Shown in pieces: positions 1 through 64,000 of a stretch of 64,000 nucleotides of DNA. The notes below the pieces were generated by a model. That model was not told where the DNA came from. It did no database searches and was given only the letters and a program-made list of their open reading frames with translations. This DNA is from Pirellulales bacterium (lineage in GTDB: Bacteria; Planctomycetota; Planctomycetia; Pirellulales; JAEUIK01). The stretch lies in the NCBI GenBank assembly GCA_019745975.1, contig JAIESQ010000028.1, forward strand, positions 1 to 64,000, in the 5' to 3' direction. Both the position numbers and the translations under genes were made by a program. Every line of letters begins with the position of its first letter. Positions within the stretch are counted from its first letter, which is position 1.

Positions 1-53
1 GGTCCGGATGGCTGGCTGGGCCTTTCCGGTAAGACTCTTTCATTCTCAACTCC

Positions 54-71
54 TCGCCGGTTTTGACCGGC
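54..71. repeat. Short hairpin in the leading intergenic region
   Basis: Perfect 7-bp arms (CGCCGGT and ACCGGCG) enclose a TTTG loop. No T-tract follows on either strand, so this is not a convincing terminator. It lies in the first 375 bases, which hold no gene that can be supported and otherwise contain only dispersed palindromic repeats. Confidence 0.4.
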
Positions 72-180
72 GCACTGCCCGTTCAGCATATCGCTGGCCA
101 GCGGCGGGGGGCAAATTTATTCGCGAAAGGGGGTGGGGCAAGCGCCGTTTGCGCACGAATCCCGTTGCCGCGTCGCGCAC

Positions 181-213
181 GCTAGCGCGCCGAACAAGCT
201 CCGCGGCTAACAG
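181..213. repeat. Dispersed palindromic repeat, family A, copy 1
   Basis: These 33 nt match positions 35429-35461 with only two mismatches. The core is GC-rich and palindromic in the second copy (GCGGAGC-AA-GCTCCGC). Both copies lie outside genes, as expected for a REP-like element. What moves it is not visible here. Confidence 0.6.
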
Positions 214-286
214 AACACCGCGTACTCCGCGGCTCCGCGTGAGAAGGGGTCGCGAAATTTAGCTGGCATGCCGTGCGAGCTACGGA

Positions 287-362
287 GGGGGACAGGTACA
301 TGTTTTCGGCCGGTGCGAGCTGGTTCAGGCAACGTCGCGCACCGAAAAATGTACCAGTCCCC
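287..362. repeat. REP-like inverted repeat, family B
   Basis: The left arm (about 287-317, starting GGGGGACAGGTACAT) and the right arm (about 338-362, ending ATGTACCAGTCCCC) are imperfect reverse complements of about 25 nt around a short spacer. It sits just beyond the stop codon of the redoxin fusion gene. The structure fits a mobile palindromic repeat; a role as a transcript-end hairpin is possible but there is no T-tract. Confidence 0.6.
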
Positions 363-375
363 GGCGCGAGCGCCG

Positions 376-2685
376 CTAGCGCCCCGCCGCGACCTTGGCC
401 GCGACTTGCGACAAGAGCTCGACTGCCTGCGGGCCGAAAGCGTTGGCCTCGGTGCTCCAGAAATTCAAGGTCGCAGGTTTGCCACCAATCCGCACCGGAA
501 TGTGCACGCTCGAGGCCAGTCCCCGGCCAAACATCCGTTGCGCGAGCGCACCAGGTTCTTTCGACAGATCGGGCACGACCACGGGCTTGTCGCTCGACAA
601 GTAGTTGGTCAGCGCCTGACCTTCGGCTGGCAGCGTGGTCGATGTGCTGCGGAAGGTGATGCGCAAGCCATCGAGCTCTTCGACGCGCAAGAGCCGCAGT
701 TTGTCGCCGTCGACATACGAGATGCAGACGCGGTCGAGCTGCGGCACGCGGTCTTTCAAGAAATACGAGAAGAACTTGAAGGTCTCGTCCTGCCCCTCAT
801 CCATGGCCTTGCCCGAGACCTGGCTGAGCTGTTCATCGACAGTGGCCCCGCCAGCGGCGGCGAGCTCTTGGAACTGCTTGGCGCGCGAGGGGCGCGGCGA
901 CTGCGGCTTGGTGAGGTCCTGATCGACCAGGGCCATTTCGAACCAGCCGAACATCATCTCTTCCCAGGTCTGTTCGCCCCAGCGCACTTCTTGCGAGGGA
1001 TCGGGGTTGTTGAGATTTTCGTCCGAGTTGTCGAAGTGGGCCGTGCAGTGGAGCTTGCTCCCCTTGGGCAACACCTTGGGCTCGGTGAAGACGTACGTCG
1101 TCTGCCAGCCGAAATCGTAGCGCGGCACCCAGAGCACTTTCTCGCGCTTCCCATCGGGGTAGATCACCTCATACAAAAAGTCCTTGCCGCGGACGTGCAT
1201 GTGGGGCGAGACCGACCACAAGAGCGTGTCCTCGCGGAAGGCGAACTCCGATTGCACTTCGAAGTTCCCCTCGTTGGCGGGAATCTTGAAGTTGAAGTTG
1301 CCGGCGTTCTTCACGGCGACTTCTTTGCTCACCGTTTTGGGATCGGCGAACACGATTCCCAAATAGCTGCGGTCGCTCTGCGCGACACCGTTGGGCGTGT
1401 AGTGCAACTCGAAGATCAGCTTCGAGCCGGCCGGGGCATAGCGGGCGTAGCCTTCGGGCAAGACCTGCGGGCGCAAGCCGGGTGCGTAAGCGGCGAGCCA
1501 GTCGTTGCGCAGCCGGCCGGCGGCCCCTTTCTTCGGTCCGCCTGGCGGCTGCAAGTACATGACAACGTGATGGACGACCGCGGGGTTGCCCGCCTTGGGC
1601 TCGATCGCCTTGATCCATTTGTCTTCTTTCCAGCCGGGATCGACGACGAAGCGCTCGTAAGGGACGGTGCCGGTGGCCGGCACGTCGTACGCGTTGTCGT
1701 CCATGTAGATCACCTGGTCGGGCGTGGGGATCATCCAGCCTTCGGTGAATTGTGGTGTTTCAGGGAGATCGCTGGAGTTGCCCTCAGGCGCGCCGGCGGC
1801 GACCCAAGCGTTGACCATGGCGATCTCTTCGTCGCTGAGTCGGGCATCGTTGGTGAAGTGGCCGATCGAGGGATCGGCATGCCAGGGCGGCATGCGACGC
1901 TCGTTGACCACTTCGCGAATCATTTCGGCCCAGCCAGCCGCATCGTCGTACGACAAAAGCGCGAAGGGGCCGATCTGGCCGGGTCGATGGCACGACACAC
2001 AGTGCTGATTGAACAAGCGCGCCATTTGATTCGAGTAAGTCACGGCGGCGGTGGTGTCGGGCGTGCGCGCGCGGCCGATCAAGCAGCCTTGCGCAGTGAC
2101 TTCGGGGACGCTAACCGGCTTGCCGTCGAGGAGTTCGTCGAGGGCGAAAGCGAGGTCTTGGCGGCGCGGTTCACGTAGTTGATAGGCGACGCCGCCATCT
2201 TGAAAGCCATACTGATCGTCGATGCGGCCGGCGTATTGCACGCGGCCGGCGCGATCGAGGACGAACACCTCGGGAGTGCGCTGGGCACCGACGGCGTCGG
2301 CCAGGCGATTGGCGGGATCCTTGACGAACGCAATCGCCAGACTTTGCTGACGGGCGTAGGCTTGCATCTCGGCGATCGAGTCCTGCTGATTGGCGTCGAC
2401 GGCCAGGAAGGCGACCCCGCGCGCGGCGAATTGCTCGGCCAGCTTGTTCAAGCGCGGCGCGTAGAACTTAGCCAGCGGGCATTCGACGCCCAAAAAGGCG
2501 AGCACGACCAGATGCTTGTCGGCGTAGTCGGCTAGCTTGTGCTCGCGGCCGTCGGCGTCGCGGAGCAAAAACTCAGCAACCTGCCGGCCGACACGCGCCG
2601 CGTTTTCGGCGCCACGAGTGCCTGGGGAATTGACAATCGAGAGGACAACAACCGCGACCGCCGTAAACCAGGCACCAGCGCGCAT
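376..2685 (-). CDS. Exported redoxin - cytochrome c - PHM-like copper monooxygenase - GAF-like fusion protein
   Basis: A 769-residue exported protein. An N-terminal signal segment (about 1-25) is followed by a redoxin/AhpC-TSA-like domain (about 28-190) with a single Cys in GVECPLAK. A c-heme motif CVSCH lies at 229-233. The central part has the metal ligands of the peptidylglycine/dopamine monooxygenase fold in order: His372-His373, His428 (ELHYTPNG), His495-x-His497 (PHMHVRG) and Met577/578 (EEMMFG), matching the CuH and CuM sites. The last ~140 residues look like a GAF domain, unusual in an exported protein. The family is typical of planctomycetes; the substrate is unknown. It probably acts in the periplasm as a copper-dependent oxidase or monooxygenase fed through heme and thiol domains, which is inference. 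It converges on no close gene and appears monocistronic. Confidence 0.85.
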   Translation of the reverse strand: MRAGAWFTAVAVVVLSIVNSPGTRGAENAARVGRQVAEFLLRDADGREHKLADYADKHLVVLAFLGVECPLAKFYAPRLNKLAEQFAARGVAFLAVDANQQDSIAEMQAYARQQSLAIAFVKDPANRLADAVGAQRTPEVFVLDRAGRVQYAGRIDDQYGFQDGGVAYQLREPRRQDLAFALDELLDGKPVSVPEVTAQGCLIGRARTPDTTAAVTYSNQMARLFNQHCVSCHRPGQIGPFALLSYDDAAGWAEMIREVVNERRMPPWHADPSIGHFTNDARLSDEEIAMVNAWVAAGAPEGNSSDLPETPQFTEGWMIPTPDQVIYMDDNAYDVPATGTVPYERFVVDPGWKEDKWIKAIEPKAGNPAVVHHVVMYLQPPGGPKKGAAGRLRNDWLAAYAPGLRPQVLPEGYARYAPAGSKLIFELHYTPNGVAQSDRSYLGIVFADPKTVSKEVAVKNAGNFNFKIPANEGNFEVQSEFAFREDTLLWSVSPHMHVRGKDFLYEVIYPDGKREKVLWVPRYDFGWQTTYVFTEPKVLPKGSKLHCTAHFDNSDENLNNPDPSQEVRWGEQTWEEMMFGWFEMALVDQDLTKPQSPRPSRAKQFQELAAAGGATVDEQLSQVSGKAMDEGQDETFKFFSYFLKDRVPQLDRVCISYVDGDKLRLLRVEELDGLRITFRSTSTTLPAEGQALTNYLSSDKPVVVPDLSKEPGALAQRMFGRGLASSVHIPVRIGGKPATLNFWSTEANAFGPQAVELLSQVAAKVAAGR

Positions 2686-3118
2686 GGCGAAATCCCTTTA
2701 AAAATCGCTCGAACGAGCGTGAAACCGACGCGAGAGCCGGAAATTGATTAGCCTGCTACCGACCTGAATTCTGACGCCCCGCGGCGACCGGGTCAACCGA
2801 ACTTTCTGGGGGGGCGACCAGCGCGGATTTCCCGACAAAACCAGGCTTGCACCCGCGACAATTTGTCATCTGACGAGCGACGAACTCCGCCCCAAGCTGC
2901 TCGTAGAACAAGTGGCCGAGGGGGCCTCGCCTTCTCGGGGCTCTGGTGGTCGGCGCCTGCGATTCTCTCGGCGGGCGTCCGGCCGGTGCCAGGGACGAGG
3001 CAGCGTCGGGCGAACCGACGCGCGCAGGCAGGCGAGGCCCCGGAGGCCAACCATTTTCAACCCACGTCCTGGGCGCGAAAACGCCCGAGAATACTCTTGA
3101 GGAAGGGAGGGACAAACC
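2686..3118. other. Intergenic region with GC-rich palindromes
   Basis: About 430 bases between the start of the redoxin fusion gene (minus) and hsp20 (plus). No supportable gene. It contains a perfect hairpin (GCGTCGG at 3003-3009, CCGACGC at 3015-3021) and longer-range 10-nt arms (2922-2931 with 3031-3040). Promoters of both divergent genes must lie here, but no confident -35/-10 pair and no CIRCE element was seen. Confidence 0.5.
3003..3021. repeat. Perfect 7-bp hairpin upstream of hsp20
   Basis: GCGTCGG and CCGACGC enclose the loop GCGAA. It lies about 100 bases before the hsp20 start, in a stretch that also carries the 10-nt inverted arms 2922-2931/3031-3040. It may be another palindromic repeat rather than an operator. 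Confidence 0.45.
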
Positions 3119-3586
3119 ATGTTTGGCACCTTGATTCCTCGCCGCGAGAGTGCCGCTTTTGATCGACTCGAACGTGAAATGCACGGACTGGTGGATCGGT
3201 TCTTCGGCGGTGACGGCGGTTGGCTGGTTCCGACGACTCAGTTTATGCCGAACATGAATATCGCGGAAAGCGAGACCGCCTTTGAAGTGACCACCGAATT
3301 GCCGGGTCTGAAGCCTGAGGAGTTTCAGGTCGAGTTCAAGAACGGCGAGCTCTGGATTGTCGGCGAAAGCAAAGAGGAGAAGGAAGAACGGGGAAAGACT
3401 TGGCATCGTGTGGAACGGCGCCACGGCGAGTTCCGGCGAGTTGTGCCACTGCCTGAAACCGTGAATCCTGACAAGGCCGAAGCTACCTATCGCGACGGCG
3501 TGCTGAAGGTGACCGTGCCGAAGAGCGAAAAGGCGCAACCGAAGCATGTGCCGATCAAGATCGAAGCCACCCCGCCCAAGGGATAA
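3119..3586 (+). CDS. Small heat-shock protein, Hsp20/alpha-crystallin family
   Basis: A 155-residue ATP-independent chaperone that would hold unfolding cytoplasmic proteins as oligomers. The short N-terminal arm (1-40) leads into the alpha-crystallin domain (about 45-140), which contains the typical ELPGLKPEEFQVEFKNGELWI and GVLKVTVPK strands (quoted here in two parts of the domain). A C-terminal IKI motif (V/I-x-I) needed for oligomer contacts is present near the end. A strong ribosome site, GGGAGGG, lies 7 nt before the ATG. The gene stands alone and is followed by a probable intrinsic terminator. No heat-shock operator was found upstream, so its regulation is open. Confidence 0.95.
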   Translation: MFGTLIPRRESAAFDRLEREMHGLVDRFFGGDGGWLVPTTQFMPNMNIAESETAFEVTTELPGLKPEEFQVEFKNGELWIVGESKEEKEERGKTWHRVERRHGEFRRVVPLPETVNPDKAEATYRDGVLKVTVPKSEKAQPKHVPIKIEATPPKG

Positions 3587-3651
3587 TTGGTTCCCAGCGG
3601 TGGCGAATCGGTCGTTTGAAATCCAGCGGGAGTTATGACTCCTCGGCGGCT

Positions 3652-3688
3652 GGGCGGCTCACTGGTGGGCCGCCCGGCCGTTTGTTTT
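3652..3688 (+). terminator. Probable intrinsic terminator after hsp20
   Basis: GGGCGGC (3652-3658) and GCCGCCC (3669-3675) form a perfect 7-bp stem with a 10-nt loop, followed by GGCCGTTTGTTTT. The T-rich tail is on the plus strand, so it would end the hsp20 transcript before the convergent YgiQ-family gene. Confidence 0.55.
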
Positions 3689-3710
3689 GCGCGAGCATGC
3701 TCCGGTTTTG

Positions 3711-5816
3711 TCACCGCGTGCGGCGGCGCGATGTCTTGCGCTGGGGGCGATAGCCCGTGGCGGGGTGTGGCTTTTTCTTGCGGGCGGATCCCTTCGCTGG
3801 AGCGCCCGAACGCTGCAGTTCGCGGTTCGCGCTTTCGCGTCGGGCGTGCAGCGCTTCCTTCGGTGGCTGCGAGGGAATCAGGCAATCGCAATCCTCGCCG
3901 ATCAGGTCTTGCCGGCCGGCGGCCTCGAGTGCGCGGCGCACCTCGACGTAGTTCTCCGGCTTGAAGAACTGCAGCAAGGCTCGCTGCAACTTGCGGTCGC
4001 GCAAATTGCGGGCGACGTAGACGGGCTTCAACGTGAAGGGATCGAGTCCGGTGTGGTACATCGTCGCCGCGATGTCCAACGGGCTAGGAATGAAGTCTTG
4101 CACCTGGTCGGGTCGGTAGCCATTCTGCTTGAGAAACACCGCCAGGTCGATCATCGCTGCGAGCGTGCTGGCCGGATGGCTGGCGATGTAATACGGCACC
4201 AGGAACTGCTCTTTGCCCGCTGCGCGGCTCTCGCGCGTGAAGGACTGGTCGAATTGGACGAAGTCGTCGCCGCCGGGCTTCTTCATCGCGGCGAGCACGT
4301 CTTCGTCGGTGTGTTCGGGGGCGACCTTCAAATGCCCGCCGACGTGATGCCGGGCCAGCTCGCGGATGTACTCGGGGCTGCGATGGGCCAGGTCCATGCG
4401 AATGCCCGAGGCGACGAAGACCTTTTTGATACCGGGTTGCGAGCGGGCTTTGCGCATCAGTTTGATGAGCGGTCCGTGATCGGTCCCCAGCAGCTTGCAG
4501 ATTTTTGGATGGACGCAGCTCAGCCGGCGGCAGATCTTCTCGACATCCGGCTGCGAGCAGCGCATCTGGTACATGTTGGCGGTCGGTCCGCCGATGTCGC
4601 TCACCACGCCGGTGAACTTGGGGTCTTCGCCCAGGCGGTTGATTTCGGCCAGTACCGATTGCCGCGAGCGGCTCTGGATGATCCGCCCTTCGTGCGTGGT
4701 GATCGAGCAGAACGTGCAGCCGCCGAAGCAGCCGCGCATGATCTGCACCGAATGCTTCACGACGTCGTAGGCCGGAATCCGCTGCTTGCCATACATGGGG
4801 TGCGGGCGCCGGGTGAACGGCAGCCCATAGACGTAGTCCATTTCGGGCTGCGTAAGCGGCAGTGCCGGCGGATTGGCGACCACCGCCTCGCGGTCGTGAT
4901 ACTGCGCCAGCCGGCGGGCGTTGTGCGGGTTGGTCTCGAGGTGGATCGCGCGGGTGGCGCGGCAGAAGGCCAACTTGTCGGCAACAACCTCCTCGTAACT
5001 GGGGAGCTTGAGCGCGTCGGCGGGAGGCGTTTCCTTCGCGCCCATCCGATAGACCACGCCGCGCAGGTCGCGCAAATCGCGCACGGTAGCGCCGGCCGCC
5101 AGGCGATCGGCGATTTCGACGATGCCGCGCTCGCCCATGCCAAAGGCCACGAGATCAGCCTTGGCGTCGAGGATGATCGCGCGGCGGATCTTGTCGCTCC
5201 AATAGTCGTAGTGAGCCAGGCGCCGCAAGCTGGCTTCGACACCGCCGGCGATCACCGGCACGCCGGGGTAGGCCTCGCGAGCGCGCTGGCAGTAGGCCAG
5301 GGTGGCGCGGTCGGGGCGCAGACCAATGCGGCCGCCGGGGCTGTAGGCGTCGTCGTTGCGCACTTTGCGATTGGCCGTGTAGTGATTGATCATCGAGTCC
5401 ATGTTGCCGGCGCTGATGCCGAACATCAGTCGCGGCCGGCCGAACGTGCGCCAGGCCTGGCAGGTGTGCCAGTCAGGCTGGCTCAGAATGGCCACGCGGT
5501 AACCGCGGGCTTCAAGCAACCGGCCCAACAGCGCCATCGCGAAGCTGGGATGATCGATGTAAGCGTCGCCCGTGACGAACACCACGTCGACATCGTCCCA
5601 GCCGCGGGCGTCCATCTCCGCGCGTGTGGCGGGCAGTGGCGACGCGGCGCCGCGCGGGATGCGGTCGAGTTGGCCCACGTCGCGCGGGACAAGCGACGAT
5701 TGGGCGGCGGGCTTCGCGGCGACTTCGGCTGCTGTGCCCGAGGGCGCGCACGGGTCCGCGGGCCGCTCGACAATCGGCAGCGAAGAGCCCCGCGAATTGA
5801 TGTCACGCGTCGACAT
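3711..5816 (-). CDS. YgiQ-family (UPF0313) radical SAM protein
   Basis: About 700 residues. The sequence has the family's N-terminal vitamin-B12-binding-like region ([15 protein letters not shown]), the central UPF0313 part and a radical SAM core with the [4Fe-4S] cluster motif CFGGCTFC (Cys363, Cys367, Cys370 counted from the chosen start). The C-terminus is basic and low complexity ([18 protein letters not shown]), as in homologues. The reaction is unknown for the family; radical S-adenosylmethionine chemistry is expected. I chose the ATG at 5816 (MSTRDIN) because the 14 residues before it do not look coding; another Met lies upstream at 5858. It converges with hsp20 and is divergent from the lyase gene. 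Confidence 0.9.
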
Positions 5817-6133
5817 TTTGGCAATTGGGCAAGAAACCAGAACTCTGCGAACGACCATTCCGGCGGTCAGAGGCTGCCGCGACGATGATCCATCATTCTA
5901 TCGCCGCAGGCCACACCGGCTGGTCCCGGCGGCGCGATTTGGCGGAAGAAATCGCCGGCGGAGTGCGGGTTTGGCGGGAATTCCGGACACTGAGAGCGCC
6001 TTGGGCCAAACGGTCGCAGGGGATGTCGCGGCCGTCTATACTCGAGGGCTCAGCAGGCCACGACCTTGGGGGGCCGACTGGCGACAGCCCTCCGGGAAGC
6101 GGGCCGACTCATCGCGGGGAAGAGGGAACGCTA

Positions 6134-8671
6134 ATGCCGGAACGGGGAAACCGCATCTGGAGCTTTTGCTGGCGCCACTGCGCGCGGCCATTGCGCCGGG
6201 CGATCTGGCCCGCGCTGTTCTTGGGCCTGGCGCCGCTCCCTGTGGCCGGTCAGATGAAGATCCCAACCGCCGGCGTGCTCCCGGCGTCGATGCCCACCCA
6301 GTCGCTCTTGCTGGGAAATCAATTGGCCCAGTTGCGAGCCGATTGGTCCAGCCCGGTCAACGCCACGCAGCAACTCTACATCAACAGCGTCAATAGCTTC
6401 GCGAACCACACGACGAGCGGGGCGGCGCCGACGACGCTGGCCATTGCGGCGGCCGACGGCGCCACGGCCGAGAACGCCGGACTGCGCTACGCGATGACGG
6501 GCAGCGCCGCCGATCTGAACAAGGCGATCGCGGCGCTGACGGTCGCGGCCATCCCCAATCCCGGTTTCTTGAGCGACCAGAATGCGTTTATCACGCGACC
6601 CGAGCGGTTGATGAACTATCTGATGGCCTACGATTTCATCCGCGGCGCGCCACTGACCGATCTGCCGCAGGCCACGCGCACGCAGATCGAAGGCAGGCTG
6701 GCGAGTCTGGCCACCAGTCTCGACTACGGCAACGGCACCGACAGCAACGCGCGGGCCAAGATCGGCGGGACGGTCGCACTGGCCGGCGTGCTGCTGCGCG
6801 ATCAAGCGCTGCTCGACCGCGGCCTTGTCGACCTGCAGCGCAACCTCGATTACAGCACCACCGACGACGGCTGGTACGCCGACGGCCCATCGCACTACCT
6901 CAACTACACGCTGCGCCACTTCGCGGCCTTCGCGCGGGCGTACGAACAAGGTTCGGGCGTCAATCTCTATGGCGCACTGCAACCGTTCGTGGAGCTGGCC
7001 AATGCCATGCGGTTGCCTGGCGGCGAAGTGCCCAACCTGGCCGACGGCCTGAACCTGCCGGTCGCCACGGGATTGTTCACCAACAATCCCGATCCCCAGC
7101 AGGCTGGCGAAGCGCTGTGGTACTTGAATAACATCGCCGCGCCGAATCCGTATCCGTGGAACAACGGCACCAACGTTGTGAACAACGACGGTTCGCTGGC
7201 CACCTTCTTCGCGCTGACGAACTTTCACGTGGCACCGACGGCGCCGGGATCGCCCACCTACCTGGCCGATGGACAAAGCCATGTGTCGGTGCTGCGCGAC
7301 AACTTCAGCCCGACCAGCGACTACTTGTTGCTCTCGGCCGGCGTCGATCCCCCGCCCCTGGAGATTACGATTCCGGGCGATCCGTCGAGCATCGTCGTGT
7401 TGCCGGCCTTTCACTCGCATGCCGACACCGGGGAGATCCTACTGGCTTCGGGCGGGCAGTATCTGCTGGTCGCGCCGGGCTACAATCGCACCGACTTGTC
7501 GCAATCGCCAGCGGGCTTCGCGCCGCAACGGGCCGACTGGCATAACGTGATCCTGGTCGACGGCGGCGTCGGGGTCGATCCGCGGAACCTCGCGGCCATG
7601 AGCGAGGGAATGTACATGCGTCCCGACGATTTCGTAAGCACGCATCGGCTCGACAGTGGCGAGTTCGGCGGCCATCACGGCGTGTCGGATTTCTCGACGC
7701 TGCGGATGACGTACGCCGAGACCGACGTCTCGCGGAGCATCGCCTATCCGCACGAAAGCTACTTTGTCGTCGCCGACCAGATGCAGGGCGCCGCTAGTCA
7801 CGACTACGGGTTCAATCTCGTCGGCGTCGGCACGCAAACGGTGCTTACCAACACGCCCGGACTGGTCGAAGTGCAGTGGGAACAAGGGGGCCAGCGCGTG
7901 ATCCAACACCTGGTGGCCACAGGAGGCATGTCGCTCTCGACCGATTCGCTCTGGATGCACGACGAGTTCAACCAGTTCGTGCCGACGCAGCGGATGACCG
8001 CCACGATGCACGCGACCGATGGGCTGTTCTTGAGCATTCTCGAAACCGGCACGGCGGGAGGGCCTGGCCAACTCGCGATCAACAATCTTTCGACCAGCAT
8101 GCTGGCCGCCGCCGAGGTGCTCAATGCGGGCGCAGGCTGGACCGACATCATTCTCTCGCAGCACCACACGCAACTGGCGCTGGCCGGCGATTTGCTCAGC
8201 GACGGACAGTATGCCTACGTGCGGCAAACCGGCGGCCTGGTCGATAGCGCCATGCTGGCCGCCGGCACACGGATCGACTTCGCCGGGCACACGCTGTTGA
8301 GCACGACCGCAGCATTGACCATGTCGGCGGCTTTCACTGCCGACAGCGTGCTGGGAACCATCTCGGCCGATGAATTCACCGCCGGCACCGAGCTGCACTT
8401 GTTCGGCCGCACGATCAGTTCGGCGACACTCAACGGCGCTCCCTTGGCATTCTTGAACGGGCCGGAATTCGACGTGGTCTATCTGATCGGCGCGGGCGAT
8501 CTGGTGGTCACATACTCGCCGGTGCCGGAGCCGAGCACGCTGGCGCTGGCCGTTCTCGGTGCGCTGAGTGTGGCTGGCATGCGGGAGCGGGGGCGACGGC
8601 GGCGCGTACTTCTCAACCGAGACGCGCGGCGGTGGTCGAACGAAGGCGCGCCCGATCCGCCTAAAAACTAG
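6134..8671 (+). CDS. PEP-CTERM exported heparinase II/III-like polysaccharide lyase
   Basis: 845 residues. An arginine-rich N-terminus precedes a signal segment ending near PLPVAGQ. The middle is an alpha-helical toroid-type region (DGWYADGPSHYLNY, typical of heparinase II/III and alginate-lyase-like enzymes). The C-terminal half has the heparinase II/III beta-sandwich signature, HSHADTGEILLASGG followed by ADWHNVILVDGG. At the end PVPEPSTLALAVLGAL plus a basic tail (RERGRRRR) is a PEP-CTERM sorting signal for an exosortase. It probably cleaves an acidic polysaccharide outside the cytoplasm; the sugar is unknown. The start at 6134 has AGAGGGA upstream; the longer frame back to 5825 is not needed. 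No other PEP-CTERM gene or exosortase lies in the window. Confidence 0.85.
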   Translation: MPERGNRIWSFCWRHCARPLRRAIWPALFLGLAPLPVAGQMKIPTAGVLPASMPTQSLLLGNQLAQLRADWSSPVNATQQLYINSVNSFANHTTSGAAPTTLAIAAADGATAENAGLRYAMTGSAADLNKAIAALTVAAIPNPGFLSDQNAFITRPERLMNYLMAYDFIRGAPLTDLPQATRTQIEGRLASLATSLDYGNGTDSNARAKIGGTVALAGVLLRDQALLDRGLVDLQRNLDYSTTDDGWYADGPSHYLNYTLRHFAAFARAYEQGSGVNLYGALQPFVELANAMRLPGGEVPNLADGLNLPVATGLFTNNPDPQQAGEALWYLNNIAAPNPYPWNNGTNVVNNDGSLATFFALTNFHVAPTAPGSPTYLADGQSHVSVLRDNFSPTSDYLLLSAGVDPPPLEITIPGDPSSIVVLPAFHSHADTGEILLASGGQYLLVAPGYNRTDLSQSPAGFAPQRADWHNVILVDGGVGVDPRNLAAMSEGMYMRPDDFVSTHRLDSGEFGGHHGVSDFSTLRMTYAETDVSRSIAYPHESYFVVADQMQGAASHDYGFNLVGVGTQTVLTNTPGLVEVQWEQGGQRVIQHLVATGGMSLSTDSLWMHDEFNQFVPTQRMTATMHATDGLFLSILETGTAGGPGQLAINNLSTSMLAAAEVLNAGAGWTDIILSQHHTQLALAGDLLSDGQYAYVRQTGGLVDSAMLAAGTRIDFAGHTLLSTTAALTMSAAFTADSVLGTISADEFTAGTELHLFGRTISSATLNGAPLAFLNGPEFDVVYLIGAGDLVVTYSPVPEPSTLALAVLGALSVAGMRERGRRRRVLLNRDARRWSNEGAPDPPKN

Positions 8672-8806
8672 ATTCAAACGGTATCACTACCGAAGCGGGC
8701 TCTGTGTTAGCGCCCCAGGCGGCGATCTGCTACCATGGTAGCGCCAACCGGCCAGCGACGACCTCGGGCTCGCCAGCCCCCGCCTTTCCACGGAGCCTTG
8801 CCAGTC

Positions 8807-10135
8807 ATGACGAAACACGCGACGTCCCCTGCTGCGACTTCGGCTGCCAAAACCACGCGCCGCGGATTCTTGCGAAACTCCTCGGGCGCGCTGGCCGCCG
8901 GCTCGATGGCCGCGACGCTGGCCGGCACGTTGTCGGTGGCGCGGCACGCGCACGCCGCCGGGGCCGACGACACCCTCAAGGTCGGCTTGATCGGTTGCGG
9001 CGGGCGCGGCACCGGTGCGGCCGCCCAGGCGCTGCAGGCCGATCCCGGTTCACGGTTGTGGGCGCTGGGAGATGCGTTTGGCGATCGCCTGCAATCGAGC
9101 CTCGAAAACTTGAAGAAGATGCCTGAGGTGTCGTCGAAGATCGACGTGGCCGAGGATCGCTGTTTCGTCGGCTTCAATGCCTTTCAGCAAGTGATCGACA
9201 GTGGCGTCGATGTGGTGGTGCTGGCCACGCCGCCGCATTTCCGACCGCAGCACTTGGCCGCGGCGGTGGCGGCCGGCAAGCACATCTTTTGCGAGAAGCC
9301 GGTGGCGGTCGACGCGCCGGGCGTGCGCAGCGTGCTTGAAACGAGCGAGCTGGCCAAGCAGAAGGGGCTGTCGATCGTTTCCGGGCTGTGCTGGCGCTAC
9401 GACTACGGCGTGCGCGAGACGGTCAAACGCATTCAAGATGGCGCGATCGGCGACATTGTCGCCATTCAAGAGAACTACCTGGCGGGCAGCTTGTGGATGC
9501 ACCCGCGGCAGCCGAGCTGGAGCGACATGGAGTGGCAACTGCGCAACTGGCTGTACTTCTCGTGGCTCTCGGGGGATCACAACGTCGAGCAGCACGTACA
9601 CAGCTTGGACAAAGCGATGTGGCTCTTGGGCGACGTGCCGCCGCTGAAGGCCACGGGGCTGGGGGGCCGGCAGGTGCGCACGGGGCCGGAGTATGGCCAC
9701 ATCTTCGATCATCACGCCGTGGTGTATGAGTTCCCGAACGACGTGAAGGTGTTCGCCTATACGCGGCAGATGGATGGCTGCGCGAGCGACGTCGAAGACT
9801 ACGTGATGGGGACCAAGGGGCGCGCCGAAATCCTGCGGCACGTCATCAACGGCGACGAGCGGTGGCGCTACCGCGGCGCGAAGAACAATATGTACCAGAC
9901 CGAGCACGACGAACTGTTCGCCGCCATCCGCAGCGGGCAGCCGATCAACAACGGCCAGTACATGGCCAACAGCACGCTGATGGCCATCATGGGGCGGATG
10001 GCGACCTACACCGGCAAGACGATCACAGGCGACGAAGCCTTGGCTTCGAGCGAGCGGCTGGGGCCGACGACTTACGAATTCGGCCCGCTGGAAGTGCCAC
10101 CGGTGGCGATGCCGGGCCGCACGGCGTTCGCGTAG
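8807..10135 (+). CDS. TAT-exported Gfo/Idh/MocA family oxidoreductase
   Basis: 442 residues. A twin-arginine signal (TTRRGFLRNSS followed by an Ala-rich hydrophobic stretch) is followed by a Rossmann NAD(P)-binding fold (LKVGLIGCGGRGTGAA) and the family's catalytic EKP motif (FCEKPVAVD). The C-terminal half is the usual alpha/beta dimer domain. Such proteins are very abundant in planctomycetes and act on sugars or cyclitols; the substrate cannot be told. The ATG at 8807 was chosen because the signal peptide begins there; upstream in-frame residues are Pro/Arg-rich filler. Its neighbour upstream is the lyase, so both may work on the same carbohydrate, which is only suggested by position. Confidence 0.9.
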   Translation: MTKHATSPAATSAAKTTRRGFLRNSSGALAAGSMAATLAGTLSVARHAHAAGADDTLKVGLIGCGGRGTGAAAQALQADPGSRLWALGDAFGDRLQSSLENLKKMPEVSSKIDVAEDRCFVGFNAFQQVIDSGVDVVVLATPPHFRPQHLAAAVAAGKHIFCEKPVAVDAPGVRSVLETSELAKQKGLSIVSGLCWRYDYGVRETVKRIQDGAIGDIVAIQENYLAGSLWMHPRQPSWSDMEWQLRNWLYFSWLSGDHNVEQHVHSLDKAMWLLGDVPPLKATGLGGRQVRTGPEYGHIFDHHAVVYEFPNDVKVFAYTRQMDGCASDVEDYVMGTKGRAEILRHVINGDERWRYRGAKNNMYQTEHDELFAAIRSGQPINNGQYMANSTLMAIMGRMATYTGKTITGDEALASSERLGPTTYEFGPLEVPPVAMPGRTAFA

Positions 10136-10223
10136 TGCGGCAATCGCGGCATGTGCTTCCAGCCCGTGAAGAGAGTACGGCCAGGATGGCCGTGCCAGGT
10201 TCTAGCCCGGATTATTCATGGCC

Positions 10224-10300
10224 GTGTGCCACTGCTTGCCCGTATGGCAAGCAGTGTTTGTTTTCCAGGAATGCACTGCTTCTGCGAAGCAGTGGCACAC
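10224..10300. repeat. Double-hairpin palindromic repeat, family C
   Basis: Two perfect hairpins stand in tandem: 10231-10255 (10-bp stem, ACTGCTTGCC/GGCAAGCAGT) and 10274-10294 (CACTGCTT/AAGCAGTG). The outer ends GTGTGCCACTGCTT (10224-10237) and AAGCAGTGGCACAC (10287-10300) are perfect reverse complements, so the whole unit is a composite palindrome. It lies between convergent genes. It may help end transcription, but its structure is that of a REP/BIME-type repeat. Confidence 0.7.
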
Positions 10301-10336
10301 CGACAAACTTTCTAACCGGAACATGAACAAGCCAGG

Positions 10337-11467
10337 CTACCGCAGATCGGATTTGGCCCGCAGGTGCCGGTAGAGGCGCAGCGGGGTGCGCAGCCAGGGG
10401 CTGAAGCGTGGATCGTGCACGATGTTGCGCATGGCGCGGACGCCGCGACGGACAAGTGGGCGAACCAGCCGCAGATCGACCGAGCCTTCGACCAGCGCGA
10501 CCGCGCTGTTGGTGACGCGCGCCTTGTATTGTTCCGGGCCTTTCCCCAAGTCGATGCACTGGATGCCCAAGGCTGGCGACGCCTCGACCAACTTGACCAG
10601 CAGCACCATGCCCGGCGAGTGCTTCGATAGCTCGCGGTCGAAGGCAAAGATCCAATTGTGCAGCACCGGACCGGAGCGCAGGCCGAAGATGATCGCGGCC
10701 AGGCGGTCGCCCGCATAGAGCGTGGTCACCATCCCGGAGAAGCCTGATGTTTGCATCACGGCAATTTGCCGCAGCAGCCGCTCGATCCAAGGAACGGCGA
10801 ACGTGTTGACCAAATCGGTGCGGGCAAATTGCTCGGCCTTCCAGCGGAAGAGCGCGTCGAGCACCGCGGGATTGGTGTCGCGCAGCTCCAAGCGCAGCGG
10901 GCCAAGATCGCGCTCGAGGACGCGGGCAGCGCGTCGGGCTTTGGGGATGACGTCGGTACCGGCGGCGGCGCGCTGGGCGACGTAAGCCTCGAACCCGTCC
11001 GCGAGGTCGATACATGGCGAAACGGCCGCACCCCAGCAGAACGATGCAAACGCCTGCTCCTCGGCGAGCAAGTGGTCGAAATCCCAACTCGTCAGCCGGC
11101 AAGCGCGGACGAGACGGGGGGCATTCCCACGCCAAGGACTGGCGGCGATGACGGCTTGATAGTCGGACAGCGGTCCGCCGACCGGTCGGCCGGCTCCCGA
11201 TCGCGTGCGCTGGTAGGGAAAGAAGCCGACGGGCTCGCCCGAGAGCTCGAGCACCGCTACCAGGACGTCGTCGCGGTGTTCGGCCACCAGTCGCGTGAAT
11301 TCGGGCTGAAAGAAGGGTCCGGCCAGCGTTGGACGAGCGGCAGTTATCTCACGCCAGATCGCCAGGAGATCGTCGTCGAGTTCGCGCGCCGGCAGAACCA
11401 CGACGCGATCGAAGCACGTACTGGCTTCGTCGCGCGCTGGGGGCGCCGGCTCGATCACCACGGACAT
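10337..11467 (-). CDS. CelD/BcsL-type GNAT acyltransferase
   Basis: 376 residues resembling the FemAB/GNAT-fold proteins annotated as CelD, linked to cellulose or exopolysaccharide biosynthesis. The C-terminal acyltransferase fold is visible in VTTLYAGDRLAAIIFGLRSG, followed by HNWIFAFDRELSKHSPG and IQCIDLGKGPEQYK. No membrane segment or signal is seen, so it is cytoplasmic. The start is well fixed: TAGGAGG lies 6 nt before the ATG. It is a single gene between two repeat-rich spacers. The acceptor could be a polysaccharide precursor or another amine; this is not resolved by the sequence. Confidence 0.75.
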   Translation of the reverse strand: MSVVIEPAPPARDEASTCFDRVVVLPARELDDDLLAIWREITAARPTLAGPFFQPEFTRLVAEHRDDVLVAVLELSGEPVGFFPYQRTRSGAGRPVGGPLSDYQAVIAASPWRGNAPRLVRACRLTSWDFDHLLAEEQAFASFCWGAAVSPCIDLADGFEAYVAQRAAAGTDVIPKARRAARVLERDLGPLRLELRDTNPAVLDALFRWKAEQFARTDLVNTFAVPWIERLLRQIAVMQTSGFSGMVTTLYAGDRLAAIIFGLRSGPVLHNWIFAFDRELSKHSPGMVLLVKLVEASPALGIQCIDLGKGPEQYKARVTNSAVALVEGSVDLRLVRPLVRRGVRAMRNIVHDPRFSPWLRTPLRLYRHLRAKSDLR

Positions 11468-11687
11468 GCGATCCTCCTAAGGCATCGGCACGCCACGAAT
11501 TGGACGGTCCGCGCGCGATACCAGACAGGTGGCGCAACGCGAAGCCCGCGCTGGCCACGGGAAAATCTAGCTTGATGCGAGGCGACGGCTGGCGTGCTCG
11601 AGCGATCGCTTGCGCGTGGATGCACGGCGGTAGCGATACGCAGGCACAATCCTTGCCGGCAGAAAAATCGGCGCAATCGTGCCGGCC

Positions 11688-11722
11688 AGTGGAGCGTCAA
11701 CCCGATTCACTCGGGTGACGCG
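11688..11722. repeat. Palindromic repeat, family D, copy 1
   Basis: An AGTGGAGCGTCAACCC start, a short loop and GGGTGACGCG end form a hairpin. The reverse complement of 39002-39037 has the same AGTGGAGCGTCA start and GACGCG end with a different loop, so the two are copies of one family in opposite orientation. It lies in a 346-base spacer between the CelD-type and DUF1598 genes, which otherwise shows no gene. Confidence 0.6.
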
Positions 11723-11789
11723 CAACACCGCCCGACACGCAAGTGGTTGGGCAGCAATAAACACCTCGTGCTCTGCCTCTGGCTCGACC

Positions 11790-11821
11790 GGAACTAGAGG
11801 CGTTGACAGAGCACTAGTTCC
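11790..11821. repeat. Inverted repeat at the end of the DUF1598 gene
   Basis: GGAACTAG (11790-11797) and CTAGTTCC (11814-11821) form an 8-bp stem with a 16-nt loop; the right arm contains the DUF1598 stop codon. It could act as a transcript-end hairpin on the minus strand. No clear T-tract. Confidence 0.4.
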
Positions 11822-13193
11822 ACCACCACGAGCTGTCGGGGGCGGCACGCGACTTTTCGCGGACTTCGGCGACATGGCCGTCGGCGTCGGGCGAGAGCTT
11901 GTCGAGCGCGCCCCAAGAGTTAATCACCACGCCCCCCGAGGCACTCACCACCCAACTGTTGCCTTTGCGGAAGAAGCTCGCGCGGCTATCAACTTGCCGG
12001 GCCGCGGGGAGTTCGAGGGGCGGCAGCCCGTCGGCGCCGGTGAGGGCCAGTAGCGGGCAGTTAGCTTTGGCGGTGAAATCCTCCTTGGTCAAGAGCGCGG
12101 CGACGACCGCCAGATCCATCAAGTTCGACAGTTCGGCGAAGACGGGAATGTGGCGGGACACGTCGTCGTAGCGGCGCGTGAACTGATCGGCCCAGCGCTG
12201 GGCGTCGGGGCTGGCGCGGCCGGAGGACGTGCGTTGGCCGGAGTCGTCGACGCTCGAATCCTCAGTTACCGTCTTCACCCGCGCGCCGCGGATTTCCCAG
12301 GCCAGATTGTCAGCGGTGCGCAAGATCGCGTCGTAGTCGGGCTCGAGCCACCAGCGAGGCATCATGCTGCCGCGTCCGCTGGCCAGGTGCAAATAGCTAC
12401 CCAGCCCTTTGACTGGCGACGGCTCGAAGTTCATCGCCAGGCACTTCATGCGGAAGTCGGCGGCCACCATCACGCGGGCGAAATGACTCGTCGCCGGCAC
12501 GCCCGCCACGGTGACGCGCTGCGGCCCCAGGCTCTCTTCGATTTCGATGATCGCGGCATTCGGATCGCTGGCCAAAAGCTCGCCCGACGAGGCCAGAAAC
12601 TGTTGCAAGCGGGTCATGCCCGCCGCGCTGGGGTCGATCGAGCAACTGATACCGTCGGCCTGCACGTCGCGGGCGGTGCGCAGCGCGACGACGAGGTCGT
12701 CGAGCCAGAGCACCGGGCGACCGGTCGAGACGCCGACGAAGGTGCCACGATCGTCGAGGCGCCACGCTTCGCCGTAACCGACGAGCACGATGTCCTGTTG
12801 GTCGGGATATATTAAAACGTAGCGCACGTCTTGCAGGCCGGCGAGAAACTGCACTTCTTCGGGCAGGTCTGCGCCTGCGGCGCGCGAGCGCGCGACCTCG
12901 GCATCAAGCCGCTTGAGCGAAACCTTGCGCAGCGGAGTGTGCTTGTTGAGGTCGGCAGGCAAGCGGGCCAGCGCCGCGGCGTAGTGTTCGCGCAGCTCGC
13001 CCGATAATTCGACGTCGGCGCGGGAAAGAATGCCGCGGGCGTTGATGGCCACGCCACCAACGCCACCGCTCGCCACGCGCGGGAACTGCTGCGCGCGTGC
13101 GGGTTCGCGGAGTGCCCCAACCAGGACCAGTGGCGCCAAAACCAGTGCCCGCCAGAGCCCCAGTGCCCGCGCGGAGAATGATCGCTGTTGCAT
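11814..13193 (-). CDS. DUF1598-family exported protein
   Basis: 459 residues matching the planctomycete family DUF1598 in overall pattern: a signal peptide (LVLAPLVLVGAL, cleavage near RAQQ), then GGVGGVAINARGIL, LPADLNKHTPLRKVSLKRLD and a central block LRDVRYVLIYPDQQDIVLVGYGEAW-like segment ending in WLDDLVVALRTA. A second region (about 190-330) begins CSIDPSAAGMTRLQQF. No catalytic motif is recognised and the function is unknown. The protein should be periplasmic. I prefer the ATG at 13193 (MQQRSFSA) to the GTG at 13205. It stands alone. Confidence 0.8.
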   Translation of the reverse strand: MQQRSFSARALGLWRALVLAPLVLVGALREPARAQQFPRVASGGVGGVAINARGILSRADVELSGELREHYAAALARLPADLNKHTPLRKVSLKRLDAEVARSRAAGADLPEEVQFLAGLQDVRYVLIYPDQQDIVLVGYGEAWRLDDRGTFVGVSTGRPVLWLDDLVVALRTARDVQADGISCSIDPSAAGMTRLQQFLASSGELLASDPNAAIIEIEESLGPQRVTVAGVPATSHFARVMVAADFRMKCLAMNFEPSPVKGLGSYLHLASGRGSMMPRWWLEPDYDAILRTADNLAWEIRGARVKTVTEDSSVDDSGQRTSSGRASPDAQRWADQFTRRYDDVSRHIPVFAELSNLMDLAVVAALLTKEDFTAKANCPLLALTGADGLPPLELPAARQVDSRASFFRKGNSWVVSASGGVVINSWGALDKLSPDADGHVAEVREKSRAAPDSSWWWN

Positions 13194-13205
13194 GTCGGTA
13201 GCCAC

Positions 13206-13716
13206 CAGTCGCCGAGCTCGAGAGACTGTTCCTAGAGGGTGATCGTGGCCGTGCGTGCACCGTCACCGCGCGCCCAACTTCTCAATACAGAGCCTAATCT
13301 GCGCTGGTCGCAGGGGCAATTCGCGGCGATTCAGGTGGCAGTGCCATTGGGCACCGGAGATCGAATGGCGAAGAAACTGCCGGCATTTGACGAGCCTGGG
13401 TGGCGCGAGGCCCTGCGGACCCTTGAAATGGGCCCCAGGTCAGGACTAAGGTGTAGATGAGGCGTCGAGGGGCCGCACGGTCGGCCCCGGGCGGCGCCCG
13501 CCACGTTCGCCCAGGCACGGGCACCACTCTCATCCGCACACAAATTGCCCTGTGGGCCGTCAGCCATAGCCGCGAGCACCGCGATAAGTTGACCGACTTC
13601 GGGCGGCCAATCTCGGCTAAACTGGCGGCTCCGACCAGCCGCGTACTTCGCCTCCAAAGGTCTGGAGGTGGTGACACCGCTCACGACGGCCACCTCGTTG
13701 CCAATTGGCGAGGGCC
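13206..13716. other. Intergenic region between DUF1598 and the sigma54-type regulator
   Basis: About 510 bases between divergent genes. No supportable coding sequence. A hairpin is seen at 13469-13488 (GGGGCC/GGCCCC). TTGACC at about 13586 lacks a well-spaced -10 box. No tRNA cloverleaf or riboswitch was recognised. Confidence 0.4.
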
Positions 13717-15753
13717 ATGCTCGCATATTTAGTCATCCGCGAAGGGACGAAATGGACCGACGTGTTCCGGCTGATCCCGGGCCAGTCGGTTACTATTGGG
13801 CGCGCGCCGACCAATCCCATCGTGCTCAAAGACGAGCGCTGCAGCCGCTGCCATGCCGAGGTTTTGTTGCGCGACGGCCAGTGGATGCTCCGCGATCTCG
13901 AAAGCCGTAACGGCACGGCGCTCAACGATCAACTGGTGCGCGAAGAGACTCCGCTGCACGCCGGCGACATCGTCCGCATCGGCCGCTCGCAACTGGCTTT
14001 CGTACACGACCTGTCGAAAGCCTTCAACGATTCGGGCACGCTGGTCGCGCCGCGTCCCGACGACATGCTCGAGGCCACTCACTTCTCGGGGGCCGAAGCC
14101 GACAGCGTGCTCGACCCGCACGAGCCAACGACGATCACGCATCGCCGCGGGCAAACCAAGTTCCTGGCGCCGGCCGAAGAGGAGGCCTTCGACGCTCCCA
14201 ATCAATCGCACATCAGCCGGGCCAGCACCAAACTCTGCCGGTTGGCGTTCGAACTGGCCAAGGCGGCCGACGTTCGCGGGCTGGCGCAAATGGCGCTGGC
14301 TGGCTTGTTCGAAGGAACGCAGGCTGACACCGGCGCTGTGCTGTTGGGGCCACGTGCGGCCGGCAAGAAGCCGTTCAACGAAGGGGCGCTCGAAGCGGTC
14401 GCGGCCCGCAGCCAAAGCGACGAGCCGTACCATCGCGTGTCAAGTTTTCTGGCGACGACCGTGCTCCGCGAGGGCGAGGCGGTGCTAGCGCGCAACGTCA
14501 TGGGCGACAGCCAACTGAGCCGCCGCGACAGCAAGGGAGAGATTCACGCGACGAGCGTAATTTGCGCGCCGATTCGCCGCGGCCAGCAGATTTACGGGTT
14601 GCTGCATTTGTACTCGACCGACGCGGCGCGCGTGCTCGATCCCGACGATCTCGAGTTCACGCTGGCCGTGGCCGAAACGCTCGGCGTGGCGCTGGAGAAC
14701 CTCAGCCGCCGTGAAGAGCTGGCGGTCAACCTCAACTCGGTCCGGGACGAGAACCTGCAACTGCGGGAAAAGCTCGGGGTGTTCAGCGAGATTGTCGGCC
14801 GCAGTCCGGTCGTGCAGCGCATCCAGCAGCAGGTCGCCCGCGCGGCGCCGAGCCGGGCCACCGTGTTGATTCGGGGCGAAAGCGGTGTCGGCAAGGAACT
14901 GGTGGCGCGCGCCGTCCATTATTCGAGCCCGCGGGCCAAGGGGGTGTTCGTTTGCCTGAATTGCGCCGCGCTTACCGAGACCTTGCTGGAAAGCGAACTG
15001 TTCGGGCATGAGCGCGGCGCGTTTACCGGGGCCACGGAGCGCAAGATCGGCAAGTTCGAAGCCGCGGACGGCGGCACCCTGATGCTCGACGAAATCGGCG
15101 AGATGAGCCCGACGATTCAGGCCAAGTTTTTGCGGGTGCTCGAGGGGCATCCGTTCGAGCGCGTCGGCGGGAGCCAGCCGGTCAAGGCCGATGTGCGGGT
15201 GATCGCGGCCACGAACCGCGACCTGGAAAAGGAAGTCGCCGAGCAGCGGTTCCGCCGCGATCTTTATTTCCGGCTCAACGTGCTGGAGATCGTGGTGCCG
15301 CCGTTGCGCAAACGGCCGGCCGACATTCCGGAGCTGGCCCGGTTTTTCCTGCAGCGCTACAACGTCGAAACCGGCCGTAAAATCCGCGGCTTCACCCAGC
15401 GCGCGATGGAGCAGATGATGCGCTATCGCTGGCCAGGGAACGTACGCGAGCTGAAGAACGTTATCGAGCGGGCGATCCTCTTGACGCAGGCCGACGAGAT
15501 CGACCTCGAAGACCTGATGCTCTCCCGCTTGCCGACGGCGGGGGACACCAACGAGATGCCAGCCGGCGCCGGCAACGAATACACGCAGATGACACTCGAG
15601 GAGATGGAGCGGCGCCACATTCTGGCCACGTTGCGCGCGACCGCCTGGAACAAGAGCCAGACGGCGATGATCCTGGGAATCGAGCGCTCGACGCTCGACC
15701 GCAAGATCCGCCGCTACGATCTGCACGAGCTTGTCTTGCGCCGCGGCCCGTGA
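13717..15753 (+). CDS. FHA-GAF-AAA+ sigma54-interacting transcription regulator with Fis-type HTH
   Basis: 678 residues. An FHA phosphothreonine-binding domain (about 8-90; [30 protein letters not shown]) comes first, a GAF domain (about 165-325) next, then a sigma54-activator AAA+ domain with Walker A GESGVGKE (387-394), the GAFTGA loop that contacts sigma54 (434-439), a Walker B segment [10 protein letters not shown] and the arginine-finger region [12 protein letters not shown] Fis-type HTH ends the protein (about 630-675, [11 protein letters not shown]). It should open sigma54-dependent promoters in response to a phosphorylated partner, probably a Ser/Thr kinase substrate read by FHA, and a GAF ligand. 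The ATG at 13717 is preceded by GGCGAGGG. No sensor kinase gene is adjacent. Confidence 0.93.
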
Positions 15754-15796
15754 GGGGCGCGCCGCGTTAGTCTCTGGCGATGGCCCGCGTTCAAGA

Positions 15797-15825
15797 TCTC
15801 GCGCAAAGGCGCGAAGACGCAAAGA
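15797..15825. repeat. Left 29-nt inverted repeat of the GxxExxY cassette
   Basis: It is purine-rich with repeated GCAAAGGCGC/ACGCAAAG units. It ends 10 nt before the GxxExxY start and overlaps the region that supplies the ribosome site (AAAGAGGG), so the repeat itself may provide translation signals. Confidence 0.7.
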
Positions 15826-15835
15826 GGGCAGTTTG

Positions 15836-16234
15836 ATGCGCGAAAATGAGCTTGCGGCGATCGTCGTCGACGTTGCTTATCAGATTCATCGTCGACTCGG
15901 TCCAGGCCTGCTGGAGTCGGCCTATCAAGCGATCATGTCGTACGAGCTTCGACTGCGCGGTCTGCACGTGGAGACAGAAGTTCCGATCCCAGTACTTTGG
16001 TGCGATGTGCGCCTCGAAGTCGGTTTTCGTGTCGATCTCTGGATCGAGCGGTTGCTGCTCGTTGAATTGAAGTCTATCGAAGCGCTCGCGCCCGTGCACA
16101 AGAAGCAGATGCTCACGTACTTGCGAATTACGAACTCGCGCCTTGGCCTGTTGATTAACTTCGGCGAGGAGCTCATCAAGAACGGAATTGTACGGCTTGT
16201 GAATGGACTACCAGACGAAATGCAGCGAACTTGA
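15836..16234 (+). CDS. GxxExxY protein, PD-(D/E)XK nuclease-like fold
   Basis: 132 residues. The name-giving motif is GLLESAY, preceded by QIHRRLGPG. Downstream, FRVDLWIERLLLVELKSIE gives the D...E-x-K pattern of the PD-(D/E)XK nuclease superfamily, and the C-terminus LRITNSRLGLLINFGEELIKNGI is typical of the family. The function is not established; a nuclease acting on DNA or RNA is inferred from the fold. AAAGAGGG lies 7-8 nt before the ATG at 15836. Base composition is visibly less GC-rich than its neighbours (TACGAATTACG, ATTTTC tracts), which supports recent arrival. It is enclosed by the 29-nt inverted repeats described separately. Confidence 0.85.
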   Translation: MRENELAAIVVDVAYQIHRRLGPGLLESAYQAIMSYELRLRGLHVETEVPIPVLWCDVRLEVGFRVDLWIERLLLVELKSIEALAPVHKKQMLTYLRITNSRLGLLINFGEELIKNGIVRLVNGLPDEMQRT

Positions 16235-16249
16235 TTCCCAATTGCATTT

Positions 16250-16278
16250 TCTTTGCGCCTTAGCGCCTTTGCGCGAGA
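16250..16278. repeat. Right 29-nt inverted repeat of the GxxExxY cassette
   Basis: Reverse complement of the left repeat except at two positions. It begins 15 nt after the stop codon of the GxxExxY gene. Confidence 0.7.
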
Positions 16279-16308
16279 AGTCTTCAGTTAGCCCTCTGCG
16301 AGAGATCG

Positions 16309-17091
16309 CTACCACTGGGGCGGGCGTTTTTCGCGGAAGGCCGCGAGCCCTTCCGCGGCGGCCTCGGTCGTGCGCGCGGTGGCGCTGACCGCCGCGCCGG
16401 TCGAGAGCATCGAGGAGAGTTGTTCGCCGATTGTTTCGTTGAGCATTCGCTTGGTGAGCTGCAGCGACGAGGGTGCGCAGCGGGCGCACTCTTCGACCAG
16501 TTCCACCGCCCGCGGCCAAAGCTGCGCCGACGCCGTGCGCTCGTGAACCAGGCCCATCCGCTCGGCGCGCGTGACATCGACGATCGCGCCGGTCATTAAG
16601 AGATAGGCGGCCTGGCCAGCTCCGATGCGAAAGACCACCAACGGAGCCACGATCGCCGCCGTGATGCCGCGGCGCGGCTCGGGGAGTCCAAACCTCGCGT
16701 CGTCGGCAGCCAGCACAAGATCGCAGGCAGCCACCAGACCCAATCCGCCCGCCACGGCCGCGCCATTGACCGCGGCCACGATCGGCTTGGGAAACTGCAG
16801 CATCTTCTCGACCAGGTCGCGGTAGGCGAGCACATCGTCGGACCAGCGCGCATGAGCATCGGGCTCTTGGCTCGTGGCCAGCATCTCATCCAGGTCCATG
16901 CCGGCGCAGAACGACGGGCCGGCGCCGGTCAGCACCACGCCGCGGACGCGACGCTCCTGATGCAGATCGTCGAACGCCTGGGAGATCTCGGCCAAGAGCG
17001 CGCGCGAAAGCGCGTTGCGCTTGTCGGGCCGGTTAAGAATGATGGAGCCGGTGGCGCCGTGAACATGGACTCGCACGAGCGGTTGCGACAT
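16309..17091 (-). CDS. Enoyl-CoA hydratase/isomerase family protein
   Basis: 260 residues, the usual length for the crotonase family. The substrate-binding CoA loop is seen in NRPDKRNALSRALLAEI, the oxyanion hole in AGPSFCAGMDLDEM and in AAVNGAAVAGGLGLVAACD, and LADDARFGLPEPRRGI follows. The two catalytic glutamates of classical enoyl-CoA hydratases are not obvious (GGLGLVAACDL and PEPRRGI supply one Glu), so the reaction could be hydration, isomerisation or another crotonase chemistry. Cytoplasmic. It lies 27 nt downstream of the flavin reductase gene on the same strand, so the two are probably co-transcribed and may serve one acyl-CoA pathway. Confidence 0.88.
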   Translation of the reverse strand: MSQPLVRVHVHGATGSIILNRPDKRNALSRALLAEISQAFDDLHQERRVRGVVLTGAGPSFCAGMDLDEMLATSQEPDAHARWSDDVLAYRDLVEKMLQFPKPIVAAVNGAAVAGGLGLVAACDLVLAADDARFGLPEPRRGITAAIVAPLVVFRIGAGQAAYLLMTGAIVDVTRAERMGLVHERTASAQLWPRAVELVEECARCAPSSLQLTKRMLNETIGEQLSSMLSTGAAVSATARTTEAAAEGLAAFREKRPPQW

Positions 17092-17118
17092 TGGCGCTAG
17101 CCTCGCGGCACGAAGCGA

Positions 17119-18078
17119 TTATCCGTAACTCTCGCGGTGAATCTGATCCTTGCGGATCCCCAAGGCCGCCAGCGAAGCCAGCGAAGATTCGAGAAATCGT
17201 GGCGCCGGCTCCTCGCCCCGTTCGCGGGCGGCGGCGCGATCGAACGAGGTCACACCCGGCCCGCAACAGAAGACCTGGATTGCCGAGGGATCGGGGATGA
17301 ACTCGCGCAGGACCGCTTCGTTCACGCGGCCAACGCGGTAGTTCGGCCCGAGCGAGGCAGCCGAGGGATCGCGCGTCAGGCAGTGGATCACTTTGAGCTT
17401 GCGGGGGAACATGCGCTCGAGCTCTTCGAGCTGCGCGCGAAAAATGATGTCGTCGTAAGTCTTATTGCTGTAAATCAAGGTGTGCCGCAGGTTCATGTTC
17501 GCGTGCAGCGCATGCTTGATGATGCTGAAGTTGGGCACGCTCCCCGACCCAGCACACAGGTGCACCAGGTGATCGGTCTGGCTTTCGATGTCTTTGGGGA
17601 GCACGTACGGACCAGTGAAGCCGGTGATCACCATGCGTTGTCCCGGCTGCACGCGCCGCACCAATAGCGGCGAGAGCAGCGGCGGATACTTGGTCTGGCC
17701 GGTCACGTAGTTCTCTTCCTTGACGGTGACGGCGAGGTATTTTTCGTGCGGCGCGCTGCACATCGAGTAGGCGCGGGGCGGTTCTTTCTTCCCTTTCATG
17801 TCCTCGAGGTAGCGCGTGAAACGATCGAGCGATTTGAACTGGTGCGGGTCGATCGTGAGAAAGTGACCCGGTTCGTATTCCAGGTGATCGTTGCCGGTGA
17901 AGAAGACGAGCGTCGTGGTATCGCTTGTCTCCTGCACCGCCTCGGCGACCATGACTTCGAGCTCGCGAATGCGCCGGCGGCGCGGGGCGGACGTTTCGGC
18001 GACGGGCTGATCCAAGACTGACTCTCCAGACACGGCGGTCAAGAAATCCAATGCTAGGCCATCATGCCGCGAGGCCAA
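17119..18078 (-). CDS. FNR-type flavin-dependent NAD(P)H oxidoreductase
   Basis: Up to 319 residues. The FAD-binding beta-barrel shows PGHFLTIDPHQF and the RxYS motif RAYSMCSAPHEK; the NAD(P)-binding half has the CAGSGSVPNFSIIKHAL segment and the C-terminal CCGPGVTSFDRA. No iron-sulfur Cys cluster is present, so it must pass electrons to a separate protein, such as a ferredoxin or oxygenase. The fold resembles reductase components of CoA-ester oxygenases, and the neighbouring enoyl-CoA hydratase fits that, but neither the oxygenase nor a ferredoxin lies nearby. The start is uncertain: a TTG at 18015 has GGAGAG 6 nt upstream and is an alternative to 18078. Confidence 0.85.
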   Translation of the reverse strand: MASRHDGLALDFLTAVSGESVLDQPVAETSAPRRRRIRELEVMVAEAVQETSDTTTLVFFTGNDHLEYEPGHFLTIDPHQFKSLDRFTRYLEDMKGKKEPPRAYSMCSAPHEKYLAVTVKEENYVTGQTKYPPLLSPLLVRRVQPGQRMVITGFTGPYVLPKDIESQTDHLVHLCAGSGSVPNFSIIKHALHANMNLRHTLIYSNKTYDDIIFRAQLEELERMFPRKLKVIHCLTRDPSAASLGPNYRVGRVNEAVLREFIPDPSAIQVFCCGPGVTSFDRAAARERGEEPAPRFLESSLASLAALGIRKDQIHRESYG

Positions 18079-18249
18079 ATCGAATGCAACCGCCCTGTTG
18101 ACGGGCGTCGGCAGAGTAGACAGATGTCAGGGCTGGTTGTATTGCGAGACGCACCGACAGCCGAGGGCTGAACGGTCGGGCCAAACGTGCCGTGAACTCG
18201 ATTTCATGCTCCGCACGGCGAGCCTGCATTTCTCATCAACCATCTGCTG

Positions 18250-19947
18250 CTAGGGTCGCCAGCCTTCCGCCACAAACAGCGTCACTTCTTCGACCATGAT
18301 GGGGCGCTCGTTCAGCAAGGTCACCTCGCGGCGTTGTTGCTCGTGCTGCTGGAGAAAGTATCCCACCTCCATGCTCCACAGCGCGGCGCGCGCGCCGGTG
18401 CTCAATTGCTGGCCGCGGACTTTCTCAAACTCGGCCTCGTCGCCGATTACGCGCGGCAAGTCGCCCACGATCCAGACGCGTCCGCCCGCGCGAAGCGTCT
18501 GCGCGATCGCCTGCTTAACGGCGGCGGTAGCGTCGTCCGCTTGCAACTGGAGCCGTAGCAGGTCGTAGCGATGGAGATTGGTTACTTCGAGTGGTGGAAT
18601 CGTCAACCAGGGTACCCGACCATGGTAGTAACGATGGAACGATACGCTCCAGTACCAAGGTTCGACGATAATCAAGTCGCCGGGTCGTGCTGCTTCCGTG
18701 ACGTGGGCCGCGGCCAGATCGATATTGGTCAGGTATCGGCTGAGCAGCCTCTGGTTGGACGTCGCGCTGGCGAGCAACGCGAGCACGAGTAGTCCGCTAC
18801 GGACTACGGAAATCGCTCGCCAGCCACCTCCGACCTGTTCGGCGGCCGCGGCGCCCAACGCCAGCACAGGGAGCCAGTGCCAGGCTTGTGGAAAAAAGCT
18901 GCCGCGGTCCACCAGCACGAAATAACCGCCACAACCGAATAGACCAGCCAGCAGAGCGAACAGCGAGCGAAATCGACGGGCCCGCGCGGCCGGAGTTGGT
19001 GACCACCAGGTGAGCACCGTCGCTCCCACAAGCGCGATGGGAAGAAAGAACCAGACCAGGGAGAAAAACGCTACTGGGAGCGTCAGCACGACCTGCAGCG
19101 AGCTGAATACCTGGGCGACTCCCACGTTCATGTCGAAAACTTCGCTCCACTCGCTGGCCGTGCGAATAGCGGGAAGATAGGGGAGCAGGCTCGCCGCCGC
19201 GGCAGCACCGACGGCCACGAGCCCGAGCGCGCGACGCCAGTGGTGAGCGCCTAGTGCGGCCACGACTCCAGCGGCAAGCAATCCGCCCAAGATCACGGCA
19301 TTGGGGAATAGCGTCTGCACAGCGGCGATCGACAACGTGCCGGCCACGAGCCAATTCATCCAGCCCACCGGCAGGGAATTCGTACTACTCGTGGAGTTGG
19401 CTTCAACGTCGCGCGCTTTCGAAGCCGGCACGACTCTAGCAATAGACGACCAGACCAAGACCATCCATAGAATCCCTAGCCCGTGGGGTCGCACGGAGTC
19501 GCCGAAGCGGACGGCGACTGGATTCATGCCCCACAGCAACAGGGCGAGGGAAGGCGGACCACCGTGGGCACGATACGCCAACCACCACAGTCCGGCCAGA
19601 ATACCGACGCCAACCAGTAGTCCAATCCACCGTAATCCTTCGTCAGTGGTGCCACCGGGGAGGTATCCCCAGATGCGCAGTAGCGCGGTCGAGAGGATGG
19701 GGAAGCTATCCCATTGCAAATTCTCGATGATGTCGCGCCAGGAGGGCAACTTGGCGAACTCGGCGGTGTTGGCTTCATCCCGCCAGAGCGCGCCGGCATA
19801 TTTCAAGTTCAGCCAATGGCGATGAACGACAATCAGCGTGGCGCCGGCAGCCACCAGCCATTCGCAATACACGGCCAAAGTGTACCAATCGAACGAGATG
19901 ACACCGGGTCGCTTCGTGATAGCAGGTGCGTTTGCGGCGAGCGACAC
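18250..19947 (-). CDS. GT39-like polytopic membrane glycosyltransferase (predicted)
   Basis: 565 residues with about ten hydrophobic segments in the first 430 residues and a soluble C-terminal region. An acidic DE pair in the first outer loop (GALWRDEANTAEF, about 53-65) is where GT-C enzymes such as ArnT and protein mannosyltransferases carry their catalytic acid. This supports transfer of a sugar from a lipid-linked donor at the outer membrane face. The GTG start at 19947 has CGGAG 8 nt upstream. It is the last of the methyltransferase-GT2-GT39 run on the minus strand; a neighbouring GT2 of the polyprenyl-phosphate-sugar synthase type would make such a lipid-linked donor. A wider family label is hypothetical membrane protein. 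Confidence 0.65.
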   Translation of the reverse strand: MSLAANAPAITKRPGVISFDWYTLAVYCEWLVAAGATLIVVHRHWLNLKYAGALWRDEANTAEFAKLPSWRDIIENLQWDSFPILSTALLRIWGYLPGGTTDEGLRWIGLLVGVGILAGLWWLAYRAHGGPPSLALLLWGMNPVAVRFGDSVRPHGLGILWMVLVWSSIARVVPASKARDVEANSTSSTNSLPVGWMNWLVAGTLSIAAVQTLFPNAVILGGLLAAGVVAALGAHHWRRALGLVAVGAAAAASLLPYLPAIRTASEWSEVFDMNVGVAQVFSSLQVVLTLPVAFFSLVWFFLPIALVGATVLTWWSPTPAARARRFRSLFALLAGLFGCGGYFVLVDRGSFFPQAWHWLPVLALGAAAAEQVGGGWRAISVVRSGLLVLALLASATSNQRLLSRYLTNIDLAAAHVTEAARPGDLIIVEPWYWSVSFHRYYHGRVPWLTIPPLEVTNLHRYDLLRLQLQADDATAAVKQAIAQTLRAGGRVWIVGDLPRVIGDEAEFEKVRGQQLSTGARAALWSMEVGYFLQQHEQQRREVTLLNERPIMVEEVTLFVAEGWRP

Positions 19948-19986
19948 GTGTGGAACTCCGAGTTTGCCGACTGCCCCGAGACCCCG

Positions 19987-20655
19987 CTACGCGGCGGCGA
20001 CGCGCTTGCGCGCCAGCACGGCGATCGCCGGGCAAGCGCGTCGTAGCAGGCGCGTGGTCGCGTAGACGTAGGGGCCAACAGGAAGCAAGTAGCGGAACTG
20101 GCCCCACCAATCTTCGATCGTGAAGTGGTTGGCCGCCCACTCGAGCCAGAAATCGCGTGATCGCTTGTGTACGTGCGTCGGGTCGCGATCGAGCCAGCGC
20201 ACCAGCGGACCGGTTGGCCCGTCGTAAACGGGGACAACAAAGACCCACGCGCCGCCATCGGCCAGATGCGCGTCGACCGACGCAGCTACGGCTTCCAAGT
20301 CGGGAATGTGCTCGATCACATCGAACGCCAGGATGGCATCAAACTGCCGCGCGAAAGGGATCTCGCTGCCGCTGGCGACCTCGAGCGTGACAGCAGGCAA
20401 GCGCTGGCGCGCCTGCTCGATAGCGTACTGACTGACATCAAGCCCGTAGCGATCCCAGGTGCCGTCGAGTGTTTCCAGGAACCGGCCAAACGCGCAACCC
20501 AGTTCCAGCACGGCGGGGCGATCGTACTCTGCCACGGCGCGCTCGACGAGCTGGCGATAAAAGCGCAACTTGCGGGGCGGGTTCTGCCGCGCGTAGTTGC
20601 GGTAATTGCGCTCGAAGTACTCCTGCTCAAAGCTGGGCGCGGGTGCCGAAGTCAT
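19987..20655 (-). CDS. Class I SAM-dependent methyltransferase
   Basis: 222 residues. SAM-binding motif I is VLELGCAFGRFLETL; the post-motif acidic residue is in RYGLDVSQYAIEQA, and AILAFDVIEHIPDLEA is motif IV, typical of the methyltransf_11/UbiE-like group. The substrate is unknown; its neighbours are glycosyltransferases, so a sugar or a polyprenyl-linked precursor is plausible. The ATG at 20655 overlaps the stop of the GT2 gene by four nucleotides (ATGA), which implies translational coupling. It is followed after 39 nt by the GT39-like gene. Confidence 0.88.
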   Translation of the reverse strand: MTSAPAPSFEQEYFERNYRNYARQNPPRKLRFYRQLVERAVAEYDRPAVLELGCAFGRFLETLDGTWDRYGLDVSQYAIEQARQRLPAVTLEVASGSEIPFARQFDAILAFDVIEHIPDLEAVAASVDAHLADGGAWVFVVPVYDGPTGPLVRWLDRDPTHVHKRSRDFWLEWAANHFTIEDWWGQFRYLLPVGPYVYATTRLLRRACPAIAVLARKRVAAA

Positions 20656-21434
20656 CGGCGAAACTTGCCTTGCACGAGCACTACGAGCGTTTGCCGCACC
20701 GTGCGCCAGACGCGCATCTTGGTGGCACCTTCCTTGTAGTCGTATCGCAGGATAAAGGGAACCTCGCCGAACACCAGGTGGAGCGGCCGCAGCTTCAACA
20801 GGATGTCGACCATGCACTGAAAGCCATCCTGATTCAAAAAATCGCTGCCGTAGTGCGCGATTGCCTGCTGCAACACGTCGGCGCGATACGCACGGTAGCC
20901 GCAGGTGTAGTCCCTGACGCCTGAGATCGGATAACAGACGCGAAATAACCACGAGGCGCCGTAGCTGAGCAAGCGGCGCGACCAAGGCACCCCGATGGTG
21001 CGGCTCCCCGGTTGATAGCGCGAGGCGATCACCACGTCGTGCCCTTCGCGGATCAGCCGCACCATGCGCAAGATCAAACCTGGCGTGTGCGTATCGTCGG
21101 CATCCATGGTGACAATCACGTCGTGGGCATCGGCCGACTCGGCGGCGGCCAGCAAGCCGTCGCGGATCGTCGCGCCCAGGCCCTGGTTGTGCACGTGCCG
21201 CCGCAGGTCGATCGGCATCGAGGCGGCGCACTGGCCGACGATTTCGGCGGTGCCGTCCGTGCTGCCGTCGTCGACGATCAGGATCTGATAATCAAGCGAC
21301 TCCTCGCCCAAGGCTTCGTCGATATTGGTCAGCAGGCGGCCGATGCGGGCGGCTTCATTGAAGGCCGGCAGCACGACATAGACTTTGCGCTTGCGACGCG
21401 GGAGACGGATCGGCAAGGTATCGGCATTGCTCAT
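20652..21434 (-). CDS. GT2 glycosyltransferase, polyprenyl-phosphate sugar synthase type
   Basis: 260 residues. The N-terminal GT-A fold has VYVVLPAFNEAARIGRL, LIVDDGSTDGTAEI and the metal-binding DxD motif in VTMDADDTHTP. YQPGSRTIGVPWSRRLLSYG and the following YPISGVRDYTCGYRAYR are typical of dolichyl/polyprenyl-phosphate mannose or glucose synthases (DPM1-like). It has no clear C-terminal membrane anchor. It probably makes a lipid-linked sugar used by the GT39-like membrane protein in the same run. Its stop codon overlaps the methyltransferase start. Confidence 0.9.
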   Translation of the reverse strand: MSNADTLPIRLPRRKRKVYVVLPAFNEAARIGRLLTNIDEALGEESLDYQILIVDDGSTDGTAEIVGQCAASMPIDLRRHVHNQGLGATIRDGLLAAAESADAHDVIVTMDADDTHTPGLILRMVRLIREGHDVVIASRYQPGSRTIGVPWSRRLLSYGASWLFRVCYPISGVRDYTCGYRAYRADVLQQAIAHYGSDFLNQDGFQCMVDILLKLRPLHLVFGEVPFILRYDYKEGATKMRVWRTVRQTLVVLVQGKFRR

Positions 21435-21539
21435 GCAAACCGAAGAATAGCCATCCGCGCCCCCTTGGGCCAGCGGCGGGCCGACGCGAAAGTCGCGTTG
21501 TCCAGCGCCGTGAGCAATCGAGGTAATTGGTCTCGGCGC

Positions 21540-22214
21540 TCATGGCCGGCGTTCTTCGGCAGCGCTGGGGCGAAAGTAATTCGGCGTCAAGTTCCAGAAA
21601 TCGTGCCGCACGCCGGCCAAGTATTGAGACCAGGCCAGCTGGCCTACGGCGCCGGCCGTCGGCCACGAGGCGGCGGACTCGACGACGTGCACTCCGGTCG
21701 GAAGCCGCGGAGCACAGCGCTCCAGCGCCGGACCCGCGAGCCAGTCGCCCGCGCGCAGCGCGGCGAGCCAGGAGCCGGCATCGACTAGTCGCGTGGCGCG
21801 GTCGGGCTGCGGAAGGTTCTCGGCGGCGGCGACATAATGCGCGACAAAGAGTTGTTCGCGCCCGGCGTCGAGGACGGTCCATAATGGACGCGCCGCGCGC
21901 GGCGCCTGCCAGGCGATGACGTCGAGCGTGTCGACTCCGACGACCTCGGCCCCCAGCGCATAGGCGAGCGTTTTGGCGGTCATGACACCGATGCGCAAGC
22001 CTGTGAACGATCCGGGGCCGGTGGCCACGGCCACGACTTGCGCGTCGGCCGGCCGCCAGTTCACGGCAGTCAGCAGGTCTTGAATCGCCGGCGCCAAGGT
22101 CGCGGCACTGCCGCGCGCCGGGTCTAGCGCGCGCTCGGCAAGAAGCTTGTCACCCTCGAGCGCTGCCACGCTCCCCGCGCGCCCCGAGGTTTCGAGCGCC
22201 AAGAGCCGCGTCAC
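21540..22214 (-). CDS. tsaB: tRNA threonylcarbamoyladenosine biosynthesis protein TsaB
   Basis: 224 residues. The N-terminal LLALETSGRAGSVA and the ATGPGSFTGLRIG motif are diagnostic of the TsaB (YeaZ) branch of the ASKHA/M22 glycoprotease fold. TsaB binds TsaD and helps it transfer threonylcarbamoyl to A37 of ANN-decoding tRNAs. It lacks the metal-binding His pair of TsaD, as expected for this non-catalytic partner. The start is a GTG. Neither TsaD nor TsaE is in the window. The bifunctional-nuclease-family gene lies 57 nt upstream in the same direction, so both may share a transcript. Confidence 0.93.
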   Translation of the reverse strand: MTRLLALETSGRAGSVAALEGDKLLAERALDPARGSAATLAPAIQDLLTAVNWRPADAQVVAVATGPGSFTGLRIGVMTAKTLAYALGAEVVGVDTLDVIAWQAPRAARPLWTVLDAGREQLFVAHYVAAAENLPQPDRATRLVDAGSWLAALRAGDWLAGPALERCAPRLPTGVHVVESAASWPTAGAVGQLAWSQYLAGVRHDFWNLTPNYFRPSAAEERRP

Positions 22215-22271
22215 GATGAACCGCAGCCCGACGTCGTCGATGGCAGCGCGCCGCGCATGATGGCCTCGCGA

Positions 22272-22694
22272 TTAGCTGGGAGGAGTTTCATTGTCGCCCA
22301 GCACGTCGTCGAGCACTTCCTCGGCGACGTAAATTGGCAGCGGCGGATCGCAAGTGACCGCTACGGCGATGGCGTCGCTGGGGCGGGCGTCGACTTCGAC
22401 GAGCTCCCCTTCGTGCCGCAACCGCAGCCGCGCGAAATAGGTGTGATCGCGCAGCTCGCTGATGACGACATCCTGGAACTCGGCCCCGAGTTGATCGGCC
22501 AGGCTCACCAGTAGATCGTGCGTCAGCGGGCGCTGCGAGGCATAGCCCTTCACACGGCGATCGATGCTGGTCGCCTCGAAAATGCCGATCAAGATCGGAA
22601 ACGTGCGCTGCCCGTCGACCTCTTTGAGATAAATCACTTGCTGGTCGTTAATCTCGCTGATGATGATCCGCGACAACTGCATCGGGACGGGCAT
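22272..22694 (-). CDS. Bifunctional nuclease family protein (BFN, DUF151)
   Basis: 140 residues, matching the BFN domain: IIISEINDQQVIYLKEV, FPILIGIFEATSI, RPLTHDLLVSLADQLGAE and VDARPSDAIAVAVTCDPPLPIYVAEEVLDD are typical. Some plant members have been reported to have RNase and DNase activity; for bacterial members the role is unsettled. Cytoplasmic. The ATG at 22694 has AAGG about 9 nt upstream. Transcribed with tsaB. Confidence 0.9.
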   Translation of the reverse strand: MPVPMQLSRIIISEINDQQVIYLKEVDGQRTFPILIGIFEATSIDRRVKGYASQRPLTHDLLVSLADQLGAEFQDVVISELRDHTYFARLRLRHEGELVEVDARPSDAIAVAVTCDPPLPIYVAEEVLDDVLGDNETPPS

Positions 22695-22853
22695 ACGGGC
22701 ACCTTCACAAAGCCGGCGCTGGGGGCCAAGCGTGACAATCGCAGGGTACGGGGCGACGGTCGCCCGCTGCCCCTCGATCTCGATTATAGAATCCCGCTTG
22801 GCGCGTCGACTAGCACGGGGGCGTGAAATCGCGCGCGGTAGAGGCCGCGCAGT

Positions 22854-24344
22854 TTACCGACCCGCGTCGGTCGATTCACCGCGATCGAACGCCGCCAGCA
22901 TCGCGGGATCGACCGTGGTCTGCGGGCCGCTGACGGCTGCCGGCACGCGGCGCCGGCGATCGGCGCGGTTCATTCCCCAAACGACCAGTACGACGGCGAC
23001 GAGTAATGCCACCAGCAGCAGGCTGAACACCCAGGTGTACGATTTGGCCGGCGGCTGTTCGATCCACTGGGCACCGCGGGCCATGAACAGTGGCGCGAAT
23101 TGCAGGTGGTGATAACCGGCCTGTTCGGCCAGCTCACTTTGAAACGCCCACAGCTTGAAGAAAAACGCCGGCACCCGCACCAATTCCGAGATGCGGTCCC
23201 CGGTGGGCATGCCTGGCGGCAACTCCAACAGGTTGCAGGTGATGACTAGCGGGCCAGTGTCTTCCTCGCTCGATGGCGACTCTGCGCCCTCCTGATTCGC
23301 CTGGGCTGGCTCATAGCGGACGCGAATGTCGCGAAAGATCAGATCGACTTCAAAGTAGTGATCGATCGCATAGCGGCGACGGATATCGGGGTCGGTCACT
23401 TCGACGCGAATCGCGCGGCGGGCCACGCCTTCCAGCAAGACGAGCTTGCCGCTTTCGCTGGCTGGGTCTTGCAGCAATCGCTTGGCAATCTCCCCCCCAG
23501 TGGTGGGCGTAAGTCGCGCGGTCGCGGCGCTAGCGAGTTGGCTGTTATCGGCGGCTCGCAGGCGCGCGAGCATTTCGTAAAAGCAAAACCGCTCGTCGCT
23601 GGCCAGAGGGTGCTTCTGCCGGAGCGTATCGAACAGTCCAAAGTCCATCCCCAATTCACCCAGCGGTGAATCGGGATACCAGGCCAAGCGCGGCGCTACG
23701 ATGACAGGAGTCGGCGTGTCGGCAGCCTCGCTGGCCAGCTTAGCGAGGAAACCTGTCGCGCCGACTCGCGGATCGCCCAGCGAATTGTCTTGCCAGGCTT
23801 GGGGAATCACGTCGACGTAGACGATTGCCGGCTGGCTGTCGGCGAGCTCGACTTCGCAGCGATAATATCGCGGCAGCTCGAACCGCTCGGCCAGTTCGGG
23901 GGGCGGTTGCTCGCTGGCAATCGCGCGCAGGCGCCCCGCGATCGTCACGCGGCTCCCCTTGGGTGGCAAATGTTTCAAATCGAGCGGCAGCGCGGCGGGC
24001 ACGGTGCCGCGCAACTCCAACTGCGGCAAGCGCCGCACGGCGAACAGCAGCTTGAGTAGCGCCTCGTTTTCGTCGGGCTGAATCGGATGCCCGTCCATCA
24101 GGCTGCGGAAGTGACTTTCATCGACTCCCAGCAGCTCGAGGAGTCTGCGCAACTCGTCGGTCGATGTTGCGGCCGATGCCGTCTGGGCTTCGGCGGGCGA
24201 AGCATTCGGCGACTCCCCCTCATTCGCGAACGCCAGAGGTAGGCCGATCAGGACGCAGATCACCAACGCCGCGCTCGACTGCGCGGCGCAGCGAGTAGCT
24301 CGGGCAATTGGTGCGATCCAGGCCGTGCGCCGTTCCATCGCCAT
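22854..24344 (-). CDS. Exported, membrane-anchored protein of an unrecognised planctomycete family, paralogue 1
   Basis: 496 residues. A signal segment (LVICVLIGLPLAFA) leads into a large exterior part, with a C-terminal membrane helix (TWVFSLLLVALLVAVVLVVWG) and a basic tail. Two modules look alike: GSRVTIAGRLRAIA...YYRCEVEL in the first half and GKLVLLEGVARRAI...HYFEVDLIF in the second. Both resemble the module of the upstream paralogue (RVIDLVGTARRVV...RYYQVWL). An OB-like beta-barrel is possible. A block ELPPGMPTGDRI followed by VPAFFFKLWAFQS is shared with the paralogue. No enzyme motif is seen. The gene starts 11 nt after its paralogue ends. Confidence 0.75.
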   Translation of the reverse strand: MAMERRTAWIAPIARATRCAAQSSAALVICVLIGLPLAFANEGESPNASPAEAQTASAATSTDELRRLLELLGVDESHFRSLMDGHPIQPDENEALLKLLFAVRRLPQLELRGTVPAALPLDLKHLPPKGSRVTIAGRLRAIASEQPPPELAERFELPRYYRCEVELADSQPAIVYVDVIPQAWQDNSLGDPRVGATGFLAKLASEAADTPTPVIVAPRLAWYPDSPLGELGMDFGLFDTLRQKHPLASDERFCFYEMLARLRAADNSQLASAATARLTPTTGGEIAKRLLQDPASESGKLVLLEGVARRAIRVEVTDPDIRRRYAIDHYFEVDLIFRDIRVRYEPAQANQEGAESPSSEEDTGPLVITCNLLELPPGMPTGDRISELVRVPAFFFKLWAFQSELAEQAGYHHLQFAPLFMARGAQWIEQPPAKSYTWVFSLLLVALLVAVVLVVWGMNRADRRRRVPAAVSGPQTTVDPAMLAAFDRGESTDAGR

Positions 24345-24354
24345 GAAGTCAACC

Positions 24355-25671
24355 TTATTCGTCGATGCCGATGCTGCGATCGGCGATTTCGGGAAGCGCG
24401 ACGGGCGCGCCACCCTGGGAACTATCGGGGCCAGGCGGCGCGATTTCGATCTTGCTGTACTTTGCGGCGATCAGGGTCTCGCTGTACTTGGAATCGCGGC
24501 GGCCAAATTTCCAGAGCACCGCGACAACCACCAGGCTGGCCGCGGCCGTGGCGCCGATGATCCAGATGGGGATGGGCTCGGCGTCGGTTTTGCGGGCGTT
24601 GGCCAGCGGATTCGGCCGCCAGTCGAGCGTGCCGGCGAGGACCAGCGGCGCCAGCCTGATCGTGTCGCTTGCCTGGTAGACCCAACGTTTGAAGAAGATG
24701 CCTGTCACGCGAACCGGCTCGTCGATGTCCTGGCCAATGGGGAAATTCGGCGGCAGCGCGAGGCAATAGATGACAATCGGCGACGCGGGATTGTCATCGG
24801 GCCTCAACCAGACTTGATAGTAACGCTCGATCCCCTGGTCGTTCGCTGGCGCCGGTTTCTCGACGACTCGCCGAGCGGTGCCAACCAGATCGATGACGCG
24901 GCCGCGATAGGCGCTCGATTGGCGAAACAGTTGCGCGAAGGTGACCGTGCCGGCGCTGTCTCGTGCCAATTCGGCGGGCGGGGTATCGCGCAGTCGCGCC
25001 AACAGGCGATACCAGATCTCGCTGTCTTCGCGGCGGAAGTAGGTGTCGTCTTGCACCTTGGCCAGGAGCGCTGCATCGTCCTGTGGTGTCGCCGGCGTGG
25101 GCTCTGGCACCGTCGGTGCATGAGCAGCATCGCTAGCCGGGGTGCCGGCGGCGGGAGCGTCCACAGGGGGAAAATCGGCAGGTGTATCGTTGTCAGGCGG
25201 AACATCCGGGGCGTCGTCGACCGCCGGCGGCACGTCGCTATCCGGTCGGACGTCGGGCGGAATGTCAGGCGGTGTTTCGCCGGCCGGCGCTGCTGGCGGA
25301 GTGTCGGCAAAAGACGCGCCAGCGGATTGTGCTTCGGCGACGCGGACCAACGGCCCGAGCGCGCCAGCCTCGTGGGGAGCGCGCCAGCGGGTGTCGATAT
25401 CGTCGGCTCGGCGATTGGGCCCCGCCAGCCGGCCAGCCCCCTTAATCAGCGCGTTCCAGCGGTCGGGTTGGCCCGCCTCGCGGAGCAGGATCAACGCAAC
25501 ACCACCGGCCAGAACGAGCATCCACAGCGACCGCTGACTGCGACGCGAAAACGCTTTCGGGGGAGCGGCCGGCCGCCTGAAATCGAGCACGGGTGCAGGC
25601 CCTCGCGAATGCGAATTGAAGCTAGAGGCAATCACGGAGCATAATGAGATTGTACCGCCTGAGGACGGCAC
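24355..25671 (-). CDS. Membrane-anchored protein of the same unrecognised family, paralogue 2
   Basis: Up to 438 residues. An N-terminal membrane helix (LWMLVLAGGVALILLRE) precedes a long Pro/Asp/Ala-rich linker (about 120-220) and the conserved module (RVIDLVGTARRVV, YYQVWLRPDD, IYCLALPPNFPIGQDIDEPV, then RVTGIFFKRWVYQAS). A second membrane helix (IIGATAAASLVVVAVLWK) lies near the C-terminus. The family is shared with the next gene. The start is uncertain: a GTG at 25590 (VLDFRRPAA) is a good alternative to 25671. The function is unknown; envelope location is inferred from the topology. Confidence 0.7.
   Translation of the reverse strand: MPSSGGTISLCSVIASSFNSHSRGPAPVLDFRRPAAPPKAFSRRSQRSLWMLVLAGGVALILLREAGQPDRWNALIKGAGRLAGPNRRADDIDTRWRAPHEAGALGPLVRVAEAQSAGASFADTPPAAPAGETPPDIPPDVRPDSDVPPAVDDAPDVPPDNDTPADFPPVDAPAAGTPASDAAHAPTVPEPTPATPQDDAALLAKVQDDTYFRREDSEIWYRLLARLRDTPPAELARDSAGTVTFAQLFRQSSAYRGRVIDLVGTARRVVEKPAPANDQGIERYYQVWLRPDDNPASPIVIYCLALPPNFPIGQDIDEPVRVTGIFFKRWVYQASDTIRLAPLVLAGTLDWRPNPLANARKTDAEPIPIWIIGATAAASLVVVAVLWKFGRRDSKYSETLIAAKYSKIEIAPPGPDSSQGGAPVALPEIADRSIGIDE
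25616..25645 (+). promoter_or_regulatory. Possible sigma70-type promoter
   Basis: TTGAAG (25616-25621), an 18-nt spacer and CATAAT (25640-25645) point toward the ECF sigma factor gene, about 330 nt away. The -10 box lacks the consensus first T and the distance is long. It lies in the leader of the divergent gene if that gene starts at 25590. Confidence 0.2.
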
Positions 25672-25971
25672 GTGGCGAAGGCGGCCTGAACGGGGCCTGG
25701 CAGGCGGCCTTTCGCGGCCGAGCGGGAATAAATTGTGTGTGGCCGGCCGATTTTCAATTGGAACAGCGTGTCGAACCGCCGTCGGCTGGCGGTGTTACAT
25801 TGCCATCGTTGATCAACTGGCCGGCCTCAATCGTCCCGGACGCGTCGACGGGGTTAGTTGTCGGTTTTGCTGTTATCGAATTACGACGCGGGTGACGCGG
25901 GTTGGGGATCGGTAATTTGCGGGGGTTCGGCATTGGGGCCCCGCTCGTTGGCAAAGAGAGGCACGATTGTC

Positions 25972-26520
25972 GTGGCGTTGTCGCTGGCAGATTTCGATCG
26001 TCTCGTGGCGGACCACGCCGCGCCGATGTACCGCATGGCGTATCGCTTGTTGGGTGACCGCTTCGAGGCCGAAGACGCCGTGCAAGATGCGTTTCGCTCG
26101 GCCTGGAACAGTCGGGAGCGGTTCGACCCCGAGCGCGGCGAGCGCGTCTGGCTGGCGACGATCCTGCGTCGCCGCGTCGCCGATCGTTGGCGCCGCCGCC
26201 GCCTGCCGAGCGTCACGGCCGGCGATGGTCTGCTTGATGTTGAAGGACCAGCTATCGATCCGACCGATCACGAGTATACCGACGAAACTCAGCAGGCGCT
26301 CGATCGCCTGCCGGGTGAACTGCGCGAGACACTGCTCTTGGTCGTCGTCGGCGAACTGACGCATCAAGAGGCGGCTCACTTGTTGGACATTCCACTGGGC
26401 ACGGTGCTATCGCGCGTCGCCCGCGCGCGAAAGCGCCTCCGCGAGTATCTCCGCGCCGCACCTGGCGAGGCCGACGAACCGCCTCGGCTCCGCGTGCGCC
26501 GCGATGCAGGTACTGCCTGA
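25972..26520 (+). CDS. ECF-type RNA polymerase sigma factor
   Basis: 182 residues from the chosen GTG. Region 2 is seen in FDRLVADHAAPMYRMAYRLLGDRFEAEDAVQDAF and region 4 in LDRLPGELRETLLL followed by THQEAAHLLDIPLGTVLSRVARARKRLRE, an HTH. No region 1 or 3, as usual for ECF factors. The GTG at 25972 has AGAGAGG 10 nt upstream; the frame extends further to a TTG at 25858. The next gene, a membrane VWA protein, starts about 70 nt after the stop (or overlaps it) and may be its anti-sigma factor. The target promoter is unknown. Confidence 0.9.
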   Translation: MALSLADFDRLVADHAAPMYRMAYRLLGDRFEAEDAVQDAFRSAWNSRERFDPERGERVWLATILRRRVADRWRRRRLPSVTAGDGLLDVEGPAIDPTDHEYTDETQQALDRLPGELRETLLLVVVGELTHQEAAHLLDIPLGTVLSRVARARKRLREYLRAAPGEADEPPRLRVRRDAGTA

Positions 26521-26590
26521 ACCTGAACAAACAAACCACCAAACACCGACCTCCCAGCTTTTAGCGCACGCACGGTCGCAATCAGCAACG

Positions 26591-28927
26591 ATGACACGGC
26601 CCGACGACCAACTCGACCCCGAATTCGACGCGCGGCTGCGCGACGTGGTGGTGCCCGACGGGCTGCTCGCGTCGCTGTCGAAGCTGGCGCGCGAGACGGA
26701 CGAGCTGGGTCAATCCGATGAGCCGTCGATGGTGGACGAGGCGCAGCGCACCGCACAGTCCGCGGATGATCAGTCCGGTCCCGTGGACGACCAGCACGTC
26801 GAGGAGCGACTTCGCGAAGTGCCCCTTCCGCCGCGCGTTCCCAAGCGCTTGCGCCATATTGCGCGCACATCGGGCGAACTGCTGCGCGCCGAGCGGTTGC
26901 CCGACGAGCTTCCTTTCGAAGCCGAGATCGATCGCTGTCTGCGGGCGGTGACCGTTCCACCGCAGTTGGAGGCGCGACTTGGTCGCATTCCGCTCGAGTC
27001 GGCGCGCTGGCGACGACGTCTCTGGCAAGCGGCCGTGGCAGCCGCGTTACTGATCTCGGTCGGTTGGGCCCTCTCCGGCCCGGTCTGGCAGATCGCGCGA
27101 CCTGATACCGACCACCTGAGCGATGAGGCCGACAGCATCCAGATCGGCGAGGTTATCGCGGATGACGGTAGTTCGTCGACCGACGACGCGCTGGTGACGA
27201 TCGAACCAGCGGGCGCGGGCAACGCCAGCACACCGGTCGGCGCCGGCGAATTGACGGTGCCGATGCCGGTGGCCGTGCCCGATGAGCCGTTGACGACGCG
27301 CGAACCGCTGCTGGCTGGCAGGGATGAACCCACGAGTGATAGCAGCACGTCGGCGACCGATTCGCTGCTGACGGGCGACGATCCGGCCCGTCGCGCGGCG
27401 CTGGTTAGCGACGTGGCCGAAACGCCGTGGGGTGTGTTTGCCGCCAATGCTGCATTCGACGAGTTGCCCGATTTACACAAGGCGCGGCCGCTGGTGCCGC
27501 GCGGCTTCGAGCCGCCAGTTGATGACGCCTGGGACACGTTCTTCGTGCGACAGTTTCGCGTGCATCCGTTCGTCGCGGCGGCCGCATTGCCGGAGATCGC
27601 ACCCCCCTTGGCTCGTGGCGTGACGAGCTACGAGCTGTGGAACCAGTATCTTGAGGGAGGTGAATCTCCGCCGGCAGACGCGGTGCGGACCGAGGATTTT
27701 CTCGCAGCCCTCGATTACAAGTTCGCTCCGCCGACCACGCAGGCGGTGGGCATTCGCACGGCGCTGGGGCCCTGCCCCTGGGGCGCGCCGGGGCGCTACC
27801 TGCTGTTGGTTGGCTTGCAGACGGCCGAACCGTCGCGCTCGGTCGGCGTGGCAACGCATCTGACGATCGCCGCCGATGTCTCGGCCAGCATGCAGCGCAG
27901 CGGGCGATTGGAGATTGCCAAGCGCGCCATCGTGCGGCTGCTCGACGATTTGGGACCGCACGATCGCGTGTCGCTGGTGACCTTCGGGAGTCGCGCCCGG
28001 GTCGTGATTGAAGAAGCCGGGATGGACGATCGCGCCGCGCTCGTCGAAGCGCTGGCCGCGCTCGAGCCCGAAAGTTCCACGAATCTCGGCGCCGGCCTGC
28101 AACTGGCTTATGCCGTGGCCGAAGCGGCGCCCGCCGCGGGACCTGATCCCGCGACGCGATTGCGGCGCCGCGTGGCCCTGGTGACGGACGGCCTCACCGA
28201 TCTTGACCCGTTAACCGCCGGACAGATCGAGACGGGTCTCGCGAAATCCCGCGCTCAAGGCATCGAACTGGACGTGATCGATGCCAGCGGCGAGCCCCAA
28301 GGCGAGGCGACCCTGAAGATGGTGGCCGGCTGGGCCGAGCGGCCGCTGCGACAGGTTGCTTCGACGCTCGAACTAGCTCGCGCACTACGCGAGGCACTCT
28401 GGGACCAGCCACAGTTGGTGGCCCGCGGCGCACGGTTGAGCGTGCGCTTCGATCCCGCGACCGTGGAGCGTTATCGGCTCGTTGGTCACGAGGCGACCGA
28501 TGTCGCCGGTTTATTGCCGGCGGCGCCCACAATCGACCTGTACGCCCGCGACATGGCTGTTGTGTTGTTCGAGCTGGAGTTGGAGCCGACCGGTGTCGCC
28601 AGCGAGTTGGCGCACGCGCGCGTCGCCTGGCAGAATCCGGCCGATGGCAATGTGGAGCAAGTGGACCAGCCGATCAGTCGCCGTCAAATCGCGGCGACCT
28701 TCCGCGAGTCGTCGCTCGCCCTGCAAGGGGCCAGCGTGGCGGCGTTGGCTGGCGAATTGCTGCGCGGATCACCTTTTGTGCAGGAGAGCGGCTGGGGGCA
28801 AGCACGCCAACTGGCGGACGGCGTGCACGCGCAGTTAGCGGCTCAGCCTGATTTTGCCCGACTCGCGCGGCAAATCGAGCGCACGGCCGAGGCGCGCGGA
28901 GCGCGGAGCCGTCCGCGCGGCCGGTAG
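26591..28927 (+). CDS. Membrane VWA-domain protein (YfbK-like), probable anti-sigma partner
   Basis: 778 residues. The cytoplasmic N-terminal part holds three degenerate repeats of about 30 residues (LRDVVVPDGLLASL, LREVPLPPRVPKRL, LRAVTVPPQLEARL). A membrane helix follows (about 145-165). The outer part has a YfbK-like start (SYELWNQYLEGGESPPADAVRTEDFL in pieces) and a VWA domain with the metal-site motif DVSAS, plus ATDGL-like VTDGLTD. VWA domains bind protein ligands. Position beside an ECF sigma factor and the topology suggest the repeats hold the sigma factor and the VWA domain senses outside; this is inference. An ATG at 26504 overlapping the sigma stop is possible, but its first 29 residues do not look conserved. 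Confidence 0.8.
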   Translation: MTRPDDQLDPEFDARLRDVVVPDGLLASLSKLARETDELGQSDEPSMVDEAQRTAQSADDQSGPVDDQHVEERLREVPLPPRVPKRLRHIARTSGELLRAERLPDELPFEAEIDRCLRAVTVPPQLEARLGRIPLESARWRRRLWQAAVAAALLISVGWALSGPVWQIARPDTDHLSDEADSIQIGEVIADDGSSSTDDALVTIEPAGAGNASTPVGAGELTVPMPVAVPDEPLTTREPLLAGRDEPTSDSSTSATDSLLTGDDPARRAALVSDVAETPWGVFAANAAFDELPDLHKARPLVPRGFEPPVDDAWDTFFVRQFRVHPFVAAAALPEIAPPLARGVTSYELWNQYLEGGESPPADAVRTEDFLAALDYKFAPPTTQAVGIRTALGPCPWGAPGRYLLLVGLQTAEPSRSVGVATHLTIAADVSASMQRSGRLEIAKRAIVRLLDDLGPHDRVSLVTFGSRARVVIEEAGMDDRAALVEALAALEPESSTNLGAGLQLAYAVAEAAPAAGPDPATRLRRRVALVTDGLTDLDPLTAGQIETGLAKSRAQGIELDVIDASGEPQGEATLKMVAGWAERPLRQVASTLELARALREALWDQPQLVARGARLSVRFDPATVERYRLVGHEATDVAGLLPAAPTIDLYARDMAVVLFELELEPTGVASELAHARVAWQNPADGNVEQVDQPISRRQIAATFRESSLALQGASVAALAGELLRGSPFVQESGWGQARQLADGVHAQLAAQPDFARLARQIERTAEARGARSRPRGR

Positions 28928-29195
28928 TGCGTTGCGGGCGGCAATGGTCGATTGATCGCTTGCGGCCAGGGCGAAGCGTTCGACGGTCGCTTTGGGCATG
29001 CGCGCCGTGGCGACGATAGCAACGATTGTGCGGCCGACCGTGCCGGGCAGCTCGCGGTTTTCCGCAAATCGAGCCATCTGCTGACCCAGCGACAGGGTCG
29101 CAGCAGCGGGGTGCCACGGCGTGCTGCTTGAAGCAAGGTTGTCGGCCTTATAACGTGGAAGCGTGGTGGATCGTGCTTCAACAAGGACGGCATTC

Positions 29196-32100
29196 ATGAT
29201 GGCGCGCATCCGGCGAGGGATGTTGGGCTGGAGTTGCGCGCTGGCGGTGCTCGCCGGTGGCTGGTCGACGGGCCGCGGCGCTGAGCCATTCAGTGAGTTT
29301 TTGGACGGGCTGCGGCGCCGGCAACTGTTCGACATGGCCGTGGCCTATCTCGAACAGATGCAGTCCAGCCCACTCGTTTCCGAAGAGCTCAAGCAGACCA
29401 TTCCCTACGAACTGGGGCGCACGATCGTCGATGAGGCCCGGTCCAGCCGCGACATGCAACAGAAACTCAAGCGGCTCGACGATGCCCGGGTGTATTTCGA
29501 CAAATTCTTGAAAGAGCATCCGCAACACGCCGCCGCGGCCGACGCCGCCACGCAGCTTGGCGTGTTGTTGATCGAACGTGGCAAGACCTTGCTGGAGATT
29601 TCCGCGCGGCCGAACCAGACGGCACAAAAGGATGAGCTCACCAACCAGGCACGGCAGTTGTTCGCCGACGCCACCAAGGTCTTCACCGAAGCCGAGAAAC
29701 GCTTCGAAGAGGCCCTCAAGCAGTTTCCCAAGGTCATCGATCCCAAGGATCGCGACGCGATCGAAGCCCGCAACGTGGCTCGCGCCGACGTGATGCGAGC
29801 GCGGCTTTATTCGGGCATGGTGCTGTACGAATCATCGAAGGCTTTTCCGCCGGAGTCGGCCGACGCCAAGCGACTGCTGACTGAATCGGCCGCCAAGTTC
29901 GAGGACATGTACAAGAAGAACCACAAGTACCCGCTGGGCTTGTACGCGCGTCTCTGGCAAGCGCGGTCACTGTTGGAGCTCGCCGACACGGCCAAGGCGG
30001 TGCTGTACTTCGAGGAGCTGCTAGCCAAGGTTCCGGGCAACGGCACCGATGACTTGCGCGTCTTGCGCCGCAAGACCGTGCAACTGGCGCTGCAGGGCTA
30101 CCTGCACGAGAAGGAAAAGAAATACGACAAGGCGATCGAAGAAGGCGAGAAGTGGCTCAACGAAGCGCGCGGCACCGAAGATCGCCTGGCCGAGGGGCTG
30201 GCGATCCGCTGGTACCTGGCGCAAGCGTACCTGTTGCGCGCCCGCGCGTTGCCCGATGGCGACCGGGGTAAGAACAAGGGACTGAGCGACGCGGCCGGCC
30301 ACGCGGCGCAAGTGGCGAAGTATCCCGGCGAGTTCCAGAAGGAGGCGCGGACTCTCGTCGCCGAACTGCGTGACACCGAAGTGGCGACGCCGGAAGCCAA
30401 GACCTTTGTCGAGGCGCGCACCGCCGGCCGCGAGGCACTCGACGAAGTCTCGGCGCTCGACACGCAGATCAAGACCGCGCAAAGCACGCATCAAGAGGAA
30501 GACAAAGTCCCGGCCTGGCAAGAGCAGCGGGCCGCGGCGCTAGCGCGGGCGCTCGAGCAGTTTCTGCTGGCACTGAAGCTGCGCGACGAGGAAACCACGC
30601 TCGATCAGATCAACGAGGTTCGCTACTTCTTGTCGTACATCTATTATCTGCAAGAGCGTCATTACGACGGGGCCGTGCTGGGCGAGTATCTCGTGCAGCA
30701 CTATCCGCGTCATGCGCAGGCCAAGTCGGCCGCGAAGATCGCGCTGGCCTGTTGGGTCAAGGCGTACAACGCACTGGCACCCGACAAGCGTCAGCTCGAA
30801 GTCGAACACATGGGTGCGGTCGCCCGACTGATCGAGGCGAATTTCGCCGGCACTCCGGAAGCCAACGACGCCTGGATGATCTTGGGCGACGTGGCGCTGC
30901 GCGACGGCGATTTGGCGGCGGCCGCCGCGCACTTCGCGCACATTCCGGATGGCGCGCCCGGCCGCCCCGAGGCGGATCTCAAGCAGGGGCAGGCGACCTG
31001 GCAGCAGTACCTGGCGGCCAGCAAGCTGCCGGCCGACGAGCGCCCGCCGCAAGAAAAGCTCGAGGCGTTAGCGGCCGAAGCCCGCACGCTCCTGGAGCGT
31101 GGCCGCGCGACGATGCGCAAAGGGGTGGAAAGTGGTGGCGAACTGACCTTCTCGCTCCTGGCTAGCGAACTTTATTTGGCGCAGCTTTACAACGGCGTCG
31201 GCCAGTACGAGCAAGCGGTCGCGGTTCTTGAATTGGCGAACACCGGTCCCTTGGCGCTGGCCGAAGCCAAGAATCCGTTGGCCGAAAGGGGTAATTTCTC
31301 AGCCGAAGCCTGGAAGGCGGCGCTACGGGCCAACGTGGGCTTGCAAAGGCTCGAAGCCGCTGAAAAAGCCATGACCGCGCTCGAGCAGCGCTTCGCAGGC
31401 TCGGCTGAAGGAGAGGCCGCCCTCACGAAGCTGTATCTCACGCTCGGCCAGGAGCTCGAAGAGCAGGTTGCACGGCTGCAAGCGCAGGGCAAGAAGGATG
31501 AGCTCGCTCGCGTTCTGGATGGCTTCAAGCTGTTTCTCGATCGCATCCTGGCGCGCCAGCAGGGTTTGACGTACAACGCCCTGAATTGGGTGGCCGAAAC
31601 CTATTTCCGCATGGGGCAAGGCTTGGGCGTAGGCGCCGACGGAAATCCCACCCCCCAGGCGCTGGCCTACTTCCAGCAGGGAACCGTCGCCTATCAGAAA
31701 CTGCTGGAGATGGCCTCCAAGGATCCGGCCATGGCCGGCAACACCAATGGCGTGCGCGTCCGGCTGGTCCGTTGCCAGCGGGCGCAAGGTGACTTCGAAG
31801 GGGCAATGACGCAGTTGCGCAAGATTCTGCACGAGAACGCCAACATCCTCGACGCCCAGAAAGAAGCGGCCTACACGTTGCAAATGTGGGGCGTGAAAGA
31901 CCCCATGAATTTCGTCCGCGCCTGCAACGGCCTGAAGGTCAGCGCCGACAAGCCCGAGCAGGGGGAAGTCTGGGGCTGGCTCGGGCTGGCGCGGCGCGTG
32001 CAGCGAATGGAGAAATACCGGGCGATGTACGACGAGGCGCGCTATAACGTCGCCGAGTGCAGTTATCGGCATGCCTTGACCAAGCAGGGCCCCGACCGCG

Positions 32101-32318
32101 CCGCCGGCTTGGCCAAGGTCGAACGGATGATCGACACCGTCGCCGAGGGTGATCCCAAGCTGGGTGGAGAAGAATGGCGCGCCAAGTATGACCGCCTGCT
32201 CAAGCAAGTGCAAAAAGCCAGCGGCAAGAAAGCCGACGGCTTGTCGGCCTTGGGCGTGAAAGTAGAGTCGGCTAGCGCCGCCGGGGCGACCCCGACAGCG
32301 CGGACTGCGCCGCAGTAG
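29196..32318 (+). CDS. Exported TPR-repeat protein, large
   Basis: 1040 residues. A signal segment (LGWSCALAVLAGGWSTGRGAE) is followed by helix-rich repeats over the whole length, many with TPR-like A-x-x-x-F/Y-x-x-A patterns (RQLFDMAVAYLEQMQ, KKYDKAIEEGEKWLNEA, GQYEQAVAVLELANTG, QALAYFQQGTVAYQKLL). No catalytic domain. It should sit in the periplasm as a protein-binding scaffold. AAGGA lies 8-9 nt before the ATG at 29196. It heads a five-gene run ending with ExbB/ExbD-like genes, separated by short gaps, so it probably works with that energised complex. Confidence 0.85.
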   Translation: MMARIRRGMLGWSCALAVLAGGWSTGRGAEPFSEFLDGLRRRQLFDMAVAYLEQMQSSPLVSEELKQTIPYELGRTIVDEARSSRDMQQKLKRLDDARVYFDKFLKEHPQHAAAADAATQLGVLLIERGKTLLEISARPNQTAQKDELTNQARQLFADATKVFTEAEKRFEEALKQFPKVIDPKDRDAIEARNVARADVMRARLYSGMVLYESSKAFPPESADAKRLLTESAAKFEDMYKKNHKYPLGLYARLWQARSLLELADTAKAVLYFEELLAKVPGNGTDDLRVLRRKTVQLALQGYLHEKEKKYDKAIEEGEKWLNEARGTEDRLAEGLAIRWYLAQAYLLRARALPDGDRGKNKGLSDAAGHAAQVAKYPGEFQKEARTLVAELRDTEVATPEAKTFVEARTAGREALDEVSALDTQIKTAQSTHQEEDKVPAWQEQRAAALARALEQFLLALKLRDEETTLDQINEVRYFLSYIYYLQERHYDGAVLGEYLVQHYPRHAQAKSAAKIALACWVKAYNALAPDKRQLEVEHMGAVARLIEANFAGTPEANDAWMILGDVALRDGDLAAAAAHFAHIPDGAPGRPEADLKQGQATWQQYLAASKLPADERPPQEKLEALAAEARTLLERGRATMRKGVESGGELTFSLLASELYLAQLYNGVGQYEQAVAVLELANTGPLALAEAKNPLAERGNFSAEAWKAALRANVGLQRLEAAEKAMTALEQRFAGSAEGEAALTKLYLTLGQELEEQVARLQAQGKKDELARVLDGFKLFLDRILARQQGLTYNALNWVAETYFRMGQGLGVGADGNPTPQALAYFQQGTVAYQKLLEMASKDPAMAGNTNGVRVRLVRCQRAQGDFEGAMTQLRKILHENANILDAQKEAAYTLQMWGVKDPMNFVRACNGLKVSADKPEQGEVWGWLGLARRVQRMEKYRAMYDEARYNVAECSYRHALTKQGPDRAAGLAKVERMIDTVAEGDPKLGGEEWRAKYDRLLKQVQKASGKKADGLSALGVKVESASAAGATPTARTAPQ

Positions 32319-32363
32319 TGCAGAGCATACCAACCTCGAATCGTCAGCCATTAGCCACAACCG

Positions 32364-33410
32364 ATGAACCCCCGATACCCAAAGCTTGCCGTCGTCTGCC
32401 TGGCTCTGGTCGCGTGGACCGCGACTTCGCGAGCCCTCGACCAGATCCGCACTGCCAAGGGGACCGCGATCAACGGCACGGTCGAAGAGGCCAATCCGCG
32501 CGAGGTCGCCGTCAAGCTCCCCAACGGCGACGTCGATCGCATTCCGGTCAACGAGATTGAGTACATCAAGTTCGACGGCGAGCCGCCGCAGTTGAACGTC
32601 GGACGCAAATCCGCCTTGGATGGCCGCTACGAGGACGCCCTGCGCGTGCTGGAGAAGCTGGCCACCGAAAAGATTGACCGCGTCGATGTGCAGCAAGAAC
32701 TGCAGTACCTGCAAGCCTATAGCCTGGCGAAACTGGCGCTGGCCGGTGGCGGAGATATTCTGGCGGCGGGCAAACAGCTCCGCGACTACGTGCAAAAGAA
32801 CGCCAGCAGCTACCATTTTCTTGAAGCGAGCGAGCTGTTGGGCGACGTCTTCACGGCGATTAACAAGCCCGACCTGGCCGCTGGGCAATACGCGGCCGTG
32901 GAACGCGGCGCTCCCTGGAGCGACGTGAAGATGCGGGCCCGGATTGCCAAGGGGCACGCCCTGCTGTCACAGGGCAAACCCGCGGATGCGCTGGGCGAAT
33001 TCGAGGGGGCGTTGTCGCTGGCGGGCAAGGAAGATTCGCCGCTGGTGACGCGACAGAAACAATCGGCGGAGTTGGGCAAGGCCGCCTGCCTGGCCGCGAC
33101 CGACAAGGCGGCCGCAGGGATCAGCATGGTCGAGGCGGTGATCGCCGCCGGCGATCCCGAGCAGAGCGAGCTTTTCGCCCGCGCCTACAACACGCTGGGA
33201 ACCTGCTTGCGCGCGGCCGGCAAGAAAAAGGAAGCGCTGTTGGCCTTCCTGCACGTCGACGTGCTCTATGCCTCGCAGGCGCAAGCGCACGCCGAAGCAC
33301 TCAAGAATCTGACCGAGTTGTGGCCCGAAGTGGGCCAGCCGCAGCGCGCGGTCGAAGCGCAGGAATTGTTGAAATCGCGTTACCCGAATAGCCGCTGGGC
33401 AAAGGGCTGA
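32364..33410 (+). CDS. Exported TPR-like protein with an N-terminal SH3-like strand region
   Basis: 348 residues. A signal peptide (LAVVCLALVAWTATSRA) precedes a small beta-rich segment (IRTAKGTAINGTVEEANPREVAVKLPNGD in pieces, then RIPVNEIEYI) that resembles an SH3-like or LSm-type barrel. From about 85 onward TPR-type helices follow, such as LDGRYEDALRVLEKLA and GKPADALGEFEGALSLAG. It lies between the large TPR protein and the ExbB-like gene in the same run. The function is unknown; a periplasmic adaptor is inferred. Confidence 0.8.
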   Translation: MNPRYPKLAVVCLALVAWTATSRALDQIRTAKGTAINGTVEEANPREVAVKLPNGDVDRIPVNEIEYIKFDGEPPQLNVGRKSALDGRYEDALRVLEKLATEKIDRVDVQQELQYLQAYSLAKLALAGGGDILAAGKQLRDYVQKNASSYHFLEASELLGDVFTAINKPDLAAGQYAAVERGAPWSDVKMRARIAKGHALLSQGKPADALGEFEGALSLAGKEDSPLVTRQKQSAELGKAACLAATDKAAAGISMVEAVIAAGDPEQSELFARAYNTLGTCLRAAGKKKEALLAFLHVDVLYASQAQAHAEALKNLTELWPEVGQPQRAVEAQELLKSRYPNSRWAKG

Positions 33411-33479
33411 GGCCCGGTTCGCCTGGTCGAGGGCTGGTCGCTAAAACAACCGATCCATTTCATCACCGTGGAGCCAACG

Positions 33480-34319
33480 ATGACGTCTCGTTTTCGATCG
33501 CCCCTGGCGAAGCGGCCAGTCGCCCCGTGGCGATGGGCCTTGTGTCTGTTTGCATTCACCGTGGCGGTGACCGCCGTGTGGGCCGGTTCGGCCATCGCGC
33601 AAGATGACGAAGCGCCGGCGCCAGCCGCGGCCGCGCCCGCCGCGCCGGCCGCCGGTGGTGGGGACGCCGCGGAGGCCGCCGCTCAACGGCAGTCGATGCT
33701 CGGTTTCTATTTTTCGGCGCTGGGGTGGCGATACACGATCGCCTTCTTGTTCATCTCGTTTTGCTTCGTGGCGCTGTTGGTGATGAACTTGCTGGCCGCG
33801 CGCCGCGACCAGATCATTCCGCAAGCGCTGGTCGACAATTTCGAGCTGCAACTCAACGAGAAGCGCTACCAAGAAGCGTTCGAGACGGCCAAAGCCGACG
33901 ACTCGATGCTCGGCAAGGTGCTAGCGGCTGGCATGGCGCAACTCAAGCAGGGTTACGCGGCGGCGAATAACGCCATGCAGGAGGCGGGCACCGACGAGAA
34001 CATGAAGCTCGAGCAGCGCCTCGGCTACATTGCGCTGATCGGCACGATCAGCCCGATGGTCGGGCTGCTGGGCACGGTCGACGGGATGGTGGCTTCGTTC
34101 CAGGTGATAGCCCAAAGTTCGACTTCGCCAAAGCCTTCGGAATTGGCTCAGGGTATTTCGATGGCGCTGATTACCACGCTCGTGGGGCTGTGGCTGGCGA
34201 TTCCGGCGATCGCCGTGCACAAGCTGCTGGGTAACCGTCTGTCGCGGCTGGTGTTCGAGGTGGGCGTGGCGAGCGAAAACCTGATGGGCCGCTTTGCCGA
34301 TGTGGGGAAAAAGGCCTAA
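33480..34319 (+). CDS. MotA/TolQ/ExbB proton-channel family protein
   Basis: 279 residues. An N-terminal signal-like helix and an Ala/Pro-rich loop precede three membrane helices of the ExbB/TolQ type: IAFLFISFCFVALLVMNLL, then LIGTISPMVGLLGTVDGMVASF and ITTLVGLWLAIPAIA. The pore-lining pattern PMVGLLGTV and the conserved TTLVGL are present. It should form the pentameric stator that turns proton flow into mechanical work through ExbD. The ATG at 33480 has GGAG 6 nt upstream. It is followed by two ExbD-like genes; no TonB or TolA gene is seen. Confidence 0.93.
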   Translation: MTSRFRSPLAKRPVAPWRWALCLFAFTVAVTAVWAGSAIAQDDEAPAPAAAAPAAPAAGGGDAAEAAAQRQSMLGFYFSALGWRYTIAFLFISFCFVALLVMNLLAARRDQIIPQALVDNFELQLNEKRYQEAFETAKADDSMLGKVLAAGMAQLKQGYAAANNAMQEAGTDENMKLEQRLGYIALIGTISPMVGLLGTVDGMVASFQVIAQSSTSPKPSELAQGISMALITTLVGLWLAIPAIAVHKLLGNRLSRLVFEVGVASENLMGRFADVGKKA

Positions 34320-34322
34320 CCG

Positions 34323-34772
34323 ATGAAGATCGACACGCACGCGCTAACCGAAACTGCCGAGGGGGATATGACCCCCATGATCGACATGACGTTCCAGTTG
34401 ATCGCCTTCTTCATGGTGCTGATGAATTTCGGCGAAGGTGAGCAGGACGAGCGGATTCGCCTCCCGCTGAGCCAGTTGGCCAAGCCCCCCGACGCACCGA
34501 ACGTTTGGCCCATGACCTTGCAGCTCACGAAGGTTGGCACCGTGCTTTTTAACGGCGAGGAAGTTCCGGTGCAGGGCATCCGCCCCCTCTTGCTTCGCGA
34601 AAGCCAGGTGATGAAGGTGCAAGAGCGCGACCCTAAAGAGGCGACGGTGATCATTCGGGCCGATGCTACTGCGAAAACTGGGCAAGTTCAGGAGTTGATC
34701 GGCATTTGTCAGGCACCTGAAATCGGCTTCGAGAATTTTGTCCTCCGCGCCAAACAGCGGCAGGCCGATTAA
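34323..34772 (+). CDS. ExbD/TolR-family protein 1
   Basis: 149 residues. A single N-terminal membrane helix with the family's catalytic aspartate (DMTPMIDMTFQLIAFFMVL; the Asp of MID is the proton-carrying residue) precedes a periplasmic domain. It starts 4 nt after the ExbB-like stop. It differs clearly from the second ExbD-like protein in the periplasmic part, so a mixed dimer in the ExbB pore is possible. Confidence 0.92.
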   Translation: MKIDTHALTETAEGDMTPMIDMTFQLIAFFMVLMNFGEGEQDERIRLPLSQLAKPPDAPNVWPMTLQLTKVGTVLFNGEEVPVQGIRPLLLRESQVMKVQERDPKEATVIIRADATAKTGQVQELIGICQAPEIGFENFVLRAKQRQAD

Positions 34773-34818
34773 CCTTCGCCAACGGCGACCCGCAGCCCTC
34801 GCAACGACCCACTGATCT

Positions 34819-35307
34819 ATGCTGAAGCCCAAAGACCTGCCGAAAACCGAGAAGGTGGAGCTGCAGATGACGCCGATGATCGACGTCGTCTTTCAGCTCT
34901 TGATCTTCTTCATTCTCACCTTCAAGATCACGACCCCCGAAGGGGACTTCAACATCAAGATGCCGCTGGGCAAGTCGTCGGCGCAACTGACCAAAGAGAT
35001 TCCCCTGCCACCGCTGGTGGTGCGGCTCGAAGCCGGCTCCGATGGCCGACTGGCCTCGATCACGTTGGACAATCGCAAGCTCAAGGGGTTCGACGAGTTG
35101 CACAATATCGTGCTCGATCGCGTGGGGGACGCTGGCCCATCGGCCGCCGCCGAGGAGATCGAAGTCGAGCTCGACTGCGACTACAACCTGAACTACGAAT
35201 TCGTCGTCGAGGCGATCACGGCCGTCTCAGGCAAAATCGAAGGCAACGCCATCTTGCCGCTCATCCAGAAAATCAAGTTTGCCAACCCGCGCAAGCCCGG
35301 CGGTTAG
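34819..35307 (+). CDS. ExbD/TolR-family protein 2
   Basis: 162 residues. The N-terminal helix has VELQMTPMIDVVFQLLIFF with the conserved Asp, followed by a TolR-type periplasmic domain (LVVRLEAGSDGRLASITLDN, YNLNYEFVVEAITAV). It lies 46 nt after the first ExbD-like gene and ends the TPR-ExbBD run. The transcript end is probably near the palindromic repeat at 35429. Confidence 0.92.
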   Translation: MLKPKDLPKTEKVELQMTPMIDVVFQLLIFFILTFKITTPEGDFNIKMPLGKSSAQLTKEIPLPPLVVRLEAGSDGRLASITLDNRKLKGFDELHNIVLDRVGDAGPSAAAEEIEVELDCDYNLNYEFVVEAITAVSGKIEGNAILPLIQKIKFANPRKPGG

Positions 35308-35428
35308 TTTTCAGTGTTCAGCTTGTAAGCCTCGGGATTTATCCGACTCGACCGAGCTCGCCGAAGTCCGCGCGCTAGCTCGCGCGGCTTGAAATTGCGC
35401 AGAGGGTCTGCAAATCGACGTCGCACCA

Positions 35429-35461
35429 GCTAGCGCGCGGAGCAAGCTCCGCGGCTAACAG
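35429..35461. repeat. Dispersed palindromic repeat, family A, copy 2
   Basis: Matches 181-213 at 31 of 33 positions, same orientation. The core GCGGAGC-AA-GCTCCGC is a perfect hairpin. It lies between the ExbD-like gene and the convergent recombinase gene. Confidence 0.6.
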
Positions 35462-35488
35462 TTAATATCCAAATTCACTGACCACTCC

Positions 35489-36424
35489 CTAGGCCCGCGG
35501 ATGGAACCGGGCGTGCACCGCCTTCAGGCGCCGCTGGTCGACGTGCGTGTAGATTTGCGTCGTCGCAATGTTGGCGTGCCCCAGCAGCTCTTGCACTTGC
35601 CGCAGATCGGCACCGCCCGAGAGCAAATGCGTGGCAAACGTGTGCCGCAGCCAGTGCGGGCTCACATCGGCCGGCGCGCCGGCCTGCACGGCATAGCGCT
35701 TGATCAGTTCCCAGATGCGCTGCCGCGCTAGCGGTCTGCCGTGCCGCGACACGAAGAGCCAGGTCGGCGCCGGCGAGCGCCCCGCGACAAAGGTTGGCCG
35801 CTCCTGCTGGAGATAATCTTCGAGCGCGGTGGCAGCGCGTTTACCCAGCGGCACCAGTCGTTCTTTCTTGCCTTTGCCGTGGCAGCGGCAGTAGTTTTCC
35901 CCCAAGTGCACATCTTCGAGCTTGATGCCCGCCAGCTCCGACACCCGGCATCCCGTGGCGTAGAGCAACTCGAGGATCGCGCGATCGCGACGCCAGGCGG
36001 GCTGCGGCGCGCGGGGACAGGCGAACAGCTTGTCGAGTTGCAGCGAGTTGAGCACGTGCGGCACCCGTTCCCAGAGCTTCGGGCTGCCGAGCAGTTCGGC
36101 CAGGTTCTCGTCGACGACCCCCTCGAGCTGCAAGTAGCGGTAGAACATCCGCAGGCTGACGATGTGTCGGCCGATCGACGCCGGGGCCAATTGTAGTTTC
36201 GACAGCCAGGCGGCGTAATCGGCCAGCTCGCGGATCGAGAGCCGCGTGGCGTTGCGGCCGCCGAGCCACTCACGGAAACGCCGCAGATCGCGCTCGTAGG
36301 CGCGTACCGAGTTCTCGGCCAGGTGACATTGCGCGCGCAAGTAGCCCGGGAACGCCGCGTACCACGAGCCCAATTCGGCCCGCTGCGACTGCGATGGCGG
36401 CAACACGGTGCGGCGACGCGGCAT
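35489..36424 (-). CDS. Tyrosine recombinase XerC/XerD family
   Basis: 311 residues. The SAM-like N-terminal core-binding domain (about 15-100) is followed by a catalytic domain with the full set of active-site residues: Arg in [10 protein letters not shown], Lys in [12 protein letters not shown], HxxR in [11 protein letters not shown], His in [10 protein letters not shown] and the nucleophile Tyr in QIYTHV. The length and the [15 protein letters not shown] start fit the housekeeping Xer enzymes that resolve chromosome dimers at dif. No adjacent dif site was recognised, and only one Xer gene is in the window, so XerC and XerD cannot be told apart. The ATG at 36424 has GAGG 4-5 nt upstream. Confidence 0.9.
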
Positions 36425-36672
36425 TGGCACCTCGCACGAAGGTATCAATCAGCGCGTCGGCAGAGCGGTTGTCCTCACTAGAGAGAAATACGGAGATCGG
36501 GCCCAATGCCGTCGGCGCACGCCGTACAATCGACAAGGTCCGACCGCCCAGCGCTACCACGACCGCGGCCAGTCCCTTAGAATCGGAGAGCTGGCGCCGC
36601 GCTCGCCCCCGCAGTTTCCGCCGACCTACCACCCGCGCGCCGATCACTCGCCAGGGACAAGGCAGGCCTCGC

Positions 36673-37632
36673 ATGAGCATCGACACTCTCGACCGCAGCA
36701 GCCCTCCACGGCAGTGGACCCACCGGCATTTGTTGAGCCTCGAAGCGCTCTCGGCGGAAGAGATCACGCTCGTGCTCGACACGGCGGCGGGGTTCAAGGA
36801 GGCGGCCCGCGACGCGCGGCACAAGATTCCGCTGCTGGCCGGCAAGACGGTGGCCAATCTGTTTTTCGAGAACTCGACGCGCACCCGCACGAGCTTCGCA
36901 CTGGCGGCGCGGCGGTTGGGGGCCGACACGGTCGATTTCTCATCGAGCGGCAGCAGCTTGTCGAAGGGGGAAACCTTTATCGACACCGCCAAGAACATCG
37001 AGGCGATGGGGGTCGACCTGGTCGTCGTGCGGCACCGCACGCCAGGCACGCCGCAGCTTTTGGCGCAGAACCTGGGCGTCTCGGTCGTGAACGCCGGCGA
37101 CGGGCCGCACGAGCATCCCACGCAAGGGCTGTTGGACGTGCTGACGATTCGCGATCGGCTGGGGCGTGTCGCCGGCCTGACTGTGGCCCTGGTCGGCGAC
37201 ATTCAACACAGCCGCACGGCGCGATCGAACCTGTGGGCTCTCAAGCGGCTGGGCGCTCACGTGATTTTGTGCGGGCCGGCGACGCTCGTTTCCAAGCGCT
37301 GGGAAGAGCTCGACGTCGAAGTGTGCCATAACCTCGACGAAATCCTGCCGCGCTGCGATGTCGTGAATCTGTTGCGCATTCAGTTCGAGCGGCAGGCGAC
37401 AGCCCCCTTCCCTTCGGTGCGCGAATACGCGCATTTGTACGCGATGAACGGCGAGCGCCTCGCGCGGGCCAAGGAGAACATCCTCATTCTGGCTCCTGGT
37501 CCAATCAATCGCGGCGTCGAGGTCACGCCCGACGTGGCCGACGGGCCGCATTCGGTGATTCTCGAACAAGTGACCAACGGCGTGGCGGTGCGGATGGCGG
37601 TGCTCAAGCTGCTCTTGGGAGGGCGATCATGA
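36673..37632 (+). CDS. pyrB: Aspartate carbamoyltransferase catalytic subunit
   Basis: 319 residues. It condenses carbamoyl phosphate with aspartate in pyrimidine synthesis. The carbamoyl-phosphate loop STRTRTSF is at 68-75, and [12 protein letters not shown] with [15 protein letters not shown] are typical of PyrB. The ATG at 36673 has AAGGCAGG upstream; the frame is open further back but is not coding in appearance. Its last codons overlap pyrC by four nucleotides (ATGA). No regulatory PyrI gene follows. Confidence 0.96.
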
Positions 37633-38909
37633 GCAGCCTGCTGATCGAAGGCGGTCGCGTAATCGACCCGGCCGAAGGAGTCGATCGCGTCACCAATGTC
37701 TTGGTCGAAGACGATCGCGTGGCGGCGTTCGACGTGCCGGCCAACGGTCAGGCGCGGATCATCAACGCCCGCGGCAAGCTCGTCGTGCCGGGCTTGATCG
37801 ACATGCACGTGCATTTGCGCGAGCCGGGGCGCGAAGAAGACGAGACGATCCGCACCGGCACGGCGGCGGCGCTGGCCGGCGGCTTCACCTCGATCGCCTG
37901 CATTCCCAATACCGAGCCACCGATCGACACCCAGGCGCAGGTCGAGTTCGTGCAGCATCAGGCCAAGCGGGCCGACCAGGCCAACGTGTTCGTGGTCGCC
38001 TGCGTGAGCAAGAACCGTGAGGGGAAGGAGCTGTCGGAGATCGGCCAGCTCGTCGAGGCCGGCGCGGTCGGTTTCACCGACGACGGCGCGCCGATTTACG
38101 ACCCCGAGCTGTTGCGCCGCGCCTTCGAATACTGCCAGATGTTCGACAAGCCGATCCTCAATCACTGCGAAGTCCGCGAGCTCACCCAGGGGGGCGTGAT
38201 GCACGAGGGCTCGGTCTCTCTGCAACTCGGCTTGACGGGCATGCCCGCCGCCGCCGAAGACGTGATGACCGGACGCGACATCATCCTGGCACAAACCACG
38301 GGCGGGCGGCTGCACGTGATGCACATTTCGACCGCCGGCAGCATCGAACTGGTGCGCCGCGCGAAATCGCGCGGGGTGCGGGTGACGACCGAGGTTTGCC
38401 CGCATCACTTCACGCTCACCGACGAATGCCTGCGCAGCTTCGATTCGAACTACAAGATGAGCCCACCGCTGCGGACGTCTGTCGACGTCGAGGCTTGCAT
38501 CGCCGGCCTGCGCGACGGCACGATCGATTGCATCGTCACCGACCATGCGCCGCACGCCCGGGAAAAGAAGATGCAGGAGCTCGACCGGGCGCCGTTCGGC
38601 ATCGTTGGACTCGAGACGGCGCTGGGGTTGGTCGCCACGGAGCTCGTCGAGCCGGGGCATCTCGATTGGCCGGCGGCAATCGCCAAGCTGACGTGCAACC
38701 CGGCCCGTATTCTCAAGCTGCCGAACAAGGGAACGCTGCGTGCGGGGGCCGACGCCGATGTGACGATCATCGATCCCGAGCGGCGCTGGACGGTGGACGC
38801 CGCGAAGTTCCGTTCGAAGAGCACGAATTCACCGTTCGTCGGCCGCCAGCTCAAAGGTCGGGCCGACACGGTGATCGTGGGCGGGCGCGTGAAGTACGTC
38901 GCGGACTAG
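37629..38909 (+). CDS. pyrC: Dihydroorotase, type I
   Basis: 426 residues. It closes N-carbamoylaspartate to dihydroorotate. The zinc-binding start [18 protein letters not shown] has His60 and His62; further metal residues are in LNHCEV and [11 protein letters not shown], and [15 protein letters not shown] holds the catalytic Asp. The length and HVHLREPG sequence place it with the class I (long) enzymes that often bind PyrB. The translation start overlaps the pyrB stop, so the two are coupled. The spacer after it holds palindromic repeats. Confidence 0.96.
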
Positions 38910-38961
38910 TGCAGCGTCCGATGCACTTTGACGAATACGCCCCCGTCTGCGCTGCACTAGT
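38905..38961. repeat. Perfect 12-nt inverted repeat at the pyrC end
   Basis: ACTAGTGCAGCG (38905-38916) and CGCTGCACTAGT (38950-38961) are exact reverse complements; the left arm contains the pyrC stop codon. It may act as a transcript-end hairpin but has a 33-nt loop and no T-tract. It adjoins the family D copy at 39002. Confidence 0.55.
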
Positions 38962-39001
38962 AGTTGTCTGCGCCAAACCGCTGATGCATTTGGCGTCGTT
39001 C

Positions 39002-39037
39002 CGCGTCAACCCAGCAAAGCTGGGCTGACGCTCCACT
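39002..39037. repeat. Palindromic repeat, family D, copy 2
   Basis: A hairpin with CGTCAACCCAGC and GCTGGGCTGACG arms. Its reverse complement matches the AGTGGAGCGTCA start and GACGCG end of 11688-11722. It ends in CTCCACTAGT, sharing an ACTAGT end with the inverted repeat next to it. Confidence 0.6.
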
Positions 39038-39055
39038 AGTTCAGCCGGCTTGCGC

Positions 39056-39628
39056 ATGGCGCTGTTGGTCGACGGCTATAACCTGATTCACGCGGCTAAC
39101 ATCGTCGGCCGCGGCCTGGGCCCGCGCGGTTTGGAGCGGGCTCGACAAGCGCTCATGGACACGTTAGCCGCGGCGCTACCCGACGCCGAGCGCGCCCGCA
39201 CGACCATCGTGTTTGACGCAGCCGCGTCCCCCCCAGGATTGCCGCGGGAAATCAACTATCAGGGGATGACGATCCGTTTCGCGACCGGCTACGAAAGTGC
39301 CGACGAACTGCTCGAGGAGCTGATCGGCGCCGATTCGGCTCCCAAACGTCTGACGGTGGTCTCAAGCGATCACCGTGTGCAGAGGGCGGCCCGCAAGCGG
39401 CGCGCCACGGCGATCGACAGCGATGTCTGGTTCGCCGAGGTACAGCGTCAGCGGAAAGGGAAGTCGGCGGGCAAGAAAGCGCCCGCGAGCGACGACGCGC
39501 GTGGCACGGCCGCGCTGTCACAGGAGGAGATCGAAGCGCTCGCGCGCGATGTGGAGGGTGAATCGCGCGACGACTTGTCGATGTTTCCGCCAGAACCCAC
39601 AGATGAATATTTCGACGAAGAACTTTAG
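39056..39628 (+). CDS. NYN-domain (YacP-like) predicted ribonuclease
   Basis: 190 residues. A PIN-like NYN domain starts at once: MALLVDGYNLIHAANIVG with the first catalytic Asp, TIVFDAAASPPGL and SADELLEELIGAD with further acidic residues, and LTVVSSDHRVQRAARKRRA, closely matching the YacP/NYN_YacP family. A charged tail of unknown role follows (about 135-190). Such proteins are predicted single-strand RNA nucleases; YacP (Rae1) of Bacillus cuts mRNA in ribosomes. The ATG at 39056 was preferred to an upstream TTG. Confidence 0.85.
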   Translation: MALLVDGYNLIHAANIVGRGLGPRGLERARQALMDTLAAALPDAERARTTIVFDAAASPPGLPREINYQGMTIRFATGYESADELLEELIGADSAPKRLTVVSSDHRVQRAARKRRATAIDSDVWFAEVQRQRKGKSAGKKAPASDDARGTAALSQEEIEALARDVEGESRDDLSMFPPEPTDEYFDEEL

Positions 39629-39643
39629 CCGACGCTGTCAGCA

Positions 39644-41416
39644 TCAGCTTCGCGTGGCAACGACGGCCTGCGCTACACACGGTGGATCGACCGGGGTGAC
39701 CTGGATGGATCCGGGTGGGCCGTCAGGATAATTGGTTTCGTAGAACGTTGGTGGCTCGTAAGTCCACCCTTCGCACAGCCGCTGTTCCTCCTGCTGTACG
39801 GCGCGAAAGAGTCTTCGACCCACGATCGGCGCCGCCCGCCGTGCCCGCTCGCCCCATTCCGCGTAGAGCTCGTCCAGGATCGTCGTGATCTCGGCAGCTT
39901 GACGGGCATGGTCGCGGTACCACTCGCGGGAGGCCCAGAGCACGCCCGCGTAACGTTCGGGGAGATTCGCAGCCTCGTAGGCGAATCGCGCGCGCACGCG
40001 TTCGTCCGCATGGTGCCGAAATCGCTTCCAGGCACGGAGTGTCGTGCGCACGATGCGCACGACACTGGGGCCATTAACCTCAAAGTCGCGGTGAAAGGCC
40101 CTTAGCAGCAGTTCGGTCTCTTGCCCTTGCGGAATATGGGGGTGGCGGTAATTGAATTGGAATTGGCCGTGGATATCAGCCACGGAAAAGTCGACCAGTG
40201 GGCGCAACTTGCCCTGTGACTCGACCTCGGCAAAGAGAGGTGTTCCGGGAATCGGCGTATACAGCATGAACTGGTGGAATTCGGTGGCATGTTGCACGGC
40301 GTGTTCGATCGCCGCATCGATATTCTCGAGCGTGTGTTCCTCCAATCCAATAATGGTCGAAGCCAGTACGCGTACGCCGTGCTCCTGAAGCTGCCTGACG
40401 AGGCTGAGGGTGTCGGTCCCAGCGAGTTTTTTGTACTGCGAGTCCTTGCCTTCCAGCCCCATCCAAACCCACGAGACTCCCAATCTCACGAGCTGGTCCA
40501 TCGTGTACTTCTGCAAGACATTGGCAGAACTGAAGACAAAGATCGACCAGGGCTTGCGATGCCTCTCCATGAGTTCCAGGAGTTGCAGGCTGCGCTTCTT
40601 GTTGACGAGGAAGTTCTCGTCCATGACGAAGAATGCCTGAATCGCCAGGTTCTTCTCCAGTTGGCACATGATCTCGAACAGATCGGCCCCCGTGCGATAG
40701 AACTCGATGGACCGTCCTTTGCCGCCAAACATGGCCGACGTCGAGCAGAAGTTGCAGCCCATCGGACAACCCACTGACGGAATAAGCGTCGCGCAGGCGT
40801 CGCCCGGGTGATTGCGCAGGGTGACTCCCATGATTCGCGAACCGATATTACCGGGTACCTGTGGGTGGCGAATCGGCAGTTGGGGGTCTTCGCCGAGATA
40901 CTCCCGCATCCAGCGCACGCCATCCGCCATGACGACGTGGTCGCAATCGCAATACCGCTGCAAGTCGGGAAAGTTCGCGAGATGTCCGCCGATCAGAATG
41001 GCGGCCTGCGGGAGATGCTTGCGGATCAGGCGGCACATCCGCCGAACCTTAAGCAGGTTCGTTTGAATGGAACTGATCCCGACAATATCGTAAGGCTGCG
41101 CTTGCAGCTCCTGGATAAAACGTTCCTGCGTGGGAAAGTCCAGCAGCGTGACCGGCGCCTGAAGGTTGGCCTGAATCAACATCAGCCCCCAGGAGCGATT
41201 GAACGTTCGCAATGAGAAGGCATGTTGCACCCGCGTGACCTGATTATGGTAGAGCTCCATCGGATTGATGTAGCGACTGCCGTAGGCATCATCTTGCGCG
41301 TACGGCCCAAAGACGCTGGTCAGCAGTACCCGCGCACGAGTCCCACGAGGATGGCGTGGCGACCCAGGCGTCTCGACAGCAACGGCGGGAACATTGGAAG
41401 CGGCGGCGTGCGACAC
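39644..41416 (-). CDS. B12-binding domain radical SAM protein
   Basis: 590 residues. The N-terminal half (about 80-180) has the cobalamin-binding fold (IVGISSIQTNLLKVRRMCRLI, AAILIGGHLANFPDL) and the middle the radical SAM cluster motif CPMGCNFC (Cys217, Cys221, Cys224), then MDENFLVNKKRSLQLLEL and IIGLEEHTLENIDAAIEHA. It belongs with B12-dependent radical SAM enzymes that methylate or rearrange lipids and antibiotics. The C-terminal 180 residues are not recognised. The GTG at 41416 was chosen because GGGAGG lies 7 nt upstream; the frame extends to 41461. The product is not predicted. Confidence 0.82.
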   Translation of the reverse strand: MSHAAASNVPAVAVETPGSPRHPRGTRARVLLTSVFGPYAQDDAYGSRYINPMELYHNQVTRVQHAFSLRTFNRSWGLMLIQANLQAPVTLLDFPTQERFIQELQAQPYDIVGISSIQTNLLKVRRMCRLIRKHLPQAAILIGGHLANFPDLQRYCDCDHVVMADGVRWMREYLGEDPQLPIRHPQVPGNIGSRIMGVTLRNHPGDACATLIPSVGCPMGCNFCSTSAMFGGKGRSIEFYRTGADLFEIMCQLEKNLAIQAFFVMDENFLVNKKRSLQLLELMERHRKPWSIFVFSSANVLQKYTMDQLVRLGVSWVWMGLEGKDSQYKKLAGTDTLSLVRQLQEHGVRVLASTIIGLEEHTLENIDAAIEHAVQHATEFHQFMLYTPIPGTPLFAEVESQGKLRPLVDFSVADIHGQFQFNYRHPHIPQGQETELLLRAFHRDFEVNGPSVVRIVRTTLRAWKRFRHHADERVRARFAYEAANLPERYAGVLWASREWYRDHARQAAEITTILDELYAEWGERARRAAPIVGRRLFRAVQQEEQRLCEGWTYEPPTFYETNYPDGPPGSIQVTPVDPPCVAQAVVATRS

Positions 41417-41644
41417 GGAATGGCCTCCCGCGGAGAAATGCCCTCGGATTCGCGATGGCACGACGCTCGGTAGGTGCCGATTCGCGACGAATCGGTTCGA
41501 GGCGATGCAGATCGGAGCCGACGCAGATTATAACGCCGACGAATGACTCGCCCATTGCAGTTGTTGCTAGCAGTGGACAGCGTGTCGACCGTTCCGCGTG
41601 ATTTTGATTTCGACGAGGAGGACAATTCAAGCCGATGATTTCCA

Positions 41645-41710
41645 CAAGCCCAGGGAAGGTCCGCGATTAGCGCATTGCTGTCGCTGGGCGTCGTCGGCCT
41701 TCCCTGGGGA
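41645..41710. repeat. Left hairpin end of the RAYT unit
   Basis: CCCAGGGAAGG at the left and CCTTCCCTGGG at the right close a stem over about 40 nt of loop that contains GCATTGCTGTCGCTGGG. Confidence 0.7.
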
Positions 41711-41748
41711 GCCGCCCCGAGAGCCTGTTCTGAAACGGGAGCCGCGAA

Positions 41749-42280
41749 TTGGCCGCTGATCGTCGCTGCTGGCATCATGTGGTGCTCACCACCTACGGGG
41801 CGTGGTTGTACGGTGATCCTCGTGGCTTTCGAACCCGGCATCATCGCCAACATGTTGAAGGTGACTACAGAAATCCGCCACCACGCGGGCTCTACGATGA
41901 GTTAGCGCGGCGTAGCCGCACTTCGCTGGTGCAATCAGCGGTAACTGTTCCGTCGCGTCTCAAGGAGCCGCTTGGGCGAGCGATCTGGAGAGAATTCACT
42001 CGGCGCGGCGCCTGGGTGCTCGTGATGGCCGTGAGCGGTCAACATGTACACTTGCTCGTGAAAGTCGCGCGTTCGCCAGCTTGCCGGGCGAGCGAAGCGT
42101 TGCGCGACGCTCGAACTGCGTTCCCACGGTTGGCGAGGACATCTGTGGGGAATTCGCAGCAAGGCCGATCGCATTCGCGACCGCGCTCATCACGAGAACA
42201 CATATCGATACATCAAGCGGCACGTCCGCGAGGGAGCGTGGATTGGCGTGTGGAAGCAAGATCCGACCACAGCGGACTAA
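41749..42280 (+). pseudogene. REP-associated tyrosine (Y1) transposase, frameshifted
   Basis: The first part reads HHVVLTTYGAWLYGDPRGF and later the HUH motif HVHLLVK (codons at 42043-42051). After this the frame carries junk, but shifting by +1 near 42062-42110 gives the expected C-terminal part: RGHLWGIRSKADRIRDRAH then ENTYRYIKRHVREGAWIGVWK, holding the presumed catalytic Tyr. Together they make one Y1 transposase of about 175 residues. A single frameshift therefore inactivates it unless it is programmed or a sequencing error. The start is probably the TTG at 41749, with CGGGAG 7 nt upstream. It is enclosed by REP hairpins. Confidence 0.75.
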
Positions 42281-42286
42281 CAACGC

Positions 42287-42356
42287 GCGAACCCAGGGAA
42301 GGCCGGCGACCCAAGTTCGTTCAATGTGCGTCGCTGGCGGACCTTCCCTGGGCTTG
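42287..42356. repeat. Right hairpin end of the RAYT unit
   Basis: CCCAGGGAAGG and CCTTCCCTGGG close a second stem-loop. Its outer 20 nt are the reverse complement of the left end. Confidence 0.7.
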
Positions 42357-42416
42357 AGATCGCAATGAAATCACACAGGTGGCACAATGAGAGGCGCAGT
42401 GTCCGGAGCGCACGAC

Positions 42417-43694
42417 TCACGCTTCGAGCGCGCGGTCGGAGATATCTTTGCGGCACCAGGCCCCGTCCCAGCGGATCGCCTTGACCGCCGTGTAAGCCTG
42501 CAGCTTGGCGGCCGAGATACTCGCACCCGAGGCAGTTACGCCCAGCACACGACCGCCATCGGTGACCACCTGCCCCTGCCGCGTCGTCGTGCCGGCATGA
42601 AACACCTTGACGCCCGGCACGCTAGCGGCGATCTCCAGGCCGCGGATTGGCAAGCCGCGCTCGTAGTTGCCGGGATATCCGCGGCTGGCCATCACCACGC
42701 ACACTGCCGGGTCGGGGCTCCACTCGACTCGCTCGAGTCGATCGAGCTGGCCGTCGACGGCGGCCTCGAGCAAGTCGACGAGATCGCTTTTGAGCCGCAT
42801 CAGAATCGCCTGACACTCGGGATCGCCGAAGCGGGCGTTGTACTCGAGCACGCGCGGCCCCTGGTTGGTGAGCATGACGCCGGCGTAGAGCACGCCGCGA
42901 AATGGCCGCCGATTGCGTTTCATCGCGTGGACCGTCGGCACGAGCATCCGTTCTTCGATCGTGGCAAGCAACTCGGGCGTAACCCGCGGCGCGGGAGAGT
43001 ACGCCCCCATGCCACCTGTATTGGGACCAGTATCGCCGTCGCCGGCGCGTTTGTGATCTTGGGCCGGTGGCAGCGTGACGATCGTGCGGCCATCGGTGAT
43101 GGCCATCACGCTGGCTTCTTCGCCGTCGAGCCGATCTTCGATGACAATATGATTACCTGCCGCGCCGAACTCTTTGTCGCGCGCGATGCGGCGCACGGCC
43201 TCGAGGGCGTCGTCGCGATTCTGGCAGACGAACACTCCCTTGCCGGCCGCGAGGCCATCGGCCTTGACGACGATCGGCCGATCCTCGCGCTCGGCGAGAT
43301 ACGTCGCGGCGCTGTCGTGATCGCGAAAGACGTGGTAGTCGGCGGTCGGCACGTCGGCTTGCCGCAGCACGTTCTTGCAGAAGCTCTTGCTCCCTTCGAG
43401 CTCTGCGGCCGCCTTCGAGGGGCCGAAGATACGCAGCTTTTCGGCCGCGAAGGCGTCGACAATGCCGGCCACGAGCGGTTGTTCTGGGCCGACAACGGTG
43501 AGCCGCACGTCGTTCTGCTTGACAAACTTGATCAGCCGCGCGAAGTCCGTCGGCGAAATATCGACGTTCTCCGCCTCGCTCGCCGTGCCGGCGTTTCCCG
43601 GCGCGACGAACACGCGGTCGACGCGTGGGCTCTGGGCAATTTTCCAAGCCAGCGCGTGCTCGCGTCCGCCGCTGCCGATGATCAAAACTTTCAT
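42417..43694 (-). CDS. purD: Phosphoribosylamine-glycine ligase
   Basis: 425 residues. It joins glycine to phosphoribosylamine in purine synthesis. MKVLIIGSGGREHALAWK is the diagnostic N-terminal motif; an ATP-grasp domain follows with VVKADGLAAGKGVFV, and PNTGGMGAYSPAPRV and EYNARFGDPECQAIL are the family signatures. The ATG at 43694 was chosen by the N-terminal motif, although the frame is open to 43928. The RAYT unit lies just downstream. No other pur gene is in the window. Confidence 0.97.
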   Translation of the reverse strand: MKVLIIGSGGREHALAWKIAQSPRVDRVFVAPGNAGTASEAENVDISPTDFARLIKFVKQNDVRLTVVGPEQPLVAGIVDAFAAEKLRIFGPSKAAAELEGSKSFCKNVLRQADVPTADYHVFRDHDSAATYLAEREDRPIVVKADGLAAGKGVFVCQNRDDALEAVRRIARDKEFGAAGNHIVIEDRLDGEEASVMAITDGRTIVTLPPAQDHKRAGDGDTGPNTGGMGAYSPAPRVTPELLATIEERMLVPTVHAMKRNRRPFRGVLYAGVMLTNQGPRVLEYNARFGDPECQAILMRLKSDLVDLLEAAVDGQLDRLERVEWSPDPAVCVVMASRGYPGNYERGLPIRGLEIAASVPGVKVFHAGTTTRQGQVVTDGGRVLGVTASGASISAAKLQAYTAVKAIRWDGAWCRKDISDRALEA

Positions 43695-43828
43695 GGTGCA
43701 TGGCTCCGCCGCAGCGCCCATGGTCGCAAGGCTTGCCCCTCGGCCGACGTCCGCTGCCAGTGAGATTCTAGCGCCACTCGGGTGGGGTGCCAAGCGACGC
43801 GTTGGTCGCTCGAGCATTCCCGTACAGC

Positions 43829-44851
43829 TTATCCAGCTAAACCGACCAGTGCGCGCAGCTCGGCCAGCGGCGCCAGGTACTCGGCCGCCGACAGGCCATC
43901 GACCGACTGTTCGCGTCGCGCGGTGCACCCGTCGACGGCGCCAGCTTCAACCAGAGCGCCTAGCAGCCGCTGCTGGCGCGCGATCGTCACCTCGGCCAGC
44001 GCGCTGCGACTGGCGCGCCGCTCGGCGATCGCCACGCAAGCGGCGTAGGCAGCCCAGTCGCTGACTCCCGCCAGGAGCAGATGGTCGGTGGAGACGCGGC
44101 AAGCGATCCGCGCGCCCGGGTCTGGCCCCAGCGCGGCGACAATCTCCTCCCAGAGGATCGCACCGCAGCCCAATTCGTTGCCGCCATCGGCCATGCCGAC
44201 AGTGGTCACCGTTTTGGTGCGCGCGGCAACCGCATCAAACAACAGATGCGTGGGCGCGGTGACTGCGTCGATCGATGCGCCGCGCATGTTGTGGCACACG
44301 TCGCGCTCTGCGGCGGGTACGAGTTGCTCGAACTGGGCGACTGGCGCCGGCACGCCACAACGGGTTTGGTCGCGAAGCGACTCGAGCGTGTGACTCGGCC
44401 CCACGCGTTCGATCGCCACCAGATGGGTCAGTCGGTTACCAATCGGACCGCGCAGCCAGCGCGTGGTCCACAGCGCGGGTGCTGTATCGGCGAATTCCAC
44501 CGCCAACGGCATTTCGTCGATCCAAGCTCGCGACAAACCGAGCTCGTCGCAGCCAGCCTCCAGAAGTGGCACGCCGAAGCGATCGGTCACGAAGCGAACC
44601 TCTGCGCCGAGCTGGGCCAACAGTGCCGCGAGCGCCAATGCCCCCGGCGGTCCGTCGGTTTCGGCAGCAGGAGGGCGAACCGCGGCGACACAAAATCCGG
44701 TGACGATCGCGACCACGGGCCGCTCGATCGAAAACGATTCGACCAACCTCTCCCAGCCGGCCAACTCGGGGCGCCGCGCGAACGACGGCAAACGTCGCCC
44801 GCCGGGATCGCGGGCGAGGATAAGATCGAGCTGGCTAAAGAGGTCGCGCAT
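43829..44851 (-). CDS. DUF4392 family protein (D-glutamate cyclase C-terminal-like)
   Basis: 340 residues. The start VVAIVTGFCVAA and the signature TVGMADGGNELGCGAI match DUF4392, the fold of the C-terminal part of mammalian D-glutamate cyclase. LERVGPSHTLESLRD-like text and a bound-metal Asp in ADGGNE are consistent. The activity of bacterial members is not established; a role in D-glutamate or cyclic amino-acid metabolism is possible. It lies 134 nt upstream of purD on the same strand and could share its transcript. Confidence 0.75.
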   Translation of the reverse strand: MRDLFSQLDLILARDPGGRRLPSFARRPELAGWERLVESFSIERPVVAIVTGFCVAAVRPPAAETDGPPGALALAALLAQLGAEVRFVTDRFGVPLLEAGCDELGLSRAWIDEMPLAVEFADTAPALWTTRWLRGPIGNRLTHLVAIERVGPSHTLESLRDQTRCGVPAPVAQFEQLVPAAERDVCHNMRGASIDAVTAPTHLLFDAVAARTKTVTTVGMADGGNELGCGAILWEEIVAALGPDPGARIACRVSTDHLLLAGVSDWAAYAACVAIAERRASRSALAEVTIARQQRLLGALVEAGAVDGCTARREQSVDGLSAAEYLAPLAELRALVGLAG

Positions 44852-44986
44852 TGGCTGGTCGGAAGGCTAAAGAGAGGCATTCCAGGATAGCGGTTTACGG
44901 CGGTGACCGTGTTGCGGCGGCCCCTGGCGAGGCCGCAAGTAGCGTCAAGAGCACACCTGGGGACAAGCACATTTTGTCGCACCTGG

Positions 44987-45014
44987 TTGACACTAAGTGT
45001 CGTGGGGGTAAAAC
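44987..45014 (+). promoter_or_regulatory. Candidate sigma70-type promoter of the respiratory cluster
   Basis: TTGACA (44987-44992, full consensus) is followed after 16 nt by TAAAAC (45009-45014), a -10-like box. It points to the Rieske gene, whose ATG is at 45247, leaving a leader of about 225 nt. Confidence 0.35.
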
Positions 45015-45031
45015 ATTCCACCGGGAAGGAT

Positions 45032-45047
45032 TGTGAAAAAAGTCACG
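45032..45047. promoter_or_regulatory. CRP/FNR-type palindrome (TGTGA-N6-TCACG)
   Basis: TGTGA, AAAAAG, TCACG differs from the classic TGTGA-N6-TCACA operator at one base. It begins 18 nt past the candidate -10 box, so a bound regulator of the CRP/FNR family would probably repress at the start site or act on another promoter. An oxygen- or carbon-responsive control of the oxidase cluster would make sense, but a regulator gene is not in the window. Confidence 0.35.
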
Positions 45048-45246
45048 GACACGTTTTGGTTGCGCCAGAGGGTGCATTGGGACGTCCCGTGATGCGACTT
45101 TCTTCCGGCGCGGCCGAGCGGTTCTCGCAGCGGCACGATGTGCACTACTTACTCGCGCACCAGTTGTTGGCGCGGGAGCAAAGTAGCGCGGCGCCGCGGT
45201 CGACTGAATCCTGGCTCGAACTGGGGTCATCACAGGCACGGGTGCC

Positions 45247-46368
45247 ATGGCGGAAAAGAAGAAGCTCTCGGTTGCCGAAATCCTCGCGGCCGCGCGCAAG
45301 GCCGATAGTGGCGGCGCGACCGCCGCGAGCGAGTCGCCTGCCACGTCACCGGCCGATGTCGCGCCGGCAGAGCCAGCCGAAGTAAGCGCGGAGGCGGCAG
45401 TCGAGTCGACTCCGGCCGAGACGCCAGCGCCCACGGCGCCCAAGCCGGCGACTACCGGCACTCCAGGAAAGCGACCGAGTGTAGCCGATATTCTCGCGGC
45501 CGCGCGACAGAAGCAAGCTCCCGGCGCCGCGGCTCCGGCCGCCAAGCCCGCGGCAGCGAAACCCGCGGCCAAGCCGCCCGGCGATAAGCCTGCGAATCCG
45601 GCTGCAAAACCGGCCGCAGGCGAGGCTGCGCCGCGTGGCAGCGGCGTGAAAGATACGGCGAGTATTCTGGCCGCGGCGCGCGGCGGCAATAAACCGGGCC
45701 CGATCTCGAAGGCGGAGGCCGCCGCGCTTACGAAGCCCGCTGCACCTGCGCGCACGACTGAAAAGACCAAGCTGGCGGTGCCGCCGATGCCGGCCAAGCC
45801 CCAGTACGCCGCGACGAAGCCTGGCGAGAAGAAAGCCGTCGAGACCGAGGAGCGGCGCGGGTTTCTGGGCGCATTCTTCGGCGCGTTTATGGGCTCTTTC
45901 CTGGGGCTGGGTTTCTCCTCGCTGGCCGCGACTAATGCGCTGTGGGGACTCGGGACGGCGCGGTTCATGTTCCCCAATGTGCTGATCGAGCCGCCAAGCA
46001 CGTTCAAGGTGGGACCGCCGACCGACTTTCCGCCGGGGGCGGTGTCGGAGAAGTTCAAGGCGCAGTTTGGTGTCTGGGTGGTGAATGGCGAATACAACGG
46101 GCAGCAGCAACTCTACGCGATACGGACAGTGTGCACACATTTGGGGTGCACACCGAACTGGCTCGAAGGGGAGCAGAAGTTCAAGTGCCCCTGTCACGGC
46201 AGCGGCTTTTACAAGGATGGCGTCAACTTCGAAGGACCAGCCCCGCGTCCGCTCGAGCGCTACGCGATCCGGCTAGCCGACGACGGTCAATTGGAAATCG
46301 ACAAGAGCAAGAAATTCCAGGAAGAACTCGGCCAGTGGCGCGATCCGTCGTGCTTCGTGGTCGCCTAA
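45247..46368 (+). CDS. Rieske iron-sulfur protein with long N-terminal extension
   Basis: 373 residues, about twice the usual length. The Rieske domain has C296-T-H298 and C314-P-C-H317 as [2Fe-2S] ligands, with C301 and C316 as the disulfide pair. A TAT-like RRGFLGAFFGA (203 on) begins the membrane helix (about 205-235). The first 200 residues form a Pro/Ala/Lys-rich extension that should lie in the cytoplasm, with three copies of a short motif: SVAEILAAAR (8-17), SVADILAAAR (78-87), DTASILAAAR (136-145). This protein takes electrons from quinol at the bc/b6f-type complex. It is the first gene of the respiratory run, followed 78 nt later by cytochrome b. Confidence 0.92.
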   Translation: MAEKKKLSVAEILAAARKADSGGATAASESPATSPADVAPAEPAEVSAEAAVESTPAETPAPTAPKPATTGTPGKRPSVADILAAARQKQAPGAAAPAAKPAAAKPAAKPPGDKPANPAAKPAAGEAAPRGSGVKDTASILAAARGGNKPGPISKAEAAALTKPAAPARTTEKTKLAVPPMPAKPQYAATKPGEKKAVETEERRGFLGAFFGAFMGSFLGLGFSSLAATNALWGLGTARFMFPNVLIEPPSTFKVGPPTDFPPGAVSEKFKAQFGVWVVNGEYNGQQQLYAIRTVCTHLGCTPNWLEGEQKFKCPCHGSGFYKDGVNFEGPAPRPLERYAIRLADDGQLEIDKSKKFQEELGQWRDPSCFVVA

Positions 46369-46446
46369 CCGACTGGCCGCGAACGGCCTCACCGTCATGT
46401 ACCGGGCCGAGGCGCCTGGTCGCCAGTGGAGAGAAGAACAACCGCT

Positions 46447-47220
46447 ATGTCGCTCGGCGAGACCATTCGCAATAGCCAGGTTTGGAAGAGCATCTTTCGG
46501 CATCCGATGCCCTTGGATCGCCGCAACCGCATTGTGGTGATGCTCACCAATTTCTTCTTGCACCTGCACCCCGTGTCGATCAAGAAACAGGGGATTGCCC
46601 TGTCGTACACCTGGTGCATGGGCGGGGTGACCTTCTTCCTGTTCCTGGTCGAGACGGTCACCGGCGTGCTGTTGATGTTCTATTATCGCCCCACGTTGGA
46701 GTGGGCGTATCACGATATTCTCGATCTCCGCGACGTCACCAGCCTGGGGATCTTACGCGAGCTGCACCGTTGGGGCGCGCACGCCATGGTGATCACAGTC
46801 TGGCTGCACATGTACCGGGTGTTCTTAACCGGCAGCTACAAGCCGCCGCGCGAGTTCAACTGGGTGGTCGGCGTGATCCTGTTGTTGCTCACGCTGTTGT
46901 TGTCGTTTAGCGGCTACTTGCTGCCGTTCGATCAATTGGCGATCTGGGCTATCACGGTCGGCTCGAACATGGCCCGGGCGTCGCCGATTCTGGGCTACGA
47001 GGGACCGTTTCAGCAATTGCTGCAGATCGGCGACATCGACATGATCACCGACACGTCCGACGCGCGGTTCGTCACGATCGGCGAGCGCAACGTCGGCGAG
47101 ATGACGCTGAATCGCTTTTACGTGCTGCACTGCATCGGCTTGCCACTGGCGGTCACGCTGCTGTTGGCGATCCACTTTTGGCGCGTGCGCAAGGACGGCG
47201 GCATCAGCGGTCCGTTGTGA
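46447..47220 (+). CDS. Cytochrome b6-type quinol oxidase subunit
   Basis: 257 residues with four membrane helices, as in cytochrome b6 (the N-terminal part of cytochrome b). Heme b ligands are His107/His121 in helix B (HRWGAH...LHMYR) and His228/His243 in helix D; the 15-residue spacing in helix D is the b6 spacing (bc1 has 14). Cys57 in [11 protein letters not shown] aligns with Cys35 of cytochrome b6, which binds the extra heme ci. So the complex is b6f-like rather than bc1-like. The ATG at 46447 has GGAGAGA upstream. Confidence 0.92.
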
Positions 47221-47252
47221 GCGCGGCTCGAATCCAAACGAAAATGACGCAC

Positions 47253-47282
47253 TAAGCCCAGGGACCGCAACCTTGGGCTTAA
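47253..47282. repeat. Hairpin between the cytochrome b and subunit IV-like genes
   Basis: AAGCCCAGGG (47254-47263) and CCTTGGGCTT (47271-47280) pair over 10 bp with one G-T. Its AAGCCCAGGGA start resembles the RAYT ends at 41645, so it may be a related repeat inserted in the operon. A regulatory stem-loop is possible. Confidence 0.5.
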
Positions 47283-47303
47283 CCGATTGCCAACGGTTGC
47301 ACT

Positions 47304-48632
47304 ATGCACGGACACGATCCTCATTTTTACGAGAGCATCCAGGGCTTTCTCGGCAGCTACTACCTGGTGCTGTCGATCATGAACGCCGTGGCGGCGCTCT
47401 ATCTGTGGCGCCGCTTGGGGCGCTGGCTCGAAGCAGCCCTGCTGGTCGTGTTGTTCGGTGGCGGATTCGTGGTTCTCTCCGGAATTGCCTATGGCGGTGG
47501 AACCCGCGTACTGGGGCTGCCGCAGAGTTTCAAGGATTTCGTCAACGCCAACACGGGGCCGGTCATCTATACGCTCGGCACCACCGCGGTGCTGGTGATT
47601 TTCTTCGTCTTTCGGCGGTTCTTCACGAAGCCGGCGGTCGCCTGGGTGTCGCTGAACCTGGCCCTGCTGTTCATGGGGCTGTCGATGACCGACCCGAATT
47701 TCTCGCTCATCGTCACCAAGCCCGATAACGTGCCGATCGTGGGCTTGATCTTCCTCTTAGGCTTTTTCACGTGGCTGGCGACCTACAAGGCGGTGCTCAA
47801 TGATGACCGTCTCGCGCAAGGCTTGCCGCCGCTAGAGAAAGAGGACTCGGAAAAGGTCCTGGTCTGGCCCGACCTCGTCTACACCGAACTGATCTGCATG
47901 ATCGCGCTGACAGCGCTGTTGTTGGTGTGGGCCATCGGTCTGAAGGCTCCGCTCGAAGCGCCGGCCAGCAGCGTCAAGACGCCCAATCCTTCCAAGGCGC
48001 CGTGGTACTTCCTCGGCCTGCAGGAGATGCTCGTCTATTACGACCCGTGGATGGCGGGCGTGGTGCTGCCGAGCCTGGTCTTAGTGGGCCTGATGGCGAT
48101 CCCGTTCCTGGACTTCAACAAGAAGGGGAACGGCTATTACACGATCGCCGAGCGGCCGTTCGGCTACATCATCTTTCAGCTTGGCTTTCTCGAGCTGTGG
48201 ATCACGCTGATCATTTTGGGCACGTTCTTGCGCGGGCCGAACTGGAACTTCTTCGGTCCTTACGAATATTGGGACCCCCACAAAGTGCTGGCCCTGAATA
48301 ACAAGGACCTGTCGCAGTTCTTCTGGGTCGACCTGCTCGACAGCGGTCTGCCGAAAGCGCCGTCGGACTCGGGCACGTTAGTGCAACTCGGCTACATCCT
48401 CAAACGCGAGTGCGTGGGCTTCGTGGGTCTGGCGGTGTACTTCGTGCTGCTGCCGCCGATTCTGGCGATGACCGTGTTCCGCAAGTTTTTCGCGCGGATG
48501 GGCTTCATTCGTTACATGCTGATGTCGAATCTGCTTTTGTTCATGGCTGCCCTGCCGCTAAAGATGGTGTTGCGCTGGGTGTTCAACCTCAAGTACATCG
48601 TGCACATCGACGAGTATTTCCTCAATTTTTAG
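47304..48632 (+). CDS. Subunit IV-like (cytochrome b C-terminal) membrane protein, enlarged
   Basis: 442 residues against about 160 for PetD. The core from about 186 to 300 matches subunit IV: VWPDLVYTELICM, then NPSKAPWYFLGLQEMLVYYDPW (in pieces), where APWY replaces the usual PEWY quinol-site motif, and AIPFLDF, then ELWITLIILGTFLRGPNW. About five extra membrane helices precede it (18-163) and two follow (385-425). The extra helices are unrecognised. It completes the quinol-oxidising centre with the b6-type protein. The next gene is the octaheme protein, 62 nt on. Confidence 0.85.
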   Translation: MHGHDPHFYESIQGFLGSYYLVLSIMNAVAALYLWRRLGRWLEAALLVVLFGGGFVVLSGIAYGGGTRVLGLPQSFKDFVNANTGPVIYTLGTTAVLVIFFVFRRFFTKPAVAWVSLNLALLFMGLSMTDPNFSLIVTKPDNVPIVGLIFLLGFFTWLATYKAVLNDDRLAQGLPPLEKEDSEKVLVWPDLVYTELICMIALTALLLVWAIGLKAPLEAPASSVKTPNPSKAPWYFLGLQEMLVYYDPWMAGVVLPSLVLVGLMAIPFLDFNKKGNGYYTIAERPFGYIIFQLGFLELWITLIILGTFLRGPNWNFFGPYEYWDPHKVLALNNKDLSQFFWVDLLDSGLPKAPSDSGTLVQLGYILKRECVGFVGLAVYFVLLPPILAMTVFRKFFARMGFIRYMLMSNLLLFMAALPLKMVLRWVFNLKYIVHIDEYFLNF

Positions 48633-48694
48633 GCAGGCACGTTTTGAAAGCCCGCGCGCTGAAAGTCACAACCGCGAAAGAATAGGCGTTTCTC

Positions 48695-51600
48695 ATGCCA
48701 GCGACAGAATCCACCTGGCGCGACGTCAAGCTGATGCACGTCATCTTCGGACTGACGTCGCTGGGCTTGCTGGTCGGCACGATCTGGATGCTCGCGGACG
48801 ATCACAACCGCGAATGGATGCAACTGCAGCGCGATTTCCGCGACGTGCAGGTGTGGTCGATCAATGCCCGCCTGGCGGAACTGGAAACCGGCGAGTTCAA
48901 GAAGCAGCAGGACGAGCTGAACGACAAATTGGCCGCGGCGCGGCGCGAAGTGCCGCCACCCGAGCCGATCGAGCGATTTTGCCAGTTGATGGTCGCGCGC
49001 GATGAGGCCAATCAAGGCCTGGTCGACGACATTCTCGCCCAGTACAAGGCCCTCCAAGAAGCTACCGACGACGATCTGCGTGCCGATCGTCGGGGAATGC
49101 TGGTCAAGAACCTGTCGGGCATCATCGTCGCGGCCCGCCATCAAGAGACGAAGCTGGCCGACATTCTCAAAGCGACGAGGGCCGATTTGAACGTGGCCAT
49201 CAGCGACTACGACATCGGCACGCGCGATAACGTGTCGCAGGCGGACATGGATCGCCTGCAACAGAAGATCAATGATGTCCGGGCGATCGTCGAAACGCAG
49301 ACGCTCGACAGCCAGGCCGCGAACACCTACCGCAAGAACCTCGAACAGGCGCTGGCCGAAGCAACGACCAGCGAGACGGCAGCTCAGAAAGCTATCGACG
49401 ATTTTCAGCAGCGACCCAAGCAGCTCGCCAAGGCCGAGCAGGCCGAGGAGCGTAGCTGGGGAGAGCGCGTGCTCGAGATGCCGATTATCGACGCCTTCGG
49501 CCGGCCGCTGAAGGTCAATCAGATCTGGCTGCCGCAACTGACGACGAACATCAATTTCCGCGACGTGGCCCGGTTCGATCGCTGCACCACCTGCCACCAA
49601 GGGATCAATCTCACGGCCCCCGGCTCGGCAGTCGATCCGGCGTACCACGGCGCGGAGATTCTCACATTTACGCTCGCCACGCCTGAAGCGCCCCCGCAAG
49701 GCGAAGCAGATAAGCCGGCTGAGCCTACGGTCGAGGCCGTTTATGGCATGAAGCTGGCCGACAAGTTACGCAAGGGGAGCGTGGCGATTCAGGCTGTGTG
49801 GCCCGATCAAGCGGCCGCCAAAGCCGCGCGCGTGGCGCCGGGCGTAGTCCCTGCGCTCGCGCCGCAGAATCCGCCGGGGACGTTGCAGCATGGCGATGCG
49901 GTGGTGTATCAGCCCCCGGCGGGGTTGCGCGCCGGCGACGTGATCGAACGCGTCAACGATTTGGATATTCTCTCGCTGCAGCAAGCCGAGAACGCACTGT
50001 TGTCAGCCGTCACCTGGGGCCAGCCGCTGACCTTGCATGTGCGGCGCGGCGCGGCGCAGCCGTTCAGCTCGCATCCCCGGCTCGACCTTTTTGTCGGCGA
50101 CGCCAGTCCGCACAGTTCGGCCAAGATGGGCTGCACGATTTGCCACGACGGGCAAGGCAACGCCACGACGTTTCAATGGGCTTCGCACTCCCCCAACAGC
50201 GAACTGCAGCGCGAGGAATGGTCGCGCGTGCACGGGTACCACTTCAACCACGATTGGTGGTTCCCGATGTTCCCCAAGCGGTTCGCCGAAAGCACCTGCT
50301 TAAAGTGCCATCACGATCTCGGCGAGCTGGAGCCGAGCGCTCGCTTTCCCGAGCCGCCGGCCGCCAAGTTGATGGAAGGCTTCCACCTCGTTCGACAATA
50401 CGGTTGTTTCGGTTGTCATGAAATCAACGGCTTCGACGGCCCGAACAAGCGGATCGGCCCCGATCTGCGCAGCGAGCCGAATATTGCGGCCGCGGCCCAA
50501 CAGTTGCTGACCGACCCGGGCGTGAGTGAGGAGGAAAAACAGCTCTCCGAGACGCTCATCACCAATCCATACGATCGCACCGCGCTGGCGCGGTTGGGTG
50601 AGTTGTTGCGGGCCGATGAGACGCGGGCCGCCGAGAAGCAAGAAGAGGCGGGACAAGAGCCGCCGAAGCTATCGGCCCCGTCGTTCCAGTTGCTGAGCAT
50701 CCTAGGCGCGCCGGAGGAAATCCCCGGCAAGATGCGCAAAGTCGGCCCCAGCCTGCGGCACCTGAAGAGCAAGGTCGATTTCAACTTCGTCTACGACTGG
50801 GTTCGCGAGCCGAGGCACTTCCGGCCGTCGACCCGCATGCCGCAATTCTTCGGTCTGTGGGATCATCTTGTGCCAGTGGTCGAGACCGATGCGGCTGGGC
50901 ACGAGCAGATCGAGGAGTCGAAAGGACTCAAGGACGCCGAGCGCTTTGAGCCGATCGAAATCCGCGCGATCACGCAGTACTTGCTGGGGCATAGCCAGCC
51001 ATTCGAATACCTCGACCGCCCGGCAGGCGTGACCGAGGAACCTTCGGCCGAGCGCGGCCGCAAGCTGTTCGAAACGCGCGGCTGCCTGGCCTGCCATCAG
51101 CACCCCGATTTCCCCACGGCACAAGCCGATCAGGGACCCGCGCTGGGCCGGCTGTCGGCCAAGCTCACCAGCGAAGCGGGGAGGCGCTGGCTTTACACCT
51201 GGCTGCGCGAGCCAACGGCTTATCATCCGCGCACGCTGATGCCGAACCTGTTCCTCGAGCCGATCAAGCAGAAGATCGACGGTCAGGATCGCGTGACCGA
51301 CCCGGCGGCCGACATCGCTGCCTACCTGTTGGCGCCGCGCGACGGCGACGCCGAGTACAAGCCGCTCGTCCCTGAGCAGCTTCCGGCCGAAGCCGATCTG
51401 AACGAACTGGTGCTCTTGCACCTGAAAAAGGCCTTCACGGAAGTGCAGGCGGAAAAATATCTGAAAGAAGGGATTCCGGCCGATCGCGCTGCCGACGTGC
51501 CGGCTGACGAACGCGAGCTGACCGCGCCACTGACCGCCGAGAAGAAGTTCGAATATATCGGCCGCAAGGCGATCTCGAAGTACGGCTGCACCGGCTGCCA

Positions 51601-53200
51601 TGACATCCCCGGTTACGAGACCACGAAGCCGATCGGCACTGGGCTGGCTGACTGGGGCCGCAAAGAGGCCGACAAACTGGCCTTCGAGCAGATCGACCAG
51701 TACATCGCCTGGATCGAGCACGCTCACGGAGGCGGGCATGGCACTGGCGAACACGGTCACGCCGAGCACGCGTCGGAAGATACGCCCGAGGGGCTCGACG
51801 CGTTCCGGGCACGCAAAGCCGACGAGCTCAAACGGTTCGACCCCGATGGTTTGCTCCTGCACGAGCTAGGGCATCACCACCGCATGGGCTTTTTGTGGAA
51901 CAAGATCCGCGAGCCGCGCAGCTACGACTACAAGAAGACCGAGAATAAGGACTACAACGACCGGCTGCGGATGCCGAAGTTCAACTTCACGCCCGACCAG
52001 GTCGAGGCGGTGATGACGTTTGTACTTGGGCTGCTGGCCGAACCACCGGCGGCGCAGTATGTCTATCGCGCGTCGCCACGGCAGCAGGCGATCAACGAAG
52101 GCAAGCACGTTCTCGAGAAGTTTAACTGTGGCGGCTGCCACACGCTGGAGATGCCGCACTGGCAATTCGAGTACGATCCACAGCAATTCCCGCCGCCCGC
52201 CGAGCTCAACGATTACGCCTTCTTGGCGCCGCACTTCGACCCCGCCACGCTCGAAGATTCGGCCAAAGTTGATCACCGCGGATTGGGCTCAGCGGACATT
52301 GCCGGCCAGCCGATGGTCGACGCCGAAGGGAACTTCGTCGAAGACGTCGACGAGAACGAAAACCCCCTCTACTTCTTCACGCTCTGGCAGAACAAGCCGA
52401 TTGCAGGACACGCGTATACGTCGGGCACGCAGTTGGGCGTCGCCAAGCCGCAATTGGTTTCGGCCCGTCCCGCTTGGGGCGGCTACCTGTCGCGGTTGAT
52501 TTATCCGTCGGTGCTGGCGACCGGGCGCGAGGAAAACCCGAACTTCAAGGACACCGATGCCTGGGGCTGGCTGCCGCCGCCACTGGTGGGCGAGGGGCGC
52601 AAGGTGCAGCCCGCCTGGCTGCACGACTTCTTGCTCGACCCGGTGTCGATCCGCCCGGCCGTGGTGCTGCGGATGCCGAAGTTTAACCTCTCGACCGACG
52701 AAGCAAGCAAGCTGGTCGATTACTTCGCCGCGGCCGACGGCGCGGAGTATCCGTATGCGATCGATCCGCGGACGCGCGGCGCGCACCTGGCGGCGGCCGA
52801 AGCGACGCATCCCAATCGCCTGGCCGATGCGATGAAGATCGTCACCAACGGCAACTACTGCGTGAAGTGTCATCACTTGGGCGATTTCGTCCCCGACGGG
52901 AGCGTGTACGCAATGGCGCCGAATTTGGACCGCGTCTATCGTCGGCTGCGGCCCGACTTCGTCCGCGACTGGGTCGCCAATCCACCGAGAATCATTCCGA
53001 CGACGGTGATGCCGATCAACATTCCGCCCGACAAGCCAATTGCTCAAGACATCTTCGAGGGGACGAGCGAAGAGCAGTTGCAGGGGGTGGTCGATCTGCT
53101 GATGAACTACGACGTGTTCATGAAGGATCGCACGAGCATCCGCCCGATGATTCAGGCGGCGCCTCCCGAGGCCGCCGGGCAGGCGGCGGGGGGCGAGTAA
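48695..53200 (+). CDS. Giant octaheme cytochrome c with coiled-coil and PDZ-like regions
   Basis: 1501 residues. One membrane helix (13-33) anchors an exterior protein. A coiled coil follows (about 35-90 and 150-258), then the first heme motif CTTCH (297-301), a PDZ-like region (about 380-452, GLRAGDVIERVNDLDIL) and seven more CxxCH motifs at 480, 535, 571, 797, 965, 1145 and 1389. After each of the last five, a block with WxxxP and a Met-Pro (Met715, 849, 1093, 1327, 1439) could give the sixth ligand; the first three hemes lack one. A His-rich loop lies at 1009-1026. It occupies the place of cytochrome c1/f in the run and probably carries electrons from the Rieske protein to the oxidase. The architecture is unusual. 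Confidence 0.9.
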   Translation: MPATESTWRDVKLMHVIFGLTSLGLLVGTIWMLADDHNREWMQLQRDFRDVQVWSINARLAELETGEFKKQQDELNDKLAAARREVPPPEPIERFCQLMVARDEANQGLVDDILAQYKALQEATDDDLRADRRGMLVKNLSGIIVAARHQETKLADILKATRADLNVAISDYDIGTRDNVSQADMDRLQQKINDVRAIVETQTLDSQAANTYRKNLEQALAEATTSETAAQKAIDDFQQRPKQLAKAEQAEERSWGERVLEMPIIDAFGRPLKVNQIWLPQLTTNINFRDVARFDRCTTCHQGINLTAPGSAVDPAYHGAEILTFTLATPEAPPQGEADKPAEPTVEAVYGMKLADKLRKGSVAIQAVWPDQAAAKAARVAPGVVPALAPQNPPGTLQHGDAVVYQPPAGLRAGDVIERVNDLDILSLQQAENALLSAVTWGQPLTLHVRRGAAQPFSSHPRLDLFVGDASPHSSAKMGCTICHDGQGNATTFQWASHSPNSELQREEWSRVHGYHFNHDWWFPMFPKRFAESTCLKCHHDLGELEPSARFPEPPAAKLMEGFHLVRQYGCFGCHEINGFDGPNKRIGPDLRSEPNIAAAAQQLLTDPGVSEEEKQLSETLITNPYDRTALARLGELLRADETRAAEKQEEAGQEPPKLSAPSFQLLSILGAPEEIPGKMRKVGPSLRHLKSKVDFNFVYDWVREPRHFRPSTRMPQFFGLWDHLVPVVETDAAGHEQIEESKGLKDAERFEPIEIRAITQYLLGHSQPFEYLDRPAGVTEEPSAERGRKLFETRGCLACHQHPDFPTAQADQGPALGRLSAKLTSEAGRRWLYTWLREPTAYHPRTLMPNLFLEPIKQKIDGQDRVTDPAADIAAYLLAPRDGDAEYKPLVPEQLPAEADLNELVLLHLKKAFTEVQAEKYLKEGIPADRAADVPADERELTAPLTAEKKFEYIGRKAISKYGCTGCHDIPGYETTKPIGTGLADWGRKEADKLAFEQIDQYIAWIEHAHGGGHGTGEHGHAEHASEDTPEGLDAFRARKADELKRFDPDGLLLHELGHHHRMGFLWNKIREPRSYDYKKTENKDYNDRLRMPKFNFTPDQVEAVMTFVLGLLAEPPAAQYVYRASPRQQAINEGKHVLEKFNCGGCHTLEMPHWQFEYDPQQFPPPAELNDYAFLAPHFDPATLEDSAKVDHRGLGSADIAGQPMVDAEGNFVEDVDENENPLYFFTLWQNKPIAGHAYTSGTQLGVAKPQLVSARPAWGGYLSRLIYPSVLATGREENPNFKDTDAWGWLPPPLVGEGRKVQPAWLHDFLLDPVSIRPAVVLRMPKFNLSTDEASKLVDYFAAADGAEYPYAIDPRTRGAHLAAAEATHPNRLADAMKIVTNGNYCVKCHHLGDFVPDGSVYAMAPNLDRVYRRLRPDFVRDWVANPPRIIPTTVMPINIPPDKPIAQDIFEGTSEEQLQGVVDLLMNYDVFMKDRTSIRPMIQAAPPEAAGQAAGGE

Positions 53201-53307
53201 TGCCCGGGCGTGGCTCCGCCGAGAAGCGTGCAACTCGATTTACAGTAACGGTTTCGCTATGAGGGTGCGACAATTTGGCCCCGGTCCAGAAGCACCCAGC
53301 GAAGCCT

Positions 53308-53313
53308 TATAAT
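53308..53313 (+). promoter_or_regulatory. Isolated TATAAT box within a palindrome
   Basis: TATAAT lies inside GCCTTATAATAAGGC, a perfect palindrome at 53304-53318, about 90 nt before the first cupredoxin gene. No -35 box is well placed. It could be an internal promoter of the cluster or a coincidence of the palindrome. Confidence 0.2.
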
Positions 53314-53401
53314 AAGGCCGATTTTCTGCCGGGCCGCAGGTGGACCAGATTCCCCTGCGGCGCCTCAATCAACCGCGTGAAACCCTTGGGGGGAACCTAG
53401 C

Positions 53402-54154
53402 ATGACACGTCATTTGATATGCCTGCCAGCGGTCGTCGTCGCAGCGGCACTTTGGACCTCGACGGCCGCCGCCCAGCAGTGGGGGACGCTCAAGGGCAAG
53501 TTCGTCTACGACGGACCGTCGCCTGCTCCCGTGGCGCTGCGGATCGACAAGGATCCTGAGTGCTGCAAGGTCAAACACAACGATGAATCGCTCGTCGTCG
53601 CTGCCGACGGGGGGCTGGCCAACATCGTTTTGTATCTGCGCACGCCGAAACCCGCCGTCCATCCCGACTATGAGAAGACGGCCAAGGACAGCGTGGTCAT
53701 CGATAACAAGACCTGCCATTTCGAACCGCACATTGTCGTGCTGCGGCTGACGCAAACGCTGTTAATCAAGAACTCCGACACGTGCGGCCACAATACGAAT
53801 GTCGCGCCGTTGGGCGACACGGCGATCAACCCGCTACTGCCGCCGTCCGGCGAGTTCACGCATACGTTTCGTCGCCAGCAGAATTTGCCATTCCCGGTGA
53901 GCTGCAACATCCATCCCTGGATGAAGGCCCATGTGCTGGTGCGCGACAACCCGTATTTCGCCGTTTCGGCCGCCGACGGCACGTTTGAGATCAAGAACCT
54001 GCCAGCCGGCGACCTCGAGTTCCAGGCCTGGCACGAGAAGGCCGGCTACCTGGAGCACACAGGCTGGCCCAAGGGCAAGTTCAAGCAAAAGGTCAACGCC
54101 GGCGACAACGATCTGGGGACCATCAAGTTGAGCGCGGCGCTGTTTAAGAAGTAA
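53402..54154 (+). CDS. Exported cupredoxin-like protein 1
   Basis: 250 residues. A signal peptide (VVVAAALWTSTAAA) and a beta-rich domain follow. The metal-site pattern is His130 (CGHNTN) and Cys168-N-I-His171-P-W-Met174, which fits a type 1 copper site with the short C-x2-H-x2-M spacing. The C-terminal GTFEIKNLPAGDLEFQAWHEK is a carboxypeptidase-regulatory-like repeat. It is a periplasmic protein that could carry electrons between the octaheme protein and the oxidase; the copper is inferred. GGGGGAAC stands before the ATG. It is 202 nt beyond the octaheme gene. Confidence 0.75.
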   Translation: MTRHLICLPAVVVAAALWTSTAAAQQWGTLKGKFVYDGPSPAPVALRIDKDPECCKVKHNDESLVVAADGGLANIVLYLRTPKPAVHPDYEKTAKDSVVIDNKTCHFEPHIVVLRLTQTLLIKNSDTCGHNTNVAPLGDTAINPLLPPSGEFTHTFRRQQNLPFPVSCNIHPWMKAHVLVRDNPYFAVSAADGTFEIKNLPAGDLEFQAWHEKAGYLEHTGWPKGKFKQKVNAGDNDLGTIKLSAALFKK

Positions 54155-54193
54155 GTTGCTCGAGCCATTACGCCCGCTACCGAGAGCCAAAAG

Positions 54194-55111
54194 ATGATGA
54201 CAAATGCGCGACGAGATTGGGCACTGACGGCAGGCGCAGTGCTGTGCATGGCACTTGTGGTGGGCTGCGGCCGTAGCAGCTCGGATCAGCCGCTGGCGCA
54301 GGCCAACGTGGTAGACGCTGTCCGCAAGGAGCTCGGTTCGTCGAGCACCGCGGAAGCCGAAGCCGCAAGCGGAGCCACAACCGCTGCCACGCCTACCGGC
54401 ACTGGCTGGGGCTCGCTGACAGGTTCGTTTGTGTTCGAGGGGACGCCTCCGGCTCCCAAGCTGCTGCCTACGGGAGGCAAGGATGCCCCCACCTGTAACC
54501 CTAACGGCATCCAGGATGAGTCGCTGGTGGTCGATCCCCAGTCGAAGGGGATCAAGAACGTGCTGGTATTCGTGCGCAAGGTGTCGCGCACGCACGAGTC
54601 GCTGGCCCAGGCCGCCTCGGAGCCTGCCGTGTTCGATCAGAAAAACTGCATGTTTCTCACCCACGTGTTGCCCGTCGTGGTCAAGCAACCGGTGGTGCTC
54701 AAGAACAGCGAGGCGGGGGTCGGGCATAACACGCAAATCTCGCCACCGGCCGATACCGCCGTGAACCCCCTGCTTCCACCGGGAGGCCAGCAAGACTACG
54801 CCTTTGGGCGCCCGCAGAACGTGCCGGTGCCGGCGACGTGCAGCATCCACCCCTGGATGAAGGCCTACATCATTCCGCGCGACAATCCGTATTTCGCGGT
54901 CAGCGACGCATCAGGCAAGTTCTCGATCGCGAACATTCCCGACGGCGAGGATCTCGAAATCCAGCTCTGGCACGAAAGCGCCTCGGGAGCCCGCGGGGCA
55001 CTCGTGGTTTCGGGCCTCACTGACGGCAAAGGGATCATCAAACGCAAGCTGGGCGAGAACGAAGCGGTAGACCTGGGAGTAATCCAGTTGCCGGCCTCGG
55101 CTTTCAAATAG
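54194..55111 (+). CDS. Cupredoxin-like lipoprotein 2
   Basis: 305 residues, a paralogue of the preceding gene. The lipobox ALVVGCG predicts a lipid anchor. A low-complexity Ala/Thr/Ser linker precedes the conserved core; copper ligands are His178 (GHNTQ), Cys216, His219 and Met222 in CSIHPWMKA. It ends with the same SGKFSIANIPDGEDLEIQLWHES pattern. Two similar proteins, one soluble and one lipid-anchored, point to a relay or to exchange between complexes; this is inference. It starts 40 nt after protein 1. Confidence 0.75.
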   Translation: MMTNARRDWALTAGAVLCMALVVGCGRSSSDQPLAQANVVDAVRKELGSSSTAEAEAASGATTAATPTGTGWGSLTGSFVFEGTPPAPKLLPTGGKDAPTCNPNGIQDESLVVDPQSKGIKNVLVFVRKVSRTHESLAQAASEPAVFDQKNCMFLTHVLPVVVKQPVVLKNSEAGVGHNTQISPPADTAVNPLLPPGGQQDYAFGRPQNVPVPATCSIHPWMKAYIIPRDNPYFAVSDASGKFSIANIPDGEDLEIQLWHESASGARGALVVSGLTDGKGIIKRKLGENEAVDLGVIQLPASAFK

Positions 55112-55222
55112 TCTGCGCGAAGCGCGCTTCGAACGAGACCTCGACGACGTTTAAGCACTAGAGAATCGTTTCCCCGACTCGCCGCCGAGGCCACGCGCTC
55201 GGCCGCCTGGGCGAATGCTACG

Positions 55223-56509
55223 ATGAGCAATCTGCACGCTCCGCGAAATCTGTTTCGGGCGTTGGCGTTCTTGGCCTGCGGCGCCGCGCTGGTCGGTTGC
55301 GGCCAGTCGGACGCCGCCCGGTTTCGTCTCAACATGGATGGGCGCGACCCGACATTCGCTTCGTATGAAGTACAAGCCGATGAGGCCAAGACGAGCGAAG
55401 AAAGCAAGCAGTTTCGCGAAGATCGCAAAGTCGCCATTGCCAACGAGAAGGTCCGCCAGCAGCTCGTCGTCGACTTATTGACGGCCGGCTTTGGCACACC
55501 TGACGAGCCGTTCGCTCCCTCCGACTTGGGGCTCGATATCGCCAGGCTGCGCCGTGCCGCGGGCCCGGTTGCCAGTTACCAATCGGGTCAACAGCATGGG
55601 CTTTATCGCAAGCACTGTGCCCACTGCCACGGAATCTCGGGCGACGGCGCCGGCCCCACGGCGCTGTTCTTGAATCCCTACCCGCGCGACTACCGACCGG
55701 GCGTCTTTAAGTTCACATCGACGGGCCCGGGAATGAAGCCGACGCGTGCCGACCTCGAGCGGACGATTCGCGAGGGGCTGGCTGGCACCGCGATGCCGTC
55801 GTTCGCCACGCTGCCGCAGTTCGAGGTCGACGCGCTGATCGAGTACGTCATCTACTTGAGCATTCGTGGCGAGACCGAAACACTTCTGAATGCGGCGTTC
55901 GAAGGCGAAGAGCTTGAGCCGATCGACCTGAAGGCCGACGCCGCCAAGCAGCAGGAGCAGGCGACGGCCCTCGCCGAGCGGCTGAAGAGTGAAGCCGCTG
56001 ACCGCGCATCGCTCTGGACGGCCGCCGTGGACACCATCGTAGTGCCCAATCAGGAGGCGATTCCCCCCTTTCTTCCGGCCGAAGGCACCGCTGAGTGGCA
56101 AGCCTCGGTCGAGCGCGGGCGGGTGTTGTTCCGCGACAGCAAGACCGCCAACTGCATCAAGTGTCACGGACTAACGGCACTGGGTGACGGCGGTGGCGAA
56201 GAGCTGTTCGACGACTGGAACAAGGCCAAGCCGGCCAACACCAAACCTGAAATCGCCCTGTGGGAATTGCCAAAGCAGGAGCTGCGGCCGCGCAATTTGC
56301 GGCTGGGTATCTACCGCGGCGGCCGCCGCCCGGCCGATTTGTATCGCCGCATTCACGTCGGCATCAAGGGAACGCCAATGCCGGCAGCCGGCAACGTGCT
56401 GACGCAGCCGGGGCAGATTTGGGACATCGTGAACTACGTGTTGTCGCTACCGTACGAAGCATCGGGCGAGGCCAAGCCCACGCAGCCCAGCGTGGCACAA
56501 GCGCCTTAG
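55223..56509 (+). CDS. Diheme cytochrome c lipoprotein
   Basis: 428 residues. The lipobox LVGCGQ anchors it to the membrane. Two class I cytochrome c domains hold CAHCH (132-136) and CIKCH (311-315); Met residues for the sixth ligand are likely in AMPSFATLPQFEVDALIEYVIYL and in KGTPMPAAGN. It is placed directly before coxB, whose product lacks a fused cytochrome c, so it may be the electron donor to the CuA centre. Confidence 0.88.
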   Translation: MSNLHAPRNLFRALAFLACGAALVGCGQSDAARFRLNMDGRDPTFASYEVQADEAKTSEESKQFREDRKVAIANEKVRQQLVVDLLTAGFGTPDEPFAPSDLGLDIARLRRAAGPVASYQSGQQHGLYRKHCAHCHGISGDGAGPTALFLNPYPRDYRPGVFKFTSTGPGMKPTRADLERTIREGLAGTAMPSFATLPQFEVDALIEYVIYLSIRGETETLLNAAFEGEELEPIDLKADAAKQQEQATALAERLKSEAADRASLWTAAVDTIVVPNQEAIPPFLPAEGTAEWQASVERGRVLFRDSKTANCIKCHGLTALGDGGGEELFDDWNKAKPANTKPEIALWELPKQELRPRNLRLGIYRGGRRPADLYRRIHVGIKGTPMPAAGNVLTQPGQIWDIVNYVLSLPYEASGEAKPTQPSVAQAP

Positions 56510-56576
56510 ACCCGCTCCGGCAACGCATTGATTAGCCCGTCGAGCGAGCCAGCCCCCTCAGCCAAAGGTCGATGTC

Positions 56577-57322
56577 GTGGGAAAATTCTGGAGCCTGCTG
56601 TTCTTGCTGGTGCCGATCCTGGGGGTGTTGTGCTTCGCGCTGGCGCCGCTATCGGGTTATTGGCTGCCGCCCGATATTTCGGAGCACGGCTATAAGATCG
56701 ACCACTTGTTCAAGTTTTGCTTGTATCTGACGGGCGTGGTGTTCATCGCCACGGAAGTGGTGCTGTTCTGGTTCATGTGGCGCTACGACGGCCGTACGAA
56801 CCGCGATCCGGTGAAGTTCTCGCACGGCAGCCACAACCTGGAGATCATCTGGACGATCGTGCCAGCGGCCACGCTGTTGTTCATCGCCATCTACCAGATG
56901 AACGCTTGGGCCGATGCCAAGATGCGCACGCCGAACGTGCCCGCCATCGTTGAGGTCACTGGGCGGCAGTTCGAGTGGCGCATTCGCTACCCTGGCCCCG
57001 ACGGCGAGTTGGGTACCGAGGACGACATTCACGGCGTCAACGACTTGCACCTGCCGGTCAATGAACAGATCGTGCTCAACCTGAAGAGCATGGACGTGCT
57101 GCACGACTTTTTCGTGCCACAACTGCGCATCAAGCAGGATGCCGTTCCTGGCAACAAGATTCCCATGTGGTTCACGGCCCGCGAAACCGGCACCTATGAA
57201 ATCGTCTGCGCCGAGCTGTGCGGGTGGGGGCATTACAAGATGAAGGGGCGTCTGACCGTCGAGTCGCGGGAAGCGTTCGACGCCTGGCTGAAACAACGCG
57301 CCGCGGAGCAAAAGGCCACGCA

Positions 57323-57326
<4 letters not shown>
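56577..57326 (+). CDS. coxB: Cytochrome c oxidase subunit II
   Basis: 249 residues. Two membrane helices precede a cupredoxin domain with the binuclear CuA site: His176 (VLHDFF), Cys211 and Cys215 in CAELCGWGHYKM, His219 and Met222. No C-terminal cytochrome c domain, so it is of aa3 rather than caa3 type. GTG start with AAAGG 7 nt upstream. It overlaps coxA by four nucleotides. Confidence 0.95.
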
Positions 57327-59122
<1,796 letters not shown>

Positions 59123-59133
59123 GAAGTTCCCAC

Positions 59134-60234
59134 ATGACGCCCGCGTCGCTCGACAACGCCGTCGCCTCGCGCTGGCCGCATCGGCTGGCCCTGGCGACTG
59201 CCTGCGCGACGTTTCCGCTGGTTTGGGTCGGTGGGCTGGTGACTACGCAAGACGCCGGCATGGCTGTGCCCGACTGGCCCAACACGTACGGCTACAACCT
59301 GTTTTTGTACCCATGGCAGACGTGGTTCTACGGGCCGTTCGACGTGTTTATCGAGCACGGTCATCGGTTGCTAGGTGCGGCGGTCGGAATTCTCACGATC
59401 GCGATGGCCGTGGGCTTGTGGCGCGGTGACCGCCGCCAGTCGGTGCGGTGGCTTGGCTGGGTGGCGTTGGCGGCGGTGATTGTGCAAGGTTCGCTGGGGG
59501 GCGCCCGCGTGCTGCTCAACGAGCGAACGTTGGCGATGATTCATGGTTCGTTTGGTCCGGCGTTTTTTTGCTTGATCGCGGGGCTCGTCATCGTGACGGC
59601 GCCGCGTTGGCAAAGCTCTGAGCCGGCCACCACGAGCGCGGCGACTGGCCGCGTGCAGCGGCTGGCTGTTTTAACTTCGCTGTTGGCATACGCGCAATTG
59701 TTCGTCGGCGCCAATTTGCGGCACCTGTCGCTTTCGGCCGCACCCAGCGCCGGCCGGGCGCTCGCTTGGTTTCATATCGGACTGGCAGCGGTGCTCGTCT
59801 GGCATGCCGTGCTCCTGGTCGTTGCCGTCGGCAAAGCGGGCGTGCCTGGCCTGGTGCGTCGCCCCGCCTGGCTGCTGATGGTCCTGTTGGCAGTGCAACC
59901 CGTGCTGGGCGTGATGACCTGGGTGTTCAACTACGGCTGGCCGATTTGGACTGAGCGGTTCGGCTGGTCGGCCGCCCACACGATTCACGCGCAGGGACTA
60001 TACGAATCGTTCGTCATCACCGCGCATCAGGCGACGGGCTCGCTGATCGTGGCCACGGCCCTGGTTGTTTCGCTGCGCGCGTGGCGCTGGCTGGCGCCGG
60101 TTACGCGATCGTCAGGTGCCGTGCACCACGGCGCATTGCGTGGCGCAAAAGCTGCCGAGCGCGATGCACGGGAGTTGCTCGTCGCTGTCACCTGGCCGCT
60201 GGCCGCGTCGAGCGCGATGGAGGTGGCGCGATGA
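59134..60234 (+). CDS. ctaA: Heme A synthase (COX15/CtaA family)
   Basis: 366 residues, about eight membrane helices. It oxidises heme O to heme A for the oxidase. Conserved histidines appear in FIEHGHRLLG, MIHGSFGPAFF, WFHIGLAA and VITAHQATGS. GGLVTTQDAGMAVPDWPNTYG is typical of the N-terminal half. It starts 11 nt after coxA. Confidence 0.93.
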   Translation: MTPASLDNAVASRWPHRLALATACATFPLVWVGGLVTTQDAGMAVPDWPNTYGYNLFLYPWQTWFYGPFDVFIEHGHRLLGAAVGILTIAMAVGLWRGDRRQSVRWLGWVALAAVIVQGSLGGARVLLNERTLAMIHGSFGPAFFCLIAGLVIVTAPRWQSSEPATTSAATGRVQRLAVLTSLLAYAQLFVGANLRHLSLSAAPSAGRALAWFHIGLAAVLVWHAVLLVVAVGKAGVPGLVRRPAWLLMVLLAVQPVLGVMTWVFNYGWPIWTERFGWSAAHTIHAQGLYESFVITAHQATGSLIVATALVVSLRAWRWLAPVTRSSGAVHHGALRGAKAAERDARELLVAVTWPLAASSAMEVAR

Positions 60235-61238
60235 CCGCCTGGGCTTTGGCGTATGTCCGCCGCCACTCGCACGCCTGGTCGCGCCTACGCGATTACGCTG
60301 AGCTGGCGAAGCTGCGCATCGCCGTGATGGAGCTCGTCACGGTCGCGGTCGGCGCCTGGCTGGGTGCTTGGGGTACACCCTCCCCGATGGCGCTCTTACA
60401 TGCACTGATTGGCACCGCCCTGGTCGCCGCGAGCGCGAGCGCCATCAATCAGTGGCTCGAGCGCGCCAGCGATCGCCACATGCGGCGAACCGCGGACCGG
60501 CCGCTGGCCGCAGGGCGCATAAACGGTCTTGAGGTGGGTGTGTTTGCGGCATCCACAGGCTTGGCCGGCGTCGCGTATTTGCAACTGACCGTCGGCCCGG
60601 GCCCCGCTTTGGTCGCATTGCTGACTTGGACTCTCTATTCGCTCGTTTACACGCCGCTCAAGCGCTATTCGGTCCTGAACACCGTGGTCGGCGCCATCGC
60701 TGGCGCGCTACCCGTGCTGATCGGCTGGACGGCAGTCGGCGGCCAGTTCGATTTGTTGGCCGGGACCCTCTTTCTGATCGTGTACCTGTGGCAGTTTCCG
60801 CACTTCATGGCCATCGCCTGGCTGTACCGACACGAATACGCGGCGGCTGGCTTGCGGATGCTACCGGTGATCGATCCCAGTGGCCGGCGCACCGGTGCGC
60901 AGGCGTTCTTGGCCGCGTGGGCACTGGTCCCCGTCAGTCTGGTGCCGGCGATCGGCTCGGGCGTTTCAACGTGGTACTCAGGCAGCGCCGCGTTGTTGGG
61001 GTTGATCTACACGGCCGCCGCACTGGCGTTCTTTTATCGAACCGACGACCGCTCGGCCCGCCGCTTGTTGCGTGCCTCGCTGGTCTACTTGCCGCTCGTG
61101 CTAGTCGCCTTGGCCTTGGCCCCCTTGAGAGCTACGAGCCAGCCGTCCGCAACGAGCGCACCCGACGCGCTCGCCACCAAGACGACCCCGCAACTCAACG
61201 ATTTAACCATCCTCCGCCAGACTCAACGGTTGAACTAA
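60231..61238 (+). CDS. ctaB: Protoheme IX farnesyltransferase
   Basis: 335 residues. A UbiA-family membrane prenyltransferase that makes heme O. The first Asp-rich motif is [20 protein letters not shown] and the second region [19 protein letters not shown]. About nine helices. The ATG overlaps the ctaA stop (ATGA). Confidence 0.94.
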
Positions 61239-61240
61239 CA

Positions 61241-62287
61241 ATGTCGCTTGCCGCCGCTGCGCACGGTCACGCCCACCACGACGACCACAATCACGGGCAT
61301 GGTCATCTGAAGCTCGAGTATCAGCCAGCGTTGCCGCTGTTGAACGGCAAGCTGATTCTGTGGTTGTTTCTGTCTACGGAGATCATGTTCTTCGCGGCCT
61401 TGATCGGCACCTATATCGTGCTGCGGTTCGGAGCGTTCGTCTGGCCCCGCCCACACGAAGTGCACCTCAGCGAACCGATTGGCGCATTCAACACGTTTGT
61501 GCTGATCTGTTCGAGCGTGACGATCGTCGTGTCGCTCGAGATGGCGAAGCGTAATCGCGAAGGCGCGGCCAAGTTTTGGCTGTTCGTCACGCTGGCGCTG
61601 GGCAGCGTCTTTTTGGGCGTGAAGGCGTATGAGTACAACGCCAAGTTCGCACACGGTATTTACCCGGCGCTACCGCACAGTCAGATCTACGAAAAGCCCG
61701 ACATCTACTACGCTTCGGCGGTCCGCACGCGGCTGGCCGAGATCAAGGCACCGCTGATCGTTAAGGGAAACGACGTAACTGACGCTGAAAAGGAGCATAT
61801 GCTGATCTGCGACCTGCTGCTGCGCAGTCCTGCCGACGGTCCGCTCCCTGGTACGCCGGCAGCATTAACTCCGTTGACGGGCAAGCTCTTTGAAGTGAAC
61901 AACGCCGACGCCAACACAGCGCAGTTGCAGGCGATCGCCAACGAGATCATGCCCCATCCCGACGAACACCCGGTCGCGATTCCCGAGGGAACGGTGCCGC
62001 CGGAAGAAACCGCTTCGCACGGCGAGCACCCGAAGGGGCTCAACGACGAGTATCCCTGGCTGCGGCTGCCAATCATGATTCCCGGCGGCAACATGTGGGC
62101 GAGTACCTACTTTTTGCTCACCGGCTTTCACGCCATGCACGTGCTGGTCGGCTTGATCTTCTTCGTATTCATCTTGTTCATGCGAATTGGCGCCGCCAAC
62201 GCCGGCGTGATCGAGAACATCGGTTTGTATTGGCACTTTGTCGATTTGGTATGGATCTTCCTTTTTCCCCTGCTTTATTTGTTCTAG
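61241..62287 (+). CDS. coxC: Cytochrome c oxidase subunit III with a large inserted loop
   Basis: 348 residues. Helices are of the CoxC type ([53 protein letters not shown], then [21 protein letters not shown] and [19 protein letters not shown]). Between residues about 132 and 283, where a loop of about 25 residues is normal, there are about 150, giving an insertion of about 125 residues. The N-terminus is His-rich. The third subunit keeps proton uptake stable in related oxidases. Confidence 0.93.
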
Positions 62288-62364
62288 GCTGCACGCGGTC
62301 GGCGCGGATAAGCTGGTAGCCGCTGGCCTGCTTCGCAACCGCACAACTCACGAGAACTGCCACG

Positions 62365-62826
62365 ATGGACCACGCCGCTCATTCCCCCACGCCACACGGC
62401 ACGCAGCACGGCAGCGCGCATCACGACGACCATGCCGGCATCGGTAAGTATTTGGCGGTCTTCGGCGCGCTATGCGTGCTCACAGGGGCCAGCTTCTGGA
62501 CCTATGCCGACTGGCCCGTGCGCTGGCCGTTTCACGATCAACCCGCAGTCGGTTGGGCCTTTATGATGGCGGTCTCTTGCACCAAGGCGCTGTTGGTCGT
62601 CCTGTTCTTCATGCACGTGAAATACGAAGCGAGTTGGAAATACGTCCTCACCGTGCCTCCGGTATTCATGTCGATCTTTCTGGTATTGGCGCTCGTGCCC
62701 GACATCGGGCTGCGCAACCGCGAGGCCTTCGGTGGCCGCGTACCTTCCCCGGAGCGCTTGGCCAACATGGCGATGCCCGCGGCTCCGCATGCCGACGACG
62801 CGCACGCGGATCACGCCGATCACTAA
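62365..62826 (+). CDS. Cytochrome c oxidase subunit IV, prokaryotic type
   Basis: 153 residues with three membrane helices (YLAVFGALCVLTGASFWTY, AFMMAVSCTKALLVVLFFMHV, YVLTVPPVFMSIFLVLALVP). CTKALLVVLFFMHVKYE is the family signature. Both ends are His-rich (AHSPTPHGTQHGSAHHDDH and HADDAHADHADH). It stabilises the oxidase. Confidence 0.9.
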   Translation: MDHAAHSPTPHGTQHGSAHHDDHAGIGKYLAVFGALCVLTGASFWTYADWPVRWPFHDQPAVGWAFMMAVSCTKALLVVLFFMHVKYEASWKYVLTVPPVFMSIFLVLALVPDIGLRNREAFGGRVPSPERLANMAMPAAPHADDAHADHADH

Positions 62827-62854
62827 CGCGCGCGTTTTCATCTGAGCGACCGCG

Positions 62855-63805
62855 ATGACGGACCCCGGTGCCATTGAGATTCAAGGGGTCTCGCACCGCT
62901 ACGGGCCACGCTTGGCGCTCGCCGACCTTTCGCTAACCGTAGCCATCGGGGAGCGGTTTGCGCTGGTGGGCCCCAACGGCAGCGGCAAGTCGACGCTCTT
63001 TCGTCTGTTGTCGACTCTCGTTCCGCCACAGAGCGGCACGATCAAGGTGCTCGGCCACGACGTCGCGCGCGAGACGCCGGTCGTGCGGCTACAGATCGGC
63101 GTCGTCTTTCAAACGGGCAGTCTCGATCGGCAACTTTCCGTGCGCGAGAACCTACAGCACCAAGGGCGTCTGTATGGTCTGCGCGGCGCGACGCTCGCGG
63201 CGCGCATTGATGAGGAGCTTGAACGTTTCGCGCTCGGTGATCGCGCCGGCGATCGTGCGGCCACGCTCTCGGGCGGGCTGCGGCGGCGCGTCGAGCTGGC
63301 CAAAGCCCTGTTGCACCGCCCGCGACTGCTGTTGCTCGATGAGCCGTCTACGGGGCTCGATCCCGCCGTTCGCGCGGAGTTGTGGGAACGCCTCGACGAA
63401 CTGGCACGCGCCGACGGGGTAACCGTTGTGCTCACCTCGCATCTTTTGGACGAAGCAGCCCGTGCCGATCGCGTGGCAGTTCTCGATGCCGGCCGGCTGG
63501 TGGCGCTCGACGCCCCCGATGCGCTGCGCCGCACGATCGGCGGTGACAGCGTGACGATCGAAACAGATGATCCGCAGACGCTCGCTCACGAACTATCGGC
63601 GCGGCTGGCGGTCGATGCTCGCGTGATCGATGGCCGGGTGCGCTTTGAGCTACCCGACGCCCATCAGGCGATCGCGCGCATCGTCGAGGCACTTCCCGGC
63701 CGCGTGCGCGCGATCACCGTTGCCCAGCCGACCTTGGAAGACGTCTTCATTGCGCGCACCGGACATCGCTACGACGGCATCGGCGGTGCGTCGGAGGCGG
63801 CCTGA
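62855..63805 (+). CDS. ABC transporter ATP-binding protein, DrrA-like
   Basis: 316 residues. Walker A GPNGSGKST (39-47), signature motif LSGGLRRRVELAKAL, Walker B LLLLDEPSTGLDP, then the switch His in LTSHLLDEA. A DrrA-type C-terminal region follows. It starts 28 nt after the oxidase run and is followed by its permease with overlapping codons. The cargo is unknown; export of something needed by the oxidase is a guess. Confidence 0.93.
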   Translation: MTDPGAIEIQGVSHRYGPRLALADLSLTVAIGERFALVGPNGSGKSTLFRLLSTLVPPQSGTIKVLGHDVARETPVVRLQIGVVFQTGSLDRQLSVRENLQHQGRLYGLRGATLAARIDEELERFALGDRAGDRAATLSGGLRRRVELAKALLHRPRLLLLDEPSTGLDPAVRAELWERLDELARADGVTVVLTSHLLDEAARADRVAVLDAGRLVALDAPDALRRTIGGDSVTIETDDPQTLAHELSARLAVDARVIDGRVRFELPDAHQAIARIVEALPGRVRAITVAQPTLEDVFIARTGHRYDGIGGASEAA

Positions 63806-64000
63806 TGAGTACCGCCGGGCACGTCTCGCACCGCGTCGCAAGTTCGTCCGCGCAGCCCGCGCCCTGGCTGGCAGCCGGCACGCTCTGTTGGCGCGAACTG
63901 GTGCGCTTCGTGCGGCAGCCGAACCGCGTGGCGGCCGCGATCGGTCAGCCGGCGTTGTTCTGGATTCTGTTCGGGGCCGGCTTCGGACCGACGTTCGCCA
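63805..64000 (+). CDS. ABC-2 type transporter permease (partial, runs off the window)
   Basis: Only the first 65 residues are present. The TGATG overlap with the ATPase gene gives the start at 63805. WRELVRFVRQPNRVAAA and PALFWILFGAGFGP are typical of the first helix of DrrB/ABC-2 permeases. It forms the channel for the ATPase next to it. Confidence 0.8.
   Translation, partial: MSTAGHVSHRVASSSAQPAPWLAAGTLCWRELVRFVRQPNRVAAAIGQPALFWILFGAGFGPTFA

Follow-up and report, generated by a model that had tools for sequence, protein, structure and literature searches.

Introduction

EPYC1 is a linker protein of Rubisco. In bacteria, partners are recruited by short conserved elements carried on disordered tails, as in the C-terminal scaffold of RNase E and the repeats of CsoS2.

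The tails described here are built like the Rubisco linkers EPYC1 and PYCO1, in which several short binding elements lie on a disordered or repetitive chain and make the protein multivalent (for PYCO1, excerpts of PMC10288592). Whereas both of these bind Rubisco in the pyrenoid, the chain reported here extends a respiratory membrane protein and several others. It also resembles the RNase E scaffold and CsoS2 in placing short conserved elements on disordered tails, the proteins and the motifs being different ones.

The best PDB matches of our Rieske profile were 9rk3 and 9rk4, which from their titles we take to be Rieske/cytochrome b proteins of anammox planctomycetes. The anammox Rieske/cytochrome b complexes (PMC12954380) represent the same protein family in the same phylum, and neither ‘N-terminal’ nor ‘extension’ occurs in the main text of that paper. 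A literature search covering titles and the beginnings of abstracts returned nothing on a Rieske tail, or on such a motif, in planctomycetes.

A motif-bearing tail on the Rieske protein

The window is the whole 64,000-nucleotide stretch of Pirellulales DNA that was analysed, and all genes and features located in it below lie on the forward strand (+). An open reading frame at 45247..46368 translates into a Rieske [2Fe-2S] protein of 373 amino acids, whose Rieske domain (residues 254–339; 46006..46263; Pfam Rieske, E 2.8e-10) contains CTHLGC and CPCHGSGF; the cluster motifs CTHLGC and CPCHGS are invariant in 56 orthologues. The next gene encodes a b6-like cytochrome b (46426..47220; Pfam Cytochrome_B, 1.2e-37), an adjacency expected of a Rieske protein of a bc/b6f-type complex. 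A cytochrome b C-terminal or subunit IV-like protein (47304..48632; Pfam Cytochrom_B_C, 7.9e-05) and a multihaem cytochrome c of 1501 amino acids (48695..53200; Pfam cytochrome c) follow. At 55–59 kb, a diheme cytochrome c (55223..56509), cytochrome c oxidase subunit II (COX2; 56577..57326) and COX1 were named by eye.

The sequence-only reading had described three SVAEILAAAR-type motifs in an extension of about 200 residues, and they are present as described: SVAEILAAAR at residues 8–17 (45268..45297), SVADILAAAR at 78–87 (45478..45507) and DTASILAAAR at 136–145 (45652..45681), the last with a conserved KPGP behind it. Linkers 1 and 2, which flank the second copy (residues 18–77 and 88–135; both within 45298..45651), are rich in Ala, Pro and Lys; residues 1–200 contain 59 Ala, 30 Pro, 28 Lys or Arg and 18 Asp or Glu. 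AlphaFold2 predicts helices on the three motifs (residues 9–20, 79–88 and 137–145) and an extra one at 155–161, with mostly low pLDDT in the linkers. This prediction agrees with the earlier proposal of short helices on flexible linkers, and it comes, like the SH3-domain reading below, from one AlphaFold2 model for each protein.

Behind the tail are an Arg-Arg pair (R203 and R204, invariant in the 56 aligned sequences) and a predicted membrane helix at residues 205–241 (together 45853..45969; alignment and AlphaFold2). The Arg pair reads as a putative Tat signal. Since the pair and the helix both come after it, the tail precedes the membrane helix. In Rieske proteins of the usual topology the part N-terminal of this helix lies in the cytoplasm, and given that topology we infer that the tail is on the cytoplasmic side of the membrane.

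A degenerate DNA pattern for ILAAAR matched three times in the window, each time within the Rieske gene, where 0.12 matches were expected; at least three were found in 0 of 100 shuffles. In shuffled Rieske tails, the motif regular expression is expected 0.0002 times per tail. Together with the genome controls given below, these figures rule out a chance origin of the motif.

Conservation of the tail

Rieske matches at E 1e-60 or better were obtained in 64 of 97 genomes of the order. From 93 Rieske proteins, 56 that matched a loose motif expression were aligned (A2), and the figures that follow therefore describe tailed proteins; the counts by family in the next paragraph are less selected. The commonest residue has a mean frequency of 0.85, 0.78 and 0.85 in motif copies 1, 2 and 3. 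In the linkers the values fall to 0.38, 0.45 and 0.49, and the Rieske domain has 0.81. Arg17 and Arg87 are present in 56/56 sequences and Arg145 in 54/56, and the consensus N-terminus reads MAxxKKLSVAEILAAAR. The flanks are specific to each copy: K-x-D often stands behind copy 1 (Lys in 33/56, Asp in 28/56) and KPGP behind copy 3. The opposite pattern, conserved linkers with drifting motifs, which would have spoken against the sequence-only reading, is thus not what these orthologues show. The tail has the architecture of a multivalent short-linear-motif scaffold: a short helix that is both repeated and conserved, joined by linkers that vary and are probably disordered. As a separate observation, 7 of the 93 Rieske proteins have Cys in copy 1 at the place equivalent to the Cys-Arg of the SH3-like protein described below.

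Outside the one family designated f17, 60 of the 61 Rieske proteins of the order have the motif within the last 215 residues of the tail; the exception (genome G015) has one copy further out. The Rieske proteins of f17 and of f23–f26 are short-tailed, whereas that of the cultured species Lacipirellula limnantheis (L171) has a tail. The proteins of f21 (11), f23–f26 (8) and f17 (5) were fetched through Rieske matches, independently of the motif pattern, and 11 of the 12 from f22 through motif matches.

Ala/Pro/Lys tails should expand easily, and copy number is variable, so the repeats might be a neutral expansion in a low-complexity tail. This is hardly credible, given that the motifs are as conserved as the Rieske domain and the linkers are not. 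Codon usage speaks against it too. Among pairs of motif copies within the same protein (245 copies in 134 distinct motif-bearing sequences), 616 codons were shared, 873 differed synonymously and 151 non-synonymously, the last count being held low by construction because the expression used fixes 5 of the 10 residues. Judged by their codons, the copies are old and differently spelled, not recent DNA duplications. Neutral repeat expansion was rejected on these two grounds, the contrast between motif and linker conservation and the codon differences.

The motif in other genomes

A search of planctomycete genomes, as the sequence-only reading had proposed, showed that the motif recurs in unrelated proteins. 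Across 57 genomes of the order, the strict DNA pattern A[DE]ILAAAR matched at 112 places and its reversed control at 3; the pattern occurs at least once in 42 of these genomes. Among 30 loci returned for this pattern, 27 encode the Rieske protein or an SH3-like protein; the other three (L050, L061 and L063) were judged to be chance matches and dropped. The same judgement was reached for two loci of the source genome, an enolase-like enzyme (L001) and a short open reading frame (L003), and the single strict matches read in f21 and f23 lie inside folded enzymes and were dropped. A looser pattern, tried in 7 genomes, matched 97 times against 59 times for its control and was left unused. A strict pattern was found in 10 of 21 genomes inside the class Planctomycetia and, in the same comparison, in 0 of 273 outside it.

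The core can be written S/T-x-x-D/E-x-L-A-x-A-R, that is, a helix N-cap pattern (S/T-x-x-D/E), Ile or Leu with small residues, and a nearly invariant final Arg. On its sequence, such a motif set on long linkers is built as docking or sticker elements are. Spelling varies by lineage. All 11 Rieske proteins fetched from f21 are tailed and carry TL[KQA]EKLA-type repeats (family spelling TLKEKLAAAR); by eye, SV[KQ]EIL opens 6 of the 11, and a similar sequence opens another 3. The SH3-like protein of G011 has STADIIAQLRG-like repeats (S-x-x-[DE]IIA[QH]LRG). In f22, the SH3-like tails (L405, L409, L410, L412 and L415) consist mainly of SPLELARQQGAAK and its relatives, unlike the f22 Rieske tails, and the SH3-like proteins of this family have hybrid ends such as STAEILALARQQGPFKG. 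Single copies of the SPLELARQQGAAK-type repeat occur in the source's own order too.

An SH3-like protein with the same motif

The second carrier is encoded in the source genome at G000:C174:12989-13729. It comprises an SH3-like domain of ~70 residues and an Ala/Pro/Lys linker with STADILAAARAKK repeats; in the order, its C-terminus carries a motif variant whose Cys-Arg never changes (18/18, A1), as in TTAEKIAYCRxVDAK. The motif tail is 66–302 residues long in tailed lineages and holds up to 8 copies by a broad regular expression. The protein belongs to no Pfam or NCBIfam family (two stray weak Pfam matches were seen across 18 members), and its sequence profile found no match in the PDB. In the C-terminal copy (source residues 233–248, L002), Cys-Arg-x-x-Asp is invariant in all 18 aligned proteins, and a redox or metal role for these residues is possible.

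The AlphaFold2 model has a pLDDT of about 80–94 over residues 1–70, adopts a predicted SH3-type fold over residues 5–72, and also places helices on the motifs. Its closest structural match is NdhS of photosynthetic complex I (Z 8.5, rmsd 1.9, 60 residues aligned), followed by the variable chain of ferredoxin-thioredoxin reductase (Z 8.0), the KOW domains of Spt5 (Z 7.6) and PetP of cytochrome b6f (Z 7.0, rmsd 2.8, 65 aligned), although Z at this level may, by the comparison tool's own note, mean merely a common arrangement. PMC9342900 groups PetP, NdhS, PsaE and the reductase chain as SH3-type modulators of electron transport, with PetP bound to cytochrome b6f on its cytoplasmic side. The predicted domain shares its fold with this group (Z 8.5 to 6.8); it differs in having no profile match to PDB chains, in having KOW domains within about 1 Z, and in the added motif tail. 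A peripheral electron-transport role for the SH3-like protein is accordingly a good lead from the model, not a result.

Twelve regions around the gene were viewed. In 4 of the 11 contexts recognised, nadA (quinolinate synthase) lies ≤1 kb away (G000:C174, at L079:8894-9733; L080; L082; L087), and these regions gave no clue beyond nadA.

Both proteins could be read in 51 genomes, a count that leaves out 7 of 88 genomes whose SH3-like proteins escaped parsing by the regular expression. Of the 51, motif tails are present on both proteins in 42 and on neither in 7; 2 have a relict on the SH3-like protein only, and none has a tail on the Rieske protein alone. The presence of tails changed independently only a few times on the tree, so these genomes should not be counted as 51 separate events. 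The nine genomes lacking paired tails belong to f17, f23, f25 and f26; both relict cases are from f17, with one relict on a short SH3 tail and a Rieske protein without a motif tail.

This joint presence, the fold and the position of PetP (PMC9342900, in part) would all fit an SH3-like domain that is itself the receptor of the helices, in a protein acting as a peripheral subunit of the Rieske/cytochrome b complex in the manner of the cyanobacterial PetP. We consider this improbable. The SH3 profile matched in 0 of the 45 f21 genomes of this draw, despite the Rieske tails of that family, and in nine genomes of the order (G011, G020, G028, G036, G059, G064, G071, G087 and G096) the SH3-like protein kept its motifs with no Rieske orthologue found. 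SH3 domains without motifs also exist beside short Rieske proteins, and KOW domains fit the fold about equally well. Since f21 and these nine genomes show both reversals, the two proteins are not obligate partners, a relation for which these genomes give no support. Each seems rather to be a client of some third component, or only optionally of the other. In G005, a 97% complete genome of the same family as the source, neither a close Rieske protein nor the SH3-like protein was found.

Further carrier proteins

Carriers other than the Rieske protein have 1–8 motif copies, with Ala/Pro/Lys linkers like those of the Rieske tail. One genus of f22 has, in two of its genomes (G170 and G186), a tail-only protein of 277–290 residues with several copies, encoded directly upstream of genes for a diheme cytochrome c and COX2. 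These cluster genes resemble those downstream in the window: the diheme cytochromes c are 40% identical (BLASTP, 302 columns, L286) and the COX2 subunits 42% identical (L278). Of 198 genomes, 95 are listed as having a Rieske orthologue (E 1e-40), and neither G170 nor G186 is one of them. A similar tail-only protein occurs in G273. The tail-only proteins at L286:2891-3763 and L278:2695-3528 have a basic, Trp/Phe-containing end, RGGWFARLFESRA, which from its sequence may be a membrane-binding helix.

In G098, STADILAAARAGT stands in the linker between the Rieske-type and FAD/NAD domains of a nitrite reductase, which is the last linker of this 968-residue fusion (L283:864-3767) of nitrite reductase, Rieske-type ferredoxin and FAD/NAD oxidoreductase. 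Among the homologues printed, L319 and L323 have clear variants and L320 a doubtful one; the rest, which are most of them, have no motif. A protein of G297 (L425:7073-7693; no Pfam match) begins MNKPSTADILAAARAAKK and so has an N-terminal copy. A ferredoxin-like gene lies ~2 kb from it.

The motif is therefore not private to the Rieske protein, an observation new to this work. Relatives have it without a Rieske protein, and what has to be explained is thus a clade-wide tag rather than a feature of one protein. The tag is real, conserved and common to unrelated proteins of Planctomycetia. The earlier proposal of docking motifs gains from this recurrence, and the range of the motif extends beyond the Rieske protein.

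That the motif-bearing nitrite reductase is, like the Rieske protein, an iron-sulphur protein, and that the Rieske tail precedes the invariant Arg-Arg pair, would suit an assembly or proofreading tag, bound by a chaperone that would keep hold of the Rieske precursor up to cluster insertion and export. This too has a low probability in our judgement: the SH3-like and tail-only proteins carry as many copies or more with neither an Fe-S motif nor a twin-arginine signal, and the short-tailed Rieske proteins of f17 and f23–f26 manage without a tail.

Discussion

We give an even chance to the explanation that the helices are docking tags displayed multivalently, through which proteins of respiration and electron transfer attach to a shared cytoplasmic partner or to one another. 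The Rieske/cytochrome b complex would present several short N-capped helices, on disordered linkers, at its cytoplasmic side, and the SH3-like proteins, the stand-alone tail proteins of the oxidase cluster and the nitrite reductase would take part in the same interaction. Its likeliest form is a cytoplasmic receptor common to all of them, with a groove in which a helix docks. The avidity of several copies per tail would then bring complexes together at the inner membrane face, and three or more copies on a membrane complex might retain a soluble partner or connect complexes. The common partner and the clustering of complexes are what we infer from this arrangement.

Docking is a reasonable proposal, and recurrence of the motif in unrelated proteins strengthens it. 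Against it stand f21, with no SH3 match, and the nine genomes with SH3 motifs and no Rieske orthologue; the f22 SH3 tails, built mainly of another repeat than the Rieske tails of the same family; and the nitrite reductase homologues, most of which lack the motif.

Alternatively, the helices may be stickers that bind each other, the Rieske and SH3-like tails forming a network or condensate at the membrane. The motif is near-identical on the two proteins, in 1–8 copies on disordered linkers, and no single partner gene would be needed. Self-binding would also explain the uniform lineage variants (TLKEKLAAAR in f21, S-x-x-[DE]IIA[QH]LRG in G011), and oligomerising sticker motifs exist in PYCO1 (PMC10288592, in part). 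However, with Ile and Leu as the only larger hydrophobic residues, and with an invariant Arg, the helix would be expected to pack poorly on itself, and we regard this alternative as rather unlikely.

A broader version of the docking explanation is tentative, and we rate it well short of even. The motifs would form a tag code for respiration in Planctomycetia, in which helices that bind a receptor or themselves, on the cytoplasmic face, draw cytosolic redox enzymes into one assembly with the oxidase cluster and the Rieske/cytochrome b complex, and in which the lineage spellings (ILAAAR, EKLAAAR, IIAQLR) are kept as if co-evolving with the receptor.

The same tag on unrelated proteins suggests, at the level of sequence, a so far undescribed way of bringing them together. 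A 10-residue peptide and a 200-residue deletion make a small, concrete test object for the organisation of electron transport in planctomycetes, and the tag is an example from bacteria of a single short linear motif that several proteins carry. Respiratory complexes associate mainly through their membrane subunits; if the docking explanation is true, a repeated cytoplasmic tag on a complex III subunit and on unrelated soluble proteins would represent a different principle.

Follow-up and report, generated by a model that had tools for sequence, protein, structure and literature searches.

An octaheme c-type cytochrome at the place of cytochrome c1/f in a Rieske/b6-type operon of planctomycetes

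The window analysed here, a 64,000-nucleotide stretch of a Pirellulales bacterium genome (assembly GCA_019745975.1, contig JAIESQ010000028.1, positions 1 to 64,000), carries at 45247..46368 the gene for a Rieske [2Fe-2S] protein of 373 aa with a long Ala/Pro-rich N-terminal part (Pfam Rieske, 2.8e-10), the cluster motif of which, CTHLGC...CPCHGSGF, is kept across 74 homologues. There follow, on the forward strand as are all the window genes discussed below, a cytochrome b6-type subunit of 264 aa at 46426..47220 (Pfam Cytochrome_B, 1.2e-37) and an enlarged subunit IV-like protein of 442 aa at 47304..48632 (Pfam Cytochrom_B_C, 7.9e-5). Cys64 of the b6-type subunit lies at the heme c_n cysteine position of b6f, a correspondence judged by eye, and is present in at least 95% of 71 homologues, while the Qo motif of subunit IV reads APWY in all 88 homologues that have letters there. 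The next gene, at 48695..53200, occupies the place of cytochrome c1 or f and encodes an octaheme c-type cytochrome of 1501 aa, recognised from its ORF, its motif count and the alignment of homologues. The order Rieske, b6, subunit IV, octaheme given in a preliminary description of this DNA is borne out by the ORF list and Pfam, and the same operon is conserved in homologous planctomycete loci. Like b6f, it has a Rieske protein, a cytochrome b divided between b6 and subunit IV, and a cysteine in the heme c_n position; it differs in having an octaheme protein and not cytochrome f, APWY and not PEWY, and the enlarged subunit IV.

The octaheme ORF contains eight CxxCH motifs, at residues 297, 480, 535, 571, 797, 965, 1145 and 1389, all where they had previously been noted; shuffling the same residues of the 1501-aa protein yields a mean of 0.007 such motifs and a maximum of 2. 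Motif scan and homologue alignment place heme 1 at 49583..49597 (residues 297-301) and hemes 2 and 3 at 50132..50311 (CxxCH 480 and 535), with the invariant His460, His473 and His498 nearby. Each of the remaining five motifs is followed by a Met-Pro, so defined by motif scan and alignment in every case: the heme 4 unit at 50405..50842 (CxxCH 571 to Met715-Pro716; also by profile comparison), the heme 5 unit at 51083..51244 (CxxCH 797 to Met849-Pro850), at which the Pfam Cytochrom_C match starts, the heme 6 unit at 51587..51976 (CxxCH 965 to Met1093-Pro1094), the heme 7 unit at 52127..52678 (CxxCH 1145 to Met1327-Pro1328) and the heme 8 unit at 52859..53014 (CxxCH 1389 to Met1439-Pro1440). Among 33 diverse homologues, picked for having at least eight CxxCH, Met 715, 849, 1093 and 1327 are each retained in 33/33 and Met 1439 in 32/33. 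The earlier suggestion that a WxxxP block accompanies the Met-Pro after each of the last five hemes holds in full for the Met-Pro and in part for the block, since a strict W-x3-P is found only in units 4, 5 and 8 (W702, W836 and W1426), its place being taken by K1070..P1074 in unit 6 and by W1308..P1316 in unit 7. Profile comparison shows units 4-8 to be mutually related, with unit 4 as the hub (96-98% probability), in agreement with their description as repeated monoheme units, and reveals no clear relation of hemes 1-3 to them. Hemes 1-3 do lack a Met, as had been stated; the three invariant histidines are the obvious candidates for their sixth ligands in the alignment, and these hemes are probably bis-His. 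No match to the octaheme enzyme families of the HAO/ONR/OTR type was found for the protein in Pfam or NCBIfam; its PDB matches are to class-I cytochrome c units only, and the PDB search returned no solved structure of the whole protein.

The N-terminal part of the protein begins with a membrane-anchor helix (residues 11-37; 48725..48805) in the AlphaFold model. The coiled coil proposed earlier corresponds to helices predicted for residues 40-251 (48812..49447), a coil of about 210 residues with a pLDDT of about 98 over most of its length. Likewise, the PDZ-like part placed between hemes 1 and 2 is a real domain, inserted at residues ~321-455 (49655..50059): Pfam PDZ is matched in the N-termini of 33 of 40 homologues, the AlphaFold pLDDT of the region is mostly above 90, and Foldseek relates it to PDZ structures with a probability of 1.0, albeit with E-values of only 0.015-0.1.

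A Pfam search of the genome, which is 99.9% complete, found no separate gene matching cytochrome c1 (PF02167) or cytochrome f (PF01333); the two control genomes, Caulobacter for c1 and Synechococcus for f, give the expected matches. A diheme fusion on contig C172 was considered as the missing c1 and rejected, as it has partners of its own: a cytochrome b to which it is fused and a Rieske gene beside it. This cytochrome b-diheme fusion beside a Rieske gene represents a second Rieske/cytochrome b complex in the genome, lying outside the octaheme operon and forming the counterpart of the Kuste3096-3097-type complex (cytochrome b-diheme c fusion) of Kuenenia. An NrfD gene is found near another oxidase of the same genome. 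With these two systems present, the octaheme complex may not be the main route.

The principle of an octaheme cytochrome in place of c1/f is already known from Kuenenia stuttgartiensis, where the Kustd1480-1485 complex (R/b-2) has one instead of cytochrome f (Hauser et al. 2025, PMC12954380, after Kartal et al. 2013). The shared components are the Rieske protein, the b6-type cytochrome b, the subunit IV-like protein and an octaheme protein with a transmembrane helix and long helices. The homologous operon is present in four anammox-type loci (L051, L052, L056 and L060), in three of which the b6 residues stand at the published numbers, and the anammox-type octaheme proteins align with that of the window at ~25% identity (1e-61 to 1e-71), with all heme, Met and His positions in register. 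Since Pfam detects neither c1 nor f in the genome, and given the conserved operon, the co-occurrence with b6 described below and the Kuenenia parallel (PMC12954380), the earlier proposal that the octaheme protein stands in for c1/f is well supported. It would also explain why c1/f is apparently missing from such planctomycete genomes.

There are differences from the Kuenenia complex as well. Subunit IV has five transmembrane helices in Kuenenia and about eight hydrophobic segments in its 442-aa form here, and the octaheme protein measures ~950 aa there against 1501 aa, with the PDZ insertion, here. Kustd1480-1485 also includes an NAD(P) oxidoreductase subunit, and a Pyr_redox_2 gene (4e-36) lies between b6 and subunit IV in the anammox-type locus L052, whereas the window operon has no NAD(P) oxidoreductase gene and continues instead into genes for cupredoxins, a diheme cytochrome c and an aa3-type oxidase. 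For Kuenenia, reverse electron flow or formation of NAD(P)H has been proposed, and one might extend this to the planctomycete complex as its main task, with the octaheme protein as the high-potential sink; the homology to Kustd1480-1485 would agree with this, as would the conservation of those b6 residues that, in the Kuenenia proposal, bind an additional heme b close to the NAD(P) subunit. Nevertheless, this scheme is highly improbable here, for aerobic-type relatives too have no NAD(P) oxidoreductase gene in their operons and have the oxidase in its stead. The role of the octaheme protein cannot depend on the anammox NAD(P)H scheme, because its partner in these operons is an oxidase rather than an NAD(P) oxidoreductase.

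The octaheme complex is not peculiar to this genome but a type found across the phylum. A scan of contigs returned at least 80 octaheme loci, the titles of which name planctomycetes or unplaced bacteria, and among 80 named planctomycete contigs all 62 uninterrupted, complete homologues, which were not chosen by heme count, have exactly eight CxxCH; a search of plasmids found no relatives. Replacement of c1/f by an octaheme protein is common across Planctomycetota, the cultured Blastopirellula marina and Lacipirellula limnantheis among them. Among 85 sampled genomes that match b6 strongly, 84 also match the octaheme protein; in the remaining one a nine-heme protein takes its slot, directly after subunit IV. 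Such co-occurrence inside one phylum in part reflects shared descent. No earlier description of the octaheme complex in aerobic planctomycetes was found in the openly readable literature.

Downstream of the octaheme gene lie two cupredoxin-like proteins of the same family, the first of 250 aa at 53402..54154 with His130, Cys168, His171 and Met174 (CxxHPWM) as its conserved ligands, and the second, assigned by homologue alignment, of 305 aa at 54194..55111. Their copper ligands, His and Cys-x2-His-x2-Met, are 96-98% conserved in 115 homologues, and protein 1 has a weak match to amicyanin in the PDB (E 0.03); it is a probable electron carrier. The same probable role may be assigned to the diheme c-type cytochrome of 428 aa at 55223..56509 (Pfam Cytochrome_CBB3/Cytochrom_C), which is kept in the operon. 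Next come cytochrome c oxidase subunit II at 56577..57326, of the CuA type with no CxxCH (Pfam COX2; NCBIfam CoxB above its cut-off), and subunit I at 57323..59122 (Pfam COX1, about 1e-150), after which the ORF list has ctaA/ctaB-like genes and subunits III and IV, to about 62826. The order octaheme, cupredoxins, diheme c, cox2, cox1 is found here and in relatives, and this operon context supports a link between the octaheme protein and the oxidase. In four relatives (L077, L105, L115 and L124) the octaheme protein is C-terminally fused to the cupredoxin that corresponds to protein 1, with its copper ligands retained, which suggests that electrons pass from heme to copper on their way to the oxidase and makes it more likely that the next carrier is a copper protein than the oxidase itself.

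This arrangement bears on two other readings. The preliminary description envisaged a possible 10-nm wire to the oxidase. In such a reading the eight hemes would form an unbroken chain in contact with the oxidase, and electrons would reach CuA directly, by neither a mobile nor a copper carrier. A wire of this kind would suit the presence of both complexes in one operon in most relatives, the constant retention of eight hemes, and an oxidase subunit II lacking a heme c domain; however, two cupredoxins and a diheme cytochrome c are kept between the two gene sets, the fusions speak for a copper step, and the AlphaFold3 model of the anammox homologue has the hemes in groups of two and three (PMC12954380), so that a direct wire seems unlikely. 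Alternatively, the octaheme protein might be a co-transcribed branch point from which electrons flow to other acceptors, such as nitrogen compounds or metals; the true partner of the Rieske protein would then be the diheme cytochrome c at 55223-56509. The diheme gene is indeed kept in the operon of closer relatives, and the Kuenenia Kuste4569-4574 complex, for which co-migration was reported (the Kuenenia complexes being modelled), has an additional, enzyme-like octaheme (PMC12954380). This branch is nonetheless decidedly improbable: the octaheme gene directly follows that of subunit IV and keeps company with b6 almost throughout, the anammox-type and several distant loci have the octaheme gene with no recognisable diheme c in the fetched stretch, and all five cytochrome c-type units keep their Met ligand candidate, which argues for electron transfer, and not substrate binding, at these hemes.

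We therefore regard it as quite probable that the octaheme protein serves, in the place of c1/f, as the c-type cytochrome subunit of a b6f-like complex III that oxidises quinol and contains Rieske, b6 and subunit IV. Gene order, heme motifs, conserved ligand candidates, co-occurrence with b6, absence of c1/f and the cupredoxin fusions of relatives are observations on sequence, while we infer that the proteins assemble into a complex in this organism, and likewise the course and direction of the electron steps, the heme that meets the Rieske protein and the type of quinone. Quinol, probably menaquinol, would be oxidised at the Qo site of b6 plus subunit IV, one electron crossing the membrane via the b hemes and probably also heme c_n, and the other passing by way of the Rieske cluster to the octaheme subunit. 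A single N-terminal helix would anchor the latter, and its long coil probably embraces the complex, in the manner modelled in the literature for the anammox homologue. From the Met-ligated heme units the electron would then go to type-1 copper, in the form of the two cupredoxins, and/or to the diheme cytochrome c, and from there to CuA in the aa3-type oxidase encoded by this operon. The potential of bis-His hemes is often low, and direct reduction by the Rieske protein followed by an outward path via hemes 1-3 fits poorly with their probable bis-His ligation. The cupredoxin fusions make the proposed route from complex III to the oxidase via type-1 copper testable. A further, tentative suggestion is that the b6/octaheme complex III, the cupredoxins and the aa3 oxidase may be joined in one fixed III-IV unit, with a chain of hemes and then type-1 copper substituting for mobile cytochrome c, and that much of the phylum may respire oxygen in this way.

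In the actinobacterial bcc-aa3 supercomplexes, the place of c1 is taken by a multiheme (diheme) c subunit that connects to the aa3 oxidase. The bc1/bcc complexes share with the octaheme complex the proposed working as complex III; they have an unsplit cytochrome b and a one- or two-heme c subunit, in contrast to the eight hemes and the cupredoxin partners here. The Ext cluster of Geobacter likewise combines a b6/subunit IV-like pair (ExtP/ExtQ) with c-type cytochromes in one cluster, and among NCBIfam models the window b6 scores best against ExtP (NF040969), at 256.8 bits and thus below the 290-bit cut-off; the Ext cluster is tied to selenite/tellurite reduction and outer-membrane proteins, and not to an oxidase.

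In the window, the place of cytochrome c1 or f in a Rieske/cytochrome b complex appears to be taken by a 1501-residue octaheme protein (48695-53200), encoded after Rieske (45247-46368), b6 (46426-47220) and subunit IV-like (SUIV, 47304-48632) genes. This replacement, already proposed in the preliminary description, is supported by the genome itself, which is 99.9% complete and yielded no Pfam match to c1 or f. The genome has at least two Rieske/b systems, the octaheme complex being one of them: on contig C172, a cytochrome b encoded on the minus strand (L040, 5956-8310) is fused to a c part that has two CxxCH motifs, and a Rieske gene (L007, 2220-2819) lies immediately upstream, a layout resembling the published Kuste3096-3097. 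An NrfD gene (C204:27969-28934) and, roughly 5 kb away, a second strong COX1 (C204:34320-35648; both in L166) possibly mark an alternative complex III-oxidase operon.

Hauser et al. (PMC12954380) describe Kuenenia Kustd1480-1485 as having an octaheme instead of cytochrome f, together with an NAD(P) oxidoreductase. Four of our homologous loci (L051, L052, L056 and L060) share this layout, with an ORF of 567-570 aa between b6 and SUIV that is a pyridine-nucleotide oxidoreductase in L052, the one locus tested; three of the four have the b6 residues at the published Kuenenia numbers (His62, Arg266). Because these loci match the published layout and form, in a quick tree, a single group nested among other planctomycete octahemes, the window system is a variant of an already described kind. 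It differs from that of Kuenenia in having no NAD(P) oxidoreductase, and its operon runs instead into two cupredoxins (53402-54154 and 54194-55111), a diheme c (55223-56509) and an aa3-type oxidase (cox2, 56577-57326; cox1, 57323-59122). The same source proposes that His62 and Arg266-Lys267 of Kustd1481 bind a novel heme b beside the NAD(P) oxidoreductase. The window b6 has the equivalents His46 and Arg255-Lys256, and a role for the histidine limited to NAD(P) reduction sits poorly with its conservation at 95% or more in homologues, most of which are without the NAD(P) subunit. Arg255-Lys256 equivalents are conserved too, even though the subunit is missing from the window operon and from most relatives. 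In SUIV, the Qo motif at residues 232-235 is APWY, not PEWY, in 88 of 88 homologues, and thus the usual proton-accepting Glu is missing at Qo; a nearby residue, Glu241, is conserved.

Of the 199 Planctomycetota genomes sampled, 113 had an octaheme match at E up to 1e-3, weak cytochrome c hits included; within the window's own order, 100 of 146 had one at E up to 1e-40. Among the contigs listed, the recurring gene order is Rieske-b6-SUIV-octaheme-cupredoxin-cupredoxin-diheme c-cox2-cox1, carried by Blastopirellula marina (L143) and Lacipirellula limnantheis (L132) among others. Octaheme matches, a few of them weak, occur in 84 of the 85 genomes listed with a strong b6 match. In the sole remaining genome (G169; L167, 6325-13790), a nine-heme protein of 752 aa comes directly after the b6-SUIV pair, which is also followed by a 1162-aa protein whose start is twin-arginine-like; this locus is a variant of the octaheme system. 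Five near-complete relatives from the order or class (G121, G048, G069, G181 and G152) gave no strong match to the octaheme or the window b6, which makes the distribution of the system patchy even close to the window's lineage.

All eight CxxCH motifs lie at the residues originally reported (297, 480, 535, 571, 797, 965, 1145 and 1389), shuffled versions containing almost none, and exactly eight occur in all 62 of the uninterrupted complete homologues among the matches listed (80 named contigs). At L149 (around 9001-13225) the octaheme is present as two ORFs with four and three CxxCH motifs, either a draft-sequence frameshift or a genuine break. The choice of start codon is supported by a Met-Pro-Ala invariant across 40 aligned N-termini. 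Pfam finds cytochrome c units in the window protein, the PDZ falling below threshold; the PDZ-like region suggested between hemes 1 and 2 is borne out by a clear Pfam match in 33 of 40 relatives' N-termini and by a PDZ fold in the AlphaFold model of residues 1-522. The model also contains helices at 40-251 (pLDDT about 98 for most of their length) and an N-terminal helix that would be compatible with a membrane anchor. Among relatives, hemes 1 and 2 are spaced 37 to 247 residues apart, and the PDZ insertion is therefore optional.

Among 33 diverse homologues picked for at least eight CxxCH, Met715, Met849, Met1093 and Met1327 are present in all, as are His460, His473 and His498, and Met1439 in 32; on the simplest reading, hemes 4-8 would be His/Met-ligated and hemes 1-3 would have His as sixth ligand. 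Units 4-8 (each a heme with its following Met) are linked via unit 4 at 96-98% probability, 5-8 also directly; a direct relation between some other unit pairs, such as 7-8, was not significant. The model of the core (residues 446-1495), with a mean pLDDT of 81.9 and a pTM of 0.83, is confident; no solved structure was found to match the core as a whole, and local similarity is best with class-I cytochromes such as SoxX.

Electrons would presumably pass from the octaheme to cupredoxin copper, and from copper or the diheme c to the CuA of subunit II of the oxidase, a subunit that itself carries no heme motif. The cupredoxin residues His130, Cys168, His171 and Met174 are 96-98% conserved among 115 homologues; their Cys-x2-His-x2-Met spacing is that of amicyanin, to which a weak PDB match was obtained. 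At four loci (L077, L105, L115 and L124) the octaheme ORF runs on C-terminally into a cupredoxin with intact copper ligands, as at L077 (4962-10559, plus strand); in the window, the cupredoxin has its own gene downstream. As gene fusions, these are good evidence that octaheme and cupredoxin are partners, and they suggest electron transfer between them, probably toward copper. Since L077 belongs to a distant family, the fusion likely arose in at least two events, although the genomes concerned are drafts.
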